From positions 186,001-250,000 of the forward strand of contig NZ_JAFLNE010000004.1 of assembly GCF_017313225.1 (NCBI RefSeq): a DNA stretch of 64,000 nt. Reading direction: 5' to 3'. The position numbers were made by a program, and so were the translations under genes. Each line of letters begins with the position of its first letter. Within the stretch, counting starts at the first letter, position 1. Positions 1 to 64,000 of this stretch are shown one piece after another. Under the pieces are notes generated by a model. That model had not been told where the DNA came from and searched no databases. It saw nothing but the letters and a program-made list of their open reading frames with translations. This DNA is from Allomuricauda sp. CAU 1633. GTDB lineage: Bacteria; Bacteroidota; Bacteroidia; Flavobacteriales; Flavobacteriaceae.

Positions 1-624
1 ATGGTGCACACTTTCTTTGGTGATGGCCGGATGCTCTGGACTTCCTTTTTCCATTTCTCCAAAAATTTCCGGAATCTGGGTGAGTTCCCGTTGGAGGATA
101 GAGGTGATTTCATATCGCTCTGTCATGATATCGTATAGCAGGACACCATTCTCTTTTGACCTCTCAAAAGTTTTGAGCAAGAGCTTGTACCCATCGCGGT
201 CAATGGCCATGGGTTTGTCTGCCAAGACATGCATTCCTGCATTTATCGCTTGGTTGATATACTCCGTTTTCTTTTGGTTGTTCCCAGCCAATACCACCAC
301 ATTTCCTGATTTATCAGATAGCATCTTGTCCCAAAAATCACTACCTCGGTAAACTTCACTTTTCCATTTCGTTGGATTATCCGCCCGTGTATTGAACCCT
401 TCAATTCTTTTAAGGTGCAGGTCCACATCGTTTGCGTCAGGTGCATAAACATGAACCGTGGAGTCCACTAAGGGATACATATTTTTCTGCACCAAGGCGG
501 CGTGAAAGTGTCCAGGATCTACCGTAACCAACCGAATCCTATCATTGTCGGAAGGAGGCTGCTTAGGGGTTTTGTTGCAAGCGAACGCAGTAACCAACAA
601 AAGAACTGATATTCGTAATTTCAT
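1..624 (-). CDS. Gfo/Idh/MocA-family oxidoreductase lipoprotein, 3' end outside window
   Basis: This is the N-terminal 208 residues of a nucleotide-dependent sugar or cyclitol oxidoreductase. I translated the reverse complement directly: it starts at an ATG and reads open to the window edge. The leader MKLRISVLLLVTAFAC ends in a lipobox-like cysteine, so the protein is probably an exported lipoprotein. ADKPMA near residue 135 matches the (E/D)KP loop of the Gfo/Idh/MocA fold. The N-terminal GxGxxG nucleotide loop is poorly conserved (VTVDPGHFHAAL), which is typical of the subgroup with a dedicated C-terminal oxidoreductase domain. It lies 2 bases downstream of a second family member, so the two are co-transcribed and may act together. 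The family call is solid; the substrate is unknown. Confidence 0.85.
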   Translation of the reverse strand, partial: MKLRISVLLLVTAFACNKTPKQPPSDNDRIRLVTVDPGHFHAALVQKNMYPLVDSTVHVYAPDANDVDLHLKRIEGFNTRADNPTKWKSEVYRGSDFWDKMLSDKSGNVVVLAGNNQKKTEYINQAINAGMHVLADKPMAIDRDGYKLLLKTFERSKENGVLLYDIMTERYEITSILQRELTQIPEIFGEMEKGSPEHPAITKESVHH

Positions 625-626
625 AA

Positions 627-1997
627 TTAAAGTAGTCCATAAGGTTCACGTTGGGAACGAGAAAGCATACTGTTGGCTTCCGCATCATCCTTGAATTTTT
701 CGGCCTTTGGATCCCAATGGAGTTTTCTATCGAACTTCATGGCCATGTGGTGTAACAGACAGGCTGAACAGGATCGGTGCGCCACTTCCACAGGGGCAAT
801 GGGTTCGGTTTTTGATTTAATGGCATCAAGCCAATTTCTATGGTGGTTTTCACTTACGGGAAGGTGTATGCCATCTTTCTCTATAGGGGATGAAATAATT
901 TTCGGATCACTGGCGTCCAAAGGCTTTACTCCTTCGGCATTGGGCAAGGGGTCAGAAGCGGTCGCCCTGTATGCGCCACGGGTTACAAAAATCCAACCTT
1001 CGGTACCTTCAAATTTAACCCCGTTCGGTAAGGTGTTGGACACGGTCATTTCCACACCATTTTCGTACAGCGCATGGGTTTCAAAGATTCCGTGCACATT
1101 CCACAGTCCCGAGGTAGGGAAATCCGCCTTGCCCCAAATTTCAATGGGGCCGGTATACTCAGTGTCCATTCCCCAATGGGCGGAATCAATATGGTGGGAT
1201 CCCCAACCTGTGATCATGCCCGCACCAAACTGTTCGCATCGCAGCCATCCAGGCCTACCATAACCCACCTGTGGATGTACGCGTTTCTCCGTATAATAGA
1301 CTTCTGGGGTGGATCCCAGCCACATATCATAATTCAAATTTGTTGGGATGGGAAGTTCCGGTTCTTCATCCCCAGCAGGATCTCCGGGAAGGCCCACATA
1401 TACTTTCTTTAGTTCTCCAATCTTTCCATTCCGTACCAATTCTGCCGCAAATCTGAACTGATTACTGGAACGCTGCTGACTGCCAATCTGAAAAATGACC
1501 CCGGCCTTTTGCACTTCATCACTCAAAATGCGACCTTCCTGAATAGTCAAGGAAGCAGGTTTTTGCATAAAAATGTCTTTTCCTGCCCGAGCAAAGTCAA
1601 CCCCAATTTTGGCATGCCAATGGTCTGGAGTACTGATCAGCACCGCATCAACATCATCCTTATCGAGCAATTCCCGATAATCCGTGTATTGGGATACTTC
1701 AATATATTTCTTGCCATATTTCTCATAATAATAATTGTTTACGAGTTGGGAAGCTTCCAAAACACGTTTGGCATCCAGATCGCACACAGAAACCAATTGC
1801 ACATCATCGTGGCGCAATACTCCGGGCAAATCCATTACGCGGGCTATTCTTCCTGTTCCAATGGCAGCTATATTAATTCTGTTACTGGGTGCATTTTTAC
1901 CAAAAACGCTGGCGGGCACAATGGTGGGAACCGCAAAAGTGGCGACTGATGCGGCAGAGGTTTTCTTTATGAAATCCCTTCTTTTTATCTGACTCAT
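627..1997 (-). CDS. Tat-exported Gfo/Idh/MocA-family oxidoreductase
   Basis: A 456-residue NAD(P)-dependent oxidoreductase of the Gfo/Idh/MocA family. I chose the ATG that gives MSQIKRRDFIKK; the longer reading frame would run into the upstream gene. KRRDFIKK followed by a short hydrophobic stretch is a twin-arginine signal, so it is probably folded with its cofactor before export. NIAAIGTGRIARVM is the Rossmann loop, and QKPAS near residue 135 corresponds to the EKP loop. STPDHWH is the usual motif at the end of the nucleotide-binding domain. It sits between a DUF6807 gene and another family member in one operon. Families of this kind oxidise or reduce sugars at C3 in 3-keto-glycoside pathways; that role is inferred here. 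Confidence 0.9.
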   Translation of the reverse strand: MSQIKRRDFIKKTSAASVATFAVPTIVPASVFGKNAPSNRINIAAIGTGRIARVMDLPGVLRHDDVQLVSVCDLDAKRVLEASQLVNNYYYEKYGKKYIEVSQYTDYRELLDKDDVDAVLISTPDHWHAKIGVDFARAGKDIFMQKPASLTIQEGRILSDEVQKAGVIFQIGSQQRSSNQFRFAAELVRNGKIGELKKVYVGLPGDPAGDEEPELPIPTNLNYDMWLGSTPEVYYTEKRVHPQVGYGRPGWLRCEQFGAGMITGWGSHHIDSAHWGMDTEYTGPIEIWGKADFPTSGLWNVHGIFETHALYENGVEMTVSNTLPNGVKFEGTEGWIFVTRGAYRATASDPLPNAEGVKPLDASDPKIISSPIEKDGIHLPVSENHHRNWLDAIKSKTEPIAPVEVAHRSCSACLLHHMAMKFDRKLHWDPKAEKFKDDAEANSMLSRSQREPYGLL

Positions 1998-2016
1998 TTC
2001 TATTTGATTTTTTTGA

Positions 2017-2979
2017 TTATTCAGTTTTTGCAAATTCTTGCCAGTAGTGTTCCGATTTTTCCTTGTCCAATTTTCCATCAAAAACCACAAGTTGGTAATT
2101 TAAGGTATAGGTTTTGCCGGGTTCGAAAAGCCAATCGGTATTTTTTGTTGTACAGAAACAGGCAAAGACATCTCCACGATCATATTGATCCACAGGCCAG
2201 ATTCGCAACGGTTCGGGGTGGTTAAAATTACTGGGGTGCGAAAGCATTAGGGCACCACCAAAATCATCTCCCAATGCACCTTGAACTAGGCACCATCGAG
2301 CAGTACTTCCATCGGCTTCGGCTCTTGTACTTCCATTGGATGCCAAAATCTCACTGTTTTGATTGTTCCATTCCTGGGTAGCACGCCATCCAAAACCTGC
2401 ATAGCGGTATTCCAAGATCAAAAAAGGCTTGTCAGTGGCACATTCATAGGTAAATGTTAAATCGACCGTGTAGGTTGATGGGTCTTCACCGGGGGTAATC
2501 TTTACGGTTTGCCATTCGTTCAAGGCCACCTCATTTTTGTTATCCTTGAGCACCACATGTTCGTGTAGGGCGGTATAACCATCATCAGTTACTTCCTTAA
2601 ATTCTGCAAACCTTACCGTACCTTCCTTCTTTTTGAGGTTCCAAAAATCTATAGTATCACCATCATATAGGGTATGTGTCCATGGATTCCAAATTCCATA
2701 GTGGTGGTAATGGTCTTCTGGTTGTATACGGGTTAAAATTTTGCCTTTGGGTGTTCGTAGAGGATGAATATAGCCGCTGCGCTGATAGGCAGAATCCACA
2801 CCTTCCGGAGGATACTCTGTTTCGTATTTATAACCCAAAAGAGGTTGTTCGGCCAAGCTTATCACTAAACTTCCTTCTTGTTTTTCACTTTTTAGTAAAG
2901 GTTTTTGTTTTTTGGATTCTGCGCAGGAAGCCGCTAGGAACAACACACAAAGTGCTAAAATTGATTTTCTAATATGCAT
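2017..2979 (-). CDS. DUF6807 (PmoA-like) lipoprotein
   Basis: A 320-residue exported protein of the DUF6807 family, sometimes named PmoA because of an old annotation. The leader has a clear lipobox (FLAASC, cysteine about residue 19), so it is membrane anchored. The motif HHYGIWNPWTHTLYDGD around residues 90-110 is characteristic of the family, and a jelly-roll like C-terminal half is expected. It is the first gene of an operon with two Gfo/Idh/MocA oxidoreductases, a pairing that recurs in Bacteroidota and planctomycete sugar loci. Biochemical function is not established. A LacI-type palindrome lies 17 bases upstream of its start codon. Confidence 0.85.
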   Translation of the reverse strand: MHIRKSILALCVLFLAASCAESKKQKPLLKSEKQEGSLVISLAEQPLLGYKYETEYPPEGVDSAYQRSGYIHPLRTPKGKILTRIQPEDHYHHYGIWNPWTHTLYDGDTIDFWNLKKKEGTVRFAEFKEVTDDGYTALHEHVVLKDNKNEVALNEWQTVKITPGEDPSTYTVDLTFTYECATDKPFLILEYRYAGFGWRATQEWNNQNSEILASNGSTRAEADGSTARWCLVQGALGDDFGGALMLSHPSNFNHPEPLRIWPVDQYDRGDVFACFCTTKNTDWLFEPGKTYTLNYQLVVFDGKLDKEKSEHYWQEFAKTE

Positions 2980-2996
2980 AGTTAATAATTATGTAC

Positions 2997-3012
2997 GTGC
3001 AATCGATTGCAC
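2997..3012. promoter_or_regulatory. LacI-family type operator palindrome
   Basis: GTGCAATCGATTGCAC is a perfect 16-bp palindrome just downstream of the candidate -7 element of the DUF6807/oxidoreductase operon, so a bound repressor would block the transcription start. Its core GCAATCGATTGC is repeated exactly at 41152-41163 upstream of the GH115 gene. A central CG flanked by symmetric half-sites is typical of LacI/GalR operators. No LacI gene is in the window. Confidence 0.75.
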
Positions 3013-3015
3013 ACT

Positions 3016-3046
3016 CAATAATAGTACAAAATGATAACAATTCCAA
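3016..3046 (-). promoter_or_regulatory. Candidate Bacteroidota promoter of the DUF6807 operon
   Basis: On the minus strand, TTG (3046-3044) is followed after 20 bases by TATTATTG (3023-3016), one mismatch from the Bacteroidota -7 consensus TAnnTTTG. It points at the gene starting at 2979 and is followed at once by the operator palindrome. Assigned by pattern only. Confidence 0.45.
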
Positions 3047-3192
3047 ATAGTAGATAGGGGAGATGATGCTTATATTAAATCGGTCTATCTATTGGAAGAA
3101 AAATTTCTTGTATGCAGGTATTGGTAAAAGCAAAAATTTACCGCGTAGCTCCTGAAGAAGTAACCTAACAACCCAATACTTTATTTTACCGG

Positions 3193-3217
3193 ATAACGTT
3201 ATGTTACATATAACGTT
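3193..3217. repeat. Paired ATAACGTT repeat upstream of the sugar dehydrogenase
   Basis: ATAACGTT occurs at 3193-3200 and again at 3210-3217, 17 bases apart. The first copy extends to a 10-bp palindrome (ATAACGTTAT). It lies directly in front of the start of the PQQ dehydrogenase gene and could bind a regulator. No known site was recognised. Confidence 0.35.
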
Positions 3218-3232
3218 GATGTGCAAAGTGTT

Positions 3233-4741
3233 ATGGCTCCAATTATTTCAAATCAGTTTTCTGGGATAGCTTTAAAATCAAAGGACAAATACGGGTGGTT
3301 GAAAACCACAAAATTTGCGTGGTTGTTTGTTGCGTTCATACTGTTGGGCTGTAGCAATTCGCAGGATTCCGAGTCACCTGCGGAAGAAGCTGATCCTGAT
3401 AACGAAATTGTTGATGTAGAAAATGTAGCCCTCACTTATAGGAATCAGTGTGGTGGTTGCCATGGACAGGACTTGGGCTCATTTGTTGAACGTGTATGGA
3501 CATATGGTAATTCTCCGGAAGACATCATAAAATCAATAACAGATGGGTATTCGGGCAATGGTATGCCAGCATATGGTTCTACTTTGGGAGCGCAGGAAAT
3601 AGAAGATTTGACCACCTATATACTTTCCGAGATCGATGGAAAAACCAAAGCGATGTTGGAGGAGGATAATCCCGATTTGTCTGGTTTGATTTCATCTGAT
3701 GACCTTGATTTCCGATTGGAAACCATAACAGATGAGATTCCCGGCATTCCCTGGGGGATAGAGCAATTACCCAATGGGGAAATTTTGGTGACCGAACGCG
3801 GGGGAAGACTATTTTTGGTAAATAATGACAAACAATTGACAGAAGTTAACGGTGTTCCAGCTGTTGTTTCACAAGGGCAGGGTGGATTATTGGATGTGCT
3901 CATACATCCAGATTTTGAAAACAATTCATTGGTTTATCTGTCCTATTCCCGTGTCAACCCTAATAATTCATCTGAGCAAACCACAGCGGTGGCGAGAGCT
4001 AGGCTTGAGGGAACCAACTTGGTTCAAGTGGAGAACATATTTACAGCACTTCCATACCTCAGCAGTACTCACCATTATGGCTCAAGATTGGTGTTTGACA
4101 GCAATGGATACTTATATGTTTCCGTGGGTGATCGCGGGTATAGAGATGTTTACCCACAGGAGTTGGACAATGCCATTGGAAAAATTCACCGAATCCATGA
4201 CGACGGTCAAATTCCTACCGACAACCCTTTTTATAATACATCTGGGGCGGTTAGTTCAATTTTTACCTATGGAATACGCAATCCGCAAGGAATGACCCTA
4301 CATCCCGAAACTGGAGCGGTTTGGGAAGGCGAACATGGACCTCAGGGAGGTGATGAAATCAATATTTTGGGGTCAGGAAACAACAATGGTTGGCCAGTAA
4401 TCTCATACGGTATCAACTATGATGGCACCACATTTACAGACCTTACGGCATTGGATGGCATGGAGCAACCCATATATTACTGGACTCCTTCCATTGCTCC
4501 CTGTGGAATGACATTTGTGTCCAGCGATTATTATGGAAATTGGAAAAATGATTTATTTGTCGGCTCACTTAAGTTCGAATATCTCCATCGCTTAAAGATG
4601 AATGGCAACGAGGTCGTTGGCCATGAAACCCTATTGAATGGTATAGGCCGGGTACGTGATGTGCATATGGGTAGAGACGGTTATCTTTACATAGCCGTGG
4701 AGGGTCCTGGTAGACTTATACGGCTTGTGCCTGAGCAATAA
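3233..4741 (+). CDS. PQQ-dependent sugar dehydrogenase with N-terminal cytochrome c, lipoprotein
   Basis: A 502-residue periplasmic enzyme that probably oxidises aldoses with PQQ and passes electrons to its own haem. A membrane segment ending in LLGC (Cys about 40) looks like a lipobox, although about 26 residues precede the segment; a GTG 12 bases upstream or an in-frame TTG closer to the leader are alternative starts. CGGCH at about residues 73-77 is the haem c motif and GMPAYG supplies the distal methionine. From about residue 120 the six-bladed soluble glucose/aldose dehydrogenase domain begins; IRNPQGM and HGPQGGDEIN are signature motifs of that family. Bacteroidota of this type usually import PQQ or use another quinone, so cofactor supply is open. 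It is transcribed alone. Confidence 0.88.
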   Translation: MAPIISNQFSGIALKSKDKYGWLKTTKFAWLFVAFILLGCSNSQDSESPAEEADPDNEIVDVENVALTYRNQCGGCHGQDLGSFVERVWTYGNSPEDIIKSITDGYSGNGMPAYGSTLGAQEIEDLTTYILSEIDGKTKAMLEEDNPDLSGLISSDDLDFRLETITDEIPGIPWGIEQLPNGEILVTERGGRLFLVNNDKQLTEVNGVPAVVSQGQGGLLDVLIHPDFENNSLVYLSYSRVNPNNSSEQTTAVARARLEGTNLVQVENIFTALPYLSSTHHYGSRLVFDSNGYLYVSVGDRGYRDVYPQELDNAIGKIHRIHDDGQIPTDNPFYNTSGAVSSIFTYGIRNPQGMTLHPETGAVWEGEHGPQGGDEINILGSGNNNGWPVISYGINYDGTTFTDLTALDGMEQPIYYWTPSIAPCGMTFVSSDYYGNWKNDLFVGSLKFEYLHRLKMNGNEVVGHETLLNGIGRVRDVHMGRDGYLYIAVEGPGRLIRLVPEQ

Positions 4742-4825
4742 TAACGCCTCACTATTCTAGCATAAGAAGAGGCAAATAAAAAAGTACAGTAAGGTTTTTT
4801 ACCCCAAAAACGACTTCCAAAGCAA

Positions 4826-4887
4826 TTTTACATAATGGCGTATTATGGAAATGAAACAATCTGTTCCATAATTTACATTATGTAAAA
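4826..4887. repeat. Long interrupted palindrome between convergent genes
   Basis: TTTTACATAATG (4826-4837) is exactly complementary to CATTATGTAAAA (4876-4887). Inside it ATTATGGAA (4842-4850) pairs with TTCCATAAT (4864-4872). The transcript would fold into a 21-bp stem with one small internal loop and a 13-base apical loop. It lies between the 3' ends of the sugar dehydrogenase and the stress protein. It lacks the GC-rich stem and clean U-run of a standard terminator. Confidence 0.7.
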
Positions 4888-4895
4888 CAAAATGT

Positions 4896-4928
4896 TTTAA
4901 ACTAAAGGGAGACTATTCAAGACTCCCC
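4896..4928 (-). terminator. Weak terminator hairpin after the universal stress protein gene
   Basis: GGGAG (4907-4911) pairs with CTCCC (4923-4927), with two further pairs inside after one mismatch. Read on the minus strand the hairpin is followed by a T-rich stretch (CTTTAGTTT). It begins 13 bases after the stop codon of the universal stress protein gene. Confidence 0.5.
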
Positions 4929-4940
4929 TTGTAGATTCTT

Positions 4941-5738
4941 CTATGCCATTATAAAAATGGGAACATTGGCTTTACGCATCACCTGCTTGGCCGGGTTACT
5001 TTGGAACGCCAAGGTTTTACTCTGGCTTTTGGGAACGCACAACAATTGGGTGTTCGTATGAGACACATAGCTTACCAAACCGTCCAAGGCATTGGAACCT
5101 TCCGAAAAAACATAGGAAACCGTTTTATGCCACGGGCTAACCTCATGCTCTCCTTGTGTTATCTTGCCCTTTATATTAAACAAGCGCACAGGTTTTTCGC
5201 TATCTCGTTTTAAGTCTTTTATAATATCCAAGCCATTTTCGCGCAGTCCGCTGCCAAACACACCCAAATTAATATCGGTAAACGTGTGAAATTTATCGTC
5301 TTTACCTGTAATCAATACATTGATGTTGGTTTCGTTGATCACAAAATCGGTGATACTTTCCCCAAAGAAACCGGGTCTACGTTTGCCCAAAACTAAAATA
5401 TCGGGCTTTTGTTGGGACAAATAATCCCTCACCCTGTTTTTTACATTGCCATATTCCAATTTATAGGAAAGTGAAATGCCTTCCTCCTTTTCCATGGATT
5501 GAATTAAATCCTGCATCTTGGAACGGGTGTCTCGATTATCCTTATAAATGGTTCGGATAGCAGATAGTTGGCTTTCCCGCTTGACAATGTCTGCGGCTGG
5601 TTTTACATGAAAGACTTCCACTGACCCATTTAGGGTCTTGGCCAACTGTACGGCATTGGTCAAAACCAATTCGGAGCTTTTGGATAGGTCAAGTAAAACG
5701 GAGATACGGTATTTGCTCGAAGTGTTTTTAGGATTCAT
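4941..5738 (-). CDS. Universal stress protein family (UspA) protein
   Basis: A 265-residue cytoplasmic protein with one clear UspA-like N-terminal domain and a degenerate second half. The start at MNPKNTSS was chosen over an in-frame upstream ATG because the core beta strand (YRISVLLDLS) follows within a few residues. KPDILVLGKRRPG around residues 122-134 resembles the end of the ATP-binding Usp domain, although the canonical G-2x-G-9x-G(S/T) loop is incomplete. The second half (LGVFGSGLRENGLDI) seems a divergent repeat. It lies 138 bases downstream of the aldehyde dehydrogenase on the same strand and may respond to envelope or redox stress; this is inference. Confidence 0.75.
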   Translation of the reverse strand: MNPKNTSSKYRISVLLDLSKSSELVLTNAVQLAKTLNGSVEVFHVKPAADIVKRESQLSAIRTIYKDNRDTRSKMQDLIQSMEKEEGISLSYKLEYGNVKNRVRDYLSQQKPDILVLGKRRPGFFGESITDFVINETNINVLITGKDDKFHTFTDINLGVFGSGLRENGLDIIKDLKRDSEKPVRLFNIKGKITQGEHEVSPWHKTVSYVFSEGSNALDGLVSYVSHTNTQLLCVPKSQSKTLAFQSNPAKQVMRKANVPIFIMA

Positions 5739-5876
5739 GATGCAATTGTTTTTGGTGTATTCTAAATATAGTACCAAAAGTGTTGTATATCCTTCAGTTT
5801 AACTTTTGATTAGCAAATAAATGTTTGGCATTCAATACGATACCCCCAAAATTGAGAATTCAGCAAAAAAGAGAGG

Positions 5877-7253
5877 CTAAAATAGATGTTTAAAACGCTT
5901 TACCCACGCTTCGGGAAGCTTGTATGGGGCATATCGCAAAGGGATATCCAACCAATTACCCCGTTTTACAATGGATTTTTTATGTGAAAACAAATCAAAG
6001 GAATTTTTTCCGTGGTACCCCCCTATTCCGGATGGGCCCACGCCGCCAAAGGGAAGGCGTTTGTTGCTGATATGGATTACGGTGTCATTGATGGTTCCTC
6101 CGCCGAAAGAATATTGTGATAGTAATTTTTTTTGAAATTTTTTATCGGTGGAAAACAGATAGAATGCCAACGACTTTCCATAGTTTGAAATATAGTGGTG
6201 TAGATCACCCTCTGTTTCATACGGAATAATAGGCAAAATGGGGCCAAAAATCTCACCTTCCATCAAGGCACTGTTCATTTTAGGGGTATCCACCAAGGTG
6301 GGCTCAATGTATTTTTCGGAATCCACACAGGTGCCACCAAAAAGAAGAGTTTCTCCTTGAAGCATTCCTTTAAGCCCCTGATAATGCTTCTCCGTTGTGA
6401 TTCGGGCAAAATCCGGGGATTTTTGTATGTCTTCCCCATAAAAATCAGTGATGTTTTGCTTAAGTGCTTCCACAAATCGCTCCTTAATTTTTTTATGGAC
6501 CAAAATATAATCTGGAGCGATGCAGGTTTGTCCCGCATTAATGAATTTCCCCCAGACAATCCGTTTGGCTGCTAGTTTAAGGGATGCTGTATCATCCACT
6601 ATACAGGGATTTTTACCGCCCAGTTCCAAGGTAACGGGGGTGAGCTGCTCTGCAGCACTCTTATAAATAATTTTGCCTACTTGGGTGCTTCCCGTAAAGA
6701 AAATGTATTCCCATTTTTCAGCCAATAGCGCTTGTGAGTCCTCCACGCCCCCTTCCACAACCGAAACATATTCCGGAGAAAATACTTTCTGAATGATTTC
6801 TGAAATGATTCGAGAAGTGTGCGGGCTCAACTCCGATGGTTTTAGGACAGCAGTATTGCCCGCAGCCAATGCACCCACCAAGGGTGCCAGGGTCAGCATA
6901 AATGGATAATTCCAAGGTGAAATGATCAACACCTTCCCAAAGGGTTCGGGCTGTATCCAATCTTTTGATGGGAAATTGGTCCAAGAAGCTTCAATGGGTT
7001 CAGGTCTGCTCCAGCGTTCTACATTTTTTAAGGTATAGCTCAACTCAGCAAGAACCAGCTGCGTCTCCGTGGCCAAGGATTCAAACTTTGGTTTTTTAAA
7101 ATCGGCATACAACGCCTCACAAATGGCATCCTCTTGTGCTATGATTTCTTGCTTCAACCGTTTTAGGAATTGCTTTCTATAAGCAACCGCCTTGGTTTTT
7201 TGGGTCGCAAAAAAATCGTTTTGGGCTTTCACAATATCCTGTGCCATGGTCAA
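5877..7253 (-). CDS. Aldehyde dehydrogenase, class 3-like
   Basis: A 458-residue NAD(P)-dependent aldehyde dehydrogenase of the short, membrane-associating class 3 type (ALDH3, YwdH-like), which oxidises medium or long chain and aromatic aldehydes. Visible motifs are SPWNYPF, the glutamate motif VTLELGGKNP, the catalytic cysteine in FINAGQTCIAPD near residue 245, and the cofactor loop FFTGSTQVGK. LPFGGVGPSGIGGYHGKNSF near the C terminus is typical of the class. The second in-frame ATG two codons later is an equally good start. Length matches the family. It appears to be transcribed singly or with the downstream stress protein. Confidence 0.93.
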   Translation of the reverse strand: MTMAQDIVKAQNDFFATQKTKAVAYRKQFLKRLKQEIIAQEDAICEALYADFKKPKFESLATETQLVLAELSYTLKNVERWSRPEPIEASWTNFPSKDWIQPEPFGKVLIISPWNYPFMLTLAPLVGALAAGNTAVLKPSELSPHTSRIISEIIQKVFSPEYVSVVEGGVEDSQALLAEKWEYIFFTGSTQVGKIIYKSAAEQLTPVTLELGGKNPCIVDDTASLKLAAKRIVWGKFINAGQTCIAPDYILVHKKIKERFVEALKQNITDFYGEDIQKSPDFARITTEKHYQGLKGMLQGETLLFGGTCVDSEKYIEPTLVDTPKMNSALMEGEIFGPILPIIPYETEGDLHHYISNYGKSLAFYLFSTDKKFQKKLLSQYSFGGGTINDTVIHISNKRLPFGGVGPSGIGGYHGKNSFDLFSHKKSIVKRGNWLDIPLRYAPYKLPEAWVKRFKHLF

Positions 7254-7302
7254 GTTCGAATGATTCCCATAAATATAATCAAACCCAAATTAGGGTGCAC
7301 CT

Positions 7303-7335
7303 AAAACAAAAAAAGCACCGACTTTCGCCGATGCT
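7303..7335 (-). terminator. Rho-independent terminator
   Basis: On the minus strand AGCATCGGC and GTCGGTGCT form a 9-bp stem (two G-U pairs) closed by a GAAA tetraloop, followed by TTTTTTTGTTTT. The plus-strand version has mismatches, so it serves the minus-strand lipoprotein gene ending at 7361. Confidence 0.85.
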
Positions 7336-7360
7336 TTTTGCTTTATTGTTTTATGAAAAC

Positions 7361-8155
7361 TTACAGGGTGATTTCTTCTGAAGCTCCGTTGGGATAAATC
7401 AGAGTGGCTTTGTCATCACATTCGCCATCACCAAAATCCACAACAATATCAAGACCGTTTTTGGTCACTATCATGCTGCCAGAGGTCACATTTTCACAAG
7501 TAAGGCTACCTTCAAGCGTGTCCACTATCTCAACTGCATAGGTATTACCATCAGCTTGAATGGTCCAATTTCCAGCTAGGCTGAAAGAACCACTTTGTAA
7601 TTCTTCGTCAAAAGTAAACCCAAACGTTTTTGTTCCCGATTCAGAAATAACGCTTTCATCTTCAAACTCAACACTCATGTTGCTGGTCACCGTAAATGAA
7701 AAAGAGTTGGTTTCCATATTTCCATTTATCTCAAAGCTTCGGGTTCCATTTATTTTGATGGTGCCCACATAAAAATCCACATAGGTGGCGGTAAAGGAAG
7801 CTGATTCCTCCCCTACTGTATAGGTTACGGTCACCGTACCATTTACATTGTCCGTTCCATTCAACACACAATTGTTAAAGGTGGCCACAAAACCAGTTTC
7901 AGAATATTCTGCAACATAACAATCGTTGGTTTTGGCCGAAATGGCAGATTTACCAGCGCCATCATTGGCAAAAAGTTCGGCTAGGGCATCATCGGCAACA
8001 CTGGAGATGTCATCCGTCTCCAATATGGTCTGTAATTCGGTCTGGGTCAATTCTTGCTCGGCATTGGGCTTGCCGTCTTCACTACAGGATTGAACCAAAA
8101 ACAGGGAAACACCCATTAGGGCAACCGCGTAGATTTTTTTTGTAAGTCCGTTCAT
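7361..8155 (-). CDS. Hypothetical lipoprotein, beta-rich
   Basis: A 264-residue exported lipoprotein: the leader MNGLTKKIYAVALMGVSLFL ends at QSC (Cys about 24). After an acidic linker, most of the chain consists of alternating short beta strands rich in T, S, V and N (residues 80-264), suggesting a secreted beta-sandwich or lipocalin-like fold. Cysteines occur in pairs (NDC..., NNC..., LTC..., GEC...), compatible with disulfides in the periplasm or at the surface. I do not recognise a family. It is a single gene with its own terminator. Confidence 0.75.
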   Translation of the reverse strand: MNGLTKKIYAVALMGVSLFLVQSCSEDGKPNAEQELTQTELQTILETDDISSVADDALAELFANDGAGKSAISAKTNDCYVAEYSETGFVATFNNCVLNGTDNVNGTVTVTYTVGEESASFTATYVDFYVGTIKINGTRSFEINGNMETNSFSFTVTSNMSVEFEDESVISESGTKTFGFTFDEELQSGSFSLAGNWTIQADGNTYAVEIVDTLEGSLTCENVTSGSMIVTKNGLDIVVDFGDGECDDKATLIYPNGASEEITL

Positions 8156-8308
8156 TTTACTTTAGTTAAGGGTTACGCTGCACTAACGAAATGGTATACT
8201 TTTTAGTGTTTTCAACAATCATTTCTCGATAAAATGCACTCCTTTTGAAATAATACGCCCTGATTTGTGTTATTTTACAGACACAATACTTGAACTAAAC
8301 AATTTGCT

Positions 8309-8785
8309 ATGAAAAAAATGAGAGCTATTCTTTCCTTTTTGTTTTTTACTTTCCTGTTGGTTTCCTGTGGCAGTGATGATAGTGGTGGTGAAGTCGCAGC
8401 CGACGTACAAGTAATCGGGATATGGGATTTGGCCGAAGTGAACATAAGTTCTGCCCAAGATATTGATATGGATGGCACCTCCTCCACTAACTTATTGGAT
8501 GAATTGGACTGTATTTCTGGAACCATTTTGATTGATGGTGATAATGTATGGACCTTTGAGCAGACAGATATCTCTGTAACACCGATAACAGGCGGAGAAT
8601 TTTTTGCGCAGTGCAACGACGGCTCAATTTTAGGTACAGGTGCTTGGGTTGTGAGCGGAAACCAAATTGCATTCCAAGGCAGTGCCACTTTGGGCATTTT
8701 AGATCTTAGTGGTGACCGACTCACCAATGATGTTGGGGATGATTTGCCAGGAATCCAGAGTTATGTATATGTAAGGAGGGAGTGA
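8309..8785 (+). CDS. Lipocalin-like lipoprotein
   Basis: A 158-residue lipoprotein with leader MKKMRAILSFLFFTFLLVSC and the cysteine at about residue 20, then GSDDSGG, a common surface-exposure type spacer in this phylum. The body has the pattern of Bacteroidota lipocalin-like proteins: IGIWDLAEV near the start, then GTILIDGDNVWTF, ending with a short strand region. The first strand Gx(W)xL motif supports the fold. Function unknown, and ligand binding is only inferred. It is convergent with the exported methyltransferase gene. Confidence 0.75.
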   Translation: MKKMRAILSFLFFTFLLVSCGSDDSGGEVAADVQVIGIWDLAEVNISSAQDIDMDGTSSTNLLDELDCISGTILIDGDNVWTFEQTDISVTPITGGEFFAQCNDGSILGTGAWVVSGNQIAFQGSATLGILDLSGDRLTNDVGDDLPGIQSYVYVRRE

Positions 8786-8795
8786 TACTTTGATT

Positions 8796-9446
8796 TCAGC
8801 CTGTTTTTTTAGCTAGAATCACCCACATTTGCTTGTCGGTTTCCCGTTCCCAATCGCCATGGTCTTCTATTTCAGAGATGATGGTAAAACCTGCTTGTTT
8901 TAATTCTTCACGCACATATTCTGGGCCCAAGGAATGGGAAGAAACCTGTCGTTCTCTTGATTCACCACGTACCCAATCTTTGAGCTTTTCCATAAGCATG
9001 AGTTGTCCTCCTGGCTTCAAGGCTCTTTTTACATGCTGAAGGATTTCTTCATGGGCATCCATTTCGTGATAGGTATCAAAAATGAAGACGGCATCCAGTT
9101 CACCTTCAGGTAATTTGGGATTGTCAGTTTCTCCTAATATGGTGACAATGTTTTTGAGGTCTCGATCTCGTGCATTGGTTCTTAGCTTTTGTAGGCGGTC
9201 TTCCCGGATATCCACAGCATACACGCGTCCACTATTGGATACTTTTTTGGCCAAATGTATACTTAAATAGCCTTCGTGGCAGCCAATATCGGCCACCTTG
9301 TCCCCTGCTCCTACTGCAGTCATCGCAAGTAGGGCATTCGTTTTCATCCATTTGTCCCGTTCCTCCCAATCCGATTCGGTGTATTGAGCCTGAAGTCCAA
9401 TTACAGAACCTATAAAAATCAAGAGGAAGGAACGGAAAAATGACAT
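8796..9446 (-). CDS. Class I SAM-dependent methyltransferase with an export signal
   Basis: A 216-residue methyltransferase-fold protein that begins with a convincing Sec signal (MSFFRSFLLIFIGSVIGLQA, cleavage before QYTES). The SAM motifs are intact: VADIGCHEGYLSIHLA (motif I, about residues 50-65), VYAVDIRE with an acidic residue for the SAM ribose, LDAVFIFDTYHEM, and LKPGGQLMLME. SAM is not expected in the periplasm, so either it has another ligand there, SAM is supplied, or the leader acts as a membrane anchor. It starts 5 bases after the end of the large BNR-repeat gene, so the two are co-transcribed. Family certain; location and role uncertain. Confidence 0.85.
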   Translation of the reverse strand: MSFFRSFLLIFIGSVIGLQAQYTESDWEERDKWMKTNALLAMTAVGAGDKVADIGCHEGYLSIHLAKKVSNSGRVYAVDIREDRLQKLRTNARDRDLKNIVTILGETDNPKLPEGELDAVFIFDTYHEMDAHEEILQHVKRALKPGGQLMLMEKLKDWVRGESRERQVSSHSLGPEYVREELKQAGFTIISEIEDHGDWERETDKQMWVILAKKTG

Positions 9447-9451
9447 AAACT

Positions 9452-12400
9452 TTAGTTTTGGATAAGCCCTTGACTTTCAATCCATGGTGCCCCGGCGGCC
9501 TTCAATTCAGATTCCAATGCTGGCAATGTGCTATTGACCAATACGGACAATTCTTGTTTGATTCCTTGTAGTTGATTGTCTGCTCTATCCAAAGCAGCTT
9601 TTTGGTTTCCAGTTGGGCCATAGGTATTTCCAAGCGCTACGGTTCCAATAAAGACCCCATCGCCAGGTAAAGGCGGGTTCCGTTCGCCTATTTCATTTTT
9701 GGCTGGGTTTCCAAGCATTTTGATATTTAAAGCGGACAGTTGGGATTTTGCCTCAAAAATCTTGCTGGAAAGTGATGCGCTGGGTCGTTCTGCTTGCTCC
9801 ATGGCTCGTTTCATGGCATCCACTTTCTGTAAGCTTTTTTGTAATACAGTGGTGGTTGCCGTAAGGTCTTGCTGGAATTCTTGGAATCTGCTGCGAAATG
9901 CATCAATTTCGGAGGAAGGTTTGGAAGGCAATGCACCTTCACCTAAAGGTTTCACTTCAAAACGCTGGGCACTGGAAAGCTGTTGCAATGCTCCATCCAC
10001 TCTTTGGTACAATTCCACAGAATACGAGCCCGGTGTTGCTTTGTAGGGGGACGGTAAAAATTCCTCATCTCCACCACCACTGGATTCTTCCAATGCAATG
10101 CCGTTTCGGTCTGCATAGGACAAATCCCAAGCAACTCGATTAAAGCCTTTCTTGTTGGTACCATTTACGGTATTGACCACTTTTCCGGAACTATCCTTTA
10201 CCAAAAGCACTAAAACAGGTTCTTCTTGAAGACTTTCATCCTCAAGCTTCTCCCAACCGGGAAACGGGATATTGGATTTTTGTTTGGTGAGTTCTTTCTC
10301 TTTTTCGGTTCTTACCTCTTTTAAAGATTTTAGCTTTTCGGGTAGATAATAGGTGAATGTAGCCCCATAGGGTGGGTTTTTGGCAGCATATTCCGAATGG
10401 CCCTGCCCATAAACCGCTTCCCTTTCCATATACCAATGGGCTGGTCTAACCTTGAACAATACAGGTTCTGTAGTTGATGGGTTGAAATCCCGTAGCGGAG
10501 AAATATCATCCAAAATATAAATACCGCGGCCAAAGGTACCTCCGACCAAATCGTCCTCTCTTCTTTGGATAGTAACATCCCTGAAAGAAATGGTGGGCAC
10601 TCCCCCATCCAATTTTGTCCAATTGCTTCCGCCGTTATTGGTAAAATAGATTCCAAATTCCGTAGCTGCAAAAAGCATTTCCTTCTTTTTATGATCTTGT
10701 ACAATGCGCCAAGTGATGAGTCTATTGGGTAGATTTCCATTGATAGAGGTCCAACTGTTGCCTTTATCTGTGCTCTTGAGCAAATAGGGTTTAAAATCAC
10801 CTTCCTTATGGTTGTCCAGAACCAAATAAACGGTATTGGCATCGTGAAGGTCGGCTCTAACATCATTCACAAAAGCCCTGCTGGGAACACCTTTTATATT
10901 GCCCAGCATGATTTTGCGCCAGGTGTTGCCCCCATCTTCAGTAACTTGAAGAATGCCATCATCCGTGCCCGCATAAATAAGACCTTCTTGCACTGGAGAT
11001 TCCGCCAAAGAGGTAATGGTATTGTAGTTGGACATGGCGTCCACATCCCATGGATTGTCCCAACTTTGTTGGCCACCCATGATAGGAAGGGTCAAACGCT
11101 CTTCGTTTCTGGTCAAATCCGAAGAAATAGGCGTCCAATCATCCCCCCTATTTTCGGATTTCCATACGCGATAGGAAGCAAAATAAAGACGTTCGGGTTT
11201 ATGGGGACTTACCAAAATAGGGGCATCCCAATTGAAACGTTCGTGGGGATCCCCTGCTTTGGGCTGTGGTTGCACAAAAACGGTTTCACCCGTAGTTTGG
11301 TCAACTCGCCATAACCATCCTTGCTGAAATTCACCATAGGTGATATCCGGATTTCCAGGCTCTGTGGTAGATTGGTGCCCGTCAGCGCCCAAAGTTATCC
11401 ACCAATCGGAATTCAATATTCCGGCTTGATTTTTGTTACGAGATGGCCCCCCATGGGAGCCATTGTCCTGCGTACCCCCATAAATGTTGTAAAAAGGCTC
11501 GGAATCATCAACCGCAATTTTATAGTATTGGGTTACGGGAAGATTGTCAAAAAAGCGCCATGTTGCCGTATGATCGTATGATTCATAGAGGCCACCATCG
11601 GTTCCAAAAAGCACATAATCTGGGTCTGATTCTTTAAAAGCCATGGCATGACTGTCCACGTGCTTTTTGTCTTCATTCATTTGAGTGAATGTTTTTCCAT
11701 TGTCATTGGAAATCAATACGATATAACTCATTAAATAAAGTCTTCCTTCATGGTGGGGAGAAGCGTATAATTCTTGATAGTAATGTGGTCCGGTTCCTCC
11801 TGAAACTGCATCGGATTGTTTGGTCCAAGAAGCACCACCATTCTCAGTAATATACAGACCTCCTTTTTTTCGGTCCAATTCTATTGCGGCGTAGACGGTT
11901 TCATTATCAAAAGGAGAAATGGCCAGTCCAATTTTGCCCAAGTTTGACGTTGGGATTCCGTTTTTCAATTCGGTCCAAGTGTCACCACCATCCGTACTTT
12001 TATGAATTCCAGAACCGGGCCCTCCACCCATATAGGCGGCCACCGTTCTGTGTCGGTCCCACGTTGCAGCGTACAGGACATCTGGATTGGTGGGGTCCAT
12101 TACAATATCGGTAACTCCGGTCCATTCACTGTTGCCAAGTGTTCTGTTCCATGTTTTCCCACCATCTGTGGTTTTGTAAAAGCCTCGTTCACCGCCTTTA
12201 GCCCAGAGAGGCCCTTGAGCAGCGACCCAGACCACATCTGAATTTTCGGGATGGATTATGATTTTGGAAATGTGCTCTGAGGTTTTTAGCCCCCTATTTT
12301 CCCAAGTCTTGCCTTCATCATGGCTCACATAAACTCCATCACCAAAACCAACATGTCTACCCCCTACATTTTCCCCGGTCCCGACCCAAATAGTGCTGGG

Positions 12401-12703
12401 ATTGTTGGGGTCGATGGTGACACACCCAATGGAATAGCTGGATTGTCCATCAAAAATAGGACTCCACGTGACTCCTGCGTTGGTGGTTTTCCAAACACCG
12501 CCTGAGCCTACGGCCACATACCAAATACTTTCATTGGCGGGGTGAATGGCAATATCGGCAATACGTCCCGAGGTCAGGGCCGGCCCAATATTCCTGAATT
12601 CCAAACCGGCGTACGGTGAGGGATCAGGTTTTTGGGCAAATAATGAAAGAGAAAAAATAACGGATAGAAAGAGTGCAGAACAGAATTTATAACAGTGTCC
12701 CAT
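9452..12703 (-). CDS. Large secreted BNR/Vps10-type beta-propeller protein
   Basis: A 1083-residue secreted protein with signal peptide ending at LFAQ. Residues about 30-730 form one or two beta-propellers with many Asp-box repeats of the form (S/T)-x-(D/N)-x-G-x-x-W, for example KTTNAGVTW, HDEGKTW, KTTDGGKTW, KSTDGGDTW, TEDGGNTW, STDKGNSW and NNGGSNW. This pattern is that of sortilin/Vps10 and sialidase-like glycosyl hydrolase annotations. The last 350 residues carry an Ig-like or FlgD-like segment and a helical tail. No sialidase arginine triad was seen, so enzymatic activity should not be assumed. It precedes the exported methyltransferase by 5 bases. Confidence 0.88.
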   Translation of the reverse strand: MGHCYKFCSALFLSVIFSLSLFAQKPDPSPYAGLEFRNIGPALTSGRIADIAIHPANESIWYVAVGSGGVWKTTNAGVTWSPIFDGQSSYSIGCVTIDPNNPSTIWVGTGENVGGRHVGFGDGVYVSHDEGKTWENRGLKTSEHISKIIIHPENSDVVWVAAQGPLWAKGGERGFYKTTDGGKTWNRTLGNSEWTGVTDIVMDPTNPDVLYAATWDRHRTVAAYMGGGPGSGIHKSTDGGDTWTELKNGIPTSNLGKIGLAISPFDNETVYAAIELDRKKGGLYITENGGASWTKQSDAVSGGTGPHYYQELYASPHHEGRLYLMSYIVLISNDNGKTFTQMNEDKKHVDSHAMAFKESDPDYVLFGTDGGLYESYDHTATWRFFDNLPVTQYYKIAVDDSEPFYNIYGGTQDNGSHGGPSRNKNQAGILNSDWWITLGADGHQSTTEPGNPDITYGEFQQGWLWRVDQTTGETVFVQPQPKAGDPHERFNWDAPILVSPHKPERLYFASYRVWKSENRGDDWTPISSDLTRNEERLTLPIMGGQQSWDNPWDVDAMSNYNTITSLAESPVQEGLIYAGTDDGILQVTEDGGNTWRKIMLGNIKGVPSRAFVNDVRADLHDANTVYLVLDNHKEGDFKPYLLKSTDKGNSWTSINGNLPNRLITWRIVQDHKKKEMLFAATEFGIYFTNNGGSNWTKLDGGVPTISFRDVTIQRREDDLVGGTFGRGIYILDDISPLRDFNPSTTEPVLFKVRPAHWYMEREAVYGQGHSEYAAKNPPYGATFTYYLPEKLKSLKEVRTEKEKELTKQKSNIPFPGWEKLEDESLQEEPVLVLLVKDSSGKVVNTVNGTNKKGFNRVAWDLSYADRNGIALEESSGGGDEEFLPSPYKATPGSYSVELYQRVDGALQQLSSAQRFEVKPLGEGALPSKPSSEIDAFRSRFQEFQQDLTATTTVLQKSLQKVDAMKRAMEQAERPSASLSSKIFEAKSQLSALNIKMLGNPAKNEIGERNPPLPGDGVFIGTVALGNTYGPTGNQKAALDRADNQLQGIKQELSVLVNSTLPALESELKAAGAPWIESQGLIQN

Positions 12704-12803
12704 GTATAACAGTTTAAGTTGAATTAGTATCGTAATATAACCAAAACCCGAATGTTATTCCCAAAATAAATGTGAAAAGATGCCAATACCTTTAAATTGG
12801 AAT

Positions 12804-13223
12804 TCAGCGCCTATCTTTTAGCCTGTAAACAAATTTAAGCCCGCTCCAATCTTCATCGATGGCCGCTACTTTGGTATCCACCAATCCTATTGATAGCAAG
12901 TGTTCACGAACAGGCTCGCGTTTTAAATCTGTTTTAATTTTTGATGTTCCTTTTGGCCAACTTACCCAAAGCGAGCCATTCACTTTTAGGGCTTCTTTGT
13001 ACTGGGAGGCAATCATCTTCAACTCTTCCAAAGTAGTACAGAAAATATGGATAAAGTCCAACTTGTCTTCCCCTAGCCTTTTGTGTATATCCAGATTGTT
13101 GGGCAAATCCGAAAACAGACCCCAATAGTGTTCTGGGGCATTGTATGTTAGAATTGAAAATCCTTCTTTGATTCCCAATTTTTTGGCCAAAGGTGTTCCT
13201 GAGTATCCTGATGTGTCCTTCAA
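12804..13223 (-). CDS. DUF3052 domain protein
   Basis: A protein of about 139 residues matching the DUF3052 family: SGYSGTPLAKKLGIKEG at the N terminus, NAPEHYW, and WVSWPKG in the middle. The family is thought to be a degenerate methyltransferase-like fold; no activity is known. No ATG is available. I chose the TTG at 13223, since homologs start a few residues before GYSGTPLAKKL; a TTG at 13268 would add 15 residues. It is divergent from the SRPBCC-ArsR operon and shares its control region, which suggests common regulation. Confidence 0.8.
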   Translation of the reverse strand: MKDTSGYSGTPLAKKLGIKEGFSILTYNAPEHYWGLFSDLPNNLDIHKRLGEDKLDFIHIFCTTLEELKMIASQYKEALKVNGSLWVSWPKGTSKIKTDLKREPVREHLLSIGLVDTKVAAIDEDWSGLKFVYRLKDRR

Positions 13224-13277
13224 AATGTTGTATTTCTGTATTTTACCTAAAAATAGGCAATGTTTCAAAATTAAAAT

Positions 13278-13293
13278 GCAACCAAAAAGTTGC
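13278..13293. promoter_or_regulatory. ArsR-type operator, copy 1
   Basis: GCAACCAAAAAGTTGC is an inverted repeat GCAAC-N6-GTTGC, followed by GTA. It overlaps the -33 TTG of the candidate SRPBCC-arsR promoter. An almost identical copy lies 41 bases further at 13319. Confidence 0.7.
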
Positions 13294-13319
13294 GTAATAA
13301 GAATATTTGTTTAATTTAG
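13290..13319 (+). promoter_or_regulatory. Candidate promoter of the SRPBCC-ArsR operon
   Basis: TTG at 13290-13292 and TAATTTAG at 13312-13319 with a 19-base spacer match the Bacteroidota primary sigma consensus TTG-N19-TAnnTTTG with one mismatch. The twin operators cover both ends of it. Confidence 0.6.
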
Positions 13320-13334
13320 CAACCAAATAGTTGC
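13319..13334. promoter_or_regulatory. ArsR-type operator, copy 2
   Basis: GCAACCAAATAGTTGC repeats copy 1 with a single change in the central six bases and is also followed by GTA. It starts at the last base of the -7 element and therefore covers the expected transcription start. The centre-to-centre distance of 41 bp puts both sites on nearly the same face of the helix. Confidence 0.7.
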
Positions 13335-13358
13335 GTATTAATCATTAAATCGAACATT

Positions 13359-13787
13359 ATGAAAGATGTAATCACAAAAGAACACGTATTTAAGCATCCC
13401 ATTGAAAAGGTATGGGATGCCATTTCCAAGGCCGAAGAAATTTCCACTTGGTTCATTCAGGCTGACTTTAAGGCGAAAAAAGGGTATAAATACACCTTTA
13501 AAGCAAGCGAGGAACATGGTTGTACCCAGATTACCGGTGAAGTGAAAAGCGCTGACCCCTATACCCTGATCTACACATGGATTGTGCAGAACACGGATAC
13601 AGTAACCACTGTTAAGTGGGATTTAATGGAAACTGCTGAAGGCACCAAACTGTATTTGGAGCACTCTGGCATCTCTAAGTATCCAGGAGATTCTGCTGTT
13701 TCATTTTTCAGTAATTTTGACCAAGGGTGGGATAATTGCATCAATGAACTCACTTCATTTTTATCAAAAAAAGTCCATGCAGGATAA
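13359..13787 (+). CDS. SRPBCC (AHSA1/START-like) domain protein
   Basis: A 142-residue cytoplasmic protein of the activator-of-Hsp90-ATPase-1-like SRPBCC family. The N-terminal VFKHPIEKVWDAISKAEEISTWF is the usual first strand and helix; the final helix ends with FDQGWDNCINELTSFL. Such proteins bind small hydrophobic ligands in a deep pocket, and many are encoded next to an ArsR regulator, as here. The stop codon overlaps the ArsR start by 11 bases, so translation is coupled. Ligand unknown. Confidence 0.9.
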   Translation: MKDVITKEHVFKHPIEKVWDAISKAEEISTWFIQADFKAKKGYKYTFKASEEHGCTQITGEVKSADPYTLIYTWIVQNTDTVTTVKWDLMETAEGTKLYLEHSGISKYPGDSAVSFFSNFDQGWDNCINELTSFLSKKVHAG

Positions 13788-14103
13788 CATCACCAAAATT
13801 TTAAAGGCCATTGCTGATCCTAAAAGGCGTGAAATTTTTCACGCCTTGATCATTGCTTCCTCTGCCCTATCCATTACACAGATATCCGGTCAATTTGAAA
13901 TAAGCAGGCAAGGAGTAACCAAACACATCAAAACTCTGGAGCAAGCTGGTCTGGTGGAAATCACTTCAAGGGGTCGCGAGCGATTTTGCATCGCTGATGC
14001 CAAACCTTTGCAGCAGATTAAAGACTGGGTTAAATTCTACGAGCAGTTTTGGGATACGGCTTTGGGGAATTTGGACGCATATCTGGATGAAAAAGGGTCT
14101 TGA
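13777..14103 (+). CDS. ArsR-family winged-helix repressor
   Basis: A 108-residue transcription factor. I chose the ATG giving MQDNITKILKAIADPKRRE, the standard ArsR N terminus; the longer frame overlaps the SRPBCC gene out of phase. LSITQISGQFEISRQGVTKHIKTLEQAGLV is the helix-turn-helix (residues about 27-57), followed by a short wing. There is no CxC metal motif, so it is a non-metal ArsR of the kind paired with SRPBCC proteins. Twin GCAAC-N6-GTTGC operators in front of the operon are its likely targets, giving autorepression. Confidence 0.9.
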   Translation: MQDNITKILKAIADPKRREIFHALIIASSALSITQISGQFEISRQGVTKHIKTLEQAGLVEITSRGRERFCIADAKPLQQIKDWVKFYEQFWDTALGNLDAYLDEKGS

Positions 14104-14108
14104 TCCCA

Positions 14109-15692
14109 CTATTTTATATTTTCAAATCTTTGCAAGATGTTTTTAAAGCTGATGGCCACCCCATTGGTCCATCCAAAACCATCTTGGGTAGGATACTCCC
14201 CGCCTCCAGAAAGCAAGGATAGGTCTTCCACGTTATATTTCTCCATCATTTTCCCGGTGTTCGCATAAACCTTCTCATTAAGAGCGAGCCATCGTTTCAT
14301 AATTTCAATGGCTTCTTCCCTGTACCCATATCGCAATAGTCCTCTTACGGCCATAAACTGCAAAGGCGCCCAACCATTTGGCGCATCCCATTGTTGCCCC
14401 GTATGCTCTAGAGTGGTCACTAGCCCTCCTTCCTTTAAAAAGGATTTCATGAGTACGTCCTTAACTTTTTCTGCTTGATTTCGGTCTGCAATATGAAAAA
14501 ATAAAGGGGCTACCCCGGCAAGGGTCAATTTGGGTGTGATGGAATCCTTCTCAAAATTATAATCGTGGTAAAAGCCCGATTCTTCATTCCAAAAATACTG
14601 CTGGATTGCAATTTTTCTCAATTGGGACCTTTTGTCGAACTCATTCATGGCATTCAGATCACCTCTAAGCTGGCATGCCCTGTACAATGTTCGTTCCATA
14701 TAATACAGAAGACAGTTAAGGTCCACAGGTAAAATGGAAGTGGTTTGGGTGGAGGCCAATCCACCTTCTGGACCATACCATCTTGAGCTGAAATCCCATC
14801 CTGATTCTGCGGCTGATCTCAAATTTTTGTAAAGAAGCTTTTTTTGAGAATCGGATTCCAGTGTACTAGCTAGTTTAAAATCCTCCTTATAGGCTTCAGG
14901 TCTTGGGGTGTCTCCTTTGTCCCAATAGCGGTTCAGATACATGTTCCCGTTCATATCTACCACATGCTGAAATGGTTTTCCTGGTGCTGCGATATCTTCT
15001 CCATGCATCCAAAACTCATATTCCCTAGACAATTCGGGCAAGTAATATAAAAGAAGATTTTGGTCTTTTTTAGCTAAGGCATCCACCATCAAAGCATAAT
15101 AGGGAGGTTGTGATCTTGTTCTATAATAATTTCGAGTACCGTTTGGTATAAAACCAATGGAATCAATCAAAAAACTAAAATTGGCTACCATATTTTTGGC
15201 AATGGTATCGCGTCCATCAGCCAAAAGTCCCTCCAAGGTAAAATAGCTGTCCCAATAGTAGATTTCCTGAAATCGCCCACCAGGGACTATATAGTTGTGA
15301 GGCAAAGCAATACGTGAGGAATGTGGTATCTCTGTATCAGGTGGACGAGTAAGTTTGTCCCACATCAAGGAAATGTGTTCATACATGTTTTTGGTGGTAT
15401 CCGATTCAAAAACCAAGGATTCCATGGATTTGTCCGCAAAGTTTTCTTGAACAAAGGTCTGCAGGTTAAAGCCTTGCGTGCCTTTTTGTTCCAAGTATTC
15501 TTTTTCAAGTTCAGCAGGCTCTTTTTTAGGGACCAAGTCTACAAAAGTCTTTGAATCGCTAAAAATGGATGAGAGCTGCACATCCTTAAATAGTTGGGTT
15601 TCGTAAAAATTGACCTTTTGAACGGGTTGCTCCTCTTCTTTGCACCCAAAAACCAATACCATCCATAAAATACCTAAGAACCATTTTTTCAT
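14109..15692 (-). CDS. treA: Trehalase, GH37, lipoprotein
   Basis: A 527-residue inverting alpha,alpha-trehalase that splits trehalose into two glucoses outside the cytoplasm. The leader ends in VFGC (Cys 17), so it is lipid anchored. Both GH37 signatures are intact: PGGRFQEIYYWDSYF at about 137-151 and QWDAPNGWAPLQ near residue 435; AESGWDFSSRW carries one of the catalytic-region acids. Length fits periplasmic TreA. It is divergent from a GntR regulator 83 bases away, with a palindrome between them that may control both. Confidence 0.95.
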   Translation of the reverse strand: MKKWFLGILWMVLVFGCKEEEQPVQKVNFYETQLFKDVQLSSIFSDSKTFVDLVPKKEPAELEKEYLEQKGTQGFNLQTFVQENFADKSMESLVFESDTTKNMYEHISLMWDKLTRPPDTEIPHSSRIALPHNYIVPGGRFQEIYYWDSYFTLEGLLADGRDTIAKNMVANFSFLIDSIGFIPNGTRNYYRTRSQPPYYALMVDALAKKDQNLLLYYLPELSREYEFWMHGEDIAAPGKPFQHVVDMNGNMYLNRYWDKGDTPRPEAYKEDFKLASTLESDSQKKLLYKNLRSAAESGWDFSSRWYGPEGGLASTQTTSILPVDLNCLLYYMERTLYRACQLRGDLNAMNEFDKRSQLRKIAIQQYFWNEESGFYHDYNFEKDSITPKLTLAGVAPLFFHIADRNQAEKVKDVLMKSFLKEGGLVTTLEHTGQQWDAPNGWAPLQFMAVRGLLRYGYREEAIEIMKRWLALNEKVYANTGKMMEKYNVEDLSLLSGGGEYPTQDGFGWTNGVAISFKNILQRFENIK

Positions 15693-15746
15693 TTCCTTGA
15701 ATTTGAGCTTAAATATATGGTAATAAGCTTAAAGGTTTACCGTTTA

Positions 15747-15762
15747 AAATCGTATACGATTT
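15747..15762. promoter_or_regulatory. GntR-type operator palindrome
   Basis: AAATCGTATACGATTT is a perfect 16-bp palindrome centred on GTATAC, the shape expected for FCD-subfamily GntR regulators. It lies 14 bases in front of the GntR gene and 55 bases from the divergent trehalase start, so it fits autoregulation and possible control of trehalase. Confidence 0.7.
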
Positions 15763-15775
15763 GTAAATTTACGGT

Positions 15776-16432
15776 ATGAGCCAGATTTCTGTACTAAGGG
15801 ACAAAGTGAAGGACCATTTGTTGGGTCAGATAGAAAAAGGAGAGCTTGCCATTGGAAAAACCATTAACCTTGCAGCCCTATCACGGACCATTGGTATAAG
15901 TGTCACCCCTATTCGTGAAGCTTTGAGTCAGTTGGAGCAGGCTCGGGTAATCAATGCGGTTCCCAATCGTGGTTTTGTGGTGACCCATTTAACCAAAACA
16001 GAAGCTAGAAACCTCTATGAGACCATAGCACAGTTGGAAGTAATAGCCTTGGAGAGCTCAATTTTCCATTTAAAGGACATGGAGTCTTTACGAGTCCAGG
16101 AGAAGAAACTACGAGATGAAAAGAGTTTAAACAAGCGTTTTGAATTCCATAGATTGCTTGTAAAAAATTGCAGTAATTCAATTCTCTTGCAAACTTTGGA
16201 CAGTCTCAAGGTTCGACTCCGTTTTTATGAGCAAGGATTTGCCAAGGATACTTCATTTTTTGACTTGGCCAATCGCCAAAATGAAGCAATTCTGCAAGCG
16301 ATTCAACAAGACAATATCCCCACCGCTGCTTTAATCTTAAAAATGAATTGGATGACGGTTTTGGACTATGTTCATCAAAAAATGGATGAAAATCATGGAC
16401 AATCCGTTGAAAATCAAAATAAATTGAACTAA
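15776..16432 (+). CDS. GntR-family (FCD-type) transcriptional regulator
   Basis: A 218-residue regulator. Residues about 5-70 form the GntR winged helix (NLAALSRTIGISVTPIREALSQLEQARVINAVPNRGFVV, where SVTPIREAL is the recognition helix). Residues about 75-205 are the all-helical FCD ligand-binding domain; acidic and histidine residues such as those in RFEFHRLL and QNEAI resemble its metal or carboxylate ligands. FCD regulators typically sense small organic acids or sugar acids. The effector is unknown. Neighbours are trehalase (divergent) and, beyond a tiny ORF, the convergent end of the molybdenum operon. Confidence 0.9.
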   Translation: MSQISVLRDKVKDHLLGQIEKGELAIGKTINLAALSRTIGISVTPIREALSQLEQARVINAVPNRGFVVTHLTKTEARNLYETIAQLEVIALESSIFHLKDMESLRVQEKKLRDEKSLNKRFEFHRLLVKNCSNSILLQTLDSLKVRLRFYEQGFAKDTSFFDLANRQNEAILQAIQQDNIPTAALILKMNWMTVLDYVHQKMDENHGQSVENQNKLN

Positions 16433-16460
16433 ATTTCGTTTTTGGTATAAAGATTTTCCC

Positions 16461-16610
16461 ATGCAATTTTTAAACAAAGAAATTGAAGCAAAAATCAAGC
16501 GGAAAAAATCCGCATCCTTAATCAAAAAGCAAATTTCCTGTGGCATATTCCAGGATTTGGAAGCTTTGGAATTAAATTCCAAAAAATCCCAACCCCAAGT
16601 CGGGTCTTAA
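16461..16610 (+). CDS. Possible small lysine-rich protein
   Basis: An open frame of 49 codons starting with ATG, 28 bases after the GntR stop codon and ending 2 bases before the convergent amidohydrolase. The N-terminal half is lysine-rich (EIEAKIKRKKSAS). It could be a small basic protein co-transcribed with the regulator, or chance. No homology is recognised. Confidence 0.25.
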   Translation: MQFLNKEIEAKIKRKKSASLIKKQISCGIFQDLEALELNSKKSQPQVGS

Positions 16611-16612
16611 GA

Positions 16613-17695
16613 TTACTCTGGAAATAAAGATTTATCCAGACCCGGAATCAAATTCAACGCATTCTTGTAGTACACTTTCTTTAAAACCTCATCCGGAAGG
16701 TCCAATCCGTACATGGCCCAGAACGCATGGTATTTTTTGTAGTATGGAAAATACTCGTCCGGAGTTTCCAACACCCTAAAATAGGTAGGGAACTCATTGG
16801 GTTGCCAACTGTCCTTTCCGAAGAGAATACGATCTTGGTACTTGATAAAAAATTCCTTGGCTCTTTTGGGTTGTCGACCTAATTCCGCTATTACAGCAGC
16901 TATGCCCACATTCATATTGGGGATTTCGTCCATCAACTCCCCTAGCCTGTCCAGATTATTGGCGTACCATCCCATATGGGCATTGATAAAATTGGTTTTG
17001 GGGTGTTTTTTAAACATACGATGTTGTTCATCAATGATTTGTTGCCAAGGTGCTGGGTCGGTGGCCGAACGTTGTCTTCTTGGATGCGTCTTCAATTCCA
17101 ACCAGCGTTCATTGTCGCCGTCCATGGGGTCCCAAAACGACTTAGGATCGGCAGAATGAATCAGTACCGGAATTCCGAGTTCGCCACATTTGGCCCAAAT
17201 GGGATCAAGTCTTGGGTCATCCACTGGGATTCGATTCCCATTCACATCATTGTTTCGCAACCCTAAACTTTTATAAACTTTTAGTCCTTTTGCACCATTT
17301 TTCACATCTTCTTCCAGTTGCGCTGCGGCTTGTGCTCCCCAATTGGGATTTCCAACACCACTGTAGTCCACATTGGCAAAAATGGCAAATCTATTGGGGT
17401 AATGCTCGTTTACATTCTTTATTTTGGCAACAAGGTCTTCCCCAGAACCGCCACTCAGGTTCACCATAATCCCCTCATTGAGCTGGTCCATGTGTCTAAT
17501 CAGTTCTGATAAATCTTGACTTGCCATCCGAAACTGGTGACTGTGCACATCGATAAAAGTAAACTTGGCCTTCTCCACGGGGTGTTCGGGCACCACAAGA
17601 GTCGAGGTAGGGCTGTATTCCTCGAACCCCATATCCTGCGCATGGGTAAATGTAAAACTAAGGATTATGCCTAAAGTAAAAGTATAGATTTTCAT
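16613..17695 (-). CDS. Exported amidohydrolase (metal-dependent TIM barrel)
   Basis: A 360-residue secreted amidohydrolase of the amidohydro_2/ACMSD-like type. The start at MKIYTFTLG gives a clean Sec signal ending at THAQ; the longer frame overlaps the upstream gene. FIDVHSHQFR holds the HxH metal pair (about residue 47), FINAHMGWYANN and VLIHSAD supply further histidines, and ILFGKDSW the late aspartate. Members hydrolyse or decarboxylate small cyclic or aromatic acids. It starts 7 bases after mocA and is the last gene of the molybdenum hydroxylase operon, so it may act on the oxidised product in the periplasm. That link is inferred. Confidence 0.85.
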   Translation of the reverse strand: MKIYTFTLGIILSFTFTHAQDMGFEEYSPTSTLVVPEHPVEKAKFTFIDVHSHQFRMASQDLSELIRHMDQLNEGIMVNLSGGSGEDLVAKIKNVNEHYPNRFAIFANVDYSGVGNPNWGAQAAAQLEEDVKNGAKGLKVYKSLGLRNNDVNGNRIPVDDPRLDPIWAKCGELGIPVLIHSADPKSFWDPMDGDNERWLELKTHPRRQRSATDPAPWQQIIDEQHRMFKKHPKTNFINAHMGWYANNLDRLGELMDEIPNMNVGIAAVIAELGRQPKRAKEFFIKYQDRILFGKDSWQPNEFPTYFRVLETPDEYFPYYKKYHAFWAMYGLDLPDEVLKKVYYKNALNLIPGLDKSLFPE

Positions 17696-17702
17696 TCGTA
17701 AT

Positions 17703-18293
17703 TTATTTATTATCAATTGATTGGTTGTATTCTTTTTTGGTGTCGATGTCGATTTGCTTCCCTTCGGGAAAAACGGACATGCTGTCAGTGCTATATTTTT
17801 CAATGATATGTCTAGCGCCAAAATCCTGATTGAGTTTTGAGAGTTCCGAAAATAAGGATGGATGAAATAATGCGGGCACTCCTAATTTCTTTCCATAGTC
17901 AGTAGCCACGATTTTATGCCCACCATTTTCAAATTCAGCTTTTATAGTGCTTAAATAGGAAGCGTCCAAGAAGGGTTGGTCGGCCAACATGATGAGTATC
18001 CCTGATAAATTACTGTGATTTTCTAGAATGTTTTTTATTCCAACTGAAATGGAACTGCCCATTCCTTTTTCCCAATGGGTATTATGGATTATCCCAACAT
18101 CCTTCGGAACAATTTCCTTGATTTTATCGGTATGAGCACCCAAAACCACAAATACGGACTCTGTAAGTTGCTTGGCTTGTTCAATGGCATGTCCCAATAG
18201 TGTGGTGTCCCCCCAAGCTAGTAGCTGTTTGGGCCCGCCCTCCATTCGTGTGGAGGCACCAGCGGCCAATATGAGAACAGCAATGGATGTCAT
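17703..18293 (-). CDS. mocA: Molybdenum cofactor cytidylyltransferase (MocA-like)
   Basis: A 196-residue nucleotidyltransferase that joins CMP to molybdopterin to give MCD, the cofactor form used by the xanthine oxidase family. LILAAGASTRMEGGPKQLL at residues 7-25 is the MocA version of the GxxxR...K nucleotide loop, and IMLADQPFL near residue 100 the metal-binding aspartate. It is 3 bases downstream of xdhC, as in many molybdenum hydroxylase operons, and matches the enzyme family encoded at the front of this operon. Confidence 0.88.
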   Translation of the reverse strand: MTSIAVLILAAGASTRMEGGPKQLLAWGDTTLLGHAIEQAKQLTESVFVVLGAHTDKIKEIVPKDVGIIHNTHWEKGMGSSISVGIKNILENHSNLSGILIMLADQPFLDASYLSTIKAEFENGGHKIVATDYGKKLGVPALFHPSLFSELSKLNQDFGARHIIEKYSTDSMSVFPEGKQIDIDTKKEYNQSIDNK

Positions 18294-18296
18294 TGG

Positions 18297-19295
18297 CTAG
18301 CTATGGATTTTTCCCATTTTATCTTTGAGTAACTGGGGTTCTTTATTGTTGACCACCGAAAGAATTTCCGATAAAATGGATATGGCAATCTCTTGTGGTG
18401 TTTCAGCACCAATATCTATACCGGCTGGGCCGTGGACTTGCTCCAAAAAGTCTTCGGAAATATCAGGAAAGCGCTCTAAAAGTTCATCAAAAAGTTTTTC
18501 CCGCCTTTGAAAAGGGCCCAACAAACCTATGTAAGCACCTTTCTCCTCTTTCAATGCCATAACAAACTGCAGGTCTTTTACAAAACTATGAGTCATGATG
18601 ACTACAGCTGTTTGATTGTCGAGAGTATGTTGAAAAGCCTCTGGCTCTACTTGAATGAGTTTGTGGATTCCTGGAAAGTCTTTTTTGGTCTTTTCTTCTC
18701 TGGGGTTGGCTACCACGCTTACCTCCCACCCGGTCAATGAAGCATACTTGCATAATTGTACTGCATCGTGCTCCGCTCCAATGATGACCAATTGAAAACA
18801 CGGATGCATTTCCTGTTCAAAAATGGAAAACTCCTTACTGGATTCGCTGTTCTCGGAGATTGGAAATACGCTATCCACAAATTGAAATACCGAATGGTAT
18901 CCCGTATTATCACTTTGTTCTTTTTTGAAATAGGATTGGATATGAAATGGCTTTCTGCTTTCGATGGTTTTCCAAAATTCGGAAAGAAAGGAATGACTTG
19001 GTTTAAAGGATTCCAATAAAATGTAGAGAATACCTTCACACCCCAAACGATAACGGCCATCGTACACCATCACTCGGGAAACCCCAGTGGTGAAAACCGA
19101 CTGTGCCTGCCGTAGCACTTCTTTTTCTACACATCCACCACTTACGGCCCCTATCATGTCTCCATTTTCAAAAATCAGCATACGAACGCCGGGCCTCCGG
19201 TACGAAGACCCATCCAATGCTACCACAGTGGCCAAAATGGCATTTTCCTGCCTTGCTTCGTAATGTTGTATTATGGTCTTTAATTCATGTGTCAT
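18297..19295 (-). CDS. xdhC: XdhC/CoxI-family molybdoenzyme maturation protein
   Basis: A 332-residue maturation factor. XdhC proteins bind molybdenum cofactor, protect its sulfurated form and insert it into xanthine-oxidase-type enzymes. The N-terminal domain has VALDGSSYRRPGVRMLI and the conserved SGGCVEKEVL near residue 52; the C-terminal Rossmann-like domain has the motif YIGLLGPFQRREKL and GAETPQEIAISILSEIL. It lies between moeA and mocA with gaps of 1 and 3 bases. Dedicated to the hydroxylase of the same operon, by context. Confidence 0.93.
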   Translation of the reverse strand: MTHELKTIIQHYEARQENAILATVVALDGSSYRRPGVRMLIFENGDMIGAVSGGCVEKEVLRQAQSVFTTGVSRVMVYDGRYRLGCEGILYILLESFKPSHSFLSEFWKTIESRKPFHIQSYFKKEQSDNTGYHSVFQFVDSVFPISENSESSKEFSIFEQEMHPCFQLVIIGAEHDAVQLCKYASLTGWEVSVVANPREEKTKKDFPGIHKLIQVEPEAFQHTLDNQTAVVIMTHSFVKDLQFVMALKEEKGAYIGLLGPFQRREKLFDELLERFPDISEDFLEQVHGPAGIDIGAETPQEIAISILSEILSVVNNKEPQLLKDKMGKIHS

Positions 19296-19296
19296 C

Positions 19297-20493
19297 TCAC
19301 ACTAATTTTCTGGTTGGGATAAAAGGAACTAGCTTGCCTTTTGGTATTTCTTCCTTCGGAAGCACCTTTATAAAACCATCTGCTTTGGTCAAGGCCAACA
19401 AATCTCCAGAACCGGTTGAAGTGATGGTATTGGCCACTAATTTTCCTTCCATCAATTTTAGGATGACCCCAACAAATAGCGTCAAATCGGTACTATTGGT
19501 ATAGGGTTCATCTAAAAATACAGCAAAATGCGTTGTGTCCGTTCCCAAAGTTTTGTTAAGCCAGGGTTTAAAGTACAGGTGATAGTTCACAAAAGTAGAA
19601 ACTGGATTTCCAGGAAAGGAAAACACCGTAGTGTTATAGGATTTATGTTTTCCGAACCAAAACGGTTTTCCAGGACGTTGCAATACCTTGTGAAAGACCT
19701 TTTCAACTCCCAGACTATCAAAAGCTTCAGGTAGAAAATCGTATTTTCCTTTGGAAACACCACCGCTGAGCAAGAGCACATCGTAATCGTTCAAGAGGTT
19801 TTTCAATGTCTGTTTAATTACGTCAGGTTTGTCCAATACATGATGGATATCCCCTTGAATTTTTTCATTTTCCAAAAGGGAAAACAAGGAATACGAATTG
19901 GATTTCCGTATTTGGAAAGGTAGCGGGGTCTTGTCCACATCCACCAATTCATTTCCTGTGGATATCACCGCAACTTTTGGAAGTTTTTTTACGGAAACAT
20001 TAGCCTTTCCCACAGTGGCCAATACGCCAATTTCGGCGGCAGTGATTCTGACTCCAGGTTGAAGCAAAATCTCATCTTGATGCACATCACTGGCTTGGTA
20101 ATGGATGTTTTGACCTTTTTTGACAGGTTCATTTATGATAAACTTCTCGCCATCTTTTGTGGTATGTTCGTACATGACCACAGTATCTGCATTTTGGGGA
20201 ATAATGGCTCCGGTCATCACCTCAATGCATGATTCTTTTTCGTCTAAAACCAATTGCGGGCTTCCAGCTTGGGCTATCCCTGAAACTTTAAAACTTTTAT
20301 TTTGAGAATTGAGGGCGTCAAACCGAATGGCTATGCCATCTTTGGTAGACCGGTCAAAAGGTGGGAAATCTCGGTCGGCCACAATGGTTTCGGCTAAAAT
20401 TCTTCCGTGTGAATTAATCAGTTCCACTGATTCATCCCCGTAGTTTTGGGAATTTTCCAGAACGTTCTGTAAGGCTTCATCAAATGTGATCAT
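19297..20493 (-). CDS. moeA: Molybdopterin molybdenumtransferase MoeA
   Basis: A 398-residue enzyme that inserts molybdate into adenylated molybdopterin. Domain order is normal: PPFDRSTKDGIAIRFDA near residue 43, TGAIIPQNADTVVMYE about 93-108, then the MoeA/MogA-like domain with VISTGNELVD and LLSGGVSKGKYDFLPEAF around 170-260, and the C-terminal domain IV. PGKPFWFGK and FPGNPVSTFV are conserved MoeA motifs. It overlaps the permease gene by 4 bases, indicating coupled translation. No mogA homolog is in the window. Confidence 0.95.
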   Translation of the reverse strand: MITFDEALQNVLENSQNYGDESVELINSHGRILAETIVADRDFPPFDRSTKDGIAIRFDALNSQNKSFKVSGIAQAGSPQLVLDEKESCIEVMTGAIIPQNADTVVMYEHTTKDGEKFIINEPVKKGQNIHYQASDVHQDEILLQPGVRITAAEIGVLATVGKANVSVKKLPKVAVISTGNELVDVDKTPLPFQIRKSNSYSLFSLLENEKIQGDIHHVLDKPDVIKQTLKNLLNDYDVLLLSGGVSKGKYDFLPEAFDSLGVEKVFHKVLQRPGKPFWFGKHKSYNTTVFSFPGNPVSTFVNYHLYFKPWLNKTLGTDTTHFAVFLDEPYTNSTDLTLFVGVILKLMEGKLVANTITSTGSGDLLALTKADGFIKVLPKEEIPKGKLVPFIPTRKLV

Positions 20494-21272
20494 GAAAAAA
20501 GTGCGATTTCGAGTCCGTTTTTCAGCAATACGCGAATGCCCACGAACAATACCAAAATACCAGTCAGCATGCGAATGCGTTTTGCAGACAATTTACCAAT
20601 ACTGAGTCGAACCCCTAACTGGCCTCCCAGAAGCACGGCAAAAAGTAGTCCCAATATTTCGGGCCAAAAGAGTTCAAAGGAGTTGCTGGTCAACAAACCA
20701 CCAATTCCTGAAACGGAATTGACCAAAATAAAAAAACTGGCAAGTGATGCTATGACAATGGGCTTGTCCCATTTCATGTGGTTAAGCACGGGTGCCAGAA
20801 AAATTCCTCCACCAATACCTACCAGTCCGGATAAAAATCCAATTCCCGCGCCCAACAGGTAGGACATGTACGGTGGATATTTCTTGACATTAAAATTGGA
20901 ATACCGGGCCATGGTCTGATAGATGAGCGCAATGGCCGAAATAATTAATGCCAGTGCCAGCAGGATAAAGAAAACCTGCTCCTTTAACCGAAACGAAGCC
21001 CCGATAAATGCCATAGGAATACTGGTAATGACAAAGGGCAAGAATTTTTTGAGGGACAAATGTCCGTTTTTGTAATAGAGATAGCAACTTCCAGTGACGA
21101 CTGTTAAGTTGCAAAGCAAGGCTGTTGTGCGGATGGCAAAAAAGCTGGTCAAGACCAAGGTTAAAATGGCCAAATAACTGGACCCGCCCCCAAAACCTAC
21201 GGCAGAATAGAGTGTAGCTACCAAAAAAAAGGCCAAGGTCAATAGGATGAAATCAGTGGCATCTAAGGACAT
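20490..21272 (-). CDS. TSUP-family permease (TauE/SafE)
   Basis: A 260-residue inner-membrane protein with about eight hydrophobic segments and the internal repeat typical of the TauE/SafE family: GFGGGSSYLAI near residue 27 and GLVGIGGGIFLAPVL near residue 150. Members carry sulfite, sulfonates, thiosulfate or other small anions. It overlaps moeA by 4 bases and moeB by 10 bases in the molybdenum operon. A role with a sulfur compound fits the rhodanese and XdhC neighbours, which handle cofactor sulfur, but transport of molybdate or the substrate is equally possible. Confidence 0.9.
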   Translation of the reverse strand: MSLDATDFILLTLAFFLVATLYSAVGFGGGSSYLAILTLVLTSFFAIRTTALLCNLTVVTGSCYLYYKNGHLSLKKFLPFVITSIPMAFIGASFRLKEQVFFILLALALIISAIALIYQTMARYSNFNVKKYPPYMSYLLGAGIGFLSGLVGIGGGIFLAPVLNHMKWDKPIVIASLASFFILVNSVSGIGGLLTSNSFELFWPEILGLLFAVLLGGQLGVRLSIGKLSAKRIRMLTGILVLFVGIRVLLKNGLEIALFS

Positions 21273-22327
21273 AGGCTGGCAATTTTGTTCATTCCGCCCA
21301 AAATATTAATAAACTGTTTGTTGGGATATTGGTCTTGAAGTTTTTTTACAGCTATTTCACTGCGCTTCCCAGATTGACAAATCACATAAATAGTATCATC
21401 GGAAGTAATATGGTTTGATGCGAGTTCCAAACAATCCAAGGGGACATTGATAGCTTTCTTTAAATTGCGTTCTGTGAATTCTTCTTCCGTTCTAACATCA
21501 ATTAAAGTGATGTCTGTTTTCGAATCCAATAATGATTGAAAATCTTCGGCGGTTATCGCAGGCACTACATCACAATCCAAAGGTTCATAAAAATCCTGAA
21601 GTTTTTTCAGCTCCAAATTCTTTGGATTCAGTTTGAAACCGATTTGGGTAGAACGTTGGCTCAGGCCATCAAACAAGAGTAGTTTTCCAGAGAGCACCTC
21701 CCCTATTCCGGTTAGCACTTTTATAGCTTCCAACGCTTGAAAAGTCCCTATAATTCCTGGGATGACTCCCAAAACTCCATTTTCATTACAATTGGGTACC
21801 TCTTCTGCACTTGGCATGTTGGGATAGAGGCAGCGATAAGTGGGGCCGTTCTGGTAGTTGAAAACGCTCACGTGCCCTTCAAAACTATGTAATGCCCCAT
21901 ATACAAAGGGTTTCTTTAGTAGAACACAGGCATCGTTAATCAGATATCGCGTCGGGAAATTATCGGTGGCATCCACAACCAAATCATAGTCCTTTATAAT
22001 CTCCAATGCATTGTCCTTGGTCAAAAAAGAGTCATGAAGGTTAAAATGCGTTTGTGAATTTTGCGTACTCAATTTTTCATGGACCACTTCCAACTTCAAT
22101 CGTCCTATGTCCTGTTCAGAATACAATACCTGTCGTTGCAGATTGTGCAGTTCAATGAGATCTTGATCCATCAAACCCAACGTACCCACACCCATTGCAT
22201 TCAAATATTGAAGTACAGGTAGTCCCAGTCCACCCAAACCCACGACCAAAACCTTGCTTTGGGACAATTTCTTCTGCCCTACTGGTCCAAAATCCTTCAA
22301 TTGGGTTTGTCTGATATATCGGCTCAT
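21263..22327 (-). CDS. moeB: MoeB/ThiF-type adenylyltransferase with C-terminal rhodanese domain
   Basis: A 354-residue E1-like enzyme that adenylates the C terminus of MoaD and, through the fused rhodanese, probably thiocarboxylates it. VLVVGLGGLGLPVLQYL near residue 29 is the ATP loop and QRQVLYSEQDIGRLK the adjacent arginine motif. The second zinc CxxC pair typical of MoeB is not evident. Residues about 255-354 form the rhodanese domain with active-site loop ICQSGKRS. Such fusions (MoeZ/MoeBR type) are common where MoaD sulfuration is self-contained. MoaD is encoded in the same operon. Confidence 0.93.
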   Translation of the reverse strand: MSRYIRQTQLKDFGPVGQKKLSQSKVLVVGLGGLGLPVLQYLNAMGVGTLGLMDQDLIELHNLQRQVLYSEQDIGRLKLEVVHEKLSTQNSQTHFNLHDSFLTKDNALEIIKDYDLVVDATDNFPTRYLINDACVLLKKPFVYGALHSFEGHVSVFNYQNGPTYRCLYPNMPSAEEVPNCNENGVLGVIPGIIGTFQALEAIKVLTGIGEVLSGKLLLFDGLSQRSTQIGFKLNPKNLELKKLQDFYEPLDCDVVPAITAEDFQSLLDSKTDITLIDVRTEEEFTERNLKKAINVPLDCLELASNHITSDDTIYVICQSGKRSEIAVKKLQDQYPNKQFINILGGMNKIASLCP

Positions 22328-22330
22328 CGG

Positions 22331-22924
22331 TCAAACTAGTTTGGATTTGGCATATTTATAATCCTCAATATTATTGGCATTATAAAGTACCTCGTCATGT
22401 TCAGGAAAGACCAATTTTGTATCAGAATTGATCAAAAATTTACGGGGGCATGAACTTTCAGCGGTTTGCATATGGTGTATCGCTTCACGTAGTCCTTTAG
22501 GTTCCCAAATGGTAATCAAGGGTTCTGGAAGTTTGGTTTCTTTGGTGGCAAATGATGTTGCGCCTTGTTTTGAGTCCCTATTTTCGACCAAGTGTTTTAA
22601 AGTTTCCAGGTCAAGAAGGGGTAAGTCGCAGGCCAAAACCAACCAAGCTACGTCAGAATATGCTTTATGTGCACTCAATATGCCATTGAACGGTCCACGG
22701 TATTCATTTTTATCGACAATCGTCTTGAAGCTATTTGGAATTGAATCGCTTTGCTCATCTCGAATGCTCAAAAAGACATCATCGCAAAGTTCTCCCAACA
22801 ATTGATAAAGGTATTCTTGTTGTGGAATGCCGTGATAGGTAAGCAGTCCTTTATCTGAACCCATTCGGGTGCTTTTTCCTCCTGCAAGGACCAATCCATA
22901 TAGTTGGGGTGTCGTGCGGGCCAT
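22331..22924 (-). CDS. mobA: Molybdenum cofactor guanylyltransferase MobA-like
   Basis: A 197-residue nucleotidyltransferase. LVLAGGKSTRMGSDKGLL at residues 12-29 is the MobA signature, VLACDLPLL near residue 95 the metal-binding aspartate region. MobA adds GMP to molybdopterin for the DMSO reductase family, whereas the enzyme of this operon should use the CMP form made by the MocA-like protein. Having both in one operon is unusual; one may serve enzymes encoded elsewhere or have shifted specificity. It is 3 bases upstream of moeB. Confidence 0.88.
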   Translation of the reverse strand: MARTTPQLYGLVLAGGKSTRMGSDKGLLTYHGIPQQEYLYQLLGELCDDVFLSIRDEQSDSIPNSFKTIVDKNEYRGPFNGILSAHKAYSDVAWLVLACDLPLLDLETLKHLVENRDSKQGATSFATKETKLPEPLITIWEPKGLREAIHHMQTAESSCPRKFLINSDTKLVFPEHDEVLYNANNIEDYKYAKSKLV

Positions 22925-22946
22925 ATTATTCTATTTTATCCAAAAA

Positions 22947-23933
22947 TTAACCTCCTATTGAGGTCATGGAATTATCAAATACCGTTTGGGCATGTTTTTC
23001 TTGTGCCTCAAAACCAGTTTTTGCACGGTTGCCAATGGCGGTGAGAATGGTTTCCTTTATTTTTTCCGTGTTTGATTCGCCACGAACCAAATCCCTCAAA
23101 TTGGCCATAGGTTTGCCGTATAAACAGGTGATGACATCCCCTGTTGCGGTAATCCGTAAACGATTACAACTGCCACAAAACGTCCGACTAAAGGAAGGAA
23201 TTATCCCAAAAGTCCCGGTATGCCCTTCAATTTGATAATTGATAGAAGTTGATTCCTTCGGAGATTCCAGTTTTTTGTAATTGGGATAGGTGTTGGCGAT
23301 ATGCTCCAAAATGGCCTTATAATTCCATTTGATGGTATTGAAATTCTTGGAACCACCATTAAATGGCATTTCCTCTAGAAATCGAACAGAAACATTATGG
23401 TGTTTCATGACATCTAAAATAGGAATGATGTCCTGCTCGTTCTGTCCGTCCAAAACAATAAAGTTGATACGAACGTTGAATCCTTCCGTTATCAATCGGA
23501 TTAGATTATTGTGTACCGTATCAAATTGTTTTCTACGTGTAATGCGTTCAAAAGTTTCCCGATTGATGGAATCTAAACTCACATTGATGTTGGTAATGCC
23601 CAATTCCTTGAGTTCATCAATATGGGGACCTATTAAAGTTGCATTGGTAGTTACGGAAATATCGTTGAGCCCTTCCAATTTGGAAAGATGGCGCATTAAT
23701 TCCATTAAATCTTTACGAACAAAGGGTTCGCCGCCTGTAATCCGAATTTTATCAATCCCTTGCGAGACCAATATTTTACTGACCTGCTTTAGTTCCGAAA
23801 TGGTGAGCAACCTATCATTTTTTACAAAATTGATGCCTTCCGAAGGCATGCAATAATTACAACGCAAGTTGCACCGGTCGGTTACCGCCAGTCGTAAATA
23901 ATTGATTTTTCTTCCGTGATTGTCTATCAGCAT
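22947..23933 (-). CDS. moaA: GTP 3',8-cyclase MoaA
   Basis: A 328-residue radical SAM enzyme for the first step of molybdopterin synthesis, converting GTP to 3',8-cyclo-7,8-dihydro-GTP. The SAM cluster cysteines lie in CNLRCNYC at residues 21-28; the second cluster is formed by the cysteines of FCGSCNRLR and VITCLYG near residue 265-285. RITGGEPFVRKD is the conserved SAM contact. Like many MoaA proteins, it should end with a double glycine, and here the C terminus is SIGG. moaC, its partner, is not in this window. Confidence 0.97.
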   Translation of the reverse strand: MLIDNHGRKINYLRLAVTDRCNLRCNYCMPSEGINFVKNDRLLTISELKQVSKILVSQGIDKIRITGGEPFVRKDLMELMRHLSKLEGLNDISVTTNATLIGPHIDELKELGITNINVSLDSINRETFERITRRKQFDTVHNNLIRLITEGFNVRINFIVLDGQNEQDIIPILDVMKHHNVSVRFLEEMPFNGGSKNFNTIKWNYKAILEHIANTYPNYKKLESPKESTSINYQIEGHTGTFGIIPSFSRTFCGSCNRLRITATGDVITCLYGKPMANLRDLVRGESNTEKIKETILTAIGNRAKTGFEAQEKHAQTVFDNSMTSIGG

Positions 23934-23980
23934 AAATCCGTTGCTTCTTTTTCAGTGGTAAGTTACCGATTTTGCATGGA

Positions 23981-24235
23981 TTATCCCCCACTTACCGGGG
24001 GGATAAGTGCAATTTCATCATAGGAATTGATGACTTGGTCATCCTCAGCGTAGCTGTTGTTTACGGCTACGGCCAAAGACGACAGTTTGTTCAGTTCTGG
24101 ATAGGTGTTACCCAAAAATTCTTTCAATTCCTTTACCGTTTTTGGTATTTTTTTTCCTGTTACGCTAGCTGTAGGAATGGACAACGTGGGTGCTCCCACG
24201 ATGTCCTTTGTAATTCCAAACAAGAGTATTGTCAT
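23981..24235 (-). CDS. moaD: Molybdopterin synthase small subunit MoaD
   Basis: An 84-residue ubiquitin-like sulfur carrier. It starts with a beta strand (MTILLFGITKDIVG) and ends in PPVSGG, the di-glycine tail that is thiocarboxylated by MoeB. LKEFLGNTYPEL and DEIALIPPVSGG are family hallmarks. It begins 4 bases after the Mo-binding subunit gene. The large subunit MoaE is not encoded in the window. Confidence 0.92.
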   Translation of the reverse strand: MTILLFGITKDIVGAPTLSIPTASVTGKKIPKTVKELKEFLGNTYPELNKLSSLAVAVNNSYAEDDQVINSYDEIALIPPVSGG

Positions 24236-24239
24236 ATAA

Positions 24240-26477
24240 TCAACCTATAATTTCTTTTTCTGGTACTTTTAAAAGTTCTGGTGTTTTGGTAAATGGTTGC
24301 TTATAAAGTCTATTGCCCGTGGCGGCTTTCATGGCATTGGCCACAGCCCCTCCTGCGGGTGGCAAGGTTGGCTCGCCCAATCCGGTTGGGGGAAGGTCAT
24401 TTTCCACGAAAAAGGTCTCCACTATGGGTGCTTCTTTGATGCGAAGCAATCGGTATCCATCAAAATTGGTGGTTGTTGGCTTTCCATTCTTAAAGGTCAT
24501 TTCGGTATACATGGAATGGCCCAGGCCATCCAAAACTCCACCTTCCACCAAATTTTTGGCTGCAAGGGGATTCACTACAATACCGCAGTCCACCACGCAA
24601 GTGATTTTCTTCACTACCGGCTCTCCATTCTCAATCTCCACATCGGCCACTTCAGCCACATGGGTGTTGTGGCAGTAATAGTTTACAAAACCTTGGTAAA
24701 CATTATCAGGTTTGGTGCCCCATCCCGATTTTTCAACAGCCAAGTGAATCACTTCCTTCATGCGCTCTGGGGAATATTGAATGCGCTCATCTTCCTCAGG
24801 TTTTACCTTGTCCAATAAGTCCAACCGAAGCTGAATTTTATCCACCTCCATCAACTCGGCCAACTCGTCAAAGAAACTTTGCTCGGCAGAGGCCAAAAAA
24901 TTGGTATAGGGTGCGCGCCACGCTCCAGTGGTGATATTGCTATCATACACTGCGGTATCAACTTGGTAGTTTTCAATGGCTCCTGCGGGGAAGAAATTGG
25001 GAACCAATCCGTACATATTGGAATTAACTGCGGCTTCTTTAAGGTGGTAGGCTGTGACCTTTCCATCCTTAATACCGGCTTTGATTCTGTATTTGATGGC
25101 CATTCGGTAAATACCATCTTCCATATCATCTTCACGACTATACACTAGTTTTACCGGTTTCTTTGCTTTTTCTGCAATTTCAGCAGCCTCAATGGCAAAG
25201 TCACCATAAAGCCTTCTTCCGAAACCACCACCAATCCTGGTCATTTCCAGATGGACTTCCTCCGCTTCCCTTCCAAGTAATTGGGCCACAAAATTTGCAG
25301 TTCCCTCTGGGGTTTGGATGGGCCCCGCCAAATGTATTTTTTCATCGGTAACATGGGCGAAAAAGTTCATCGGCTCCATACAGCTATGCGATAAAAAGGG
25401 CGACTCATAGGTACGCTCCAAAATTTCATCCGCTTCTGCGAATGCTTTTTTCACATTACCATCAGATCGCATGGTTTCAAATTTGTTGCCATCCAATAAG
25501 TCTGTCAATATTTTGTCGTGCTCCTCTGTGTTTTCAGCTTTGGTGGCTTCCTGCCACTCGGCCTTAATTGCTTTTTTGGCCTTTAGGGCTTCCCATGTGG
25601 AATTCGCTAACACCACGACTTTATCACTTGAGCTTAAAATGTTTTCAATTCTAGGGATTTCTTCCATGAGCCCACGTATTTTTTCTCCAATGGTGAATAC
25701 ATCCACAACTCCCGGCATGGCTCTAGCTTCGGTATCATCATAGGAAACCAATTTGTGCCCAAAGGCTGGTGGACGCAAAACAGCGGCGTATACCATGCCT
25801 TCTGCTTTGTAGTCCATTCCATATAATGGTTTTCCAGTAATAATTTTGTCGATATCCACGTTGGGCGTGGGTTTGCCCATGATTTTGTACTCGCTAGGGT
25901 CTTTGAGTGGGACATCTTCAGGGACCTCCAACTGGGCGGCTTCTTTTACGACATCACCATAACCCAGTGTTTCACCAGCGGCATTGGTGATGACACCTTC
26001 GCTAACAGAACATTCTGATGGATCAACGCCCCAACGTGCAGCAGCAGCACTCACCAGCATTTGCTTGGCGGCGGCTCCAGTTTGACGGAGGGCATCCCAT
26101 CCAAATCGGATGGATTGACTACCTCCAGCTACCTGCCGGGTGTAATTATTGGTATCCAAAATACCTTGCTCCACGTAAACATCCTTCCAAGCCACATCCA
26201 GCTCTTCGGCTATGATCATGGGCATGGAGGTCTTTACATTCTGACCCACTTCTGGGTTTGGTGAAAAAATGGTGACCGCGCCGTTATCGGCAATTTTGAT
26301 GAAGGCATTAAAGTCGTTATAATCCAAACTGGCCAAATCAATGGCGGGTTCTTGAATGACTTTGGGTTTGCACGCCTGGAAAAGATTAAAGCCAATCAGC
26401 AAGCCTCCTCCGGCCAGCGAAGAATTGCGCAGAAATGACCTTCTACTAAGTGAATTATGTATAGGATTTATTGACAT
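24240..26477 (-). CDS. Tat-exported molybdenum hydroxylase large subunit (isoquinoline 1-oxidoreductase beta-like)
   Basis: A 745-residue Mo-cofactor subunit of the xanthine oxidase superfamily, close in layout to IorB and periplasmic aldehyde oxidoreductases. LSRRSFLRN followed by a short hydrophobic stretch is a twin-arginine signal, and FQAC at about residue 36 could be a lipobox, so it is probably held on the outside of the inner membrane. Motifs include GGGFGRRLYGDFAIEAAEIA, GAWRAPYTNFLASAEQSF and the C-terminal GLGEPTLPPAGGA, where the glutamate near residue 702 is the expected catalytic base. It pairs with the iron-sulfur protein 28 bases upstream. There is no FAD subunit; an external cytochrome is the likely acceptor. 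The substrate, probably an N-heterocycle or aldehyde, is unknown. Confidence 0.93.
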   Translation of the reverse strand: MSINPIHNSLSRRSFLRNSSLAGGGLLIGFNLFQACKPKVIQEPAIDLASLDYNDFNAFIKIADNGAVTIFSPNPEVGQNVKTSMPMIIAEELDVAWKDVYVEQGILDTNNYTRQVAGGSQSIRFGWDALRQTGAAAKQMLVSAAAARWGVDPSECSVSEGVITNAAGETLGYGDVVKEAAQLEVPEDVPLKDPSEYKIMGKPTPNVDIDKIITGKPLYGMDYKAEGMVYAAVLRPPAFGHKLVSYDDTEARAMPGVVDVFTIGEKIRGLMEEIPRIENILSSSDKVVVLANSTWEALKAKKAIKAEWQEATKAENTEEHDKILTDLLDGNKFETMRSDGNVKKAFAEADEILERTYESPFLSHSCMEPMNFFAHVTDEKIHLAGPIQTPEGTANFVAQLLGREAEEVHLEMTRIGGGFGRRLYGDFAIEAAEIAEKAKKPVKLVYSREDDMEDGIYRMAIKYRIKAGIKDGKVTAYHLKEAAVNSNMYGLVPNFFPAGAIENYQVDTAVYDSNITTGAWRAPYTNFLASAEQSFFDELAELMEVDKIQLRLDLLDKVKPEEDERIQYSPERMKEVIHLAVEKSGWGTKPDNVYQGFVNYYCHNTHVAEVADVEIENGEPVVKKITCVVDCGIVVNPLAAKNLVEGGVLDGLGHSMYTEMTFKNGKPTTTNFDGYRLLRIKEAPIVETFFVENDLPPTGLGEPTLPPAGGAVANAMKAATGNRLYKQPFTKTPELLKVPEKEIIG

Positions 26478-26505
26478 GTTCTAGTTTTTTGTAATGAAAA
26501 GGGAT

Positions 26506-26967
26506 TTATTCCATGTTGTCCGCAGCAATTTGTACCGCTTTACGGATTCTGGTATAGGTCGCACATCGGCAGATATTGCCGTGCATGGCGTTTTCAATGT
26601 CCTCTTCTGAGGGATTGGGATTGCTCGCCAAAAAAGCGGAGGCAGTCATAATCTGACCGGCTTGGCAATACCCGCATTGGGGAACATCCACTTCTTTCCA
26701 GGCTTCTTGAACGGGATGGGTACCATCTTCCGATAGTCCTTCAATGGTGGTAATGGATTTTCCTTCTACTTGGGAAAGGGTTAGGGAACAGCTTCTCATG
26801 GCGGTGCCATCAACATGGATGGTACAGGCACCACATTGCCCAATTCCACATCCATACTTGGTGCCCACAAGATCTAAATGATCTCGAAGCACCCATAAAA
26901 CGGGAGTGTCCTCAGCAACGTCGACTGTTTTTGACGTGCCATTGACAGTGATTTGATACGTTGGCAT
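26506..26967 (-). CDS. [2Fe-2S] subunit of the molybdenum hydroxylase (IorA-like)
   Basis: A 153-residue small subunit with two [2Fe-2S] clusters. The plant-type ferredoxin cluster uses the cysteines of [15 protein letters not shown] and RSC near residue 60; the second all-helical cluster uses CGYCQAG near residue 100 and CRCATYTRI near residue 137. It has no signal of its own, so it probably leaves the cell bound to the Tat-signal-bearing large subunit. It is the first gene of the eleven-gene molybdenum operon. Confidence 0.95.
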
Positions 26968-27033
26968 AGTTTTTTGAATTGATTGTTTGTTGTTACTATT
27001 GCTGTTGAAGTTATCAAAAAATTAATCGAATGT

Positions 27034-27065
27034 TCTTTTTTTAACAGCACCCCTCTTTTTTTAAC
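27034..27065. repeat. Two direct repeats in the divergent control region
   Basis: TCTTTTTTTAAC occurs at 27034-27045 and again at 27054-27065, exactly 20 bases apart. It lies between the molybdenum operon and the divergent VWA gene. Two helical turns of spacing would suit cooperative binding, or the T-runs may simply bend the DNA. Confidence 0.4.
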
Positions 27066-27144
27066 TTTTCTTTAAATCTATTGTGACTCCATAAGATAAT
27101 TTTCAGGCAGATTCAACGTTTTGCATGTTGAACCTTAACTTTAT

Positions 27145-28239
27145 ATGAAAATGAAAAACGCTTTTCGCTATTGTTTTTTGCTATCCCTTACTTTTTTAAT
27201 TTTCTCTTGTGGAAATGCCGATGATGATGTCAATTTTGACATTAATGATGGAGAATTGGGTCAAGGACAGAGCCCTGATGACTGTCTTGGTTTTGATGAT
27301 AACGAGTTGTTACTTTCCATACAGGATCAATTTACCGCGTTACCTGCCAAAGTTTCCATTCTTTTTAGAGTGTCAGACCTTCAGGGTAATCCAATATCTG
27401 GATTGAGTGCAGACCAATTCACCATTTACGAACAAGGACGAAATGATGATTGCTTCAATGTAATTTCTTCATCCGAGTCGCAGGCCCGAATTTCACCAAA
27501 TACCCAGGTGTTCAACAACAATACCGTTTTAGTACTGGATTTAAGTAATAGTGTACTTCAAAGTAGTTTGGCAGAATTGAAATCGGCTTCAACAAGTTTT
27601 GTCAATAATGTGATGCCAACTCCAGAAACAGAGTCTTTTAAAATGGCTATTTATTGGTTTGATGGTGAGGATGAATTGCATCTTCTGAATGAACCGTCGT
27701 CTTCTGCAACTGAATTGACCGCGGCTATTGATGGTATTACTGCGGATATCAGCAATGACCCCTCGACAGATTTGTATGGAGCTGTAATTAAATCCACGGA
27801 TATTGCTGAAGATTTGCTGAGGGAAAGTCAACAAGAATCTTTGATTGGTGCGGCATCCATTGTATTGTTTACGGATGGTACGGACCAAGCTTCGCGCTAT
27901 AGTGAAGACAACGCACTGAGAGCTGTTGAAAATGCAAGTAGAAACATCTCTTACTTCACCATTGGTCTAGGTGCAGAGATCGATGCGGACATTCTCATGC
28001 AAATAGGAAAGACCGCTAGTGTGTTCGCTGGAAATAAGGAAGAATTGGAAACGACCTTTAACCAAATTTCGCAACGGGTCTCTGAGCAGGCCAATAGTTT
28101 TTATCTTTTTGAGTACTGCACTCCAAAACGAGATGGCAGTGGCGAAAATAACTTGGTGATACAATTGACCAATGGAAGCCTTCAAGGTGCCGTACAGACC
28201 AAGTTCAATGCCAAAGGTTTTACTGGGGGTTGCGAATAA
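27145..28239 (+). CDS. VWA-domain lipoprotein
   Basis: A 364-residue exported lipoprotein with leader ending in IFSC (Cys 22) and an acidic spacer. Residues about 65-110 form an Ig-like strand set (VSDLQGNPISGLSADQFTIYEQG) seen ahead of VWA domains. The VWA domain follows: VLVLDLSNS at about 129-136 carries the MIDAS residues D132, S134 and S136, with LYGAVIKSTD and LFTDGTDQASRY supplying the other metal ligands. It probably binds a protein partner at the cell surface. It is divergent from the molybdenum operon. Confidence 0.88.
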   Translation: MKMKNAFRYCFLLSLTFLIFSCGNADDDVNFDINDGELGQGQSPDDCLGFDDNELLLSIQDQFTALPAKVSILFRVSDLQGNPISGLSADQFTIYEQGRNDDCFNVISSSESQARISPNTQVFNNNTVLVLDLSNSVLQSSLAELKSASTSFVNNVMPTPETESFKMAIYWFDGEDELHLLNEPSSSATELTAAIDGITADISNDPSTDLYGAVIKSTDIAEDLLRESQQESLIGAASIVLFTDGTDQASRYSEDNALRAVENASRNISYFTIGLGAEIDADILMQIGKTASVFAGNKEELETTFNQISQRVSEQANSFYLFEYCTPKRDGSGENNLVIQLTNGSLQGAVQTKFNAKGFTGGCE

Positions 28240-28260
28240 AGGTGTAATCATAATAGTTAT

Positions 28261-28296
28261 AAAAAAAGCCCGGCAATTTGACCGGGCATTTTTTAT
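28261..28296. terminator. Bidirectional terminator
   Basis: GCCCGG (28268-28273) and CCGGGC (28282-28287) form a 6-bp GC stem with an 8-base loop. Seven A bases precede it and six T bases follow, so it can end transcription from both the VWA gene and the convergent DUF1080 gene. Confidence 0.85.
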
Positions 28297-28901
28297 TTTG
28301 TGTCCAAAGGGGTAATCTTAATATTCCGCCATTTTACACGAATACCACCACCATCATGAATCTGAAGGGCAATGGCCCCTTTGCCCTCGCCAATTTTTTC
28401 ATCTTCTAAATGCACCATTTCTGTGCCGTTGAGCCAAGAAGTGATGCTTGGACCTTCCGCCCTTATTTTTAAGGTGTTCCACTCCCCCATTTTAAGGGCC
28501 TTGTCTTTTTCTGGGTCAGGTTTAATCAACCAACCACGACCATACGATTCGTAAATTCCCCCTGTATCTTTTCCGGGAGGGGCCACTTCCACTTGCCAAC
28601 CGCTCACTTTGGTACCTTCAAAAGTGGAACGGATAAAAACACCGCTATTCCCATCCGCTTCTTGTTTAAATTCCAAAGTCAATTCAAAATCATCATAAAA
28701 ATCTTCGGTGGATAAATATCCGTATTCGGCTTTGGGTCCACTTTCGCAGATAAGTTCGCTATTTTCAACAAACCACTTTTCTTCGCCATGGTTGACCCAT
28801 CCGTCGAGATTTTTACCATTAAACAAATCGGTGACGTTGCCCTGTGCTGACACCCCTTGAATTGCCACTAGGAATAAAGTTGTAAAAATTAGTTTTCTCA
28901 T
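28293..28901 (-). CDS. DUF1080 (3-keto-disaccharide hydrolase-like) protein, secreted
   Basis: A 202-residue exported protein: signal MRKLIFTTLFLVAIQGVSAQ, then a single concanavalin-like jelly-roll domain of the DUF1080 family. LFNGKNLDGWVNHGEEKW, SGVFIRSTFEG and GGIRVKWRNIKI are family signatures. Some members hydrolyse glycosidic bonds of 3-keto sugars, which fits with the oxidoreductase pair at the start of the window. It is a single gene. Confidence 0.88.
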   Translation of the reverse strand: MRKLIFTTLFLVAIQGVSAQGNVTDLFNGKNLDGWVNHGEEKWFVENSELICESGPKAEYGYLSTEDFYDDFELTLEFKQEADGNSGVFIRSTFEGTKVSGWQVEVAPPGKDTGGIYESYGRGWLIKPDPEKDKALKMGEWNTLKIRAEGPSITSWLNGTEMVHLEDEKIGEGKGAIALQIHDGGGIRVKWRNIKITPLDTK

Positions 28902-29053
28902 AATTGTATAAATCTGGGCAAGAAAATACGGGAAATCTTGGGGATAACGTCCAAAACGTAGGGTTTTTAGACCGATAGTTGTTTATAGGATACAGACGAC
29001 AACTAAAAACATCCTAATGACCCGAGGAAAAGTTAAACGTAAAATGAAATGTG

Positions 29054-29221
29054 ATGGATGTAGTAAAAGAAATTATCGACAACAGTGCCATAGGTCCTTT
29101 TTCCAACGGATTTAAAAGTGTGGTACTTTCTCTTTTTGCTTCAATTGTTTGCGTACTGCTAGTTATGTTGACCATTTTGATTATAAATGGTTCCAGCATT
29201 ACCTTTCATTACGGCTACTAG
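29054..29221 (+). CDS. Small single-pass membrane protein
   Basis: A 55-codon frame found by reading the plus strand of an otherwise empty gap. The protein starts MDVVKEIIDNSAIGPFSNG and has one strongly hydrophobic segment (VCVLLVMLTILIING, about residues 32-46) and a short polar tail. A GTG one codon upstream is an alternative start. Its stop overlaps the end of the convergent peptidase gene by 4 bases. Hydrophobicity and tight packing favour a real gene; no homolog is recognised. Confidence 0.4.
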   Translation: MDVVKEIIDNSAIGPFSNGFKSVVLSLFASIVCVLLVMLTILIINGSSITFHYGY

Positions 29222-30663
29222 CGATAGATCAGTGCATTTCCGAATTTTTGTTCTTCAAGTGGTTTGGATAAATCCAATAAAAAACCATTGATGACCGCGT
29301 GGGTTATTATTCCCTCCTTTTCCAGAAAAAAAGTTGGGTTCACTCCCGGTTGCAGATTGAATGAATTCAATTTAAAATTTAACCCGATTTTGTGAACTGG
29401 CTGATTCACAGAAAAACCAGTATCAGGAAGCATGGTCTTCACATAAGCAATTCCTTCTTGCAAAAGATTTTTCGCATTCTGATTGTTACCCATGTTGGCC
29501 ACTTTTGGAGGAACAATGGTATATCCCGAAGCATCAAATGTTTCATACCCATAAAATGTGGAAAGGTCGCCCTGGTCATCCACCACACTTTTGTAATAAA
29601 AATCGTTGTGCCCTTTAAGGTCAATTTCATTTCTGAAAATGCCCAAATCCAAAATATAGTCGTTCCCCAAAAGTTCATAGGTAACATTTTCAATCTTTAG
29701 GTCGAATAACTTCCTGTCGTTATGTGGGATTTTCTCATAATCTTCCACAGGAATACTTTTGTAACTGCCATTGGCAATAGTATACAAAGCCGAAAGGATG
29801 GAAACATAGTTGAGTTTCCGTATTTCCTGTTTTTCTGGATCATTGGTGTATCCGCCTGATTCAATTAAAATAAGGCTGGTACCCCATTTGGCAATATTAT
29901 CGCCAAAAGCACGGGGTTCAAAATCGTCACTGTATCGTCCTACCTGTCCAGGTGCATAATTTTGAATAATCTTGTTCATGTACACAATCACCTTCATGGC
30001 ATTCGCCCGTACCTCGTTGATGTTTTTTTCATAATTAAAGGCCGTAGCCAAATAGGAAATCGTGGCCGGTTTGTCCGTCAATTCTGCATTGTAATAGGTG
30101 CTTTGGTCATGCAGGTTGAAACCAAAATCAGCATCCAAACTATCCCGAATCCGTTTTAGGGCCCGTCCTTCGGGTGATTGCAATCGCAGTGCATCTCGAT
30201 TGATGTCGATGCCCAACGCATTCCTGCGCTGGTACACTTCTGCCCCATCTGGATTTACCATCGGCAAAAAGTGAAGTTTTAATTTCGAAAGGATTTCGCT
30301 TTTCTCTTGCTCAAAATCGGAAGAATCCAAAAAATGGAGAATATCAAAAATGGCTTGTGTGGCCGTAGGCTCATTGCCGTGCATCTGTGACCATAAAAAC
30401 ACGTTAATGTCTCCTGTACCAATACTGATAAGACTCAAATCCCGCCCTTCAATGGACTCCCCTACTTTATGTACATCAAACTTTGGGTTGGCCCTGAATT
30501 GCTGAATCAAAGGCTGTATTTCCCGATGTTTAATACGCCGCTCCCCCAAGGATGGCTCTTTGTACTTTTCATAGGTTTCATACAGTTTGGAGGTAATAGG
30601 GTCCTGACCTTGCATTGAAATTGTCAGTAACGCTATAAAAATGGGAAGCAGTCTATTGAGCAT
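29218..30663 (-). CDS. M14-family zinc carboxypeptidase-like protein, secreted
   Basis: A 481-residue secreted metallopeptidase. The signal ends at SMQG. QMHGNEPTATQ near residue 94 carries the first zinc ligands (H and E) and FNLHDQ near residue 180 the third histidine; NPDGAEVYQRRNALGIDINRD is the substrate-binding segment around residues 137-157, including the arginine and NR pair. LILIESGG near residue 270 holds the catalytic glutamate. The C-terminal 150 residues are an extra domain. It is likely to trim peptides or murein-derived peptides, as the next gene encodes an amidase and lies 4 bases upstream. Confidence 0.9.
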   Translation of the reverse strand: MLNRLLPIFIALLTISMQGQDPITSKLYETYEKYKEPSLGERRIKHREIQPLIQQFRANPKFDVHKVGESIEGRDLSLISIGTGDINVFLWSQMHGNEPTATQAIFDILHFLDSSDFEQEKSEILSKLKLHFLPMVNPDGAEVYQRRNALGIDINRDALRLQSPEGRALKRIRDSLDADFGFNLHDQSTYYNAELTDKPATISYLATAFNYEKNINEVRANAMKVIVYMNKIIQNYAPGQVGRYSDDFEPRAFGDNIAKWGTSLILIESGGYTNDPEKQEIRKLNYVSILSALYTIANGSYKSIPVEDYEKIPHNDRKLFDLKIENVTYELLGNDYILDLGIFRNEIDLKGHNDFYYKSVVDDQGDLSTFYGYETFDASGYTIVPPKVANMGNNQNAKNLLQEGIAYVKTMLPDTGFSVNQPVHKIGLNFKLNSFNLQPGVNPTFFLEKEGIITHAVINGFLLDLSKPLEEQKFGNALIYR

Positions 30664-30667
30664 AGCT

Positions 30668-31354
30668 TTATTTTGTTGGAACGGGTTTAAAGTTAAATTT
30701 TTTAGTCGCTTTTCGCACTTTTTTCATGAAATCCATGCCTGGGTCAGTTTTTGTTGTGCGGTACCCATCATCCACTTCCAGCCATAGGGGATGTCCTTCG
30801 AAAAGTGTATATTCTTGATGACCTATCACATAGTCAATATTATATTTTGAAGCGAGATACTTCACTAAATAAATATTGGACTTCAGCTGTTTTTTGGTTA
30901 ATGGAAAGCCTCCCGTTCCACCTACATTTTCAATTCCGATGGCGCAGTGGTTCAACCCTATGGTGTGACGTGCCATGACGGTTTCGGGCATCAAACGATA
31001 AATAGTACCATCCCGATCCACCAAAAAATGGGAAGACACATTTAATCCACTCACATTTTCCAAATCAGGTCGCCAATTGGGCAGAGTAGACCTATTAAAA
31101 GCGGCAAACGATTTTTTCAAGGTTGGGATGGCCGTCCAGTGCAGCACAATCATTTTAGGGACAATGGTGGTGGTATCTTGCTCCAATCTGTAACGTTGGG
31201 CCAAATATTCTTTGGTAAGTTCAATCCGTTGCTCATCAAAAATTATGGGGATGTCCACAATCTCTTTTTGAACTTTGCATGAAATAAAAAGTGTTCCCAA
31301 AAAGACTGTTAGACTTATTTTTTTCAAATAAAATTGAAATGGAGCCATGCCCAA
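30668..31354 (-). CDS. N-acetylmuramoyl-L-alanine amidase (Amidase_2) lipoprotein
   Basis: A 228-residue peptidoglycan amidase of the AmpD/PGRP fold. The leader ends in FISC, so it is lipid anchored; the ATG two codons downstream is an equally good start. IVLHWTA near residue 69 provides the first zinc histidine, HCAIGIENVGG the central strand, and IGHQEYTLFEGH with KTDPGMDF the last ligands. It is expected to release stem peptides from murein. It is co-transcribed with the M14 peptidase, a pairing that suggests cell wall turnover or prey lysis. Confidence 0.92.
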   Translation of the reverse strand: MGMAPFQFYLKKISLTVFLGTLFISCKVQKEIVDIPIIFDEQRIELTKEYLAQRYRLEQDTTTIVPKMIVLHWTAIPTLKKSFAAFNRSTLPNWRPDLENVSGLNVSSHFLVDRDGTIYRLMPETVMARHTIGLNHCAIGIENVGGTGGFPLTKKQLKSNIYLVKYLASKYNIDYVIGHQEYTLFEGHPLWLEVDDGYRTTKTDPGMDFMKKVRKATKKFNFKPVPTK

Positions 31355-31522
31355 ATGTAACCTAAAATTAAAAACAGCATCTACTATTATTTAATATCTT
31401 TAATGTGCCTCCATATAGATTAAGTCCAAGAAAACCCATATGTTGCAATATCGAATCGTGGTGTTTGATGGTGAAATGGACGAAAGCCAAAAAGTTTATG
31501 AAATTCAAATAATCAACAATAC

Positions 31523-33070
31523 ATGAAAACTAGAATTAGCTTTATTGTAGGTGTTTTTGGCTGCCTTTTCATGAATGCCCAAGAAGAGTATCAGCTTGGA
31601 CCCAATTCTGAGGTTTATGAGGGTATTCCAAAGGGTACTGTGAGTAAGTATGTCTGGGAAAGTGACATCTACCCCAATACAGTTCGGGAGTATTATGTGT
31701 ATGTGCCAGCACAGTATGATGGCTCTTCAGAAGCTGCGCTAATGGTTTTTCAGGATGGACATACCTATGTGGATTTGGAAGGGGAGTTTAGGGTGCCTAC
31801 GGTTTTTGATAACCTGATTGCCCAACAAAAAATGCCAGTAACTATTGGATTGTTCATTAATCCAGGCCATGATAAGGATGCTCCGAAGGCCGAGAGTCCG
31901 TGGCGAGTCACCAATAGAACCCTTGAATACGATGAAGTTTCAGGTACGTATGGTGATTTTCTACTTCAAGAACTTATTCCCGAACTCAAAAAGAACTATA
32001 AGATTTCTGATGACCCAAAGATGAATGCCATTTGCGGTCTTTCTTCGGGGGGCATTTGTGCATTTTCTGTAGCGTGGTTCCATACCAACAAATTTCAAAA
32101 AGTGTTGAGCCATATTGGAAGCTTTACCGATATCCGGGGAGGACATAATTATCCCTCCATGATTCGCAAAAATGAGCCCAAGGACATCAAAGTTTTCCTG
32201 CAAGATGGGTCCAATGACCTGAATCTGGAATATGGCAATTGGTGGTTGGCCAATTTGCAGATGGAATCTGCCTTAAAGTTTAAAGAGTATGATTACAAGT
32301 TTGTACCGGGGACCGGAGGGCATGATGGTAATCACGGAGGGGCCATTTTACCAGAGTCATTGGAATGGTTATGGAGTGATGTGGCACCCAAACGAGTCCA
32401 ATCCAAGGTATATAAGGTAGGCGAAACCGCGCATGACACCACTTTGCTCGAAGGTGAAACCGTCCATTTTAAAACAATGGAACTAACACTGGAAACGTTG
32501 GTGCCTGCTTCTAAAAAAATGTTCTTGAATGAGGAGAGGGAACAGATTATCATTGCCAAGGAAGGAGAACTCACAGTGGACCTAAACGGAGACACCAAAA
32601 CAATAGGGCCAAACAGTGTGGTTGTTATTATGCCCGGTGACAAGGCCACTGTAAATGCTAAAACAGCAAAGGCACAATATTATCATATGGTCTACACCTC
32701 CCATCAACCTATGGATTTGGATAGAGGGAACGAGGAGGGTTCAATCATCATTGATTTTGATGGGGTACAATACAGCACGCACGACAGGGGCGGAATTCGG
32801 AACTACTTCCATAGAGAAACGGCCATGTGCCCTTATTACGAGATGCACGTCACCAATTTAAACTCGGGTATAAAAAGTCATGAACCGCACACGCATGCAG
32901 CGGCAGAGTTGGTTATTATGGTCAAAGGAGAGACCGAAATGGAAATCGGTAATGAAATGTACCAAGGAAAGGCAGGCGACGTATACTATTTGGCCTCACA
33001 AGTGCCCCATGCCATCAAAAATATCGGTGATGAGCAATGCATGTATTTTGCTTTTCAGTGGGATAACTAA
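31523..33070 (+). CDS. Secreted esterase fused to C-terminal cupin domains
   Basis: A 515-residue secreted fusion. After a signal ending at FMNAQ, residues about 40-290 form an alpha/beta-hydrolase of the enterochelin-esterase / carbohydrate esterase 1 type: the nucleophile lies in GLSSGG near residue 172, the acid in FLQDGSNDL, and the histidine in GGHDGNHG. Residues about 310-400 and 420-515 resemble cupin folds; HEPHTHAAAELVIMVKGE and GDVYYLASQVPHAI carry the metal-binding His-Glu-His pattern in the last one. A cupin on an esterase could bind a sugar acid or metal. No partner genes are adjacent. Confidence 0.85.
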   Translation: MKTRISFIVGVFGCLFMNAQEEYQLGPNSEVYEGIPKGTVSKYVWESDIYPNTVREYYVYVPAQYDGSSEAALMVFQDGHTYVDLEGEFRVPTVFDNLIAQQKMPVTIGLFINPGHDKDAPKAESPWRVTNRTLEYDEVSGTYGDFLLQELIPELKKNYKISDDPKMNAICGLSSGGICAFSVAWFHTNKFQKVLSHIGSFTDIRGGHNYPSMIRKNEPKDIKVFLQDGSNDLNLEYGNWWLANLQMESALKFKEYDYKFVPGTGGHDGNHGGAILPESLEWLWSDVAPKRVQSKVYKVGETAHDTTLLEGETVHFKTMELTLETLVPASKKMFLNEEREQIIIAKEGELTVDLNGDTKTIGPNSVVVIMPGDKATVNAKTAKAQYYHMVYTSHQPMDLDRGNEEGSIIIDFDGVQYSTHDRGGIRNYFHRETAMCPYYEMHVTNLNSGIKSHEPHTHAAAELVIMVKGETEMEIGNEMYQGKAGDVYYLASQVPHAIKNIGDEQCMYFAFQWDN

Positions 33071-33073
33071 ATC

Positions 33074-33475
33074 TTATTCAATGGGAATGGCATAGCAGAT
33101 CATAAGTTTCCTTCTCCCCCATTCCCGGGCCTTTTTTACATCCTCTCCCATATAAATATCAATTCGGTTTCGCCAGCGATAGTGCATTTTGTCCTTCACG
33201 TAGAAGGTATCTGGAAAGGTATCGATTTTTACCATGGTGTTGTGTTGCAATCCCATTTTAATAAGATCTCGGGAAACCGCAATGCACTTCATGCCTGGTT
33301 GTAATGTATCACCCCAAGCTGCTACGGATGGATTGATGGTATCTGTTTGCCAAAAAACCGAATTATAGGCCGATGCTGTTACCTCATGCCCTATCCATTC
33401 ATGAGTGGGTTTTTGAACTGGCTTTTGTTGGGTACAGGAAGCCAACACGATAAAAGAAAAGAGTAATTTCTTCAA
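33074..33475 (-). CDS. 3D-domain lipoprotein (MltA/RlpA-like double-psi barrel)
   Basis: A 133-residue protein with lipobox leader (MKKLLFSFIVLASC). The body is a 3D domain: VTASAYNS, then the aspartate-bearing AVSRDLI, DTFYVKDKMHYRWRNRIDIYMG and EWGRRKL, which is the usual end. Such domains form the active barrel of lytic transglycosylase-like proteins, although here it stands alone. It overlaps nothing and is convergent with the esterase-cupin gene, 3 bases away. Confidence 0.85.
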   Translation of the reverse strand: MKKLLFSFIVLASCTQQKPVQKPTHEWIGHEVTASAYNSVFWQTDTINPSVAAWGDTLQPGMKCIAVSRDLIKMGLQHNTMVKIDTFPDTFYVKDKMHYRWRNRIDIYMGEDVKKAREWGRRKLMICYAIPIE

Positions 33476-33521
33476 TAGGCGTTAGGAATGGTTTATTCCT
33501 AAAGATACATATTTCTTGATT

Positions 33522-34394
33522 TTATTCAGGTAAGGGCACATAGGTGTCATCATTTTCCATCATGGGGAAAGTCTTGCTCCGCCATGCTTCTTTGGCTGCC
33601 TCAATTTTTTCCTTGCCTGAAGACACAAAATTCCAATAAATGTGTCGCTCTTCTGGAAAAGGTTCCCCACCAAATAACAACAAATGTGTTTTTGGACGCA
33701 ATATGATGTTACAGGTGTCCTCCACTTTAGATACCAGAATATTCCCTTTTTCGACGACTTCCCCGCAGGCTTCAATGCTGCCTTCCACAATGCAAATCCC
33801 GATTTCACCTTTCAGTTTCCCATTTACATTCAAGGAATAGCTTTCTTCGGTTTTCACTTCTACCATGAACAATTCGGAATGAACGGGAACGGGCGATTCT
33901 TTTCCATACCCTTTTCCGGCCACCAAGGTGAATTCGGCAGTGTCATCCGTCCATTTAGGCAAATCATTCCCGTCAATATGATGGAATTCAGGTTCCATTT
34001 CTTCCAATTCCTTTGGTAAAGCCACCCAAATTTGATAGCCATGGGCCGTAAAGATGGTTCCATCCCGCATATCTTTTGGAGTTCGTTCGGTATGGGTGAC
34101 TCCTTTTCCAGCCGTCATCCAATTTACCGAACCGGGTTTAATGCGTTGTTGGGTACCCAAACTGTCCTCATGCATTATTTCACCTTCCAACATAAAAGTC
34201 AAGGTGGACAGTCCTAAATGGGGATGTTGGTTTACATCCATATATCTTGCTGGCCCCAATTCAGTGGGTCCCATATGGTCGATAAAAATAAAAGGACCTA
34301 TCATTCTTTTTTTCCGAAAAGGAATGAGTCGTCCCACCAAAAAATCCCCGATATCCCTACTACGTTCTTCTATGATTAATCCAATGTTGGACAT
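33522..34394 (-). CDS. Pirin-family protein
   Basis: A 290-residue bicupin of the pirin family. HPHLGLSTLTFMLEGEIMHEDSLG near residue 57 and WMTAGKGVTHTE near residue 92 hold the three histidines and glutamate of the iron site in the N-terminal cupin. The C-terminal pirin_C cupin spans about 175-280 (LLLFGGEPFPEERHIYWNFV). Some pirins have quercetin dioxygenase activity. It lies 46 bases upstream of the lipoprotein gene on the same strand and divergent from the serine hydrolase. Confidence 0.93.
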   Translation of the reverse strand: MSNIGLIIEERSRDIGDFLVGRLIPFRKKRMIGPFIFIDHMGPTELGPARYMDVNQHPHLGLSTLTFMLEGEIMHEDSLGTQQRIKPGSVNWMTAGKGVTHTERTPKDMRDGTIFTAHGYQIWVALPKELEEMEPEFHHIDGNDLPKWTDDTAEFTLVAGKGYGKESPVPVHSELFMVEVKTEESYSLNVNGKLKGEIGICIVEGSIEACGEVVEKGNILVSKVEDTCNIILRPKTHLLLFGGEPFPEERHIYWNFVSSGKEKIEAAKEAWRSKTFPMMENDDTYVPLPE

Positions 34395-34444
34395 ATCTTT
34401 TATGTTTATATTTAGATGCAGAAAGTTACGACAAATCCAAAACC

Positions 34445-35779
34445 ATGAAACTACTTAAGCGCATTTTACTGCTCCTATTGATTGTAATTGGAGTGGTGGT
34501 TTATTTGAATTATCCCAAATTGAACATCATCTCCGGTTACGCATCCAAGAATGTGGCCTCTGGAGTATATGTGGCAGGTCGTTCCGAAGCCTCCATGAAC
34601 TTGAACGACAACAATGTCCCTTTGGTGGAATTGGCCACTACCGAAGTGAACGAAGCAGAAAAATCGGCTTCTTCCAAAGTGTATGGCCTGATGAAACGTA
34701 CTGCGGTGTATCGTGACGGTTTGGGAACCGTACTCATCAACGACGACTATGACCCGAGCAAACTCACCATTCGGCCGCATAGAAATGTATCTATGGATAC
34801 GATTCCGTATCCGTATGGGCAAGCGGCTTCCTTGGATTCTGTTATGGCGGAAGTAGATATGGATCAAGTCAATCAAGCGTTGGCTGTGGCTTTCGCCAAT
34901 CCTGAGATACAAAAAACAAGAACCTTTTTGATTTTGTACAAGGGCCATTTGGTAGCCGAAAAATATATTGATGGTTTTACCAAAGACACGCCTATTTTGG
35001 GTTGGTCCATGACCAAAAGCATATTGGCCACGTGTTTCGGAATTTTGGAGCATCAAGGAAAATTGGAAATGGACTGGCCTGCCCCAATTGCTGAATGGAA
35101 AAATGATGAGCGCAAGGATATTACGCTAAACCATTTGCTGCGTATGCAAAGTGGATTGGAATGGGATGAAGATTATAGCGGTATGTCTGATGTCACAAAA
35201 ATGCTTTTTTTGGATAGTGATATGACCCAAAGACCAAAGGAGAAAAAAGCCATCGCAAAGCCTACCGAGATTTGGAACTATTCCTCCGGAACCACAAATT
35301 TGCTTTCCGGGATTCTTCGACAGCAGTTTCGAAGTCATCAGGAATACTTGGATTTTCCATACTCAGCTTTGATTGATAAAATTGGAATGCATTCCATGGT
35401 CTTGGAGGCCGATATTGCTGGAAACTATGTGGGTTCATCATATTCTTGGGCCAGTACGCGGGATTGGGCACGTTTTGGTCAGCTGTATTTGAATAGAGGT
35501 GTTTGGAATGGCGAACAAATCTTTGATTCGGAATGGGTGGACTATATTACCACCCCCACCCTGCATTCCGATGGCACCTACGGAGCCCATTTTTGGTTAA
35601 ATGCCGAAGGAAAATATCCAAATGTGCCGAAAGACCTATTTTCCTGCAATGGCTATCAGGGCCAATATGTGTTTGTGATTCCCTCAAAGGATTTGGTTGT
35701 GGTACGAACCGGATTGGCCGAAGAACCTGATTTTGATCCCAATCGGATATTGAAAGCTGTGGTGGATGCTATTCAGTAG
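34445..35779 (+). CDS. Membrane-anchored beta-lactamase-fold serine hydrolase
   Basis: A 444-residue class C beta-lactamase-like protein. Residues 5-22 form an N-terminal membrane anchor, with the domain in the periplasm. The SxxK motif is SMTKS (about residue 192), the YxN motif is in WNYSSGTTN near residue 280, and the late segment DGTYGAHFW replaces the usual HTG. The family includes esterases, D-aminopeptidases and nylon-oligomer hydrolases, so a beta-lactam substrate is not implied. It is a single gene. Confidence 0.88.
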   Translation: MKLLKRILLLLLIVIGVVVYLNYPKLNIISGYASKNVASGVYVAGRSEASMNLNDNNVPLVELATTEVNEAEKSASSKVYGLMKRTAVYRDGLGTVLINDDYDPSKLTIRPHRNVSMDTIPYPYGQAASLDSVMAEVDMDQVNQALAVAFANPEIQKTRTFLILYKGHLVAEKYIDGFTKDTPILGWSMTKSILATCFGILEHQGKLEMDWPAPIAEWKNDERKDITLNHLLRMQSGLEWDEDYSGMSDVTKMLFLDSDMTQRPKEKKAIAKPTEIWNYSSGTTNLLSGILRQQFRSHQEYLDFPYSALIDKIGMHSMVLEADIAGNYVGSSYSWASTRDWARFGQLYLNRGVWNGEQIFDSEWVDYITTPTLHSDGTYGAHFWLNAEGKYPNVPKDLFSCNGYQGQYVFVIPSKDLVVVRTGLAEEPDFDPNRILKAVVDAIQ

Positions 35780-35782
35780 CAG

Positions 35783-36214
35783 TTATTCTAAAATGGCATG
35801 ACCAAAATTCACCGAAAAATCAACACACCAGACCATTAAATATTTGTATTCCGTAAAATCCAAAGTCTCTCCATTGGGGATGGTATAATTAAAGTTGCCC
35901 TCCAGGCCCTTCAATTCTCCCAAAGTGATATAATTGGTGGCTTCCAAATCAGTGGCGAGGTACATTTCGAGCAGAGGGCCGTCATCGGATTTAAAATCGG
36001 TGATGAAAAGTGAAGTTCGTTCTTCGTTTACGGTGACTTGTCCCATGGTGGGGTGTGCGGCGTCCACAAATTCACCCATCAATGTAGTATTGCTTCCCAT
36101 TTCTCCTTCCATTGGGGTTCCATCTATGTCAGAAACCATATCCTCTGAAGTAGAAGATGAGGAGCATGAAACCAATAAAACACTAATAACAATGGTTATG
36201 AATTTGATTTTCAT
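35783..36214 (-). CDS. DM13-domain lipoprotein
   Basis: A 143-residue lipoprotein: leader ending in LLVSC, a serine-rich spacer, then a DM13 domain from about residue 48. GEFVDAAHPTMGQVTV starts the domain, and VWCVDFSVNFGHA near the end holds the conserved cysteine proposed to take part in electron transfer. DM13 proteins are mostly uncharacterised redox or adhesion partners. Convergent with the serine hydrolase, 3 bases away. Confidence 0.88.
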   Translation of the reverse strand: MKIKFITIVISVLLVSCSSSSTSEDMVSDIDGTPMEGEMGSNTTLMGEFVDAAHPTMGQVTVNEERTSLFITDFKSDDGPLLEMYLATDLEATNYITLGELKGLEGNFNYTIPNGETLDFTEYKYLMVWCVDFSVNFGHAILE

Positions 36215-36251
36215 GATGTTGGTATTTCCGATTAAGTCGTTAAAAAATGGG

Positions 36252-36347
36252 ATGACTTACAAAAACGTTTCCCATCGCCACAACAATAGGGGGTTTCACA
36301 ACAATAATTTCATTTGTGGGGACTCTGGTGGTACATTTACAATGTAA
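36252..36347 (+). CDS. Possible 31-residue peptide
   Basis: A short ATG frame in the gap after the DM13 gene, rich in Asn, His and Gly and ending ICGDSGGTFTM. A terminator-like hairpin follows about 48 bases later, so a short plus-strand transcript may exist here. Nothing else supports it, and it may be chance. Confidence 0.2.
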   Translation: MTYKNVSHRHNNRGFHNNNFICGDSGGTFTM

Positions 36348-36394
36348 TTAAAATAGAAAGTAATTTTTTCATTTTCATATAGTGTTCTCGTAAA

Positions 36395-36426
36395 AGAGTC
36401 TTGACCCAAGTGGCAAGGCTCTTTTT
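36395..36426 (+). terminator. Terminator-like hairpin
   Basis: AGAGTCTTG (36395-36403) pairs with CAAGGCTCT (36414-36422) through nine pairs including one G-U, followed by TTTT. No annotated gene ends just upstream on this strand, so it either ends a short transcript or is part of the neighbouring repeat cluster. Confidence 0.5.
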
Positions 36427-36458
36427 GGTTTACAGCCCTTTTGTAAATGGTAGTTCGA

Positions 36459-36485
36459 CACGAATTTCACGAATCACACGAATCC
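36459..36485. repeat. Three tandem CACGAATnn units
   Basis: CACGAATTT, CACGAATCA and CACGAATCC stand head to tail. Runs of CACGAATT-like units are common between genes in Flavobacteriia and resemble remnants of dispersed repeats. Function unknown. Confidence 0.7.
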
Positions 36486-36499
36486 CGCCAATTACCAAA

Positions 36500-36549
36500 T
36501 GTCATTCTGAGCAAAGAGAAGAATCTCAATCTTATCCGACAGAATGACA
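36500..36549. repeat. Dispersed intergenic palindromic element
   Basis: TGTCATTCTG at one end is exactly complementary to CAGAATGACA at the other, enclosing GAGCAAAGAGAAGAATCTC. The form GTCATTCTGAGCnnAG...GAATCTC is a repeat seen widely between genes in Bacteroidota. The element may be a small non-autonomous repeat that forms a hairpin in RNA. Confidence 0.7.
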
Positions 36550-36580
36550 ATTGGGTATTATTCAATGTAAATTGTTCATT

Positions 36581-36597
36581 GTCAATTGATAATTGAC
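36581..36597. repeat. GTCAATT/AATTGAC inverted repeat at the menB 3' end
   Basis: GTCAATT-GAT-AATTGAC abuts the menB stop codon. Sequences of the form AATTGATAATTGA recur between genes in this phylum. It may act as a weak 3' hairpin for menB; it has no U-run. Confidence 0.55.
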
Positions 36598-37440
36598 TTA
36601 CGGAATCCATTTGTCTTTCCCAAAGTTAGGTTTCCGTTTTTCTAAAAAGGCATTTCTTCCTTCAATGGCTTCATCAGTCATATAGGCCAAACGTGTCGCT
36701 TCTCCTGCAAAAACTTGTTGCCCCACCATACCATCATCTGTAAGGTTCATGGCAAACTTGAGCATTTTTATAGACGTTGGCGACTTGGCCAACACCTCTT
36801 GGGCCCATTGATAGGCCGTGTCTTCCAATTCATCATGGGGAATAACGGCATTTACCATACCCATTTCAAAGGCTTCTTGGGCAGAATAATTTCGACCTAA
36901 AAAGAAAATCTCGCGGGCTTTTTTCTGTCCCACCATTTTCGCCAAATAGGCCGACCCATATCCACCATCAAAGCTGGTAACATCGGCATCGGTCTGCTTA
37001 AAAATGGCATGTTCCTTACTGGCCAAGGTCATATCGCAGACCACATGAAGGCTATGCCCTCCCCCAACGGCCCAACCGGGCACTACTGCAATGACTACTT
37101 TCGGCATAAAACGGATAAGACGCTGAACTTCGAGGATATTCAAACGGTGGTAACCATCATCGCCCACATACCCCTTATGTCCCCTAGCCTTTTGGTCACC
37201 CCCACTACAAAAGGCCCATTTTCCATCTTTGCTGGACGGTCCCTCGCCCGAAAGTAACACCACACCAATAGAGGTGTCTTCTTGGGCATCGTAGAAAGCT
37301 TTGTAAAGTTCGCTGGTGGTTTTGGGGCGAAAGGCATTGCGTACATCAGGGCGATTAAAGGCAATGCGGGCCACGCCGTCAGATTTTTTATAGGTAATGT
37401 CCTCAAATTCCATGGCGGTCTGCCAGTTGGGTGATTTCAT
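36598..37440 (-). CDS. menB: 1,4-dihydroxy-2-naphthoyl-CoA synthase
   Basis: A 280-residue crotonase-fold enzyme that closes the second ring in menaquinone synthesis. FCSGGDQKARG near residue 78 is the MenB oxyanion-loop motif, VVPGWAVGGGHSLHVVCDMTLAS the second, and DVTSFDGGYGSAYLAKMVGQKKAREIFF the catalytic and trimer region with the aspartate and serine typical of the family. Length matches MenB. No other men gene is nearby. The long untranslated gaps on either side are occupied by dispersed repeats. Confidence 0.96.
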   Translation of the reverse strand: MKSPNWQTAMEFEDITYKKSDGVARIAFNRPDVRNAFRPKTTSELYKAFYDAQEDTSIGVVLLSGEGPSSKDGKWAFCSGGDQKARGHKGYVGDDGYHRLNILEVQRLIRFMPKVVIAVVPGWAVGGGHSLHVVCDMTLASKEHAIFKQTDADVTSFDGGYGSAYLAKMVGQKKAREIFFLGRNYSAQEAFEMGMVNAVIPHDELEDTAYQWAQEVLAKSPTSIKMLKFAMNLTDDGMVGQQVFAGEATRLAYMTDEAIEGRNAFLEKRKPNFGKDKWIP

Positions 37441-37755
37441 GCTGAATATATTTGTTGAACCACAAAATAACGGAAAATCCTCATCATTGTCATTTGAAGC
37501 GCAATGAGAAACTTCTTTTGACTTTTTTGGGTTTCTGCCAAAAATATGGCATTACCATGAAGCATCACCTAATCGATTTATTTTAAACTACTTAACTGAT
37601 CTTTATCATGGTTTCTTTATCTAAAATGTGGTATCCTGTCATGATGTTTTAAACCTTGACTATCTGATGGTTAAGCACGTTGTCATCATTCCAATGGTCA
37701 CTGAGACTTTTTAAGCGTCAACATAAATAATGGAAGTAAGTAAAAGTGATTTGTC
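37441..37755. other. Intergenic gap with a decayed dispersed repeat
   Basis: This 315-base gap holds no convincing gene. GTCATTTGAAGCGCAATGAG at 37489-37508, followed by AAACTTC, resembles the GTCATTTCGAGCGnAnnGAGAAAT repeat of Bacteroidota but lacks a matching inverted end, so it looks like a worn copy. AATCGATT at 37572-37579 is an isolated 8-bp palindrome. Nothing else is recognised. Confidence 0.45.
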
Positions 37756-37947
37756 ATGAATTCAATTCATCCAAACATTGCTGTATTGCAGCGGTTGAAC
37801 CTGGCCAATATATCAGACTGCGAGGGAACAATCGCCGATGATGTCGTTTTTAATCTTTTACACTATGGTAAACTATTGGAAGACCATTATATCAGCCATA
37901 CACGGTTTAGAAATATTGTAAGAAATGAACTCAATGTAAAAGCGTAG
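37756..37947 (+). CDS. Short protein resembling the N terminus of an NTF2/SnoaL-like domain
   Basis: A 63-residue frame. IHPNIAVLQRLNLANISDCEG followed by IADDVVFNLLHYG has the helix-then-strand look of the first 50 residues of SnoaL/NTF2-like proteins (usually 120-150 residues), so this may be a truncated remnant. Its stop lies 4 bases before the ATG of the flavoprotein, which suggests coupled translation and a retained role. Family call is tentative. Confidence 0.45.
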   Translation: MNSIHPNIAVLQRLNLANISDCEGTIADDVVFNLLHYGKLLEDHYISHTRFRNIVRNELNVKA

Positions 37948-37951
37948 TACC

Positions 37952-39787
37952 ATGAAATATAACACTATCATCATCGGCGGAGGCTTAGCTGGTTTGACAG
38001 CCGCTGCCACCCTTTCAAAATTCGGCAAAAAGGTCCTTTTACTAGAGCAACATTATAAGCCAGGGGGCTGTGCCACCTCCTTCAAAAGAGGCGATTTCAT
38101 TATAGAAGTCGGACTGCATGAAATGAGCGGCTTGGTGGACAATGGTTCATTACCACGAATATTTGATATGCTGGATGTGAGCAAAGAAGTTGAGTTGGTT
38201 AAAGTGCCTGAATTCTATGCCGTACATTCAAACAAGGACACTTTTGTATTTCCACATGGTTTTGATGCGGCAACCAAAGCGCTCATCACCAAATATCCAG
38301 ATGAAGAAAAAGGCATCAAACGGTTTTTTAAATTAATCGCGGGCATACGTAAGGAAGCTGTGAGTTTGCCACGTACACCATTAAAACGAAAGTTAATATA
38401 TCCTCTAATGCCATTGCTTTATCCCAACCTGGTGCAGGCAACTAGGCACACAGTTGGGTCTTGGCTGGATAAATACATTACCAACGAAAAAGCCAAACTC
38501 GACCTAGTAGCGCATATTGTCTATTGGGGAGATGATCCTTACACATTGTCCATGTTCTATTTTGGTTTACCATTTTCGGGCTTTATTGGAAATGGCGGAC
38601 ATTTTGTAAAGGGTGGTTCGCAACAGCTTTCCAATCACCTTGCAACATATATAGAAAAGAACGGAGGGCAAGTTTTATTGGGGAAAAAGGTAGAGAAAAT
38701 CGTTACGGAGAATAGTCGTGTAACGGGAGTCACCTTCCGCGATAGTTTTACAAAAAGTACGGAACCTGTCACCATTTTATGTGATAATGTCGTGGCTAAT
38801 TGTGCCATTCCATTGGTGCCGTCTATGTTGGATGAACCTCATGCAACGGCACTTCAACAAAAAATAAAGGATAAAACCAATTCTTGCTCCTTGTTGTGCA
38901 TATATCTTGGTTTTAAAACGGAATTGAGGAGTTTGGGTGTAAAGCATTATTCCAATTATATTCCAGGCGAAGGTGTGGAGTCCTTAAAAGATGTGAAGCC
39001 CAACCACTTGAGTGATTGGTCAAAGCGCAGCTTCATTTTTGTGGATTATAATCAAATAGATGCCCAACTGGCGCCACCCAACAAGTCCGCTGGTGTAATC
39101 TGTTCCGTGGATTATTTGAAAGATTGGGAAAATTTAAATGAAGAAGATTACAAAGCGAAAAAGGAAGAAGTAGCCCAAATAGTATTGCAGCGATTAGAAA
39201 AGCAATTTCCCGGAATTCGCGATACGATTGAATATTATGAAGTGGCAACATCTAAAACTGTTCAGAAATATACCTCTAATCCCAGTGGATCGGTATATGG
39301 TTTTGCCCAAACTTTAGATCAAACCGGCACCAAACGATTCAGAAATAATTTCTTGATTCCAAATTTGTACTTCGCATCGGCATGGGCATTTCCCGGTGGT
39401 GGTTTTGAGGGAAGCATAACAGGAGGTTTTTTGGCCGCCTTGCAGATGAATAAGGATAAAATCTGGTCCAAAACAGATGCAGATAACTATTTGGACGATA
39501 GAATCGTAAAGCTCATAGCCAAGAATAAGGTAAATGACCAAACGATTGAATTAAATTTTGCGAAGCCCGCGAAATTTAAGCATCAGCAAGGAGACTATGT
39601 TGTATTTAAACTGCATGACCCAAAAGCTCTTGAACTGGACCTACCCTACCGTTGGTTGCCCGTTGTTTCATCGGCTGAAGAATCTATTCTCACTTTCCAT
39701 ATCCCCTTAGAAAACAACGGGTTTTCAAGAAACTGCGAAGGACTTAAAATTGGTGAAGAAGCCTTGGTGATGGGGCCTATGGGTTAA
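37952..39787 (+). CDS. CrtI/retinol-saturase-like FAD oxidoreductase with truncated ferredoxin-reductase domain
   Basis: A 611-residue flavoprotein. Residues 1-500 are a phytoene desaturase/CrtISO-like fold: TIIIGGGLAGLTAAATLSKFG is the FAD loop (longer stretch at residues 4-25), and FASAWAFPGGGFEGSITGG near 475 the closing FAD motif. Residues about 515-611 match the FAD-binding barrel of ferredoxin-NADP reductases (QGDYVVFKL, then GFSRNCEGLKIGEEALVMGPMG). The chain stops exactly where the NAD(P)-binding half should start. No remnant of that half follows. Electrons may come from the flavodoxin encoded 26 bases downstream. Substrate unknown. Confidence 0.82.
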   Translation: MKYNTIIIGGGLAGLTAAATLSKFGKKVLLLEQHYKPGGCATSFKRGDFIIEVGLHEMSGLVDNGSLPRIFDMLDVSKEVELVKVPEFYAVHSNKDTFVFPHGFDAATKALITKYPDEEKGIKRFFKLIAGIRKEAVSLPRTPLKRKLIYPLMPLLYPNLVQATRHTVGSWLDKYITNEKAKLDLVAHIVYWGDDPYTLSMFYFGLPFSGFIGNGGHFVKGGSQQLSNHLATYIEKNGGQVLLGKKVEKIVTENSRVTGVTFRDSFTKSTEPVTILCDNVVANCAIPLVPSMLDEPHATALQQKIKDKTNSCSLLCIYLGFKTELRSLGVKHYSNYIPGEGVESLKDVKPNHLSDWSKRSFIFVDYNQIDAQLAPPNKSAGVICSVDYLKDWENLNEEDYKAKKEEVAQIVLQRLEKQFPGIRDTIEYYEVATSKTVQKYTSNPSGSVYGFAQTLDQTGTKRFRNNFLIPNLYFASAWAFPGGGFEGSITGGFLAALQMNKDKIWSKTDADNYLDDRIVKLIAKNKVNDQTIELNFAKPAKFKHQQGDYVVFKLHDPKALELDLPYRWLPVVSSAEESILTFHIPLENNGFSRNCEGLKIGEEALVMGPMG

Positions 39788-39813
39788 AAAACTGTTACAA
39801 AAACGAGTAAATC

Positions 39814-40353
39814 ATGAAAGGCGCTATTTTTTTCTCAGGCAAATACGGTAGTACAGAGCAATACGCCAACTGGATAGGTGAAGCCGTGGGATTACCGGTA
39901 TTTAATATCAATGACGCTCAAGCCAACCCATCAAACTACGACTTTTTGATACTGGGTAGCTCAATCATTTATTTCAAATTGACCATACGAAAATGGGCGA
40001 AGAAGAATCTTGCCACCCTTACAGGTAAATCAAAGGTATTGTTCTCCGTTTCTGGAGCTGGACCCAGTGAGAAACTTGAACGATGGGTCTCTAATTCATT
40101 TCCATCTGAGCTATTGTCTCAAATAGAACATATAGCCCTACGTGGCAGATTAGATCATTCCAAGGTCAGCTGGGGAGTACGATTGATGTTGTGGATAGGG
40201 TCTCTGATGAACCCCAATCCCGATGCTAGTAGAGATGAACGATTGGGCTTTGACTATATGGACAAGTCAAGTATAGAGCCCATTGTAAGGCTGATAGAAC
40301 AGTTACAATTGAACGAAACAACGGAAATGCAGCGATACGTTAAGAGTACTTAA
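39814..40353 (+). CDS. Flavodoxin-domain protein (HemG-like)
   Basis: A 179-residue flavodoxin of the type that includes HemG protoporphyrinogen oxidase. FSGKYGSTEQYANWIGE at residues 7-23 is the FMN phosphate loop; ILGSSIIYFKL near residue 47 and FSVSGAGP near residue 82 are the next two FMN loops. The C-terminal part carries a hydrophobic helix (WGVRLMLWIGSLM). It follows the flavoprotein by 26 bases and precedes a DUF4386 membrane protein by 16 bases, so it may be its electron donor or acceptor. Confidence 0.85.
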   Translation: MKGAIFFSGKYGSTEQYANWIGEAVGLPVFNINDAQANPSNYDFLILGSSIIYFKLTIRKWAKKNLATLTGKSKVLFSVSGAGPSEKLERWVSNSFPSELLSQIEHIALRGRLDHSKVSWGVRLMLWIGSLMNPNPDASRDERLGFDYMDKSSIEPIVRLIEQLQLNETTEMQRYVKST

Positions 40354-40369
40354 ATCCAGAAGTAAACTC

Positions 40370-41002
40370 ATGAAAAATCCGATTTTAAATATATCAACAA
40401 GCAGAGCTGCAATGACCGTAGGAATAGCATTTATTACTTCGGTTATTTTTGTTACCCTGGTGGATGATTTTATATTGCCCAATTTTGTAGTGCCAGGAGA
40501 TACCGAAGCGCTGGCCCATGATATTGCGGCTAATCAGCGTCTGTTTGGTTTAGCAGTACTGGGTTATTTTTTGGTGTTGGTACTTGATGCAATAATTGGT
40601 CTTGCCCTTTATTTAGTGCTAAAGCCTGCCCATGAACAAAGGGCAAGGCTAACTGCTGCATTCAGACTGTTATATGCTTTTACTCTGATCATTGGGGTAC
40701 TGGCGTTTGCATTTCAAATAATCGACACATATGGTTTTGCAACCATAAAACTAATTGGCTATGTATTTTTCGCCGTGCATATTTTGGTGCTTGGTTATGC
40801 TGTTCTGAAATCGGGGTATATACCAAAAATCCTTGGTATACTACTAATTCTTGCATCTTTTAGCTACATTGTTTTTTTTGTTGACTTGCATCTCTCCGAT
40901 TCAATTATGGTAATGCTTATGTTGCTTATGGCCATTGCGGAACTTTCACTAAGTATTTGGTTGATAATTAAAAGAAAAGGACTGCCTAACAATAACCAAT
41001 AG
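40370..41002 (+). CDS. DUF4386 membrane protein
   Basis: A 210-residue inner-membrane protein with about six hydrophobic segments (about 12-32, 60-82, 95-118, 122-140, 148-168 and 178-200). DIAANQRLFGLAVLGYFLVLVLDAIIGLALY and the later KSGYIPKILGILL are typical of DUF4386. Function unknown. It ends the redox cluster. Confidence 0.85.
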   Translation: MKNPILNISTSRAAMTVGIAFITSVIFVTLVDDFILPNFVVPGDTEALAHDIAANQRLFGLAVLGYFLVLVLDAIIGLALYLVLKPAHEQRARLTAAFRLLYAFTLIIGVLAFAFQIIDTYGFATIKLIGYVFFAVHILVLGYAVLKSGYIPKILGILLILASFSYIVFFVDLHLSDSIMVMLMLLMAIAELSLSIWLIIKRKGLPNNNQ

Positions 41003-41148
41003 TAAAACCCTTCCCCTGTCCTATTACTTGGTGGGCCCTTTAGTGCAATAGGTTTTAAATTCGTAAGAATTCGGGTAGGTTTATTTATATAATGGTTATG
41101 TATGCCCCGAGCGGTTTAACAACATTTTTTTGCCGCTAATCACCGAAT

Positions 41149-41166
41149 TACGCAATCGATTGCGTA
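41149..41166. promoter_or_regulatory. LacI-family type operator upstream of GH115
   Basis: TACGCAATCGATTGCGTA is a perfect 18-bp palindrome 57 bases upstream of the GH115 start. Its 12-bp core is identical to the operator at 2997-3012. TATATTTA (41165-41172), one mismatch from TAnnTTTG, directly follows it, so binding would occlude the promoter. Confidence 0.75.
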
Positions 41167-41223
41167 TATTTAGCCTGCAAACTACGCCTATCACTTAATT
41201 AGGTTAAAATCAGTCACATAAAA

Positions 41224-44088
41224 ATGAGAAAACTTTTCTTGGGGTTTCTGCTATGTCCCCTTTTATCTATTGCCCAGTTGCAGGTCAGCAACATTAGGGA
41301 GAACAAGCAGCAATTTGCCTTAGTAAATGAAACTTCAACAGCGACTATTCTATATGATGCTTCGGATGAAGTGTTGGTTCATAAAGCAGCTTCATTTCTT
41401 GCCAGTGATATTGAAAAAGTAACTGGGAAGAAATCTGAACCCACCTCTTCAAGTACATCACTTGGTGAAAATCTGGTCATTATCGGCACTATTGGCAAAA
41501 GTAAATTCATTGATGAACTCATCGCATCCAAAAAGATTGATGTCCGTGGCATTGAAGGACAATGGGAACGTTTCCTGATGCAAACCGTAAAAAACCCCTA
41601 CCCCGGTGTTTCCCAGGCCTTGGTCATTGCAGGTAGTGATAAACGAGGGACAGCTTATGGCGTTTTTTCACTTTCAAAAGAAATTGGAGTTTCCCCTTGG
41701 CATTTTTGGGCCGATGTTCCTGCTAAACAAAGAGATGCCATTTATGTGAACAACGGAAAATACGTTTCAAAAACTCCTTCGGTAAAGTACCGGGGTATTT
41801 TCTTGAATGATGAAGCACCTGCCTTACGGGGCTGGGCAGAAGAAACCTTCGGAGGGTTCAACCACCAATTTTATGAAAAGGTTTTTGAGCTTTTATTGCG
41901 GAACAAGGCCAACTATTTGTGGCCCGCCATGTGGCAGCCATCAGCCTTTGCTGATGACGATCCAGAAAATGCACGTGTTGCTGATGAATATGGGATTGTA
42001 ATATCCACTAGTCATCATGAACCTATGATGCGTGCCCATGATGAATGGGGTCGGTATAACGGTGGCGCATGGAATTATGAAACCAACAAGGAAAAGTTAC
42101 AGGAATTTTGGCGTGGTGGGATTGAGCGAATGGGCCATCATGAAAGTGTAGTGACCTTGGGCATGCGAGGTGATGGTGATGAGGCCATGTCTGAAGAAAC
42201 GGCGGTTGACCTTCTCAAAACCATCATAGCCGACCAGCGCGAAATTATTAAAGATGTCACTGGAAAACCCGCTGAAGAAACTCCCCAAGTTTGGGCCATT
42301 TACAAAGAGGTTCAGGACTACTATGATAAAGGTTTACGGGTAGATGATGATATTTTGGTGCTGTATTGTGACGACAACTGGGGTAACGTGCGTATTCTTC
42401 CCAAAAAGGAGGATTTGAATCACTCAGGCGGCTATGGAATGTATTATCATTTTGATTTTGTGGGCGGTCCTGTTTCCTATCGATGGCTCAATGTTACCCA
42501 ATTGGAACGTACTTGGGAGCAGATGAATTTGTCTTATGAGTGGGGCGTAAAAGATTTGTGGATTGTAAATGTGGGGGATTTAAAACCTATGGAACTTCCC
42601 ATCAGTTTTTTCTTGGAATTTGCTTGGGACACAGATGCTATCAGGGCCAAAGACCTTCCCAATTATTATGTAAACTGGGCAAAACAGCAGTTTGGAGAGG
42701 AATATGCCCAAGAAATAGCGGAGATTTTGTCGCTCTACACCAAATACAATGCCCGCCGTACCCCGGAAATGTTGAAACCCGATACCTATAGCCTTTTCAA
42801 TTACCGGGAAGCGGAAACCATTGTTGACGAATACAACAATTTGTTAGAGAAAAGCAAAGTCGTTTATAACAAGCTTCCAGAACAGTACAAATCGGCATTC
42901 TACCAGTTGGCACTTTCCCCTGTGGAATTGTGCAGCAATTTAAACGAAATGTATGTAGCCGCTGGAAAGAATGCTTTATACGGCCAACAAGGAAGGGCGT
43001 CGACCAATATGTATGGTGATAGCGTAAAAGATTTATTTTTTAAGGATGAAGCCCTTACCAAAGAATTTCACGAGGAGCTTGAGGACGGAAAATGGAATCA
43101 CATCATGGCACAGACCCATATTGGATACACCAGTTGGAATAATCCCCAATACAACAAAATGCCTTCGGTATCATATCTGCAAAACAATCCCAAGGCCTCA
43201 TTGGGGTATGTTGTGGAACACGGTACAAGAACCCGTTGGAATACTACGGGATTGTTCAGTCAGAGTTTTTCCAATTTTGACCCCATCAATGATCAGAGCT
43301 ACTATCTGGAAATTTTCAATCAGGGTGAAGAAGAACTGAGCTATACCCTCACACCAAAAGATGCGTGGGTACAACTTTCATCCACTTCTGGTACAATAAA
43401 GTTTGAAGAAAAAGTATACGTCAACATAGATTGGGATAAAGCACCTCAGGGAGAATCATCGAGTGAAATAGCGATTTCAGGCGGTGGACGGGAATTCACA
43501 GTCAAAGTGCCCACCCGAAATGATATACAGCAAGCAAGTGGTTTTGTGGAAAATAATGGGGTGATTTCAATCAATGCGGCGCATTTTTCAAAAAAGAACG
43601 ACACTAAAAACATTCAATGGACCGTAGTTCCCAATTTGGGTAGAACTGATTCATCAATTATGGTGGAACCGGCCAATGCAGAGCAGCAATCTCCTGAAAG
43701 TGCACCTTCTGTGTCGTATGAATTCACCGTTTTTGATGAAGCGGAACTCGCAGTGGAAACCTACCTCTCCCCTACGTTGAACTACAAAAAGAATGAAGGA
43801 TTGAAATATGCCATTGCCATTGATGACGAAGCACCTCATATAGTGAACATACATGAAGGGGAAACCCAACCGGATTGGGAATACCCAGATTGGTGGAACG
43901 ATTCCGTAACGGATCATATCAAGAAAAAACGCACCGAGCATCAATCCATAAAATCTGGGAAGCATACCTTAAAAATTTGGATGGTTGACCCCGGCGTGGT
44001 ATTCCAAAAGTTTGTACTTGATTTAGGTGGGTTGAAACCCAGCTATTTGGGGCCACCAGAAAGTAAAATGGTAGGTGGCAAGAAATAG
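41224..44088 (+). CDS. GH115 alpha-glucuronidase, secreted
   Basis: A 954-residue secreted glycoside hydrolase of family GH115, whose members remove 1,2-linked (4-O-methyl)glucuronic acid from xylan or arabinogalactan. Signal peptide ends at SIAQ. Residues 20-160 form the N-terminal alpha/beta domain; the catalytic barrel begins with GIFLNDEAPALRGWAEETFGG near residue 200, with NKANYLWPAMWQ, STSHHEPMMRAHDEW and TLGMRGDGDEAMS as family motifs. The C-terminal 300 residues are beta-rich and probably bind carbohydrate. It heads a four-gene operon under a LacI-type operator. Confidence 0.93.
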   Translation: MRKLFLGFLLCPLLSIAQLQVSNIRENKQQFALVNETSTATILYDASDEVLVHKAASFLASDIEKVTGKKSEPTSSSTSLGENLVIIGTIGKSKFIDELIASKKIDVRGIEGQWERFLMQTVKNPYPGVSQALVIAGSDKRGTAYGVFSLSKEIGVSPWHFWADVPAKQRDAIYVNNGKYVSKTPSVKYRGIFLNDEAPALRGWAEETFGGFNHQFYEKVFELLLRNKANYLWPAMWQPSAFADDDPENARVADEYGIVISTSHHEPMMRAHDEWGRYNGGAWNYETNKEKLQEFWRGGIERMGHHESVVTLGMRGDGDEAMSEETAVDLLKTIIADQREIIKDVTGKPAEETPQVWAIYKEVQDYYDKGLRVDDDILVLYCDDNWGNVRILPKKEDLNHSGGYGMYYHFDFVGGPVSYRWLNVTQLERTWEQMNLSYEWGVKDLWIVNVGDLKPMELPISFFLEFAWDTDAIRAKDLPNYYVNWAKQQFGEEYAQEIAEILSLYTKYNARRTPEMLKPDTYSLFNYREAETIVDEYNNLLEKSKVVYNKLPEQYKSAFYQLALSPVELCSNLNEMYVAAGKNALYGQQGRASTNMYGDSVKDLFFKDEALTKEFHEELEDGKWNHIMAQTHIGYTSWNNPQYNKMPSVSYLQNNPKASLGYVVEHGTRTRWNTTGLFSQSFSNFDPINDQSYYLEIFNQGEEELSYTLTPKDAWVQLSSTSGTIKFEEKVYVNIDWDKAPQGESSSEIAISGGGREFTVKVPTRNDIQQASGFVENNGVISINAAHFSKKNDTKNIQWTVVPNLGRTDSSIMVEPANAEQQSPESAPSVSYEFTVFDEAELAVETYLSPTLNYKKNEGLKYAIAIDDEAPHIVNIHEGETQPDWEYPDWWNDSVTDHIKKKRTEHQSIKSGKHTLKIWMVDPGVVFQKFVLDLGGLKPSYLGPPESKMVGGKK

Positions 44089-44133
44089 GTTGAAATTCCC
44101 TAACTTGGTTATCTTTCGCTAAATAGCCCAGTT

Positions 44134-45819
44134 ATGAAACCTATCCAATCCCTATTTGCCTGTATTTTTTTGGTTGGCCTATCCAGTTGCACCCAACCAC
44201 AAAACTTTGATGTCCTTATTAAAAATGGCACCATTATGGACGGTTCTGGTGATGCTTCCTATGTTGGGGACATTGGAATCAATGCCGATACCATTGCGGC
44301 CCTTGGCAGTCTTGAAAATGCAACGGGAACCCAAGAAATTGACGCAACAGGTATGGTTGTGGCTCCGGGCTTTATCAATATGTTGAGTTGGGCCGTGGAA
44401 TCTTTGATTGAGGATGGTCGTTCCATGGGTGACATTAAACAGGGGGTTACTTTGGAAGTTTTTGGGGAAGGCTGGTCCATGGGGCCTTTGAGCGACTCCA
44501 TGAAAAAAGAGGAAAAGGAAAGTCAGGGAGACATCAAATTTGATATAGAATGGACCACTTTGAACGAGTATCTGGAATATTTGACTAACAAGGGCATTTC
44601 ACCCAATGTGGCATCCTTTGTAGGAGCTACCACCCTTCGGGTGCATACCGTTGGATATGAGAACAGAGCCCCTACCCCTCAAGAATTGGATTCCATGAAA
44701 TTGATGGTAAAACAGGCCATGGAGGATGGTGCTTTGGGTGTAGGTTCATCCTTAATTTATGCGCCTGCTTTTTATTCCAATACCCAAGAATTGATTGAAC
44801 TCTGCAAAGTGGCCGCAGAATATGATGGCATGTACATCAGTCATATCCGAAGTGAAGGCTCTCAACTTTTGGAAAGCTTGGATGAGTTGATTCAGATTGC
44901 GGATAAGGCTGGGATTCGAGCCGAAATCTACCACTTAAAGCAGAGTGGCAAGGACAATTGGCACAAGTTTGATGCAGTTGTCAAAAAAGTAGACTCAGCC
45001 AGAGCAGCTGGATTGAGTATTACAGCCGACATGTACAATTATGTTGCCGGAGCAACCGGTTTGGATGCCTCTATGCCACCCTGGATCCAGGAAGGCGGGT
45101 ATGACAAATGGGCGGAACGGTTGCAGGACCCTGCTATCCGAAAGAAAGTCATGGAAGAAATGCGAACCCCCACAGATGAATGGGAAAGTTTAATGCAAGC
45201 TGCAGGTGACCCAAGCAAGATTTTGCTAGCAGGCTTCAAAAACGATTCCCTGAAATATCTCACAGGAAAAACACTTGCCGAAGTAGCAGAAATGCGAGGG
45301 CTCTCCCCCGAGGAAACTGCTATGGATTTGGTGATTCAGGATGGTAGTCGTGTTGGCACCATTTACTTTTTAATGTCTGAGGAAAATGTCAAAAAACAAA
45401 TTGCCCTTCCATGGATGAGTTTCGGTTCTGATGGGGGCTCTTTGGCGGCAGAGGGTGTTTTTCTAAAATCGAGCACGCACCCCAGGGCATACGGAAACGT
45501 AGCCAGATTGCTTGGAAAATACGTACGGGATGAAAAAGTAATTCCGTTAGAAGAGGCCATTTATAAATTGACCACCCTACCTGCCACAAATCTAAAAATC
45601 AAAAAACGGGGTGCTCTTACTGAAGGGTATTTTGCCGATATGGTGGTGTTCAACCCCAATACCATTGAGGATAAGGCCACTTTTGAGGAACCGCATCAAT
45701 ATGCCGAGGGGATGTTGCATGTTTTTGTAAACGGAACACAGGTATTGGAAAATGGAGAGCATACTGGAGCATTGCCCGGACAAGTGGTTCACGGGCCTGG
45801 ATACGTTTCAAAAGAATAA
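44134..45819 (+). CDS. N-acyl-D-amino-acid deacylase-like lipoprotein, first metal motif absent
   Basis: A 561-residue lipoprotein (Cys 19 in LSSC) of the D-aminoacylase branch of the amidohydrolases. The usual GFIDxHxH motif after strand 1 reads GFINMLSWA, so the HxH metal pair is missing. Later motifs remain: ISHIRSEG, EIYHLKQSG, and FGSDGGSLA with the aspartate, plus HPRAYGNVARLLGKYVR. It may use a single metal, as in the beta-site-only members, or have another role. It lies 45 bases after GH115. Confidence 0.85.
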   Translation: MKPIQSLFACIFLVGLSSCTQPQNFDVLIKNGTIMDGSGDASYVGDIGINADTIAALGSLENATGTQEIDATGMVVAPGFINMLSWAVESLIEDGRSMGDIKQGVTLEVFGEGWSMGPLSDSMKKEEKESQGDIKFDIEWTTLNEYLEYLTNKGISPNVASFVGATTLRVHTVGYENRAPTPQELDSMKLMVKQAMEDGALGVGSSLIYAPAFYSNTQELIELCKVAAEYDGMYISHIRSEGSQLLESLDELIQIADKAGIRAEIYHLKQSGKDNWHKFDAVVKKVDSARAAGLSITADMYNYVAGATGLDASMPPWIQEGGYDKWAERLQDPAIRKKVMEEMRTPTDEWESLMQAAGDPSKILLAGFKNDSLKYLTGKTLAEVAEMRGLSPEETAMDLVIQDGSRVGTIYFLMSEENVKKQIALPWMSFGSDGGSLAAEGVFLKSSTHPRAYGNVARLLGKYVRDEKVIPLEEAIYKLTTLPATNLKIKKRGALTEGYFADMVVFNPNTIEDKATFEEPHQYAEGMLHVFVNGTQVLENGEHTGALPGQVVHGPGYVSKE

Positions 45820-45844
45820 TTCATCAATTCAAATCATAACAATC

Positions 45845-47164
45845 ATGAAAACACATTTTTTGCTCCTCGCATGTATTCTGCTCATGGGCAGATTGGGTTT
45901 TGCCCAAGAATTTGATAAAGCAAAACTGGACCAATACTTCGATATTTTGGAAACAAACGATAAGTTTATGGGCAGCGTGGCCATTTCCAAAGACGGTGAA
46001 TTGATTTACACCCGATCTTTGGGATATTGCGACCTTTCAACCGAAACTGCGATCAATGCATCCTCTATATTTCGAATCGGTTCCATTTCCAAAACGTTTT
46101 CTACGGTGTTGACGTTTAAGGCTGTCTCCGAAGGAAAAATAGACCTTGATCAAACCATTGACCAATACTTTCCAAAACTTACAAATTCAGAGAGCATTAC
46201 TATCAAACAATTGCTGGGCCATCGTAGCGGTATCCATAATTTCACGAACGATGAAGCCTACATGACCTACAACACCAGTCCTCAGACCCAGGAAGCCATG
46301 ATTGACATAATCGTAAAAGCAGGCAATGATTTTGACCCAGGGAGCAAAGCGGAATACAGTAACTCCAATTTTGTGCTGTTGACCTATATTTTGGAGAAGA
46401 GCTTTGGAAAAAGTTATACTCAACTCATAGAGCAATATATTGCAGAACCCCTGGGGCTATCCAACACCTATGTTGGAAGTAAAATCGATATTGTCAAAAA
46501 TGAATGCAGCTCGTACAAATACAATAATGATTGGAAAAAGGAAACGGATACCGATATGTCCATTCCGGTTGGTGCAGGCGCTGTGGTTTCTACTCCCACA
46601 GACATTGTAAAGTTTAGCGATGCCCTTTTTGGAGGCAAGCTAATTACATCTGAACAATTGGAACTCATGGAAACCATTCAAGATGGATATGGCTTGGGTT
46701 TGTTTCAATTTCCATTCCATGAAAGAATTAGTTACGGTCATACTGGGGGTATCGATGGTTTCGGATCCTTATTTGGGTATTTGCCCGATGGCGAAGTCTC
46801 CTTTTCAATGACCTCAAATGGCTCTAATATGAACACCAATGATATTGCCATTGCTATGTTGAGCACGGTGTACGACAAACCTTTTGAAATGCCTGTGTTT
46901 AGTTCATACACTGTGGAGCCAGAAACATTGGAACAGTACGTAGGGGTCTATTCCTCAACCAGTTTCCCATTGAAGATTGACATCACCAAAAAAGATGGTC
47001 GACTTATTGGGCAAGCCACGGGACAACCTTCTTTTCCATTGGAAGCAACTGCCGAACATCAGTTTGAGTTTAGTCCCGCTGGAATTGTAATGACGTTTAA
47101 ACCAGAAGAAGACACTATGGCTTTTGAGCAGCGTGGGGCAAACTTTACCTTCACAAGAGAATAA
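45845..47164 (+). CDS. Secreted beta-lactamase-fold serine hydrolase
   Basis: A 439-residue secreted class C beta-lactamase-like enzyme. The start at MKTHFLLL, 25 bases after the deacylase stop, gives a good signal peptide (cleavage after FAQ). SISKTFS near residue 77 is the SxxK motif, YSNSNF near 158 the YxN motif, and HTGGIDGFGS near 300 the HxG motif, so all three catalytic elements are intact. The C-terminal 100 residues form an extra lipocalin-like domain. The substrate may be a D-amino acid peptide or ester. Confidence 0.9.
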   Translation: MKTHFLLLACILLMGRLGFAQEFDKAKLDQYFDILETNDKFMGSVAISKDGELIYTRSLGYCDLSTETAINASSIFRIGSISKTFSTVLTFKAVSEGKIDLDQTIDQYFPKLTNSESITIKQLLGHRSGIHNFTNDEAYMTYNTSPQTQEAMIDIIVKAGNDFDPGSKAEYSNSNFVLLTYILEKSFGKSYTQLIEQYIAEPLGLSNTYVGSKIDIVKNECSSYKYNNDWKKETDTDMSIPVGAGAVVSTPTDIVKFSDALFGGKLITSEQLELMETIQDGYGLGLFQFPFHERISYGHTGGIDGFGSLFGYLPDGEVSFSMTSNGSNMNTNDIAIAMLSTVYDKPFEMPVFSSYTVEPETLEQYVGVYSSTSFPLKIDITKKDGRLIGQATGQPSFPLEATAEHQFEFSPAGIVMTFKPEEDTMAFEQRGANFTFTRE

Positions 47165-47179
47165 GCTGAAATAATATTC

Positions 47180-47776
47180 ATGAATAAATATCTTTTACCC
47201 GTTTGCCTTTTACTTCCGATGCTATTTTGGGCGCAATCGGAAACCAAACAATTTGTTCTTTTTGATGTGGAGTTTACCTATACCAAGACAGATGCGGATA
47301 ATTCCACTCCAAGTCAATCCCATTATTATGTCACCGGGGATAAATTGAACCCTGATATTCCCAAAGACTGGACCAGTCCAGTGGATTATCGAAATGGCAA
47401 AGTTCATATTCGGTTGGAGGTTTTGGAAAAACCCGCTGGAAAAGAACCTACCAAATGGACCTTGTGCTACATTCCCAACAAGGGTCAGGGCAATGGATAT
47501 GGTTGTACCTCCACCGACTTGTTTGTGGATGAGGGTATCTATGAAAAGGACGTTCCCATGACCGAGTTTTGGGAAAATGAGTCTATTATTTGGTCGGAAG
47601 GCATTAAGCAAATGGATTTGGTGATCAAAGATGACAGTGGTGGACAAGGGCACGCCCACAAGCGTGCGGACCATGAAAAATTCTTTCCTACCAAAGTCCG
47701 GATTACCATGATTCAAGTATCCAAAGGGGAAACCTATGACCCATCCATACTCCCGAGCATCCCTCTGAACAAATGA
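47180..47776 (+). CDS. Secreted protein of unknown function
   Basis: A 198-residue protein with signal MNKYLLPVCLLLPMLFWAQ. The rest is beta-rich with aromatic residues (FDVEFTYTKTD, KWTLCYIP, NESIIWSEGIKQMDLVIKD) and two cysteines that could pair; HAHKRADHEKFFP near residue 155 is a histidine-rich stretch. It may be a carbohydrate-binding or accessory beta-sandwich. It follows the serine hydrolase by 15 bases as the last gene of the GH115 operon. No family recognised. Confidence 0.75.
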   Translation: MNKYLLPVCLLLPMLFWAQSETKQFVLFDVEFTYTKTDADNSTPSQSHYYVTGDKLNPDIPKDWTSPVDYRNGKVHIRLEVLEKPAGKEPTKWTLCYIPNKGQGNGYGCTSTDLFVDEGIYEKDVPMTEFWENESIIWSEGIKQMDLVIKDDSGGQGHAHKRADHEKFFPTKVRITMIQVSKGETYDPSILPSIPLNK

Positions 47777-47880
47777 TAAAATAGAATTACTTATATTTTC
47801 AAAATGATGCCAACATCTGAATCGTAAAAAATATACCTTTATCACGATTTTATGTATAAACCCTGATTGAATAGTATAGC

Positions 47881-48768
47881 ATGAAAAAGAACAGATACAC
47901 CATTGCGGTGGTGCAACTCAATCTCAATGATGTTCCTGAAAATAATTTAAAAAAATGTACCGAATGGGTGCGCAAAGCTGCCAAAAAAGGAGCCGAAGTC
48001 ATCTCGTTGCCTGAGTTATACAGTAGCCATTATTTTTGTCAGAGTGAGGATACCGATAATTTTGCTTTGGCGGAACCGCTGTACAGCACCTCTTTTCAAG
48101 CTTTTAGTGCATTGGCCAAGGAATTGGGAGTGGTCATCATAGTACCTTTCTTTGAAAAGCGCATGGCCGGGGTCTATCACAACAGTGCTTATATTATTGA
48201 TGCTGATGGCTCCGAAGCCGGCCTATATCGCAAAATGCATATTCCAGATGACCCGCATTACTATGAAAAATTCTATTTCACTCCAGGTGATCTTGGTTTT
48301 AAGACTATCCCAACACGAAAGGGGAATATTGGCACTCTCATTTGCTGGGACCAGTGGTATCCAGAAGCGGCCCGATTGACGGCCCTGCAAGGCGCTGAGG
48401 TACTCTTCTACCCTACCGCCATTGGTTGGCATCCTAAGGAGAAGGAGGAATTTGGGGCAAATCAACAAGGCGCTTGGATGAATGTGATGAAAGGCCATGC
48501 CGTGGCAAACGGTATTTATGTGGCCGCAGCGAACCGCATAGGTCTGGAAAAATATTTACCCAATACCGATGGTATCCAGTTTTGGGGCTCGTCTTTCATT
48601 TGTGGGCCTCAAGGCGAGATTCTGGCGCAAGCCTCGCAAGACCAAGAAGAGATATTGATGGCCGAAGTGGATTTGACTCTTCAAGAAAATGTCCGTCAAA
48701 ATTGGCCTTTTCTGCGCGACCGTAGAATAGATATGTACGGAGGAATCACTAAAAGAGCCATCGACTAA
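47881..48768 (+). CDS. aguB: N-carbamoylputrescine amidase
   Basis: A 295-residue nitrilase-superfamily enzyme that turns N-carbamoylputrescine into putrescine, CO2 and ammonia. The catalytic triad is visible as E45 (LPELY), K118 (YRKMHIPDDP) and C155 (LICWDQWYPE). KMHIPDDPHYYEKFYFTPGD is characteristic of AguB rather than other amidases. Its stop is 1 base from the aguA start, so the two form a coupled unit for putrescine synthesis from agmatine. Confidence 0.95.
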   Translation: MKKNRYTIAVVQLNLNDVPENNLKKCTEWVRKAAKKGAEVISLPELYSSHYFCQSEDTDNFALAEPLYSTSFQAFSALAKELGVVIIVPFFEKRMAGVYHNSAYIIDADGSEAGLYRKMHIPDDPHYYEKFYFTPGDLGFKTIPTRKGNIGTLICWDQWYPEAARLTALQGAEVLFYPTAIGWHPKEKEEFGANQQGAWMNVMKGHAVANGIYVAAANRIGLEKYLPNTDGIQFWGSSFICGPQGEILAQASQDQEEILMAEVDLTLQENVRQNWPFLRDRRIDMYGGITKRAID

Positions 48769-48769
48769 G

Positions 48770-49807
48770 ATGGGGGCTTCATGGCGATTTCCCGCGGAAT
48801 GGGAAAAGCAACAGGGAGTTTTACTCTGTTTCCCGCATAATGGAAACGATTGGCCCGGCAAATATGCCGCCATTCAATGGGCATTTGTGGAGTACATCAA
48901 GAAGATTGCCTCGCATGAAGAAGTGATTTTGGTGGTTGCAACCGACAAATTGAAGGAAAAGGTTGTGGGTATGTTGGAAATGGCCCATGTGAACCTAGAA
49001 CGAGTTTCCTTCATCATCCACAAGACCAATCGCAGCTGGATGCGCGATTCGGGACCTATTATTGTGACGAATGGTGAAGAACGGAAAGCCCTCAACTTCA
49101 ATTTTAGTGGCTGGGCCAAGTACAAAAATTTCCAACTGGATAGACACGTTCCCCAAAAGGTGGCTGATTTTCTAAAAATCCCATTGGAACAAGTTCGCTA
49201 CAAAGGAAAACCCGTGATTTTGGAGGGCGGTGCCATTGATGTAAACGGAAAAGGCACATTAATCACTTCAGAAGAATGCTTGCTCGACCCAAAAATTCAG
49301 GTGCGGAACACAGGGTTTACTAAAGCAGATTACGAAGCTATTTTTAAGCAATATTTGGGAGTCACAAATACCATTTGGTTGGGTGATGGTATTCAAGGCG
49401 ATGATACACACGGTCATATTGATGATTTGGCTCGTTTTGTGAATGCCGATACCATTGTTACAGTCGTTGAGTCCGACAAGAAAGAACCGAATTACAAAGC
49501 GCTGCAAGAGAATCTCAAAAGATTGCAAAACGCTGTTTTGGAAAATGGTAGAAAGCCCATTATTGTGACCTTGCCCATGCCCCATCGCATTGATTTTGAT
49601 GGAATTTCACTGCCCGCTAGCTATGCTAATTTTTTGATCACGAACAAAACTGTGTTGGTACCCACCTTCAATGATGCCCGTGACCGAGAAGCGTTAAACA
49701 TTTTGGCTGAACTTTTTCCAAAACGCGAGGTGATTGGCATTAGTTGTATTGATTTTATCTGGGGATTTGGCACGCTGCATTGTTTGAGTCAACAAATACC
49801 GCAATAG
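48770..49807 (+). CDS. aguA: Agmatine deiminase
   Basis: A 345-residue guanidino-group hydrolase that converts agmatine to N-carbamoylputrescine and ammonia. WRFPAEWEKQQGVLLCFP at the N terminus, WMRDSGPIIV near residue 85, HGHIDDLARF near 207 and the C-terminal catalytic cysteine C338 in GTLHCLSQQ fit the peptidyl-arginine-deiminase-like fold. With aguB it gives the complete arginine decarboxylase-dependent putrescine branch; the decarboxylase is not in the window. Confidence 0.95.
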   Translation: MGASWRFPAEWEKQQGVLLCFPHNGNDWPGKYAAIQWAFVEYIKKIASHEEVILVVATDKLKEKVVGMLEMAHVNLERVSFIIHKTNRSWMRDSGPIIVTNGEERKALNFNFSGWAKYKNFQLDRHVPQKVADFLKIPLEQVRYKGKPVILEGGAIDVNGKGTLITSEECLLDPKIQVRNTGFTKADYEAIFKQYLGVTNTIWLGDGIQGDDTHGHIDDLARFVNADTIVTVVESDKKEPNYKALQENLKRLQNAVLENGRKPIIVTLPMPHRIDFDGISLPASYANFLITNKTVLVPTFNDARDREALNILAELFPKREVIGISCIDFIWGFGTLHCLSQQIPQ

Positions 49808-49908
49808 GCGTTTCTTGGAGTTGTGTTTTGGTTTTCATTTGATTTTCACCGAAATTAGGTCCTATCCTTTTGGAGGCCATTATTTCACTAACTCAAACCT
49901 CATATTTC

Positions 49909-51339
49909 ATGAAACTACGTATCAAAAACCATCTGTTTTTATCGCTACTTTTTGTCATTTCAATTTCTTATGCCCAAGATGGGAAGCAAGTCATCATAAA
50001 TGACTTGGATTCCAAATATGACCACTACTCCAAAATCGCCATGGAATTATGGGAAAACCCTGAATTAGGGTATTTGGAAGAAAATAGCTCCGCCCTTTTT
50101 CAGGAGGAGTTGAAAAAGACAGGTTTTGTCATTGAAAAAGGGGTTGCTGGGATACCCACGGCTTTTACGGCCACCTATGGTTCAGGTAGTCCTGTGATAG
50201 GAATCTTGGGCGAGTTTGATGCTCTTCCTGGGATGTCCCAATCCACAGAACCGTTCAAAAAGGCTCGAGTGGTAGGTGCTCCAGGCCAGGCCTGCGGACA
50301 CCACTTGTTCGGAACGGGCTCCTTAGCGGCAGCCATCAGTATAAAAGATTGGTTAAAGAGTTCAGGAAAATCAGGTACCATTCGGTTTTATGGAACGCCC
50401 GCTGAAGAAGGTGGCTCAGGAAAAGTATATATGGTACGTGCTGGACTTTTTGATGATGTCGATGCTGTGGTCTCTTGGCATCCGGGAGATGAAAACACCT
50501 CCAATCCAGGGACCAACTTGGCTACAATTTCTGGTAAATTTCGATTCAACGGAAAATCATCACATGCAGCTGCAGCCCCAGAATTGGGTCGTTCTGCTTT
50601 GGACGGTGTGGAAGGGATGAACGATTTGGTGAACATGCTTCGGGAGCACACCACAGAATCAACCCGAATCCATTATGTGATTACCAAAGGAGGTGATGCT
50701 CCTAATATCGTGCCTGCCGAAGCAGAGGTGTATTACGTCATCCGACATTCCAACAGAGATGAGGTCAAAGCCGTTTGGGACAGAGTGGTAAAGGCCGCAG
50801 AAGGTGCAGCCATTGGAACAGAAACCGAAATGACCTATGAAATTATCGGCGGAACCTATGATCGTTTGCCCAATGAAGTCTTGGCTTCCATGATGCACAA
50901 GAATATGACCTTGGTAGGCGGACTGAAGTACACTCCCGAAGAAGTCAATTTTGCCAAAGAAATCCAGAAAACTTTGGGCGCACCCAAACCCATTGAAAGT
51001 GCCGGGGATATTCAACCTATGGTGTTTACCTACGGTAAAGCGTCGGCAGATACGGGAGATGTAAGTTGGAATGTACCCATGGCCGCGGTACGAGCCGCCA
51101 CTTGGGTGCCGGGAACGCCACCGCACAGTTGGCAAGCTGTTGCTGCGGGTGGCACCGGTATCGGATTCAAGGGGATGATGGTCGCCGCCAAAACCATGGC
51201 CTTGTCCGCCATTGATTTATATAACTCACCAGAGGTTTTGGATAAAGCGAAAGCAGAATTCAACGAACGGAGAGGTCCAGATTTTACGTATGAAGCCTTG
51301 TTGGGAGATAGAAAGCCAGCTTTGGATTATCGGAAGTAA
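49909..51339 (+). CDS. Secreted M20-family amidohydrolase (AbgB-like)
   Basis: A 476-residue peptidase family M20 protein of the aminoacylase/p-aminobenzoyl-glutamate hydrolase B group. The start at MKLRIKNHLFLSLLF gives a signal peptide ending at SYAQ. GILGEFDALPGM near residue 103, GHHLFGTGSLAAA, GTPAEEGGSGK (catalytic Glu pair, about 160) and VVSWHPGD carry the metal ligands and base. It follows agmatine deiminase by 101 bases. Export plus this family suggests cleavage of N-acyl or aryl amides outside the cytoplasm. Confidence 0.92.
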   Translation: MKLRIKNHLFLSLLFVISISYAQDGKQVIINDLDSKYDHYSKIAMELWENPELGYLEENSSALFQEELKKTGFVIEKGVAGIPTAFTATYGSGSPVIGILGEFDALPGMSQSTEPFKKARVVGAPGQACGHHLFGTGSLAAAISIKDWLKSSGKSGTIRFYGTPAEEGGSGKVYMVRAGLFDDVDAVVSWHPGDENTSNPGTNLATISGKFRFNGKSSHAAAAPELGRSALDGVEGMNDLVNMLREHTTESTRIHYVITKGGDAPNIVPAEAEVYYVIRHSNRDEVKAVWDRVVKAAEGAAIGTETEMTYEIIGGTYDRLPNEVLASMMHKNMTLVGGLKYTPEEVNFAKEIQKTLGAPKPIESAGDIQPMVFTYGKASADTGDVSWNVPMAAVRAATWVPGTPPHSWQAVAAGGTGIGFKGMMVAAKTMALSAIDLYNSPEVLDKAKAEFNERRGPDFTYEALLGDRKPALDYRK

Positions 51340-51576
51340 TGGTTTTTAGGTTGAAAAACAAGGGTTTTTATGTATTTTTTTTCATTGATTTTGAATGGAA
51401 TTTCCTTGAACTTCGTTACTTGTGTTAAAGTGTCATTAAAATGATTTTTATCTTAATCGTTTGCTTCCATTGAAATAGAAAAACAGCCTATGTACAACAC
51501 AACAAATAATAAAGAATGGTATCAAAGTAAAGCGATTAAAATGGTAAATCTCTGTTTGGGTTGTTCAAAAAGATAT

Positions 51577-52659
51577 ATGTTGAAAAGGATTCGTTTTTTT
51601 GTTCTCACCGTAGTATTGCTCGTTGGCTGCTCAAGCCATAAAAGCTTAAATCAACCTAAGTTGGCCAAATCCCCCGAGGAAATTAGTCGGTTGGTCATGG
51701 AAGATCTTCTTTCAAGGCAAGAGTTTTATATGTATGAAGTGGGTGATGTGAATGCACTTCATTATGCTGAAGCCTGCACCGCTTATGGTGCCATCAAAAT
51801 GGCAGCTTTGTTAAAAGACAAAAACACTATTCAAAAAATACAAGAAAGATACAATAGGATAGAAAGTGAAAATATACCCAATACCGAAAATCATGTAGAT
51901 GCCAATGTTTATGGTATTTTACCACTTGAACTTTACCTCTACAACAAGGACAGAATATATCTGGACCAAGGTATAGCCTTAGCCGATGGGCAATGGAGCG
52001 ACCCCTTACCCAATGGTCTGACTTCCCAAACCAGATTTTGGATAGATGACATTTATATGATAGGGAGTTTACAAGTGCAGGCGTATAGAGCTACTGGAAA
52101 CCTAAAATACCTTGATCGTGCCGCCTTGGAAATCGATGCGTATATTAAAAAATTGCAGCAACCCAATGGTTTGTTTTTTCATGGGGAAGATGCTCCATTT
52201 TATTGGGGACGCGGTAATGGATGGGTAGCAGCGGGGCTTGCGGAGTTGTTATCAGAACTGCCACAAAGCAATCCTCATTATAGTTCTATCCTCGAGGGAT
52301 ATAAAAAGATGATGAAGACCCTAGCAGAAAATCAAGGAGAAGATGGTATGTGGCATCAGTTAATTGACCAACCGTCGAGGTCATTTGCGGAAACTTCCTC
52401 TACGGCTATGTTCGGATTTGCTATGGCTACAGGTGTCAAAAATAAAATATTGCCAAAAGAAGTATACCAAGATTCCTATGTTAAAGCGTGGAACGCGTTA
52501 ACAAGGTATATCAATGAGGATGGGAAGGTTCGCGAGGTTTGTGTTGGAACAGGACAAAGCAAAGATGCAAATTATTACCTGGATCGTCCAAGAGTTGTTG
52601 GTGACCTGCATGGACAAGCACCAATTCTTTGGTTTGCGCATGCCTTATTGGAGAAGTAG
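51577..52659 (+). CDS. GH88/GH105 unsaturated uronyl hydrolase, lipoprotein
   Basis: A 360-residue (alpha/alpha)6 barrel enzyme that removes unsaturated uronic acid from the ends made by polysaccharide lyases. I chose the ATG giving MLKRIRFFVLTVVLLVGC, with the lipobox cysteine at 18; upstream ATGs lengthen the leader without merit. FWIDDIYMIGSLQ near 155 and YWGRGNGWVAAGLAELL near 210 carry the catalytic-site aspartates and tryptophans; ETSSTAMFGFAMATG is also conserved. Substrates could be rhamnogalacturonan, ulvan or similar. Transcribed alone. Confidence 0.9.
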   Translation: MLKRIRFFVLTVVLLVGCSSHKSLNQPKLAKSPEEISRLVMEDLLSRQEFYMYEVGDVNALHYAEACTAYGAIKMAALLKDKNTIQKIQERYNRIESENIPNTENHVDANVYGILPLELYLYNKDRIYLDQGIALADGQWSDPLPNGLTSQTRFWIDDIYMIGSLQVQAYRATGNLKYLDRAALEIDAYIKKLQQPNGLFFHGEDAPFYWGRGNGWVAAGLAELLSELPQSNPHYSSILEGYKKMMKTLAENQGEDGMWHQLIDQPSRSFAETSSTAMFGFAMATGVKNKILPKEVYQDSYVKAWNALTRYINEDGKVREVCVGTGQSKDANYYLDRPRVVGDLHGQAPILWFAHALLEK

Positions 52660-52720
52660 TTTATAAGTAAAAGCCATTTTGGTGAACTAAACACTATTAT
52701 ACCCTTTACCCACAAACCGA

Positions 52721-53968
52721 TTACGAAATTTCTTGATTTCTATTCTTCGCCTCAATCCATTTGGCCATGTATTTGGTGCTGGCTTGGGTATGGTGTTGGA
52801 GCATTAGCCCGATAAAGTTTTGCGAGCGATGTGTGTCTAAATTTGTAATGACATCATCTATTTTCTGTTTCAGGGATTGCTGTAAAAACTCTTTCTCATA
52901 AAAACGGTTGATGAGCACTATCCCATTTTTCTGTGCTTTCTCCCATTTTGATGGGTTTAGATATAATTCCACTGCTGTCTTTGCAAAAGAATCCCAGTCA
53001 TCAACAATACTACCACACCAAGGTAAATCCCCATGCATGCCTTCTGTGCCAATGGCCGTGGTGATGCTTGGGGTTCCACAGCACATGGCATCCAATAGTT
53101 TTCCTTTAATTCCGGCTCCAAATTGCAAGGGAGCCAAAAGAAGTCTGGCGTTTTTAAGAACCGTTTCAATGTCTTTTGTCCATCCTACGATATGAAAACC
53201 CTCCTTTGGATGATGCATTTCTTCAATCTGCTGGGGTAAATAGGCACCATACACATAAAGATGGGCATCGGGAAGTTGTTTGCGAATTAACGGCCATATT
53301 TCTTTTTTTAATACTTGGATGGAATCAACGTTGGGCGCATGCTTGCCATTTCCAATGCAGACAAAATCCTTACGTGCTTTATGACTTGGCCATTTTGAAG
53401 TCACGGAATTTTCTAATCTATCAAATAGTAACGGCAGATGAAAAAGCAAGTTTTCGGAAATTCCCAATTCATTCTGAAGAATTTCCATTTCGTAAGAGGA
53501 CACCATTAACGAAATATCAGAACGATACATACTGGCCACTTCACGTACGGTCATGGGGTGATTTCTCCAATCATCAAGCGAAAAGAGATGCTTCTTTTTA
53601 TGGACCTCCTCCCTAGCCTTTCGTAGGGCGTGAAGATCTTCGGTGTTGAGAACCCGGAGGGCTTGGGGTGAAAATTCGGCCACCCGCCAACCAAATTGCT
53701 CCTCAATCATAAAGCGGTCAAAGATTACTATATCGGGTTTCAGCTTTTGGATGAAGGCGTCAAAACTGGAGTCGTTCAATGCAATGTTGACCGATTTCAC
53801 CCCCAATGCATCTAAATCTAAGCTATGTTCTGTTTTTAAAGCAGTGGAACCAAAAGTGATGTGATACCCAAAACTTTGAAAAGCTTCCAACAATTGAACC
53901 ATACGGTGTCCCGCTGCAGTAGTGCTGGGCTCAGGCCAAACGTATCCGATGAAGAAGGCCTTTTTCAT
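52721..53968 (-). CDS. Glycosyltransferase, GT4-like
   Basis: A 415-residue GT-B glycosyltransferase. The N-terminal domain starts with AFFIGYVWPEPSTTAAGHR, where the GHR-like segment approaches the acceptor, and the C-terminal domain has VCIGNGKHAPN, LYVYGAYLP, HIVGWTKDIE and LLAPLQFGAGIKGKLLDAM, the last being the glutamate-region donor-sugar motif in modified form. It probably adds sugar to a surface glycan. It starts 2 bases after the helicase gene, so they are co-transcribed. Confidence 0.85.
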   Translation of the reverse strand: MKKAFFIGYVWPEPSTTAAGHRMVQLLEAFQSFGYHITFGSTALKTEHSLDLDALGVKSVNIALNDSSFDAFIQKLKPDIVIFDRFMIEEQFGWRVAEFSPQALRVLNTEDLHALRKAREEVHKKKHLFSLDDWRNHPMTVREVASMYRSDISLMVSSYEMEILQNELGISENLLFHLPLLFDRLENSVTSKWPSHKARKDFVCIGNGKHAPNVDSIQVLKKEIWPLIRKQLPDAHLYVYGAYLPQQIEEMHHPKEGFHIVGWTKDIETVLKNARLLLAPLQFGAGIKGKLLDAMCCGTPSITTAIGTEGMHGDLPWCGSIVDDWDSFAKTAVELYLNPSKWEKAQKNGIVLINRFYEKEFLQQSLKQKIDDVITNLDTHRSQNFIGLMLQHHTQASTKYMAKWIEAKNRNQEIS

Positions 53969-53970
53969 GG

Positions 53971-55482
53971 CTATAGCATTGCCGCAAACTTTTTGGAAAT
54001 ACTGGAGCGGAGTTTTCGTTCATAATCCTCTTCCAACCACTCCTTGTAGTTTTTGGTGTTGTTCATGATGCAGTAGGAATATTGGCGAACCCGATATGCA
54101 ATCTCATCTTTGAGTTCTTTGGCGAGAATCCGCGCATCGAAAACATCTTCACTGTTTTCAACACAGATTTTGGCATGTTGTTCTATGCTACGTTCCAAGA
54201 CTTCTTTGGATTTTTTCCCTTGGGCAAACACTTTTTTGTATTCTTCCTTGATGTCGAAGGTGATATCGTCTGATTTACTGAATTTGGCCCGGAGGTCATC
54301 GGGCATTTCATAGACAAAATCCCGCTCGATCTCTTCATCGTTTTTGATGTTCTCCAAGTAAAAATCAGGAAAATGGAAGATTTCCTGCCAATCCACAGGA
54401 ACATCCCAGGGCCCAAAACGAGCAATGTTGTTTCCCATATCCACAACATTGAACTCATCCTTGTTGGGCAATATCCGTGACCCCCGCCCAATCATCTGAA
54501 AATATAAGGTAAGCGACCGTGTGGCTCGGTTCAGGATAATGGATTGTACGGTGGGCTCATCAAAACCAGTAGTTAGGATACTTACCGAGGTAAGAATGGC
54601 ATCTGGTGTTTCTGCGAACCAGTCCAGAATTTCGCGCCGCTCGGTGGCCGTATTTTTATTGTCCAAATGGCGAATGTTGTACCCCGCCTTTTTAAAGGTT
54701 TCATAAACATACAGCGACGTATTGATACCGTTGTTGAAAATCAAGGTTTTGGTGCCCTTTGCGATTTCCTCATAGGCTGTCAATAATTTACCCAGCATGC
54801 TATGGTTCCCATAAAATTCATCTGATGATTTTACGGTATAATCCCCATGAATCCCGAGCTTTAAAGTTTTAAGGCTAACATCATAATTATAAAGGTTGGC
54901 CTTGGCCAAAAACCCTTTTTCAATCAAGGATTTAATGGATTCCCCAATGATCAAATGCTTGTAATTGTCTTTCATGGGGAGTTTTATGTTGGAACTCAAG
55001 GGCGTTGCCGTTACCCCAAGAATGGTGGCCTTGTCAAAGTATTTAAAGAGTTTTCGGAAGGAGTTGTAGTGGGCCTCGTCAATAATGACCAACCCAATAT
55101 TGTTGATGGTCACCTTCTCTTCTTGGAGCCTGTTGTTCAAGGTTTCCACCATGGCCACAAAGCACATATAGTCGTCTTGGTCATACAGTTCTTTTACCTC
55201 ACTATTAATGACCTTATTGGCCACTCCAAATCCGTGGAGCATTTGTGAGGTCTGTTTGCTCAACTCAATCCGATGCGTGAGTACCATGACCTTTTTACCC
55301 GTGTTTTGGATATATTTTCGGGTTATTTCTGAAAAAACAACGGTTTTTCCACCCCCCGTTGGGAGTTGGTATAGCAGGTTGGTGCCTTGGGGCATCTCAT
55401 CCAAATGCTTAAAGATTTTTCGTAAATCTTCTTGCTGATAATCGTATAATGTTTTTTTGTTTACTCCTTTTTTTACTTCCAA
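53971..55482 (-). CDS. DEAD/DEAH-box (SF2) helicase
   Basis: A 503-residue ATP-dependent helicase of the type III restriction subunit/XPB-like group. PTGGGKT at residues 41-47 is motif I, VIIDEAH near 136 motif II (DEAH), GVTATPL near 160 motif III, and QMIGRGSR near 335 motif VI. No nuclease or methylase gene is adjacent and no accessory domain beyond a helical C terminus is seen. It probably acts in DNA or RNA repair; a defence role is possible but unsupported. Co-transcribed with the glycosyltransferase. Confidence 0.9.
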   Translation of the reverse strand: MEVKKGVNKKTLYDYQQEDLRKIFKHLDEMPQGTNLLYQLPTGGGKTVVFSEITRKYIQNTGKKVMVLTHRIELSKQTSQMLHGFGVANKVINSEVKELYDQDDYMCFVAMVETLNNRLQEEKVTINNIGLVIIDEAHYNSFRKLFKYFDKATILGVTATPLSSNIKLPMKDNYKHLIIGESIKSLIEKGFLAKANLYNYDVSLKTLKLGIHGDYTVKSSDEFYGNHSMLGKLLTAYEEIAKGTKTLIFNNGINTSLYVYETFKKAGYNIRHLDNKNTATERREILDWFAETPDAILTSVSILTTGFDEPTVQSIILNRATRSLTLYFQMIGRGSRILPNKDEFNVVDMGNNIARFGPWDVPVDWQEIFHFPDFYLENIKNDEEIERDFVYEMPDDLRAKFSKSDDITFDIKEEYKKVFAQGKKSKEVLERSIEQHAKICVENSEDVFDARILAKELKDEIAYRVRQYSYCIMNNTKNYKEWLEEDYERKLRSSISKKFAAML

Positions 55483-55725
55483 GGGAAAAATGACTTATAG
55501 GTTCCAAACTAACAAACCTTGCAAAATTAGGAGTTTTTTATAGTTCAGTCGAACCTTGGGAACGCATTTCTATTAAGATACTATCAACAATCGGCAAAAT
55601 AGGTGATTTTGGAATTTTCGCTGTTCTGCTCATAACATTTTGATAACAATAACATTTGAGACTTGGAAAATAGGCTATTATAATGTATAATGTAAGCTTA
55701 TAACACGTACAAACCATAAGTAAGA

Positions 55726-56589
55726 ATGAGGCAGTTAAAAATCATCAAACAGGTCACCAACCGAGAATCCAAATCCCTTGACAAATACCTACAGGACATC
55801 AGTAAAATTGATTTGATTACTGCTCAAGAGGAAGTGGAATTGGCCCAACGCATTAGAGCTGGGGATCAAGTGGCCTTGGAAAAGTTGACGAATGCCAATT
55901 TGCGATTTGTGGTCTCAGTGGCAAAACAATACCAAAACCAAGGACTCAAGCTTCCTGATTTGATAAACGAGGGAAATGTAGGTCTTGTTAAGGCTGCCAA
56001 GCGATTTGATGAAACCCGGGGATTCAAATTTATATCCTATGCCGTTTGGTGGATTCGACAATCCATTCTTCAGGCGTTGGCGGAACAATCCCGTGTAGTG
56101 CGATTACCTTTAAATAAAATCGGTTCCATCAATAAAATCAAAAAGACTTTTTCCTACTTGGAGCAGGCCCATGAGCGACCACCTTCCGCGGAAGAAATTG
56201 CCAAGGAGCTGGACATGACGGTCTCTGAAGTAAAACAATCTTTAAAAAATACAGGTCGACACGTTTCCATGGATGCACCGTTGAAAGAAGGTGAAACCTC
56301 CAATTTATATGATGTGCTCAACGCTGGGGATTCCCCTAAACCGGATAAAGGACTCATGCACCAATCGCTGAATACGGAAATCAACAGGGCTTTGGACACG
56401 CTTTCGCCTCGTGAGGCGGACGTAGTCCGGTTATATTACGGTATTGGCGACCAACCTTCCATGACCTTGGAAGAGATTGGCAGCACCTTTGATTTGACCC
56501 GTGAGCGGGTACGACAAATACGGGAAAAAGCCATCCGTAAGCTGCGGCATACTTCAAAAAGTAAGATTTTAAAATCGTATTTGGGTTAA
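55726..56589 (+). CDS. rpoD: RNA polymerase primary sigma factor
   Basis: A 287-residue sigma-70 of the short Bacteroidota type that lacks region 1.1 and the non-conserved insert. DKYLQDI is region 1.2; [37 protein letters not shown] and [15 protein letters not shown] are regions 2.1-2.4; region 3 follows; and region 4.2 is [27 protein letters not shown] near the C terminus. It recognises the TTG/TAnnTTTG promoters noted elsewhere in this window. It ends in a strong terminator. Confidence 0.96.
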
Positions 56590-56605
56590 GCCCAAACAGA
56601 GAATA

Positions 56606-56636
56606 AAAAAGGGGATGTCAAAAACATCCCCTTTTT
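56606..56636. terminator. Strong bidirectional terminator after rpoD
   Basis: GGGGATGT (56611-56618) pairs with ACATCCCC (56624-56631) around a 5-base loop; A bases lead in and TTTTT follows. It ends rpoD, and by symmetry also the minus-strand micro-ORFs that stop 20 bases away. Confidence 0.9.
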
Positions 56637-56656
56637 CATGATATTCACTTAAACTA

Positions 56657-56758
56657 TCAAGGTCTGCTCAACTGAGTAATATCAAAATCAGTAAGCATTT
56701 CGTTCAAACTTTGAATGAAATTCAAATAAGCGGAATTTTCTTGATTATGATTTTTCAT
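56657..56758 (-). CDS. Micro-ORF 2 of a tandem homologous pair
   Basis: A 33-codon frame on the minus strand encoding MKNHNQENS, then YLNFIQSLNEML, then an acidic and polar tail ending LSRP. Its central block aligns with that of micro-ORF 1, YLAFLQELNEIL, matching at 7 of 12 positions with conservative changes at others (I/L, M/I). The block would form an amphipathic helix. The two frames are 22 bases apart, on the same strand, ended by the shared terminator with rpoD. Duplication of so short a frame with the same hydrophobic pattern argues for coding. Confidence 0.5.
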   Translation of the reverse strand: MKNHNQENSAYLNFIQSLNEMLTDFDITQLSRP

Positions 56759-56780
56759 GATGAAGCGTTTGGGGTGTTAT

Positions 56781-56879
56781 CTATAAATAATCGAGTTCGG
56801 CTAGTTGGTTGATGCTCAAAATCTCGTTAAGTTCTTGTAAAAAGGCCAAGTATTCTTCTCCGTAGGTATCGTATAACAT
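56781..56879 (-). CDS. Micro-ORF 1 of a tandem homologous pair
   Basis: A 32-codon frame starting MLYDTYGEE, then the helix block YLAFLQELNEIL, then a tail ending LAELDYL. It is acidic and has no basic residue. It precedes micro-ORF 2 on the same strand with a 22-base gap; about 119 bases separate it from the end of the gene at 56999-57355, enough for an own promoter, although no clean TTG/TAnnTTTG pair was found. Function unknown. Confidence 0.5.
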   Translation of the reverse strand: MLYDTYGEEYLAFLQELNEILSINQLAELDYL

Positions 56880-56998
56880 GGTAATCTTGTGGTTTAATTG
56901 TTTGGGTCTTTGTTATAACGTGAATCTATTGTAAAGATTATGGTGAAACAATAAATTGTGGTGAAATCCTATTTTTTGGTTGTAAAAATGAGACCCGT

Positions 56999-57355
56999 TC
57001 ACTTTTCCATTTCCATGATATCCAAGGTCACCTCAAAATCTAACTCAGAATCGACCTTATTGGGTCGTATATTGAATTCATCGTAGATGAAACACAGGTT
57101 CATGGGCAATCGCCTTTTCTCCCTTTCTGAGATAACTCCTAATTTTTCTTGCAATGCAGATTTAACCTCAAAAGCTTTATTGCTGATTTTGGGGTCACCG
57201 CTGCTCTCCAATTCCTCCAGAAAAGGAATCTCTTTTTTGTCGCCAACCTCCAACATTTGATCCAATAGCATAAGCTTACATTTTACATCCGTGGTATGTT
57301 GGTACAAGGGATAAAAAATACTTTGCAGATATTTTGGCAGTTCATGGTCTTCCAT
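56999..57355 (-). CDS. Hypothetical protein, 118 residues
   Basis: A soluble, mixed-charge protein with no signal or membrane segment. The sequence is mostly helical at the N terminus (HELPKYLQSIFYPLYQHT) with one Cys in VKCKLMLLDQMLEVG, and ends in short strands (LDFEVTLDIMEMEK). I do not recognise a family. It starts 15 bases after the coiled-coil gene, so the two very likely form an operon. Confidence 0.75.
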   Translation of the reverse strand: MEDHELPKYLQSIFYPLYQHTTDVKCKLMLLDQMLEVGDKKEIPFLEELESSGDPKISNKAFEVKSALQEKLGVISEREKRRLPMNLCFIYDEFNIRPNKVDSELDFEVTLDIMEMEK

Positions 57356-57370
57356 GGCAACAGATTTATA

Positions 57371-58132
57371 TTACATAGCTCTTAGCAATTCCATTTCAAA
57401 ATCCACCTGCTCTTCCACTTTGGGATACTCCTGTACAAATTGCTCATATAGAAAAGCATGGTGTTTGCGGTCATTATCGGTACGGCACAGGGCAATGATT
57501 TCCTGGGTGATTTCCAAAAGGCCATCGGTTTTCATCATCCGGAGACAAGATTGTACTTTTTGGGAGGAGAGGTCCAGTGCGTTAAAATTTTCATTTTGCA
57601 GATGCACTTTGGCGCTTCCTATAAATTCAAGCACATTTTGTTTGAATAGTTTTACCAGTTCTTCCATCAGCTCCATCTGTCCCATACAATCTTCCAAGAC
57701 AGGCTTAAGATTAATGTTGTTGGACGAAAAGCTGGATTCCAGACTTTTCTCAAGCGATCTTATTTTTGAGGACATATCAATTTCAGTATGGTTCATGTTC
57801 AAGTTTTGCGCAACTTGCCTTAATTCTGATACAATTTCTTTTTGTGCTGGGGATAATTGAGTTTTCTCCAAAGCATCTATTAGAGCAGATAACGTCTGGT
57901 CCGCTGATGTTGATGACTTTTTTTCCGCTCCTTGAATGCCAATGCGCTCATAGATCACTTCCAATTGCTTCATCTCAGAAATCCCAAAAACCTTGTTTTC
58001 CAGCCCGTGCTTAAACACTTCAAAGGATTTTTTGAGTTCTCCGGCTTCAACAGTGCCCAATTCTTCATATGAAAAACTGCTTAGCCCTATTTCCAATTTT
58101 TCCAAATACGTGAGTAGTTCCCGTGTCTTCAC
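57371..58132 (-). CDS. Hypothetical helical protein, 253 residues
   Basis: A cytoplasmic, almost wholly helical protein. Residues 1-60 and 80-130 are amphipathic helices with coiled-coil character; the C-terminal 100 residues form a helical bundle (KLFKQNVLEFIGSAKVHLQNENF). It contains RTDNDRKHHAFLYEQF near 215-230, but no convincing phosphotransfer histidine motif. No family recognised. Operon partner of the 118-residue protein downstream. Confidence 0.75.
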   Translation of the reverse strand: MKTRELLTYLEKLEIGLSSFSYEELGTVEAGELKKSFEVFKHGLENKVFGISEMKQLEVIYERIGIQGAEKKSSTSADQTLSALIDALEKTQLSPAQKEIVSELRQVAQNLNMNHTEIDMSSKIRSLEKSLESSFSSNNINLKPVLEDCMGQMELMEELVKLFKQNVLEFIGSAKVHLQNENFNALDLSSQKVQSCLRMMKTDGLLEITQEIIALCRTDNDRKHHAFLYEQFVQEYPKVEEQVDFEMELLRAM

Positions 58133-58259
58133 TTTCTTTTCTTCCTATTGATTATTCGTATTAAAAATCAGGAATAGGTCATGGGATCCCAATTTATTGT
58201 TTTGTAGGTACTGGATTTTGTTGTCAAATTGCTTTATTTGTAGGTGTAAATAACCCACC

Positions 58260-59543
58260 ATGAAATATTTCTACTTTTTGTGCAGCATTGCCTTGTTTGT
58301 GGGCTGTGCCGAAAAACAACCGAACAAAGCCGAAACCTTGGAAGAGAAAGCCCAGCGCATACATGATTCGGTCATCACCATCGACACGCATGATGACATT
58401 AATGTGAACAACTTTACAGACAGTATCAACTATACCCAAAACCTGGATACGCAGGTAAATCTGCCAAAGATGAAAGAAGGTGGTTTGGATGTGGCCTGGT
58501 TCATTGTATATACCGGACAGGACACCTTAAGTACAGAAGGATATGCCGCTGCTTCCGAAAATGCCATTTCCAAGTTCGATGCCATCCACAAGCTTTGTGA
58601 AGACATTGCCCCGGACCAAATTGAATTGGCATTGACCTCAGATGATGTTAGAAGAATAAATGCTTCGGGTAAAAAAGTGGCCATGATCGGTGTGGAAAAT
58701 GCCTATCCCATCGGTGAGGATCTATCAAAAATTGAAGCATACCAAAAACGTGGTGCTCGATATATTTCTCTGGCGCATAATGGTCACAGTCAATTTTCGG
58801 ATTCCAATACCGGTGAAAAAGACAGCGTTTGGCTGCACAACGGGTTGAGTGAGTTGGGCAAAAAGGCCATTGCTGAAATGAACCGAGTGGGTGTTATGAT
58901 TGATATTTCCCATCCCTCCAAAGAAGCGATGCTACAAATGGTGGAATTGTCCAAAGCTCCTATTATTGCTTCACATTCTTCGGCCCGGGCACTTTGCAAC
59001 CACAGTAGAAATTTGGATGATGAGCAATTGTTATTGCTCAAGGAAAATGGCGGCGTGGTACAGACCGTGGCCTTCACGTCATACTTAAACACCGAAAAGC
59101 ATGAGGCTCGTTCTGCCTATATGAAAGGTATTTATGAAGAAGTTGCAGATTCATTGGGCGTGAATTGGTATGAACGTTCCCAATTTTCATCCCTGACCGA
59201 GCAGCAGCAAGAGGAATTTTTGGAAAATTACCCCAAAGTCCTCCAATTGGGCAATGAAATTGCAGCCACAAAAACTGATGCACCACCTGCAGTGAATGTA
59301 TCCGATTTGGTGGATCACATTGATTATATGGTGAAACTCATCGGGATTGACCATGTGGGTATCAGCTCCGATTTTGATGGTGGTGGTGGTATTGAAGGCT
59401 GGTCCGATGCTTCGGAAACCTTCAACGTGACCTTGGAACTGGTAAAACGGGGATACACCGAAGAGGAAATTGCAAAACTGTGGGGTGGAAACCTGTTACG
59501 GGTTTTGGATGAGGTGCAGGCGTATGCCGCTTCCCTCAACTAG
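58260..59543 (+). CDS. Membrane dipeptidase (M19), lipoprotein
   Basis: A 427-residue renal-dipeptidase-like zinc enzyme with lipobox leader (FVGC, Cys 16). DTHDD near residue 43 is the HxD metal motif; GVENAYPIG near 146 contributes the bridging glutamate; SLAHNGHSQF near 170, DISHPS near 222 and IASHSS near 240 hold the histidines, and ISSDFDGGGG near 375 the final aspartate. These enzymes cleave dipeptides, including ones with a D-residue. It overlaps the convergent thioesterase by 4 bases. Confidence 0.94.
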   Translation: MKYFYFLCSIALFVGCAEKQPNKAETLEEKAQRIHDSVITIDTHDDINVNNFTDSINYTQNLDTQVNLPKMKEGGLDVAWFIVYTGQDTLSTEGYAAASENAISKFDAIHKLCEDIAPDQIELALTSDDVRRINASGKKVAMIGVENAYPIGEDLSKIEAYQKRGARYISLAHNGHSQFSDSNTGEKDSVWLHNGLSELGKKAIAEMNRVGVMIDISHPSKEAMLQMVELSKAPIIASHSSARALCNHSRNLDDEQLLLLKENGGVVQTVAFTSYLNTEKHEARSAYMKGIYEEVADSLGVNWYERSQFSSLTEQQQEEFLENYPKVLQLGNEIAATKTDAPPAVNVSDLVDHIDYMVKLIGIDHVGISSDFDGGGGIEGWSDASETFNVTLELVKRGYTEEEIAKLWGGNLLRVLDEVQAYAASLN

Positions 59544-59956
59544 GATTTTGCCTCTTCCTCTTTTTCTTTTTTGGCCAAACGATCTTTAACGAACTCTATC
59601 TTGGTTTTCCCATGAGGCTTTGGATTGCCCTTATCGTCCAAGTTTACCATGATAATGTTGTCCACGGTAACAATGCTTTCGTGGTTCATTTTATTCCGTA
59701 CCTCGCAGTTCAAGGAAATTGAAGTGACGCCAAATTTAATCACATCGATTCCGATCTCAATCACATCCCCTTCTCTGGCGGTGCTCATAAAATTGATTTC
59801 GGACATATATTTGGTAACCACTTTTTTATTTTCCAACTGTATGATGCTGTACAGTACCGCTTCTTCGTCTATCCAGGCGAGGACTTTGCCCCCAAACAGC
59901 GTTCCATTGGCGTTCAAATCCTCTGGCTTTACCCATTTTCTTGTATGAAATCGCAT
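59540..59956 (-). CDS. Acyl-CoA thioesterase, hotdog fold
   Basis: A 138-residue hotdog protein of the YciA/BACH type that hydrolyses acyl-CoA. ANGTLFGGKVLAWIDEEA near residues 16-33 holds the catalytic asparagine/aspartate region and helix of the hotdog. The C-terminal tail is a charged, lysine-rich stretch. Length fits single-domain family members. Transcribed alone. Confidence 0.92.
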   Translation of the reverse strand: MRFHTRKWVKPEDLNANGTLFGGKVLAWIDEEAVLYSIIQLENKKVVTKYMSEINFMSTAREGDVIEIGIDVIKFGVTSISLNCEVRNKMNHESIVTVDNIIMVNLDDKGNPKPHGKTKIEFVKDRLAKKEKEEEAKS

Positions 59957-60114
59957 AATTGAAACTTTACTAATTCAGGCGCAAAGTTAGTTGAATCGTG
60001 TTAAGTTGAAGTTAATTACTACTTTGATTTCAGTTATTTATGAATTTGAAACTTTCGACTATTTAGAAGTGTTTAGATTACAATTTTTAACCTTCGGATT
60101 TTTCAATCCGTCAA

Positions 60115-61014
60115 TTAATTGAACAAATCTTTTTGTGGGCTCAATGTCGACTTCGGAATGGTTAAGTTACAGCCCAGTTTTGGGTTCAGTTTTTCAATGA
60201 AATGGGCCGAAAGTAAGGGAGATTCCAACTCAAGATTCTGGTGCACAAAGAAATGGATGTTTTTCAATCCCATTTTTTTCCAAGTAGTCAAACGTTTCAC
60301 CCAATCCTCCAAACGTGGATAATCCGATTCGTGGTTAGCGCCCACATAGCGAATAAAGGCTTCGTTGTTGGTCAGCCGCATGTGCATAAGGTCGCGTCTA
60401 CCGGCCGTATCCACCAACACATTGGCCATGTTGTTCTCCTCCAATAAATGATAGAGTTCTTGGGCCACGGTTTCATCCGTAAACCAATCTGTGTGCCGGA
60501 ATTCTAGGGCCAAGGGAAATTCTTTGGGCCAATATTCCACAAAACGTTCGACCCTATCCCAATTCTTGGGACCAAAATTGTTGTGCATCTGAAGGAAGAT
60601 AGTACCTAACTTCTCCTTGAGCAGTGATGTGACTTCCAAATAACGGTCTGCTACATCGTAGACTTTATCATTAAGTCGACGCAAATGACTGACCTCATTG
60701 GTCATTTTTGGGAAAAACTTAAAGCCTTCTGGGGCCTTGTCGTACCATTTTTCATAGGTGTCTGGGGGGAAGATGCGGTAAAACGTAGCGTTCAACTCAA
60801 TACAATTGAATTGTGTGGAATAGTACGTCAGCTCGTCTTTGGTGCCTCTCGGGTAAAAGTTTTTTAAATCTTGCCGGTTCCATTTGGCGCAACCCACAAA
60901 GACTTTGGTCTCCCATTCCTGCGTATTCTTTGACAAGACCACAGCCGTATCGGGATGGTCTGGTGGTATGGTAAAATCTATCAGTTCTGGGTGGTCTACT
61001 TTTCCGAATTTCAT
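60115..61014 (-). CDS. DUF72 protein
   Basis: A 299-residue TIM-barrel-like protein of the DUF72 family. VFVGCAKWNRQDLKNFYPRG at residues about 35-54, YYSTQFNCIELNATFYRI, and PLALEFRHTDWF are conserved family blocks; MHMRLTNNEAFIRYVG lies near the C terminus. Members are widespread but uncharacterised, with proposed endonuclease V-like or sugar-isomerase-like folds. It is a single gene. Confidence 0.9.
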   Translation of the reverse strand: MKFGKVDHPELIDFTIPPDHPDTAVVLSKNTQEWETKVFVGCAKWNRQDLKNFYPRGTKDELTYYSTQFNCIELNATFYRIFPPDTYEKWYDKAPEGFKFFPKMTNEVSHLRRLNDKVYDVADRYLEVTSLLKEKLGTIFLQMHNNFGPKNWDRVERFVEYWPKEFPLALEFRHTDWFTDETVAQELYHLLEENNMANVLVDTAGRRDLMHMRLTNNEAFIRYVGANHESDYPRLEDWVKRLTTWKKMGLKNIHFFVHQNLELESPLLSAHFIEKLNPKLGCNLTIPKSTLSPQKDLFN

Positions 61015-61084
61015 TCAATTAATTTTCAAGATGTTTAAAGGTAAAGCTTCAAAAAATTCGCGCCAAATAAAAACGCTATACTAG

Positions 61085-61157
61085 CTGGGGAGGCTTATAT
61101 TAATATGGCTAAAAGAAAAACCCCAGTTTTTTTAAGGTTTATCTGTAATGGGGTTTT
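61085..61157 (+). other. Competing hairpins ahead of a small membrane-protein gene
   Basis: Two exclusive pairings share one strand. CTGGGG (61085-61090) can pair with CCCCAG (61121-61126), or AAAACCCCA (61117-61125) can pair with TGGGGTTTT (61149-61157). The second has a 23-base loop. Either could form in a leader RNA of the gene starting at 61210. No ligand-binding domain is recognised. Confidence 0.3.
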
Positions 61158-61209
61158 ACCGAGTTTGAGTATCTTACCAGCACTTCCCCCCTAACAAAAC
61201 ATATTCCGT

Positions 61210-61476
61210 ATGGGCATATTTCTTATCGTGGTTGGGGTCATCTTTTTGGTATTGGTGTATAAAAATGTAAAAGCTGGATTAAACCCTGATTGGTTAATAT
61301 GGACCTTGGCCACCATTGGTATGCTTGTTGGAGTTTTGTATCTATCCAACTATATCGACTGTAAAATGAACAATAGTGGCTACTGCGGAACTGTTCCTAC
61401 CTTAATTTGGATGTATGCAGCCCCAGTCGCCCTTTGTCTGATGCAGTTACTCTATTTAAAAAGAAGCAGTTTTTAA
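61210..61476 (+). CDS. Small membrane protein, 88 residues
   Basis: Three hydrophobic segments (about 2-16, 27-46 and 64-82) with a polar loop bearing two cysteines, DCKMNNSGYCG, likely in the periplasm and able to form a disulfide. No family recognised. The frame is clean and is the only good one in the gap. Confidence 0.7.
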   Translation: MGIFLIVVGVIFLVLVYKNVKAGLNPDWLIWTLATIGMLVGVLYLSNYIDCKMNNSGYCGTVPTLIWMYAAPVALCLMQLLYLKRSSF

Positions 61477-61557
61477 ATTTGGGTTGGTTTTGTCCAATTT
61501 CACGGTCTTGGTGAATTGGTAAAGTTCGTTGAAAAAATAAAAGCGTATCTTTAGTGT

Positions 61558-61659
61558 ATGACCAGAAAGAGCTATAACATCTACAGACTATTTCTTTATA
61601 TCCAAACCGCCGTATTTGTGGTCATCATGATTGCATGGTGGATTGTTGGGAAATACTAA
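61558..61659 (+). CDS. Small single-pass membrane protein, 33 residues
   Basis: A short ATG frame starting MTRKSYNIYRLFLYIQ and then a hydrophobic tryptophan-rich helix (VFVVIMIAWWIVGKY). A positive N terminus followed by one membrane helix is the usual pattern of tiny inner-membrane proteins. Its stop directly abuts the convergent DUF1080 stop. Plausible but unproven. Confidence 0.4.
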   Translation: MTRKSYNIYRLFLYIQTAVFVVIMIAWWIVGKY

Positions 61660-62421
61660 TTAAAGCTCCCTGATTTTTATATCCCTAAACCAAACCTCAA
61701 AATACCAATCCTGTAAACTTATTTTGCCTTGATTGGCTTTGCCAAACTCAGGATAATTGGTAAAGTTGGTACCTTTTATTTTTTCGTGCCATTCCGGTGC
61801 GGTAAAATCTTGTGTTGCTGTACGAACGCCATTCAGGTAAAATTCCACTTTTCCATTTTCCTGTTTAATACGGGTTTGGTTCCACTCACCAGCATTGGTA
61901 ATGGCTTCATTTTCTTGAGGCGAAAACCCATACAAACAACCTGATTTTTTCACGGGAATGTCTTGATCCATGTGGTTGGGGTCCAGAATTTGGTACTCAG
62001 GCCCAGTTTGGTAAGCTGTGGCCACCTCCGGTTTTTCCTGCACATTGATGAAAATCCCGCTATTCCCACGATTACCGATTTTCCATTCCAATACCAGTTC
62101 GTAGTTGGTATAGGACTTTTCACTGACCAAATCCTCATTGCTCTCTGTTTCAATGCTTGGATTACGATGCAACGCCCCCTCTTTTACTTCCCAGACGGAT
62201 GGCGCTCCGGAATTGTAAACATGCCAACCTTGTAAGGTTTCACCATCAAACAACAATTCCCACCCCTGCTCTTTTTCAATATCATATAAGGTATTATGGC
62301 TCTCATTTTCTTGGGCTACTTGCTTGGTGTGCCATTCGGAAGTTTTTTCTTCTTTATCCTGATTTTTACAGGAAATGATAATAAGGGTAAGGCACAGCAG
62401 GCCAAAAATTTTAATGTGCAT
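61660..62421 (-). CDS. DUF1080 (3-keto-disaccharide hydrolase-like) lipoprotein
   Basis: A 253-residue lipoprotein with leader MHIKIFGLLCLTLIIISC. The DUF1080 jelly-roll starts at LLFDGETLQGWHVY; GNRGNSGIFINVQE near 118 and FEVWFRDIKIREL at the end are family motifs. It differs from the secreted paralog at 28.3-28.9 kb by lipid anchoring and a longer insert (GPEYQILDPNHM). 3-keto-glycoside cleavage is the known activity of some relatives. A 12-bp palindrome lies just upstream of the start. Confidence 0.9.
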   Translation of the reverse strand: MHIKIFGLLCLTLIIISCKNQDKEEKTSEWHTKQVAQENESHNTLYDIEKEQGWELLFDGETLQGWHVYNSGAPSVWEVKEGALHRNPSIETESNEDLVSEKSYTNYELVLEWKIGNRGNSGIFINVQEKPEVATAYQTGPEYQILDPNHMDQDIPVKKSGCLYGFSPQENEAITNAGEWNQTRIKQENGKVEFYLNGVRTATQDFTAPEWHEKIKGTNFTNYPEFGKANQGKISLQDWYFEVWFRDIKIREL

Positions 62422-62435
62422 GATGTTTGTTTAGG

Positions 62436-62447
62436 TAAATCGATTTA
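62436..62447. promoter_or_regulatory. Possible LacI-type half-matching operator
   Basis: TAAATCGATTTA is a perfect 12-bp palindrome 14 bases upstream of the DUF1080 start, sharing the AATCGATT centre with the operators at 2997 and 41149 and lying at the same distance from a start codon as the first. The flanks differ (A for G and T for C), so binding by the same regulator is uncertain. Confidence 0.4.
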
Positions 62448-62586
62448 AAAATAGTCAAATAAAATATTTAAATGCCCCTATTGAATGGTGCAGGTTTGTA
62501 CACTTGTTTATAACATCGTTAAAAACTATTGGCGTCAACAAAATTGTGCGGTTTTTGATTATGTAATTTTAGTAAAACTTACAACC

Positions 62587-62997
62587 ATGGATTCACGTTC
62601 CAAAAGTCTTTTGGAGATTCGTCCAGACATTCCACAGTCACACTTTAATAGCGAAATGGGTTCTGATGAACGTTTTCAGAACAAGACCCTTCGCCCCGTA
62701 ATTAAATTGCAGAACTTTTTGCTGGTCGAGGCATTTAAGAATTACATCTATAAACATAAGGGTGTTTTTTATGATCTTAGTTTGGAGAAACGCCTTGCGT
62801 ATATTGAGCGGGCCATACAGAAGGACATCAAATTCAGAAACTCCTTAAAAGGTATGGTCATAGGTCAATTTACCGTCGAGGAATATCAAGATTATATTCG
62901 GAATTCCTCTGCCCTGAACAAGAGGATGATGAATATGGTCACCGAAAGATTGAAGGACCAGGTACAATTGCTGGACAAGGAAGAAGTCCTTTTATAA
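62587..62997 (+). CDS. Conserved flavobacterial protein of unknown function
   Basis: A 136-residue cytoplasmic, helical protein. I chose the ATG giving MDSRSKSLLEIRPDIP; upstream frame extension is out of keeping with relatives. FQNKTLRPVIKLQNFLLVEAF, KDIKFRNSLKGMVIGQFT and SALNKRMMNMVTERL are strongly conserved-looking blocks. Related proteins are sometimes labelled glyoxalase, but I see no VOC metal motif. It overlaps the convergent DUF2461 gene by 6 bases. Confidence 0.8.
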   Translation: MDSRSKSLLEIRPDIPQSHFNSEMGSDERFQNKTLRPVIKLQNFLLVEAFKNYIYKHKGVFYDLSLEKRLAYIERAIQKDIKFRNSLKGMVIGQFTVEEYQDYIRNSSALNKRMMNMVTERLKDQVQLLDKEEVLL

Positions 62998-63669
62998 AAG
63001 GGATTCTCCGTTCAAGTTGGTGGTCAAAATATCACTCATAAGGTCAAAATAGGGCCGAATCGCGCGAAAGGATTTATCCACTTCCTGGGCAAAAGAATCG
63101 GAAAGCACTTCTTTATCTGAAAAATTTCGGACAAAAATAAACTGCTTTTTCCGAATCAAATCGATATCGGGATGCTCCTTATCAAACCCTTTTGGAGCTG
63201 TTTTTACGGCATCACCCGCCAAATCACCCCAAATTTCCTTGAAGGATTTTTCATTGATTACCTCACGAAACTCCGAAGCATCCATTTCAAGCTCTTTTCG
63301 AATACGGAACAAATCTTCTTTATTGGGGTCCCAAAAGCCTGTGGCCAAAAAGGACCCACCTGGCATAATATGAATGTAGTAACCCCCTCTTAAATGGGCA
63401 CCCAATCTTGAAAATGAAGCTGATAGATGCGTCTTATAGGGTGTTTTGTTCTTGGAAAAGCGAACGTCCCTATAAATTCGGAACATTTTCATTTTTTCAA
63501 TTTCATCATGGTGGTTCAACCCATCTTTAATGGTTTCAAAAAAAGATTTTACGGCTTTCTCATGGGTCTTGAATGTGGGTTTATGCTGTTCAAACCAGTC
63601 TTTGTTGTTATTCTTGGAAAGTTCTTTTAAGAAGTCTAATACATCTTTTGAGATAGTGGAATTGCTCAC
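62992..63669 (-). CDS. DUF2461 family protein
   Basis: A 225-residue protein of the DUF2461 (TIGR02453-like) family. LKELSKNNNKDWFEQHKP at residues 14-31, FRIYRDVRFSKNKTPYKTHLSA near 63 and GGYYIHIMPGGSFLATGFWDP near 95 are the family hallmarks. Function is unknown; it is cytoplasmic and single-domain. Length fits. Confidence 0.93.
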   Translation of the reverse strand: MSNSTISKDVLDFLKELSKNNNKDWFEQHKPTFKTHEKAVKSFFETIKDGLNHHDEIEKMKMFRIYRDVRFSKNKTPYKTHLSASFSRLGAHLRGGYYIHIMPGGSFLATGFWDPNKEDLFRIRKELEMDASEFREVINEKSFKEIWGDLAGDAVKTAPKGFDKEHPDIDLIRKKQFIFVRNFSDKEVLSDSFAQEVDKSFRAIRPYFDLMSDILTTNLNGESLL

Positions 63670-63767
63670 AGTCTTATTTTGATAATATGTTATTTTTTAT
63701 CTAAAGTTAGACTTTTATCGGGGAGCATGGTAAGGATTTTTCTAATTTTAAGACCATAAAGCACAGT

Positions 63768-64000
63768 ATGGACAAGGAAAAGATAATTTCTGAGTTAAAC
63801 AGGCATAAGAAACTGCCCTATCTTGACTTTAGATTAAAACAGGAAACCGAGGATTTTACCGATACACTTTTTTATACCCTTTTTGATGCCAACACGCCAG
63901 TTGCGGTAAATCTTGAAATGTTAGAGAATAAGTTCAACACCTTGCTGGACATGGCATGCTGGGAATTGGAACGACCCAGCAGTGAATTTTGGGACAGTTA
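63768..64000 (+). CDS. Probable serine acetyltransferase, 3' end outside window
   Basis: The first 77 residues of a longer protein, starting MDKEKIISELNRHKKLPYLD. FTDTLFYTLFDANTPVAVNLEMLENKF followed by LLDMACWELERPSSEFWDS matches the helical N-terminal domain of Bacteroidota serine O-acetyltransferases (CysE), which make O-acetylserine for cysteine synthesis. The catalytic left-handed beta helix lies beyond the window, so the assignment is tentative. Confidence 0.55.
   Translation, partial: MDKEKIISELNRHKKLPYLDFRLKQETEDFTDTLFYTLFDANTPVAVNLEMLENKFNTLLDMACWELERPSSEFWDS

Follow-up and report, generated by a model that had tools for sequence, protein, structure and literature searches.

Paralogous microproteins encoded beside rpoD in marine Flavobacteriaceae are probable members of a LytTR two-component regulon

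Phenol-soluble modulins (PSMs) are short tandem helical peptides. They are controlled by the agr system, in which the LytTR regulator AgrA binds the psm promoters directly and to which the regulatory RNA RNAIII also belongs (available part of PMC5789755). MgrB, which has 47 amino acids, is a small protein of a two-component regulon and inhibits the kinase of that system, PhoQ (available part of PMC8404706). LytTR regulators act at direct repeats: in the portion of PMC6193735 at hand, sites have the form ACCACTTAC-12 bp-ACCACTTAC just upstream of the −35 element, published sites consist of 9-bp repeats with mostly 12-bp gaps, and LytTR-like operons of Bacteroides have 11-bp repeats with an 11-bp spacing. 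In the Flavobacteriaceae, Rfp18 of Flavobacterium psychrophilum is a conserved sRNA that has been linked to the expression of secreted proteases (available part of PMC9723704).

Here, we present an analysis of two adjacent microprotein genes, P1 and P2, in a window that comprises the whole 64,000-nucleotide stretch of DNA analyzed. We consider it quite probable that P1 and P2 belong to a LytTR two-component regulon and, as helical microproteins, function by binding a partner protein. Similar to MgrB-type proteins, they are shorter than 50 amino acids and would be expressed from a promoter belonging to a two-component regulon; unlike these proteins, P1 and P2 are paralogous, acidic, and have no membrane span by eye, and we claim no sequence relation. 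The locus also resembles the agr/PSM/RNAIII system, partly on the basis of general knowledge of PSMs, in combining a LytTR regulator with tandem short peptides and an RNA regulator; P1 differs from the PSMs in its near-invariance, weak amphipathicity, and acidic character, and no relation is claimed here either. The sRNA-like family described below resembles Rfp18 in being conserved in the Flavobacteriaceae, a likeness drawn from the part of the Rfp18 description that was available.

P1 (56781..56879, minus strand; 32 codons plus stop; peptide MLYDTYGEEYLAFLQELNEILSINQLAELDYL) is followed after 22 bases by its paralog P2 (56657..56758, minus strand; 33 codons plus stop; peptide MKNHNQENSAYLNFIQSLNEMLTDFDITQLSRP). 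The sequence and the list of open reading frames agree with the initial annotation of this DNA on the position and spacing of the two frames and also on the symmetric terminator that it described as closing them: a bidirectional terminator-like stem on the minus strand (56603..56639, read from 56639 to 56603) closes the P1-P2 unit. Because a T run ends the plus strand of this stem as well, the stem can also serve rpoD, a gene for a primary sigma factor (55726..56589, plus strand; Pfam Sigma70 r1.2, r2, r3, and r4) that is convergent with P1-P2 and lies outside the unit. Likewise outside the unit is an upstream gene encoding a 118-aa protein without a Pfam match (56999..57355, minus strand), which ends before the P1 promoter. 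Because 82 frames of at least 25 amino acids overlap the 6 kb around P1 and P2, the length of the two frames is no evidence of coding.

The initial annotation proposed that the two frames encode real small proteins, which would be contradicted by loss of the frames in relatives. In fact, the frames are kept. P1 and P2 each matched in 59 of 60 genomes of the same genus (E ≤ 2.1e-13 and E ≤ 2.1e-7, respectively), and the sole genome without either match, G038, is 79% complete. Among 397 genomes of the family sample, a search with the P1 sequence gave matches in 76 at E ≤ 0.05; the match in G225, which lies within a 390-aa frame, is probably due to chance. Profile searches of this sample, for which some of the matched genomes had contributed rows to the query alignment, detected P1 in 75 and P2 in 70 genomes, with a wide gap to the next-best matches in each search. 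Among the 80 listed of at least 119 stretches, the carriers include at least Flagellimonas, Allomuricauda, Maribacter, Zobellia, Arenibacter, Cellulophaga, Robiginitalea, Croceivirga, Croceitalea, Euzebyella, and Sediminicola. In 39 genomes of the same order from other families, no convincing match was found (best E 0.58 for P1 and 1.61 for P2), and as regards a phage origin, a degenerate P1 pattern had no exact match in viral contigs. Synonymous change is near saturation in both genes, and the pN/pS ratio is lowest in the coding frame, with 0.112 for P1 (pS 0.875; 187 unique sequences) and 0.283 for P2 (pS 0.835; 176 unique sequences). Change is concentrated on third codon positions, variability at positions 1, 2, and 3 being 0.138, 0.036, and 0.380 in P1 and 0.212, 0.136, and 0.414 in P2. 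On these sequence comparisons, P1 and P2 are protein-coding genes under strong purifying selection. In 93 distinct P1 peptides, 13 of 32 positions are conserved at ≥0.985; the near-invariant residues Y10, F13, L14, L17, N18, I20, and L21 suggest a specific binding face on the modeled helix.

Comparison of the P1 and P2 profiles aligned 23-24 columns (Prob 96%; E 3e-9 and 2.3e-9), and the P1 profile also retrieves P2 in many genomes (e.g., E 3.5e-4). After exclusion of L224, a partial P1 at a contig end, 195 unique loci were available, in 188 of which P2 comes after P1. P1 occurs without P2 in five genomes (G119, G155, G175, G347, and G385) and at locus L183. L262 has an altered P1 frame, and its sequence stops shortly beyond. 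The thioesterase from the upstream neighborhood in the window lies on the same side in both G119 and G347. The profile similarity and the P1-positive genomes without P2 support that P2 arose by tandem duplication of P1, as the initial annotation had supposed from the shared residues of the two peptides. Because the gap between P1 and P2 varies from 10 to 60 bases without a frame preference, P1 and P2 are two separate proteins. As a side observation, the P1-like peptide at L183:1260-1355 (minus strand) is from an uncultured Lacinutrix contig and has neither P2 nor the promoter described below; a different frame (MFGVDLEQKK...) lies downstream of it.

AlphaFold2 predicts that both peptides are mostly helical, with a helix from residue 8 to 23 in P1 (mean pLDDT 78; pTM 0.41) and from residue 4 to 23 in P2 (mean pLDDT 79; pTM 0.41). 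No named family was known for these peptides from the initial reading; similarly, P1, P2, and P3 (a third microprotein; see below) match no family in Pfam or NCBIfam, and searches against PDB sequences gave no match for P1 and six weak matches for P2, the best to a myosin (E 0.064). The amphipathic pattern that had been noticed in the two frames is present to a moderate degree only and is not exceptional: the hydrophobic moment of P1 is equalled by 184 and that of P2 by 255 of 2,000 shuffles of the same residues. The net charge of P1 is −7.

The initial annotation did not include the promoter upstream of P1, which is conserved and contains two repeats with a 21-bp period, nor the regulon that this promoter appears to define. 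The consensus of the aligned upstream regions is TTTYACAAC-N12-TTTCACCACA-N5-TTG-N20-TAnnTTTA. On the minus strand of the window, it is represented by a first half-site, ACAAC, at 56979..56983, which is conserved across carriers; a second half-site, ACCAC, 21 bp away at 56958..56962; a TTG at a −33-like position (56949..56951), the columns of which show a conservation of 0.92-0.97 across the 172 aligned promoters with a score of ≥13; and, at a fixed spacing to the second half-site, a −7-like element, TAGATTCA (56921..56928), which is an imperfect match to the carrier consensus TAnnTTTA. CACCACA is present in 154 of the 190 upstream regions, among which a distance of 21 from ACAAC to ACCAC was counted 127 times. 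We scored promoters (maximum 16) by a pair of ACMAC half-sites with a 21-bp period and by TAnnTTTR at a fixed distance, dropping five of the 195 unique loci that had too little upstream sequence. A score of ≥14 was reached by 164 of the resulting 190 P1 loci, including the window (15/16), compared with 0 of 570 mononucleotide-shuffled upstream pieces. The scoring rule was drawn from P1 loci and, therefore, its test lies in other loci, described below, to which it also applied. The 26 P1 loci below 14 include the five P1-only genomes examined and L183, all of which score at chance level. These low scores indicate that P1 is older than, or sometimes outside, the promoter; P1 may have existed before it became linked to this promoter. 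On both strands of the 64-kb window, three sites score ≥14, of which the two at 15 belong to P1 and to the sRNA-like gene described below; five shuffled windows yielded three sites, each scoring 14. The third site (58162-58224, minus strand; 14/16) is ∼30 bases before a gene for a 253-aa protein (58132-57371) and may be due to chance because shuffled windows also yield sites at 14.

A pattern scan of the window genome with up to three mismatches gave 27 sites, barely above the 19 in the reversed control; seven of these have zero to two mismatches. Three perfect sites precede the 35-aa frame of P3, a HisKA_2 kinase gene adjoining that of a LytTR response regulator, and a gene for a large DUF11-repeat protein with a signal-like start by eye. 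A site with one mismatch precedes a gene for a protein of 753 aa that carries Ig_7 and CHU_C type IX sorting domains; PorP/SprF comes next. Sites with two mismatches are found before P1-P2; at C1:1093875, where the site overlaps a coding frame; and at C14:53315, 430 bases before a 486-aa frame, the latter two being unexplained. Among weaker candidate sites with three mismatches, those before genes for an ECF sigma factor (L433:2175-2756, minus strand) and an OmpA/PD40 protein (L432:1043-3106, plus strand) mark possible regulon members. P3 (L329:5166-5273, minus strand; also L359-L370 and L401-L429), with a core pattern of roughly EEIQVYRNDFxSGxxxLxKKLFML, matched in 59 of the 60 genomes of the genus and in 30 of 199 from the family, has a pN/pS of 0.253 over its last 25 residues, and in genus loci is accompanied by a terminator-like hairpin by eye; the promoter precedes it in 10 of 12 genus loci and 20 of 29 wider loci. 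The locus of the type IX secretion system (T9SS) type-B protein, matched in 39 of 40 genus genomes, has a promoter score of 15 in 30 of 30 loci.

The second promoter copy in the window (36277..36339, plus strand; 15/16) is followed by an sRNA-like gene of a multi-copy family (36340..36430, plus strand), the predicted fold of which has a terminator-like hairpin. All 60 genus genomes match this family, with one to six matches each, sometimes in tandem, and 42 of 43 copies (30 loci) have a promoter score of 15 or 16. By reading, part of the sRNA-like gene shows complementarity to A-rich sequences around start codons, e.g., ATGAAAATGAAAAAATT. Predicted pairing of the RNA with P1-P2 or P3 mRNA was no better than with 100 mononucleotide shuffles, and targeting of these mRNAs was dropped as an explanation since the pairing lies within the shuffle range. 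Pairing with the 5' region of the kinase gene, the best of five, gave −38.6 compared with −31.8 (sd 4.2) for shuffles.

In the window genome, the LytTR response regulator gene, one copy of the sRNA-like gene, and the HisKA_2 kinase gene lie in a row (L328:3675-6926, minus strand; Pfam Response_reg, LytTR, and HisKA_2, and a TPR match of the kinase under the Pfam cut-off), with one promoter ahead of the sRNA-like gene and another ahead of the kinase gene. Of 30 regulator loci, 28 have a promoter site within 1.5 kb past the regulator stop; in shuffled sequence, 201,615 bases gave two scores of 14. A kinase match is found at exactly these 28 loci, while L382 and L397 have neither kinase match nor site. 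Across the 28 loci, leaving aside that of the window genome itself, the regulator is 82-92% and the kinase part ∼32-54% identical to that of the window genome. In a sample of 199 genomes, the regulator is present at ≥77% identity in 33 of 34 P1-positive genera; G119 has P1 and lacks a regulator match at E ≤ 1e-40. Two P1-negative genera have the regulator at 72-73% identity and one at 58%. All 30 P3-positive genera of this sample are also P1-positive, and the P1-positive genera without a P3 match are G119, G155, G175, and G200. Most of the genera that have P1, P3, and the regulator probably belong to a single clade and, therefore, their co-distribution represents consistency rather than independent proof.

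Because the kinase promoter in the same locus carries the repeats, we suggest that the LytTR protein is the best candidate for the regulator that would bind them. As far as the available part of PMC6193735 describes promoters of the HdrR, BrsR, and AgrA type, the sites reported here resemble them in having two direct repeats with a period of ∼21 bp near, and upstream of, the core promoter and a half-site that starts with ACC or ACA. Moreover, the regulator's own locus carries the site, at the kinase promoter, in an autoregulation-like arrangement. Of the two half-sites, ACCAC fits many of the published sites in that part of the source and ACAAC fits less well; the CTTA end differs, the half-site here being ACMACA followed by A/T rather than ACCNCTTAN. 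A further difference is the location of the site, which lies ∼25 bp away from a Bacteroidota-type −7 element. A regulator distinct from the LytTR protein adjoining the kinase could instead bind the repeats, as the genomes contain further LytTR-type regulators (e.g., G000:C16, 39% identity). However, the sites are at precisely those 28 loci of this regulator that also have the kinase, and the 21-bp period agrees with the LytTR sites in the accessible part of that report; we consider a different regulator unlikely.

Convergent neighbors are rarely functional partners. The initial annotation had raised the idea that P1 and P2 bind the adjacent primary sigma factor, and 179 of 191 testable loci indeed have a convergent rpoD no more than 800 bp away (four of the 195 unique loci were excluded as too short). 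The linkage is not invariant, however. Six of the 12 loci outside this rule keep both P1 and P2, and six have only P1. Among the former, rpoD is convergent at about 1 kb in L163 and L292, while no rpoD match is present in the 1.6-6.1 kb beyond P1 in L100, L153, L157, and L275, nor in L125, a 12-kb stretch from the genome of L100; rpoD is absent from the six P1-only loci as well. With invariant linkage as a weak proxy for binding, these four loci with both genes are exceptions, and the promoter connects P1-P2 to other genes. Synteny does not support the sigma factor as the partner, and we regard this interaction as very improbable. Even less credible is that the P1-P2 region is a regulatory RNA, the conservation of which merely resembles that of coding sequence. 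The unit is short and closed by a strong terminator-like stem, as such an RNA could be; however, the position of the pN/pS minimum in the frame, the P1-P2 gap that varies across all three frames, and Rfam matches that are all below gathering scores argue against it, and the non-coding explanation was rejected because variation sits on third codon positions.

Two further possibilities concern how the peptides would act. P1 and P2 might be secreted surfactant-like peptides that aid surface spreading, similarly to the agr-controlled PSMs; tandem paralogs, together with an sRNA and a T9SS surface protein under that promoter, would make up an agr-like logic. However, the hydrophobic moments are unexceptional and P1 is negatively charged, and its near-invariance across genera points to a specific partner more than to surfactant activity, making this function quite improbable. 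Alternatively, and as a narrower version of the explanation that we prefer, P1 and P2 could be feedback modulators of their own histidine kinase or LytTR regulator in the manner of MgrB and PhoQ. This idea, which we hold to be possible but doubtful, is in line with the placement of P1 and P2 within the inferred regulon, with the presence of the regulator in nearly all P1-positive genera, and with the precedent of small two-component-regulon proteins that inhibit their kinase (available part of PMC8404706). However, MgrB is located in the membrane, unlike the acidic and apparently soluble P1; P1 is present in G119 without a regulator match; and the kinase part is far less conserved than P1.

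Rather, we favor that P1 and P2 are helical microproteins of a LytTR regulon with a partner protein. According to this model, P1-P2 would be a short two-gene unit transcribed from its own promoter, with two ACMAC repeats and Bacteroidota-type −33/−7 elements, into an mRNA that ends at the terminator common to rpoD. The LytTR response regulator beside the HisKA_2 kinase would bind the repeats and, when the kinase is active, P1/P2, P3, and several near-identical small RNAs would be produced together with the T9SS type-B surface protein and its PorP/SprF partner. In the cytoplasm, P1 and P2 would most likely bind a partner protein via the conserved YxxFLxxLNxIL face of the helix and, thereby, may function as post-translational effectors or feedback modulators of an envelope, gliding, or adhesion response. 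Beyond the function of P1 and P2, we lean toward the idea that the marine Flavobacteriaceae possess an undescribed LytTR regulon that comprises at least three microproteins (32, 33, and 35 amino acids), a multi-copy sRNA family, and T9SS surface proteins. In such a regulon, P1 and P2 would be effectors at the protein level and the sRNA a parallel output at the RNA level that may target A-rich start-codon regions.

In searches of an open-access library, we found no report of this regulon or of the P1 and P2 peptides. Annotation readily overlooks conserved microproteins of less than ∼40 amino acids, the functions of which can rarely be addressed. By means of the common operator, three such microproteins gain a candidate regulator and likely co-regulated genes and, hence, a direct genetic test. 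Conversely, a LytTR two-component system of the Bacteroidota gains a defined and conserved set of candidate targets and, with it, a link to type IX secretion as well as to a family of multi-copy sRNAs. If our model is correct, then the conserved output of this regulon would be largely invisible to annotation.
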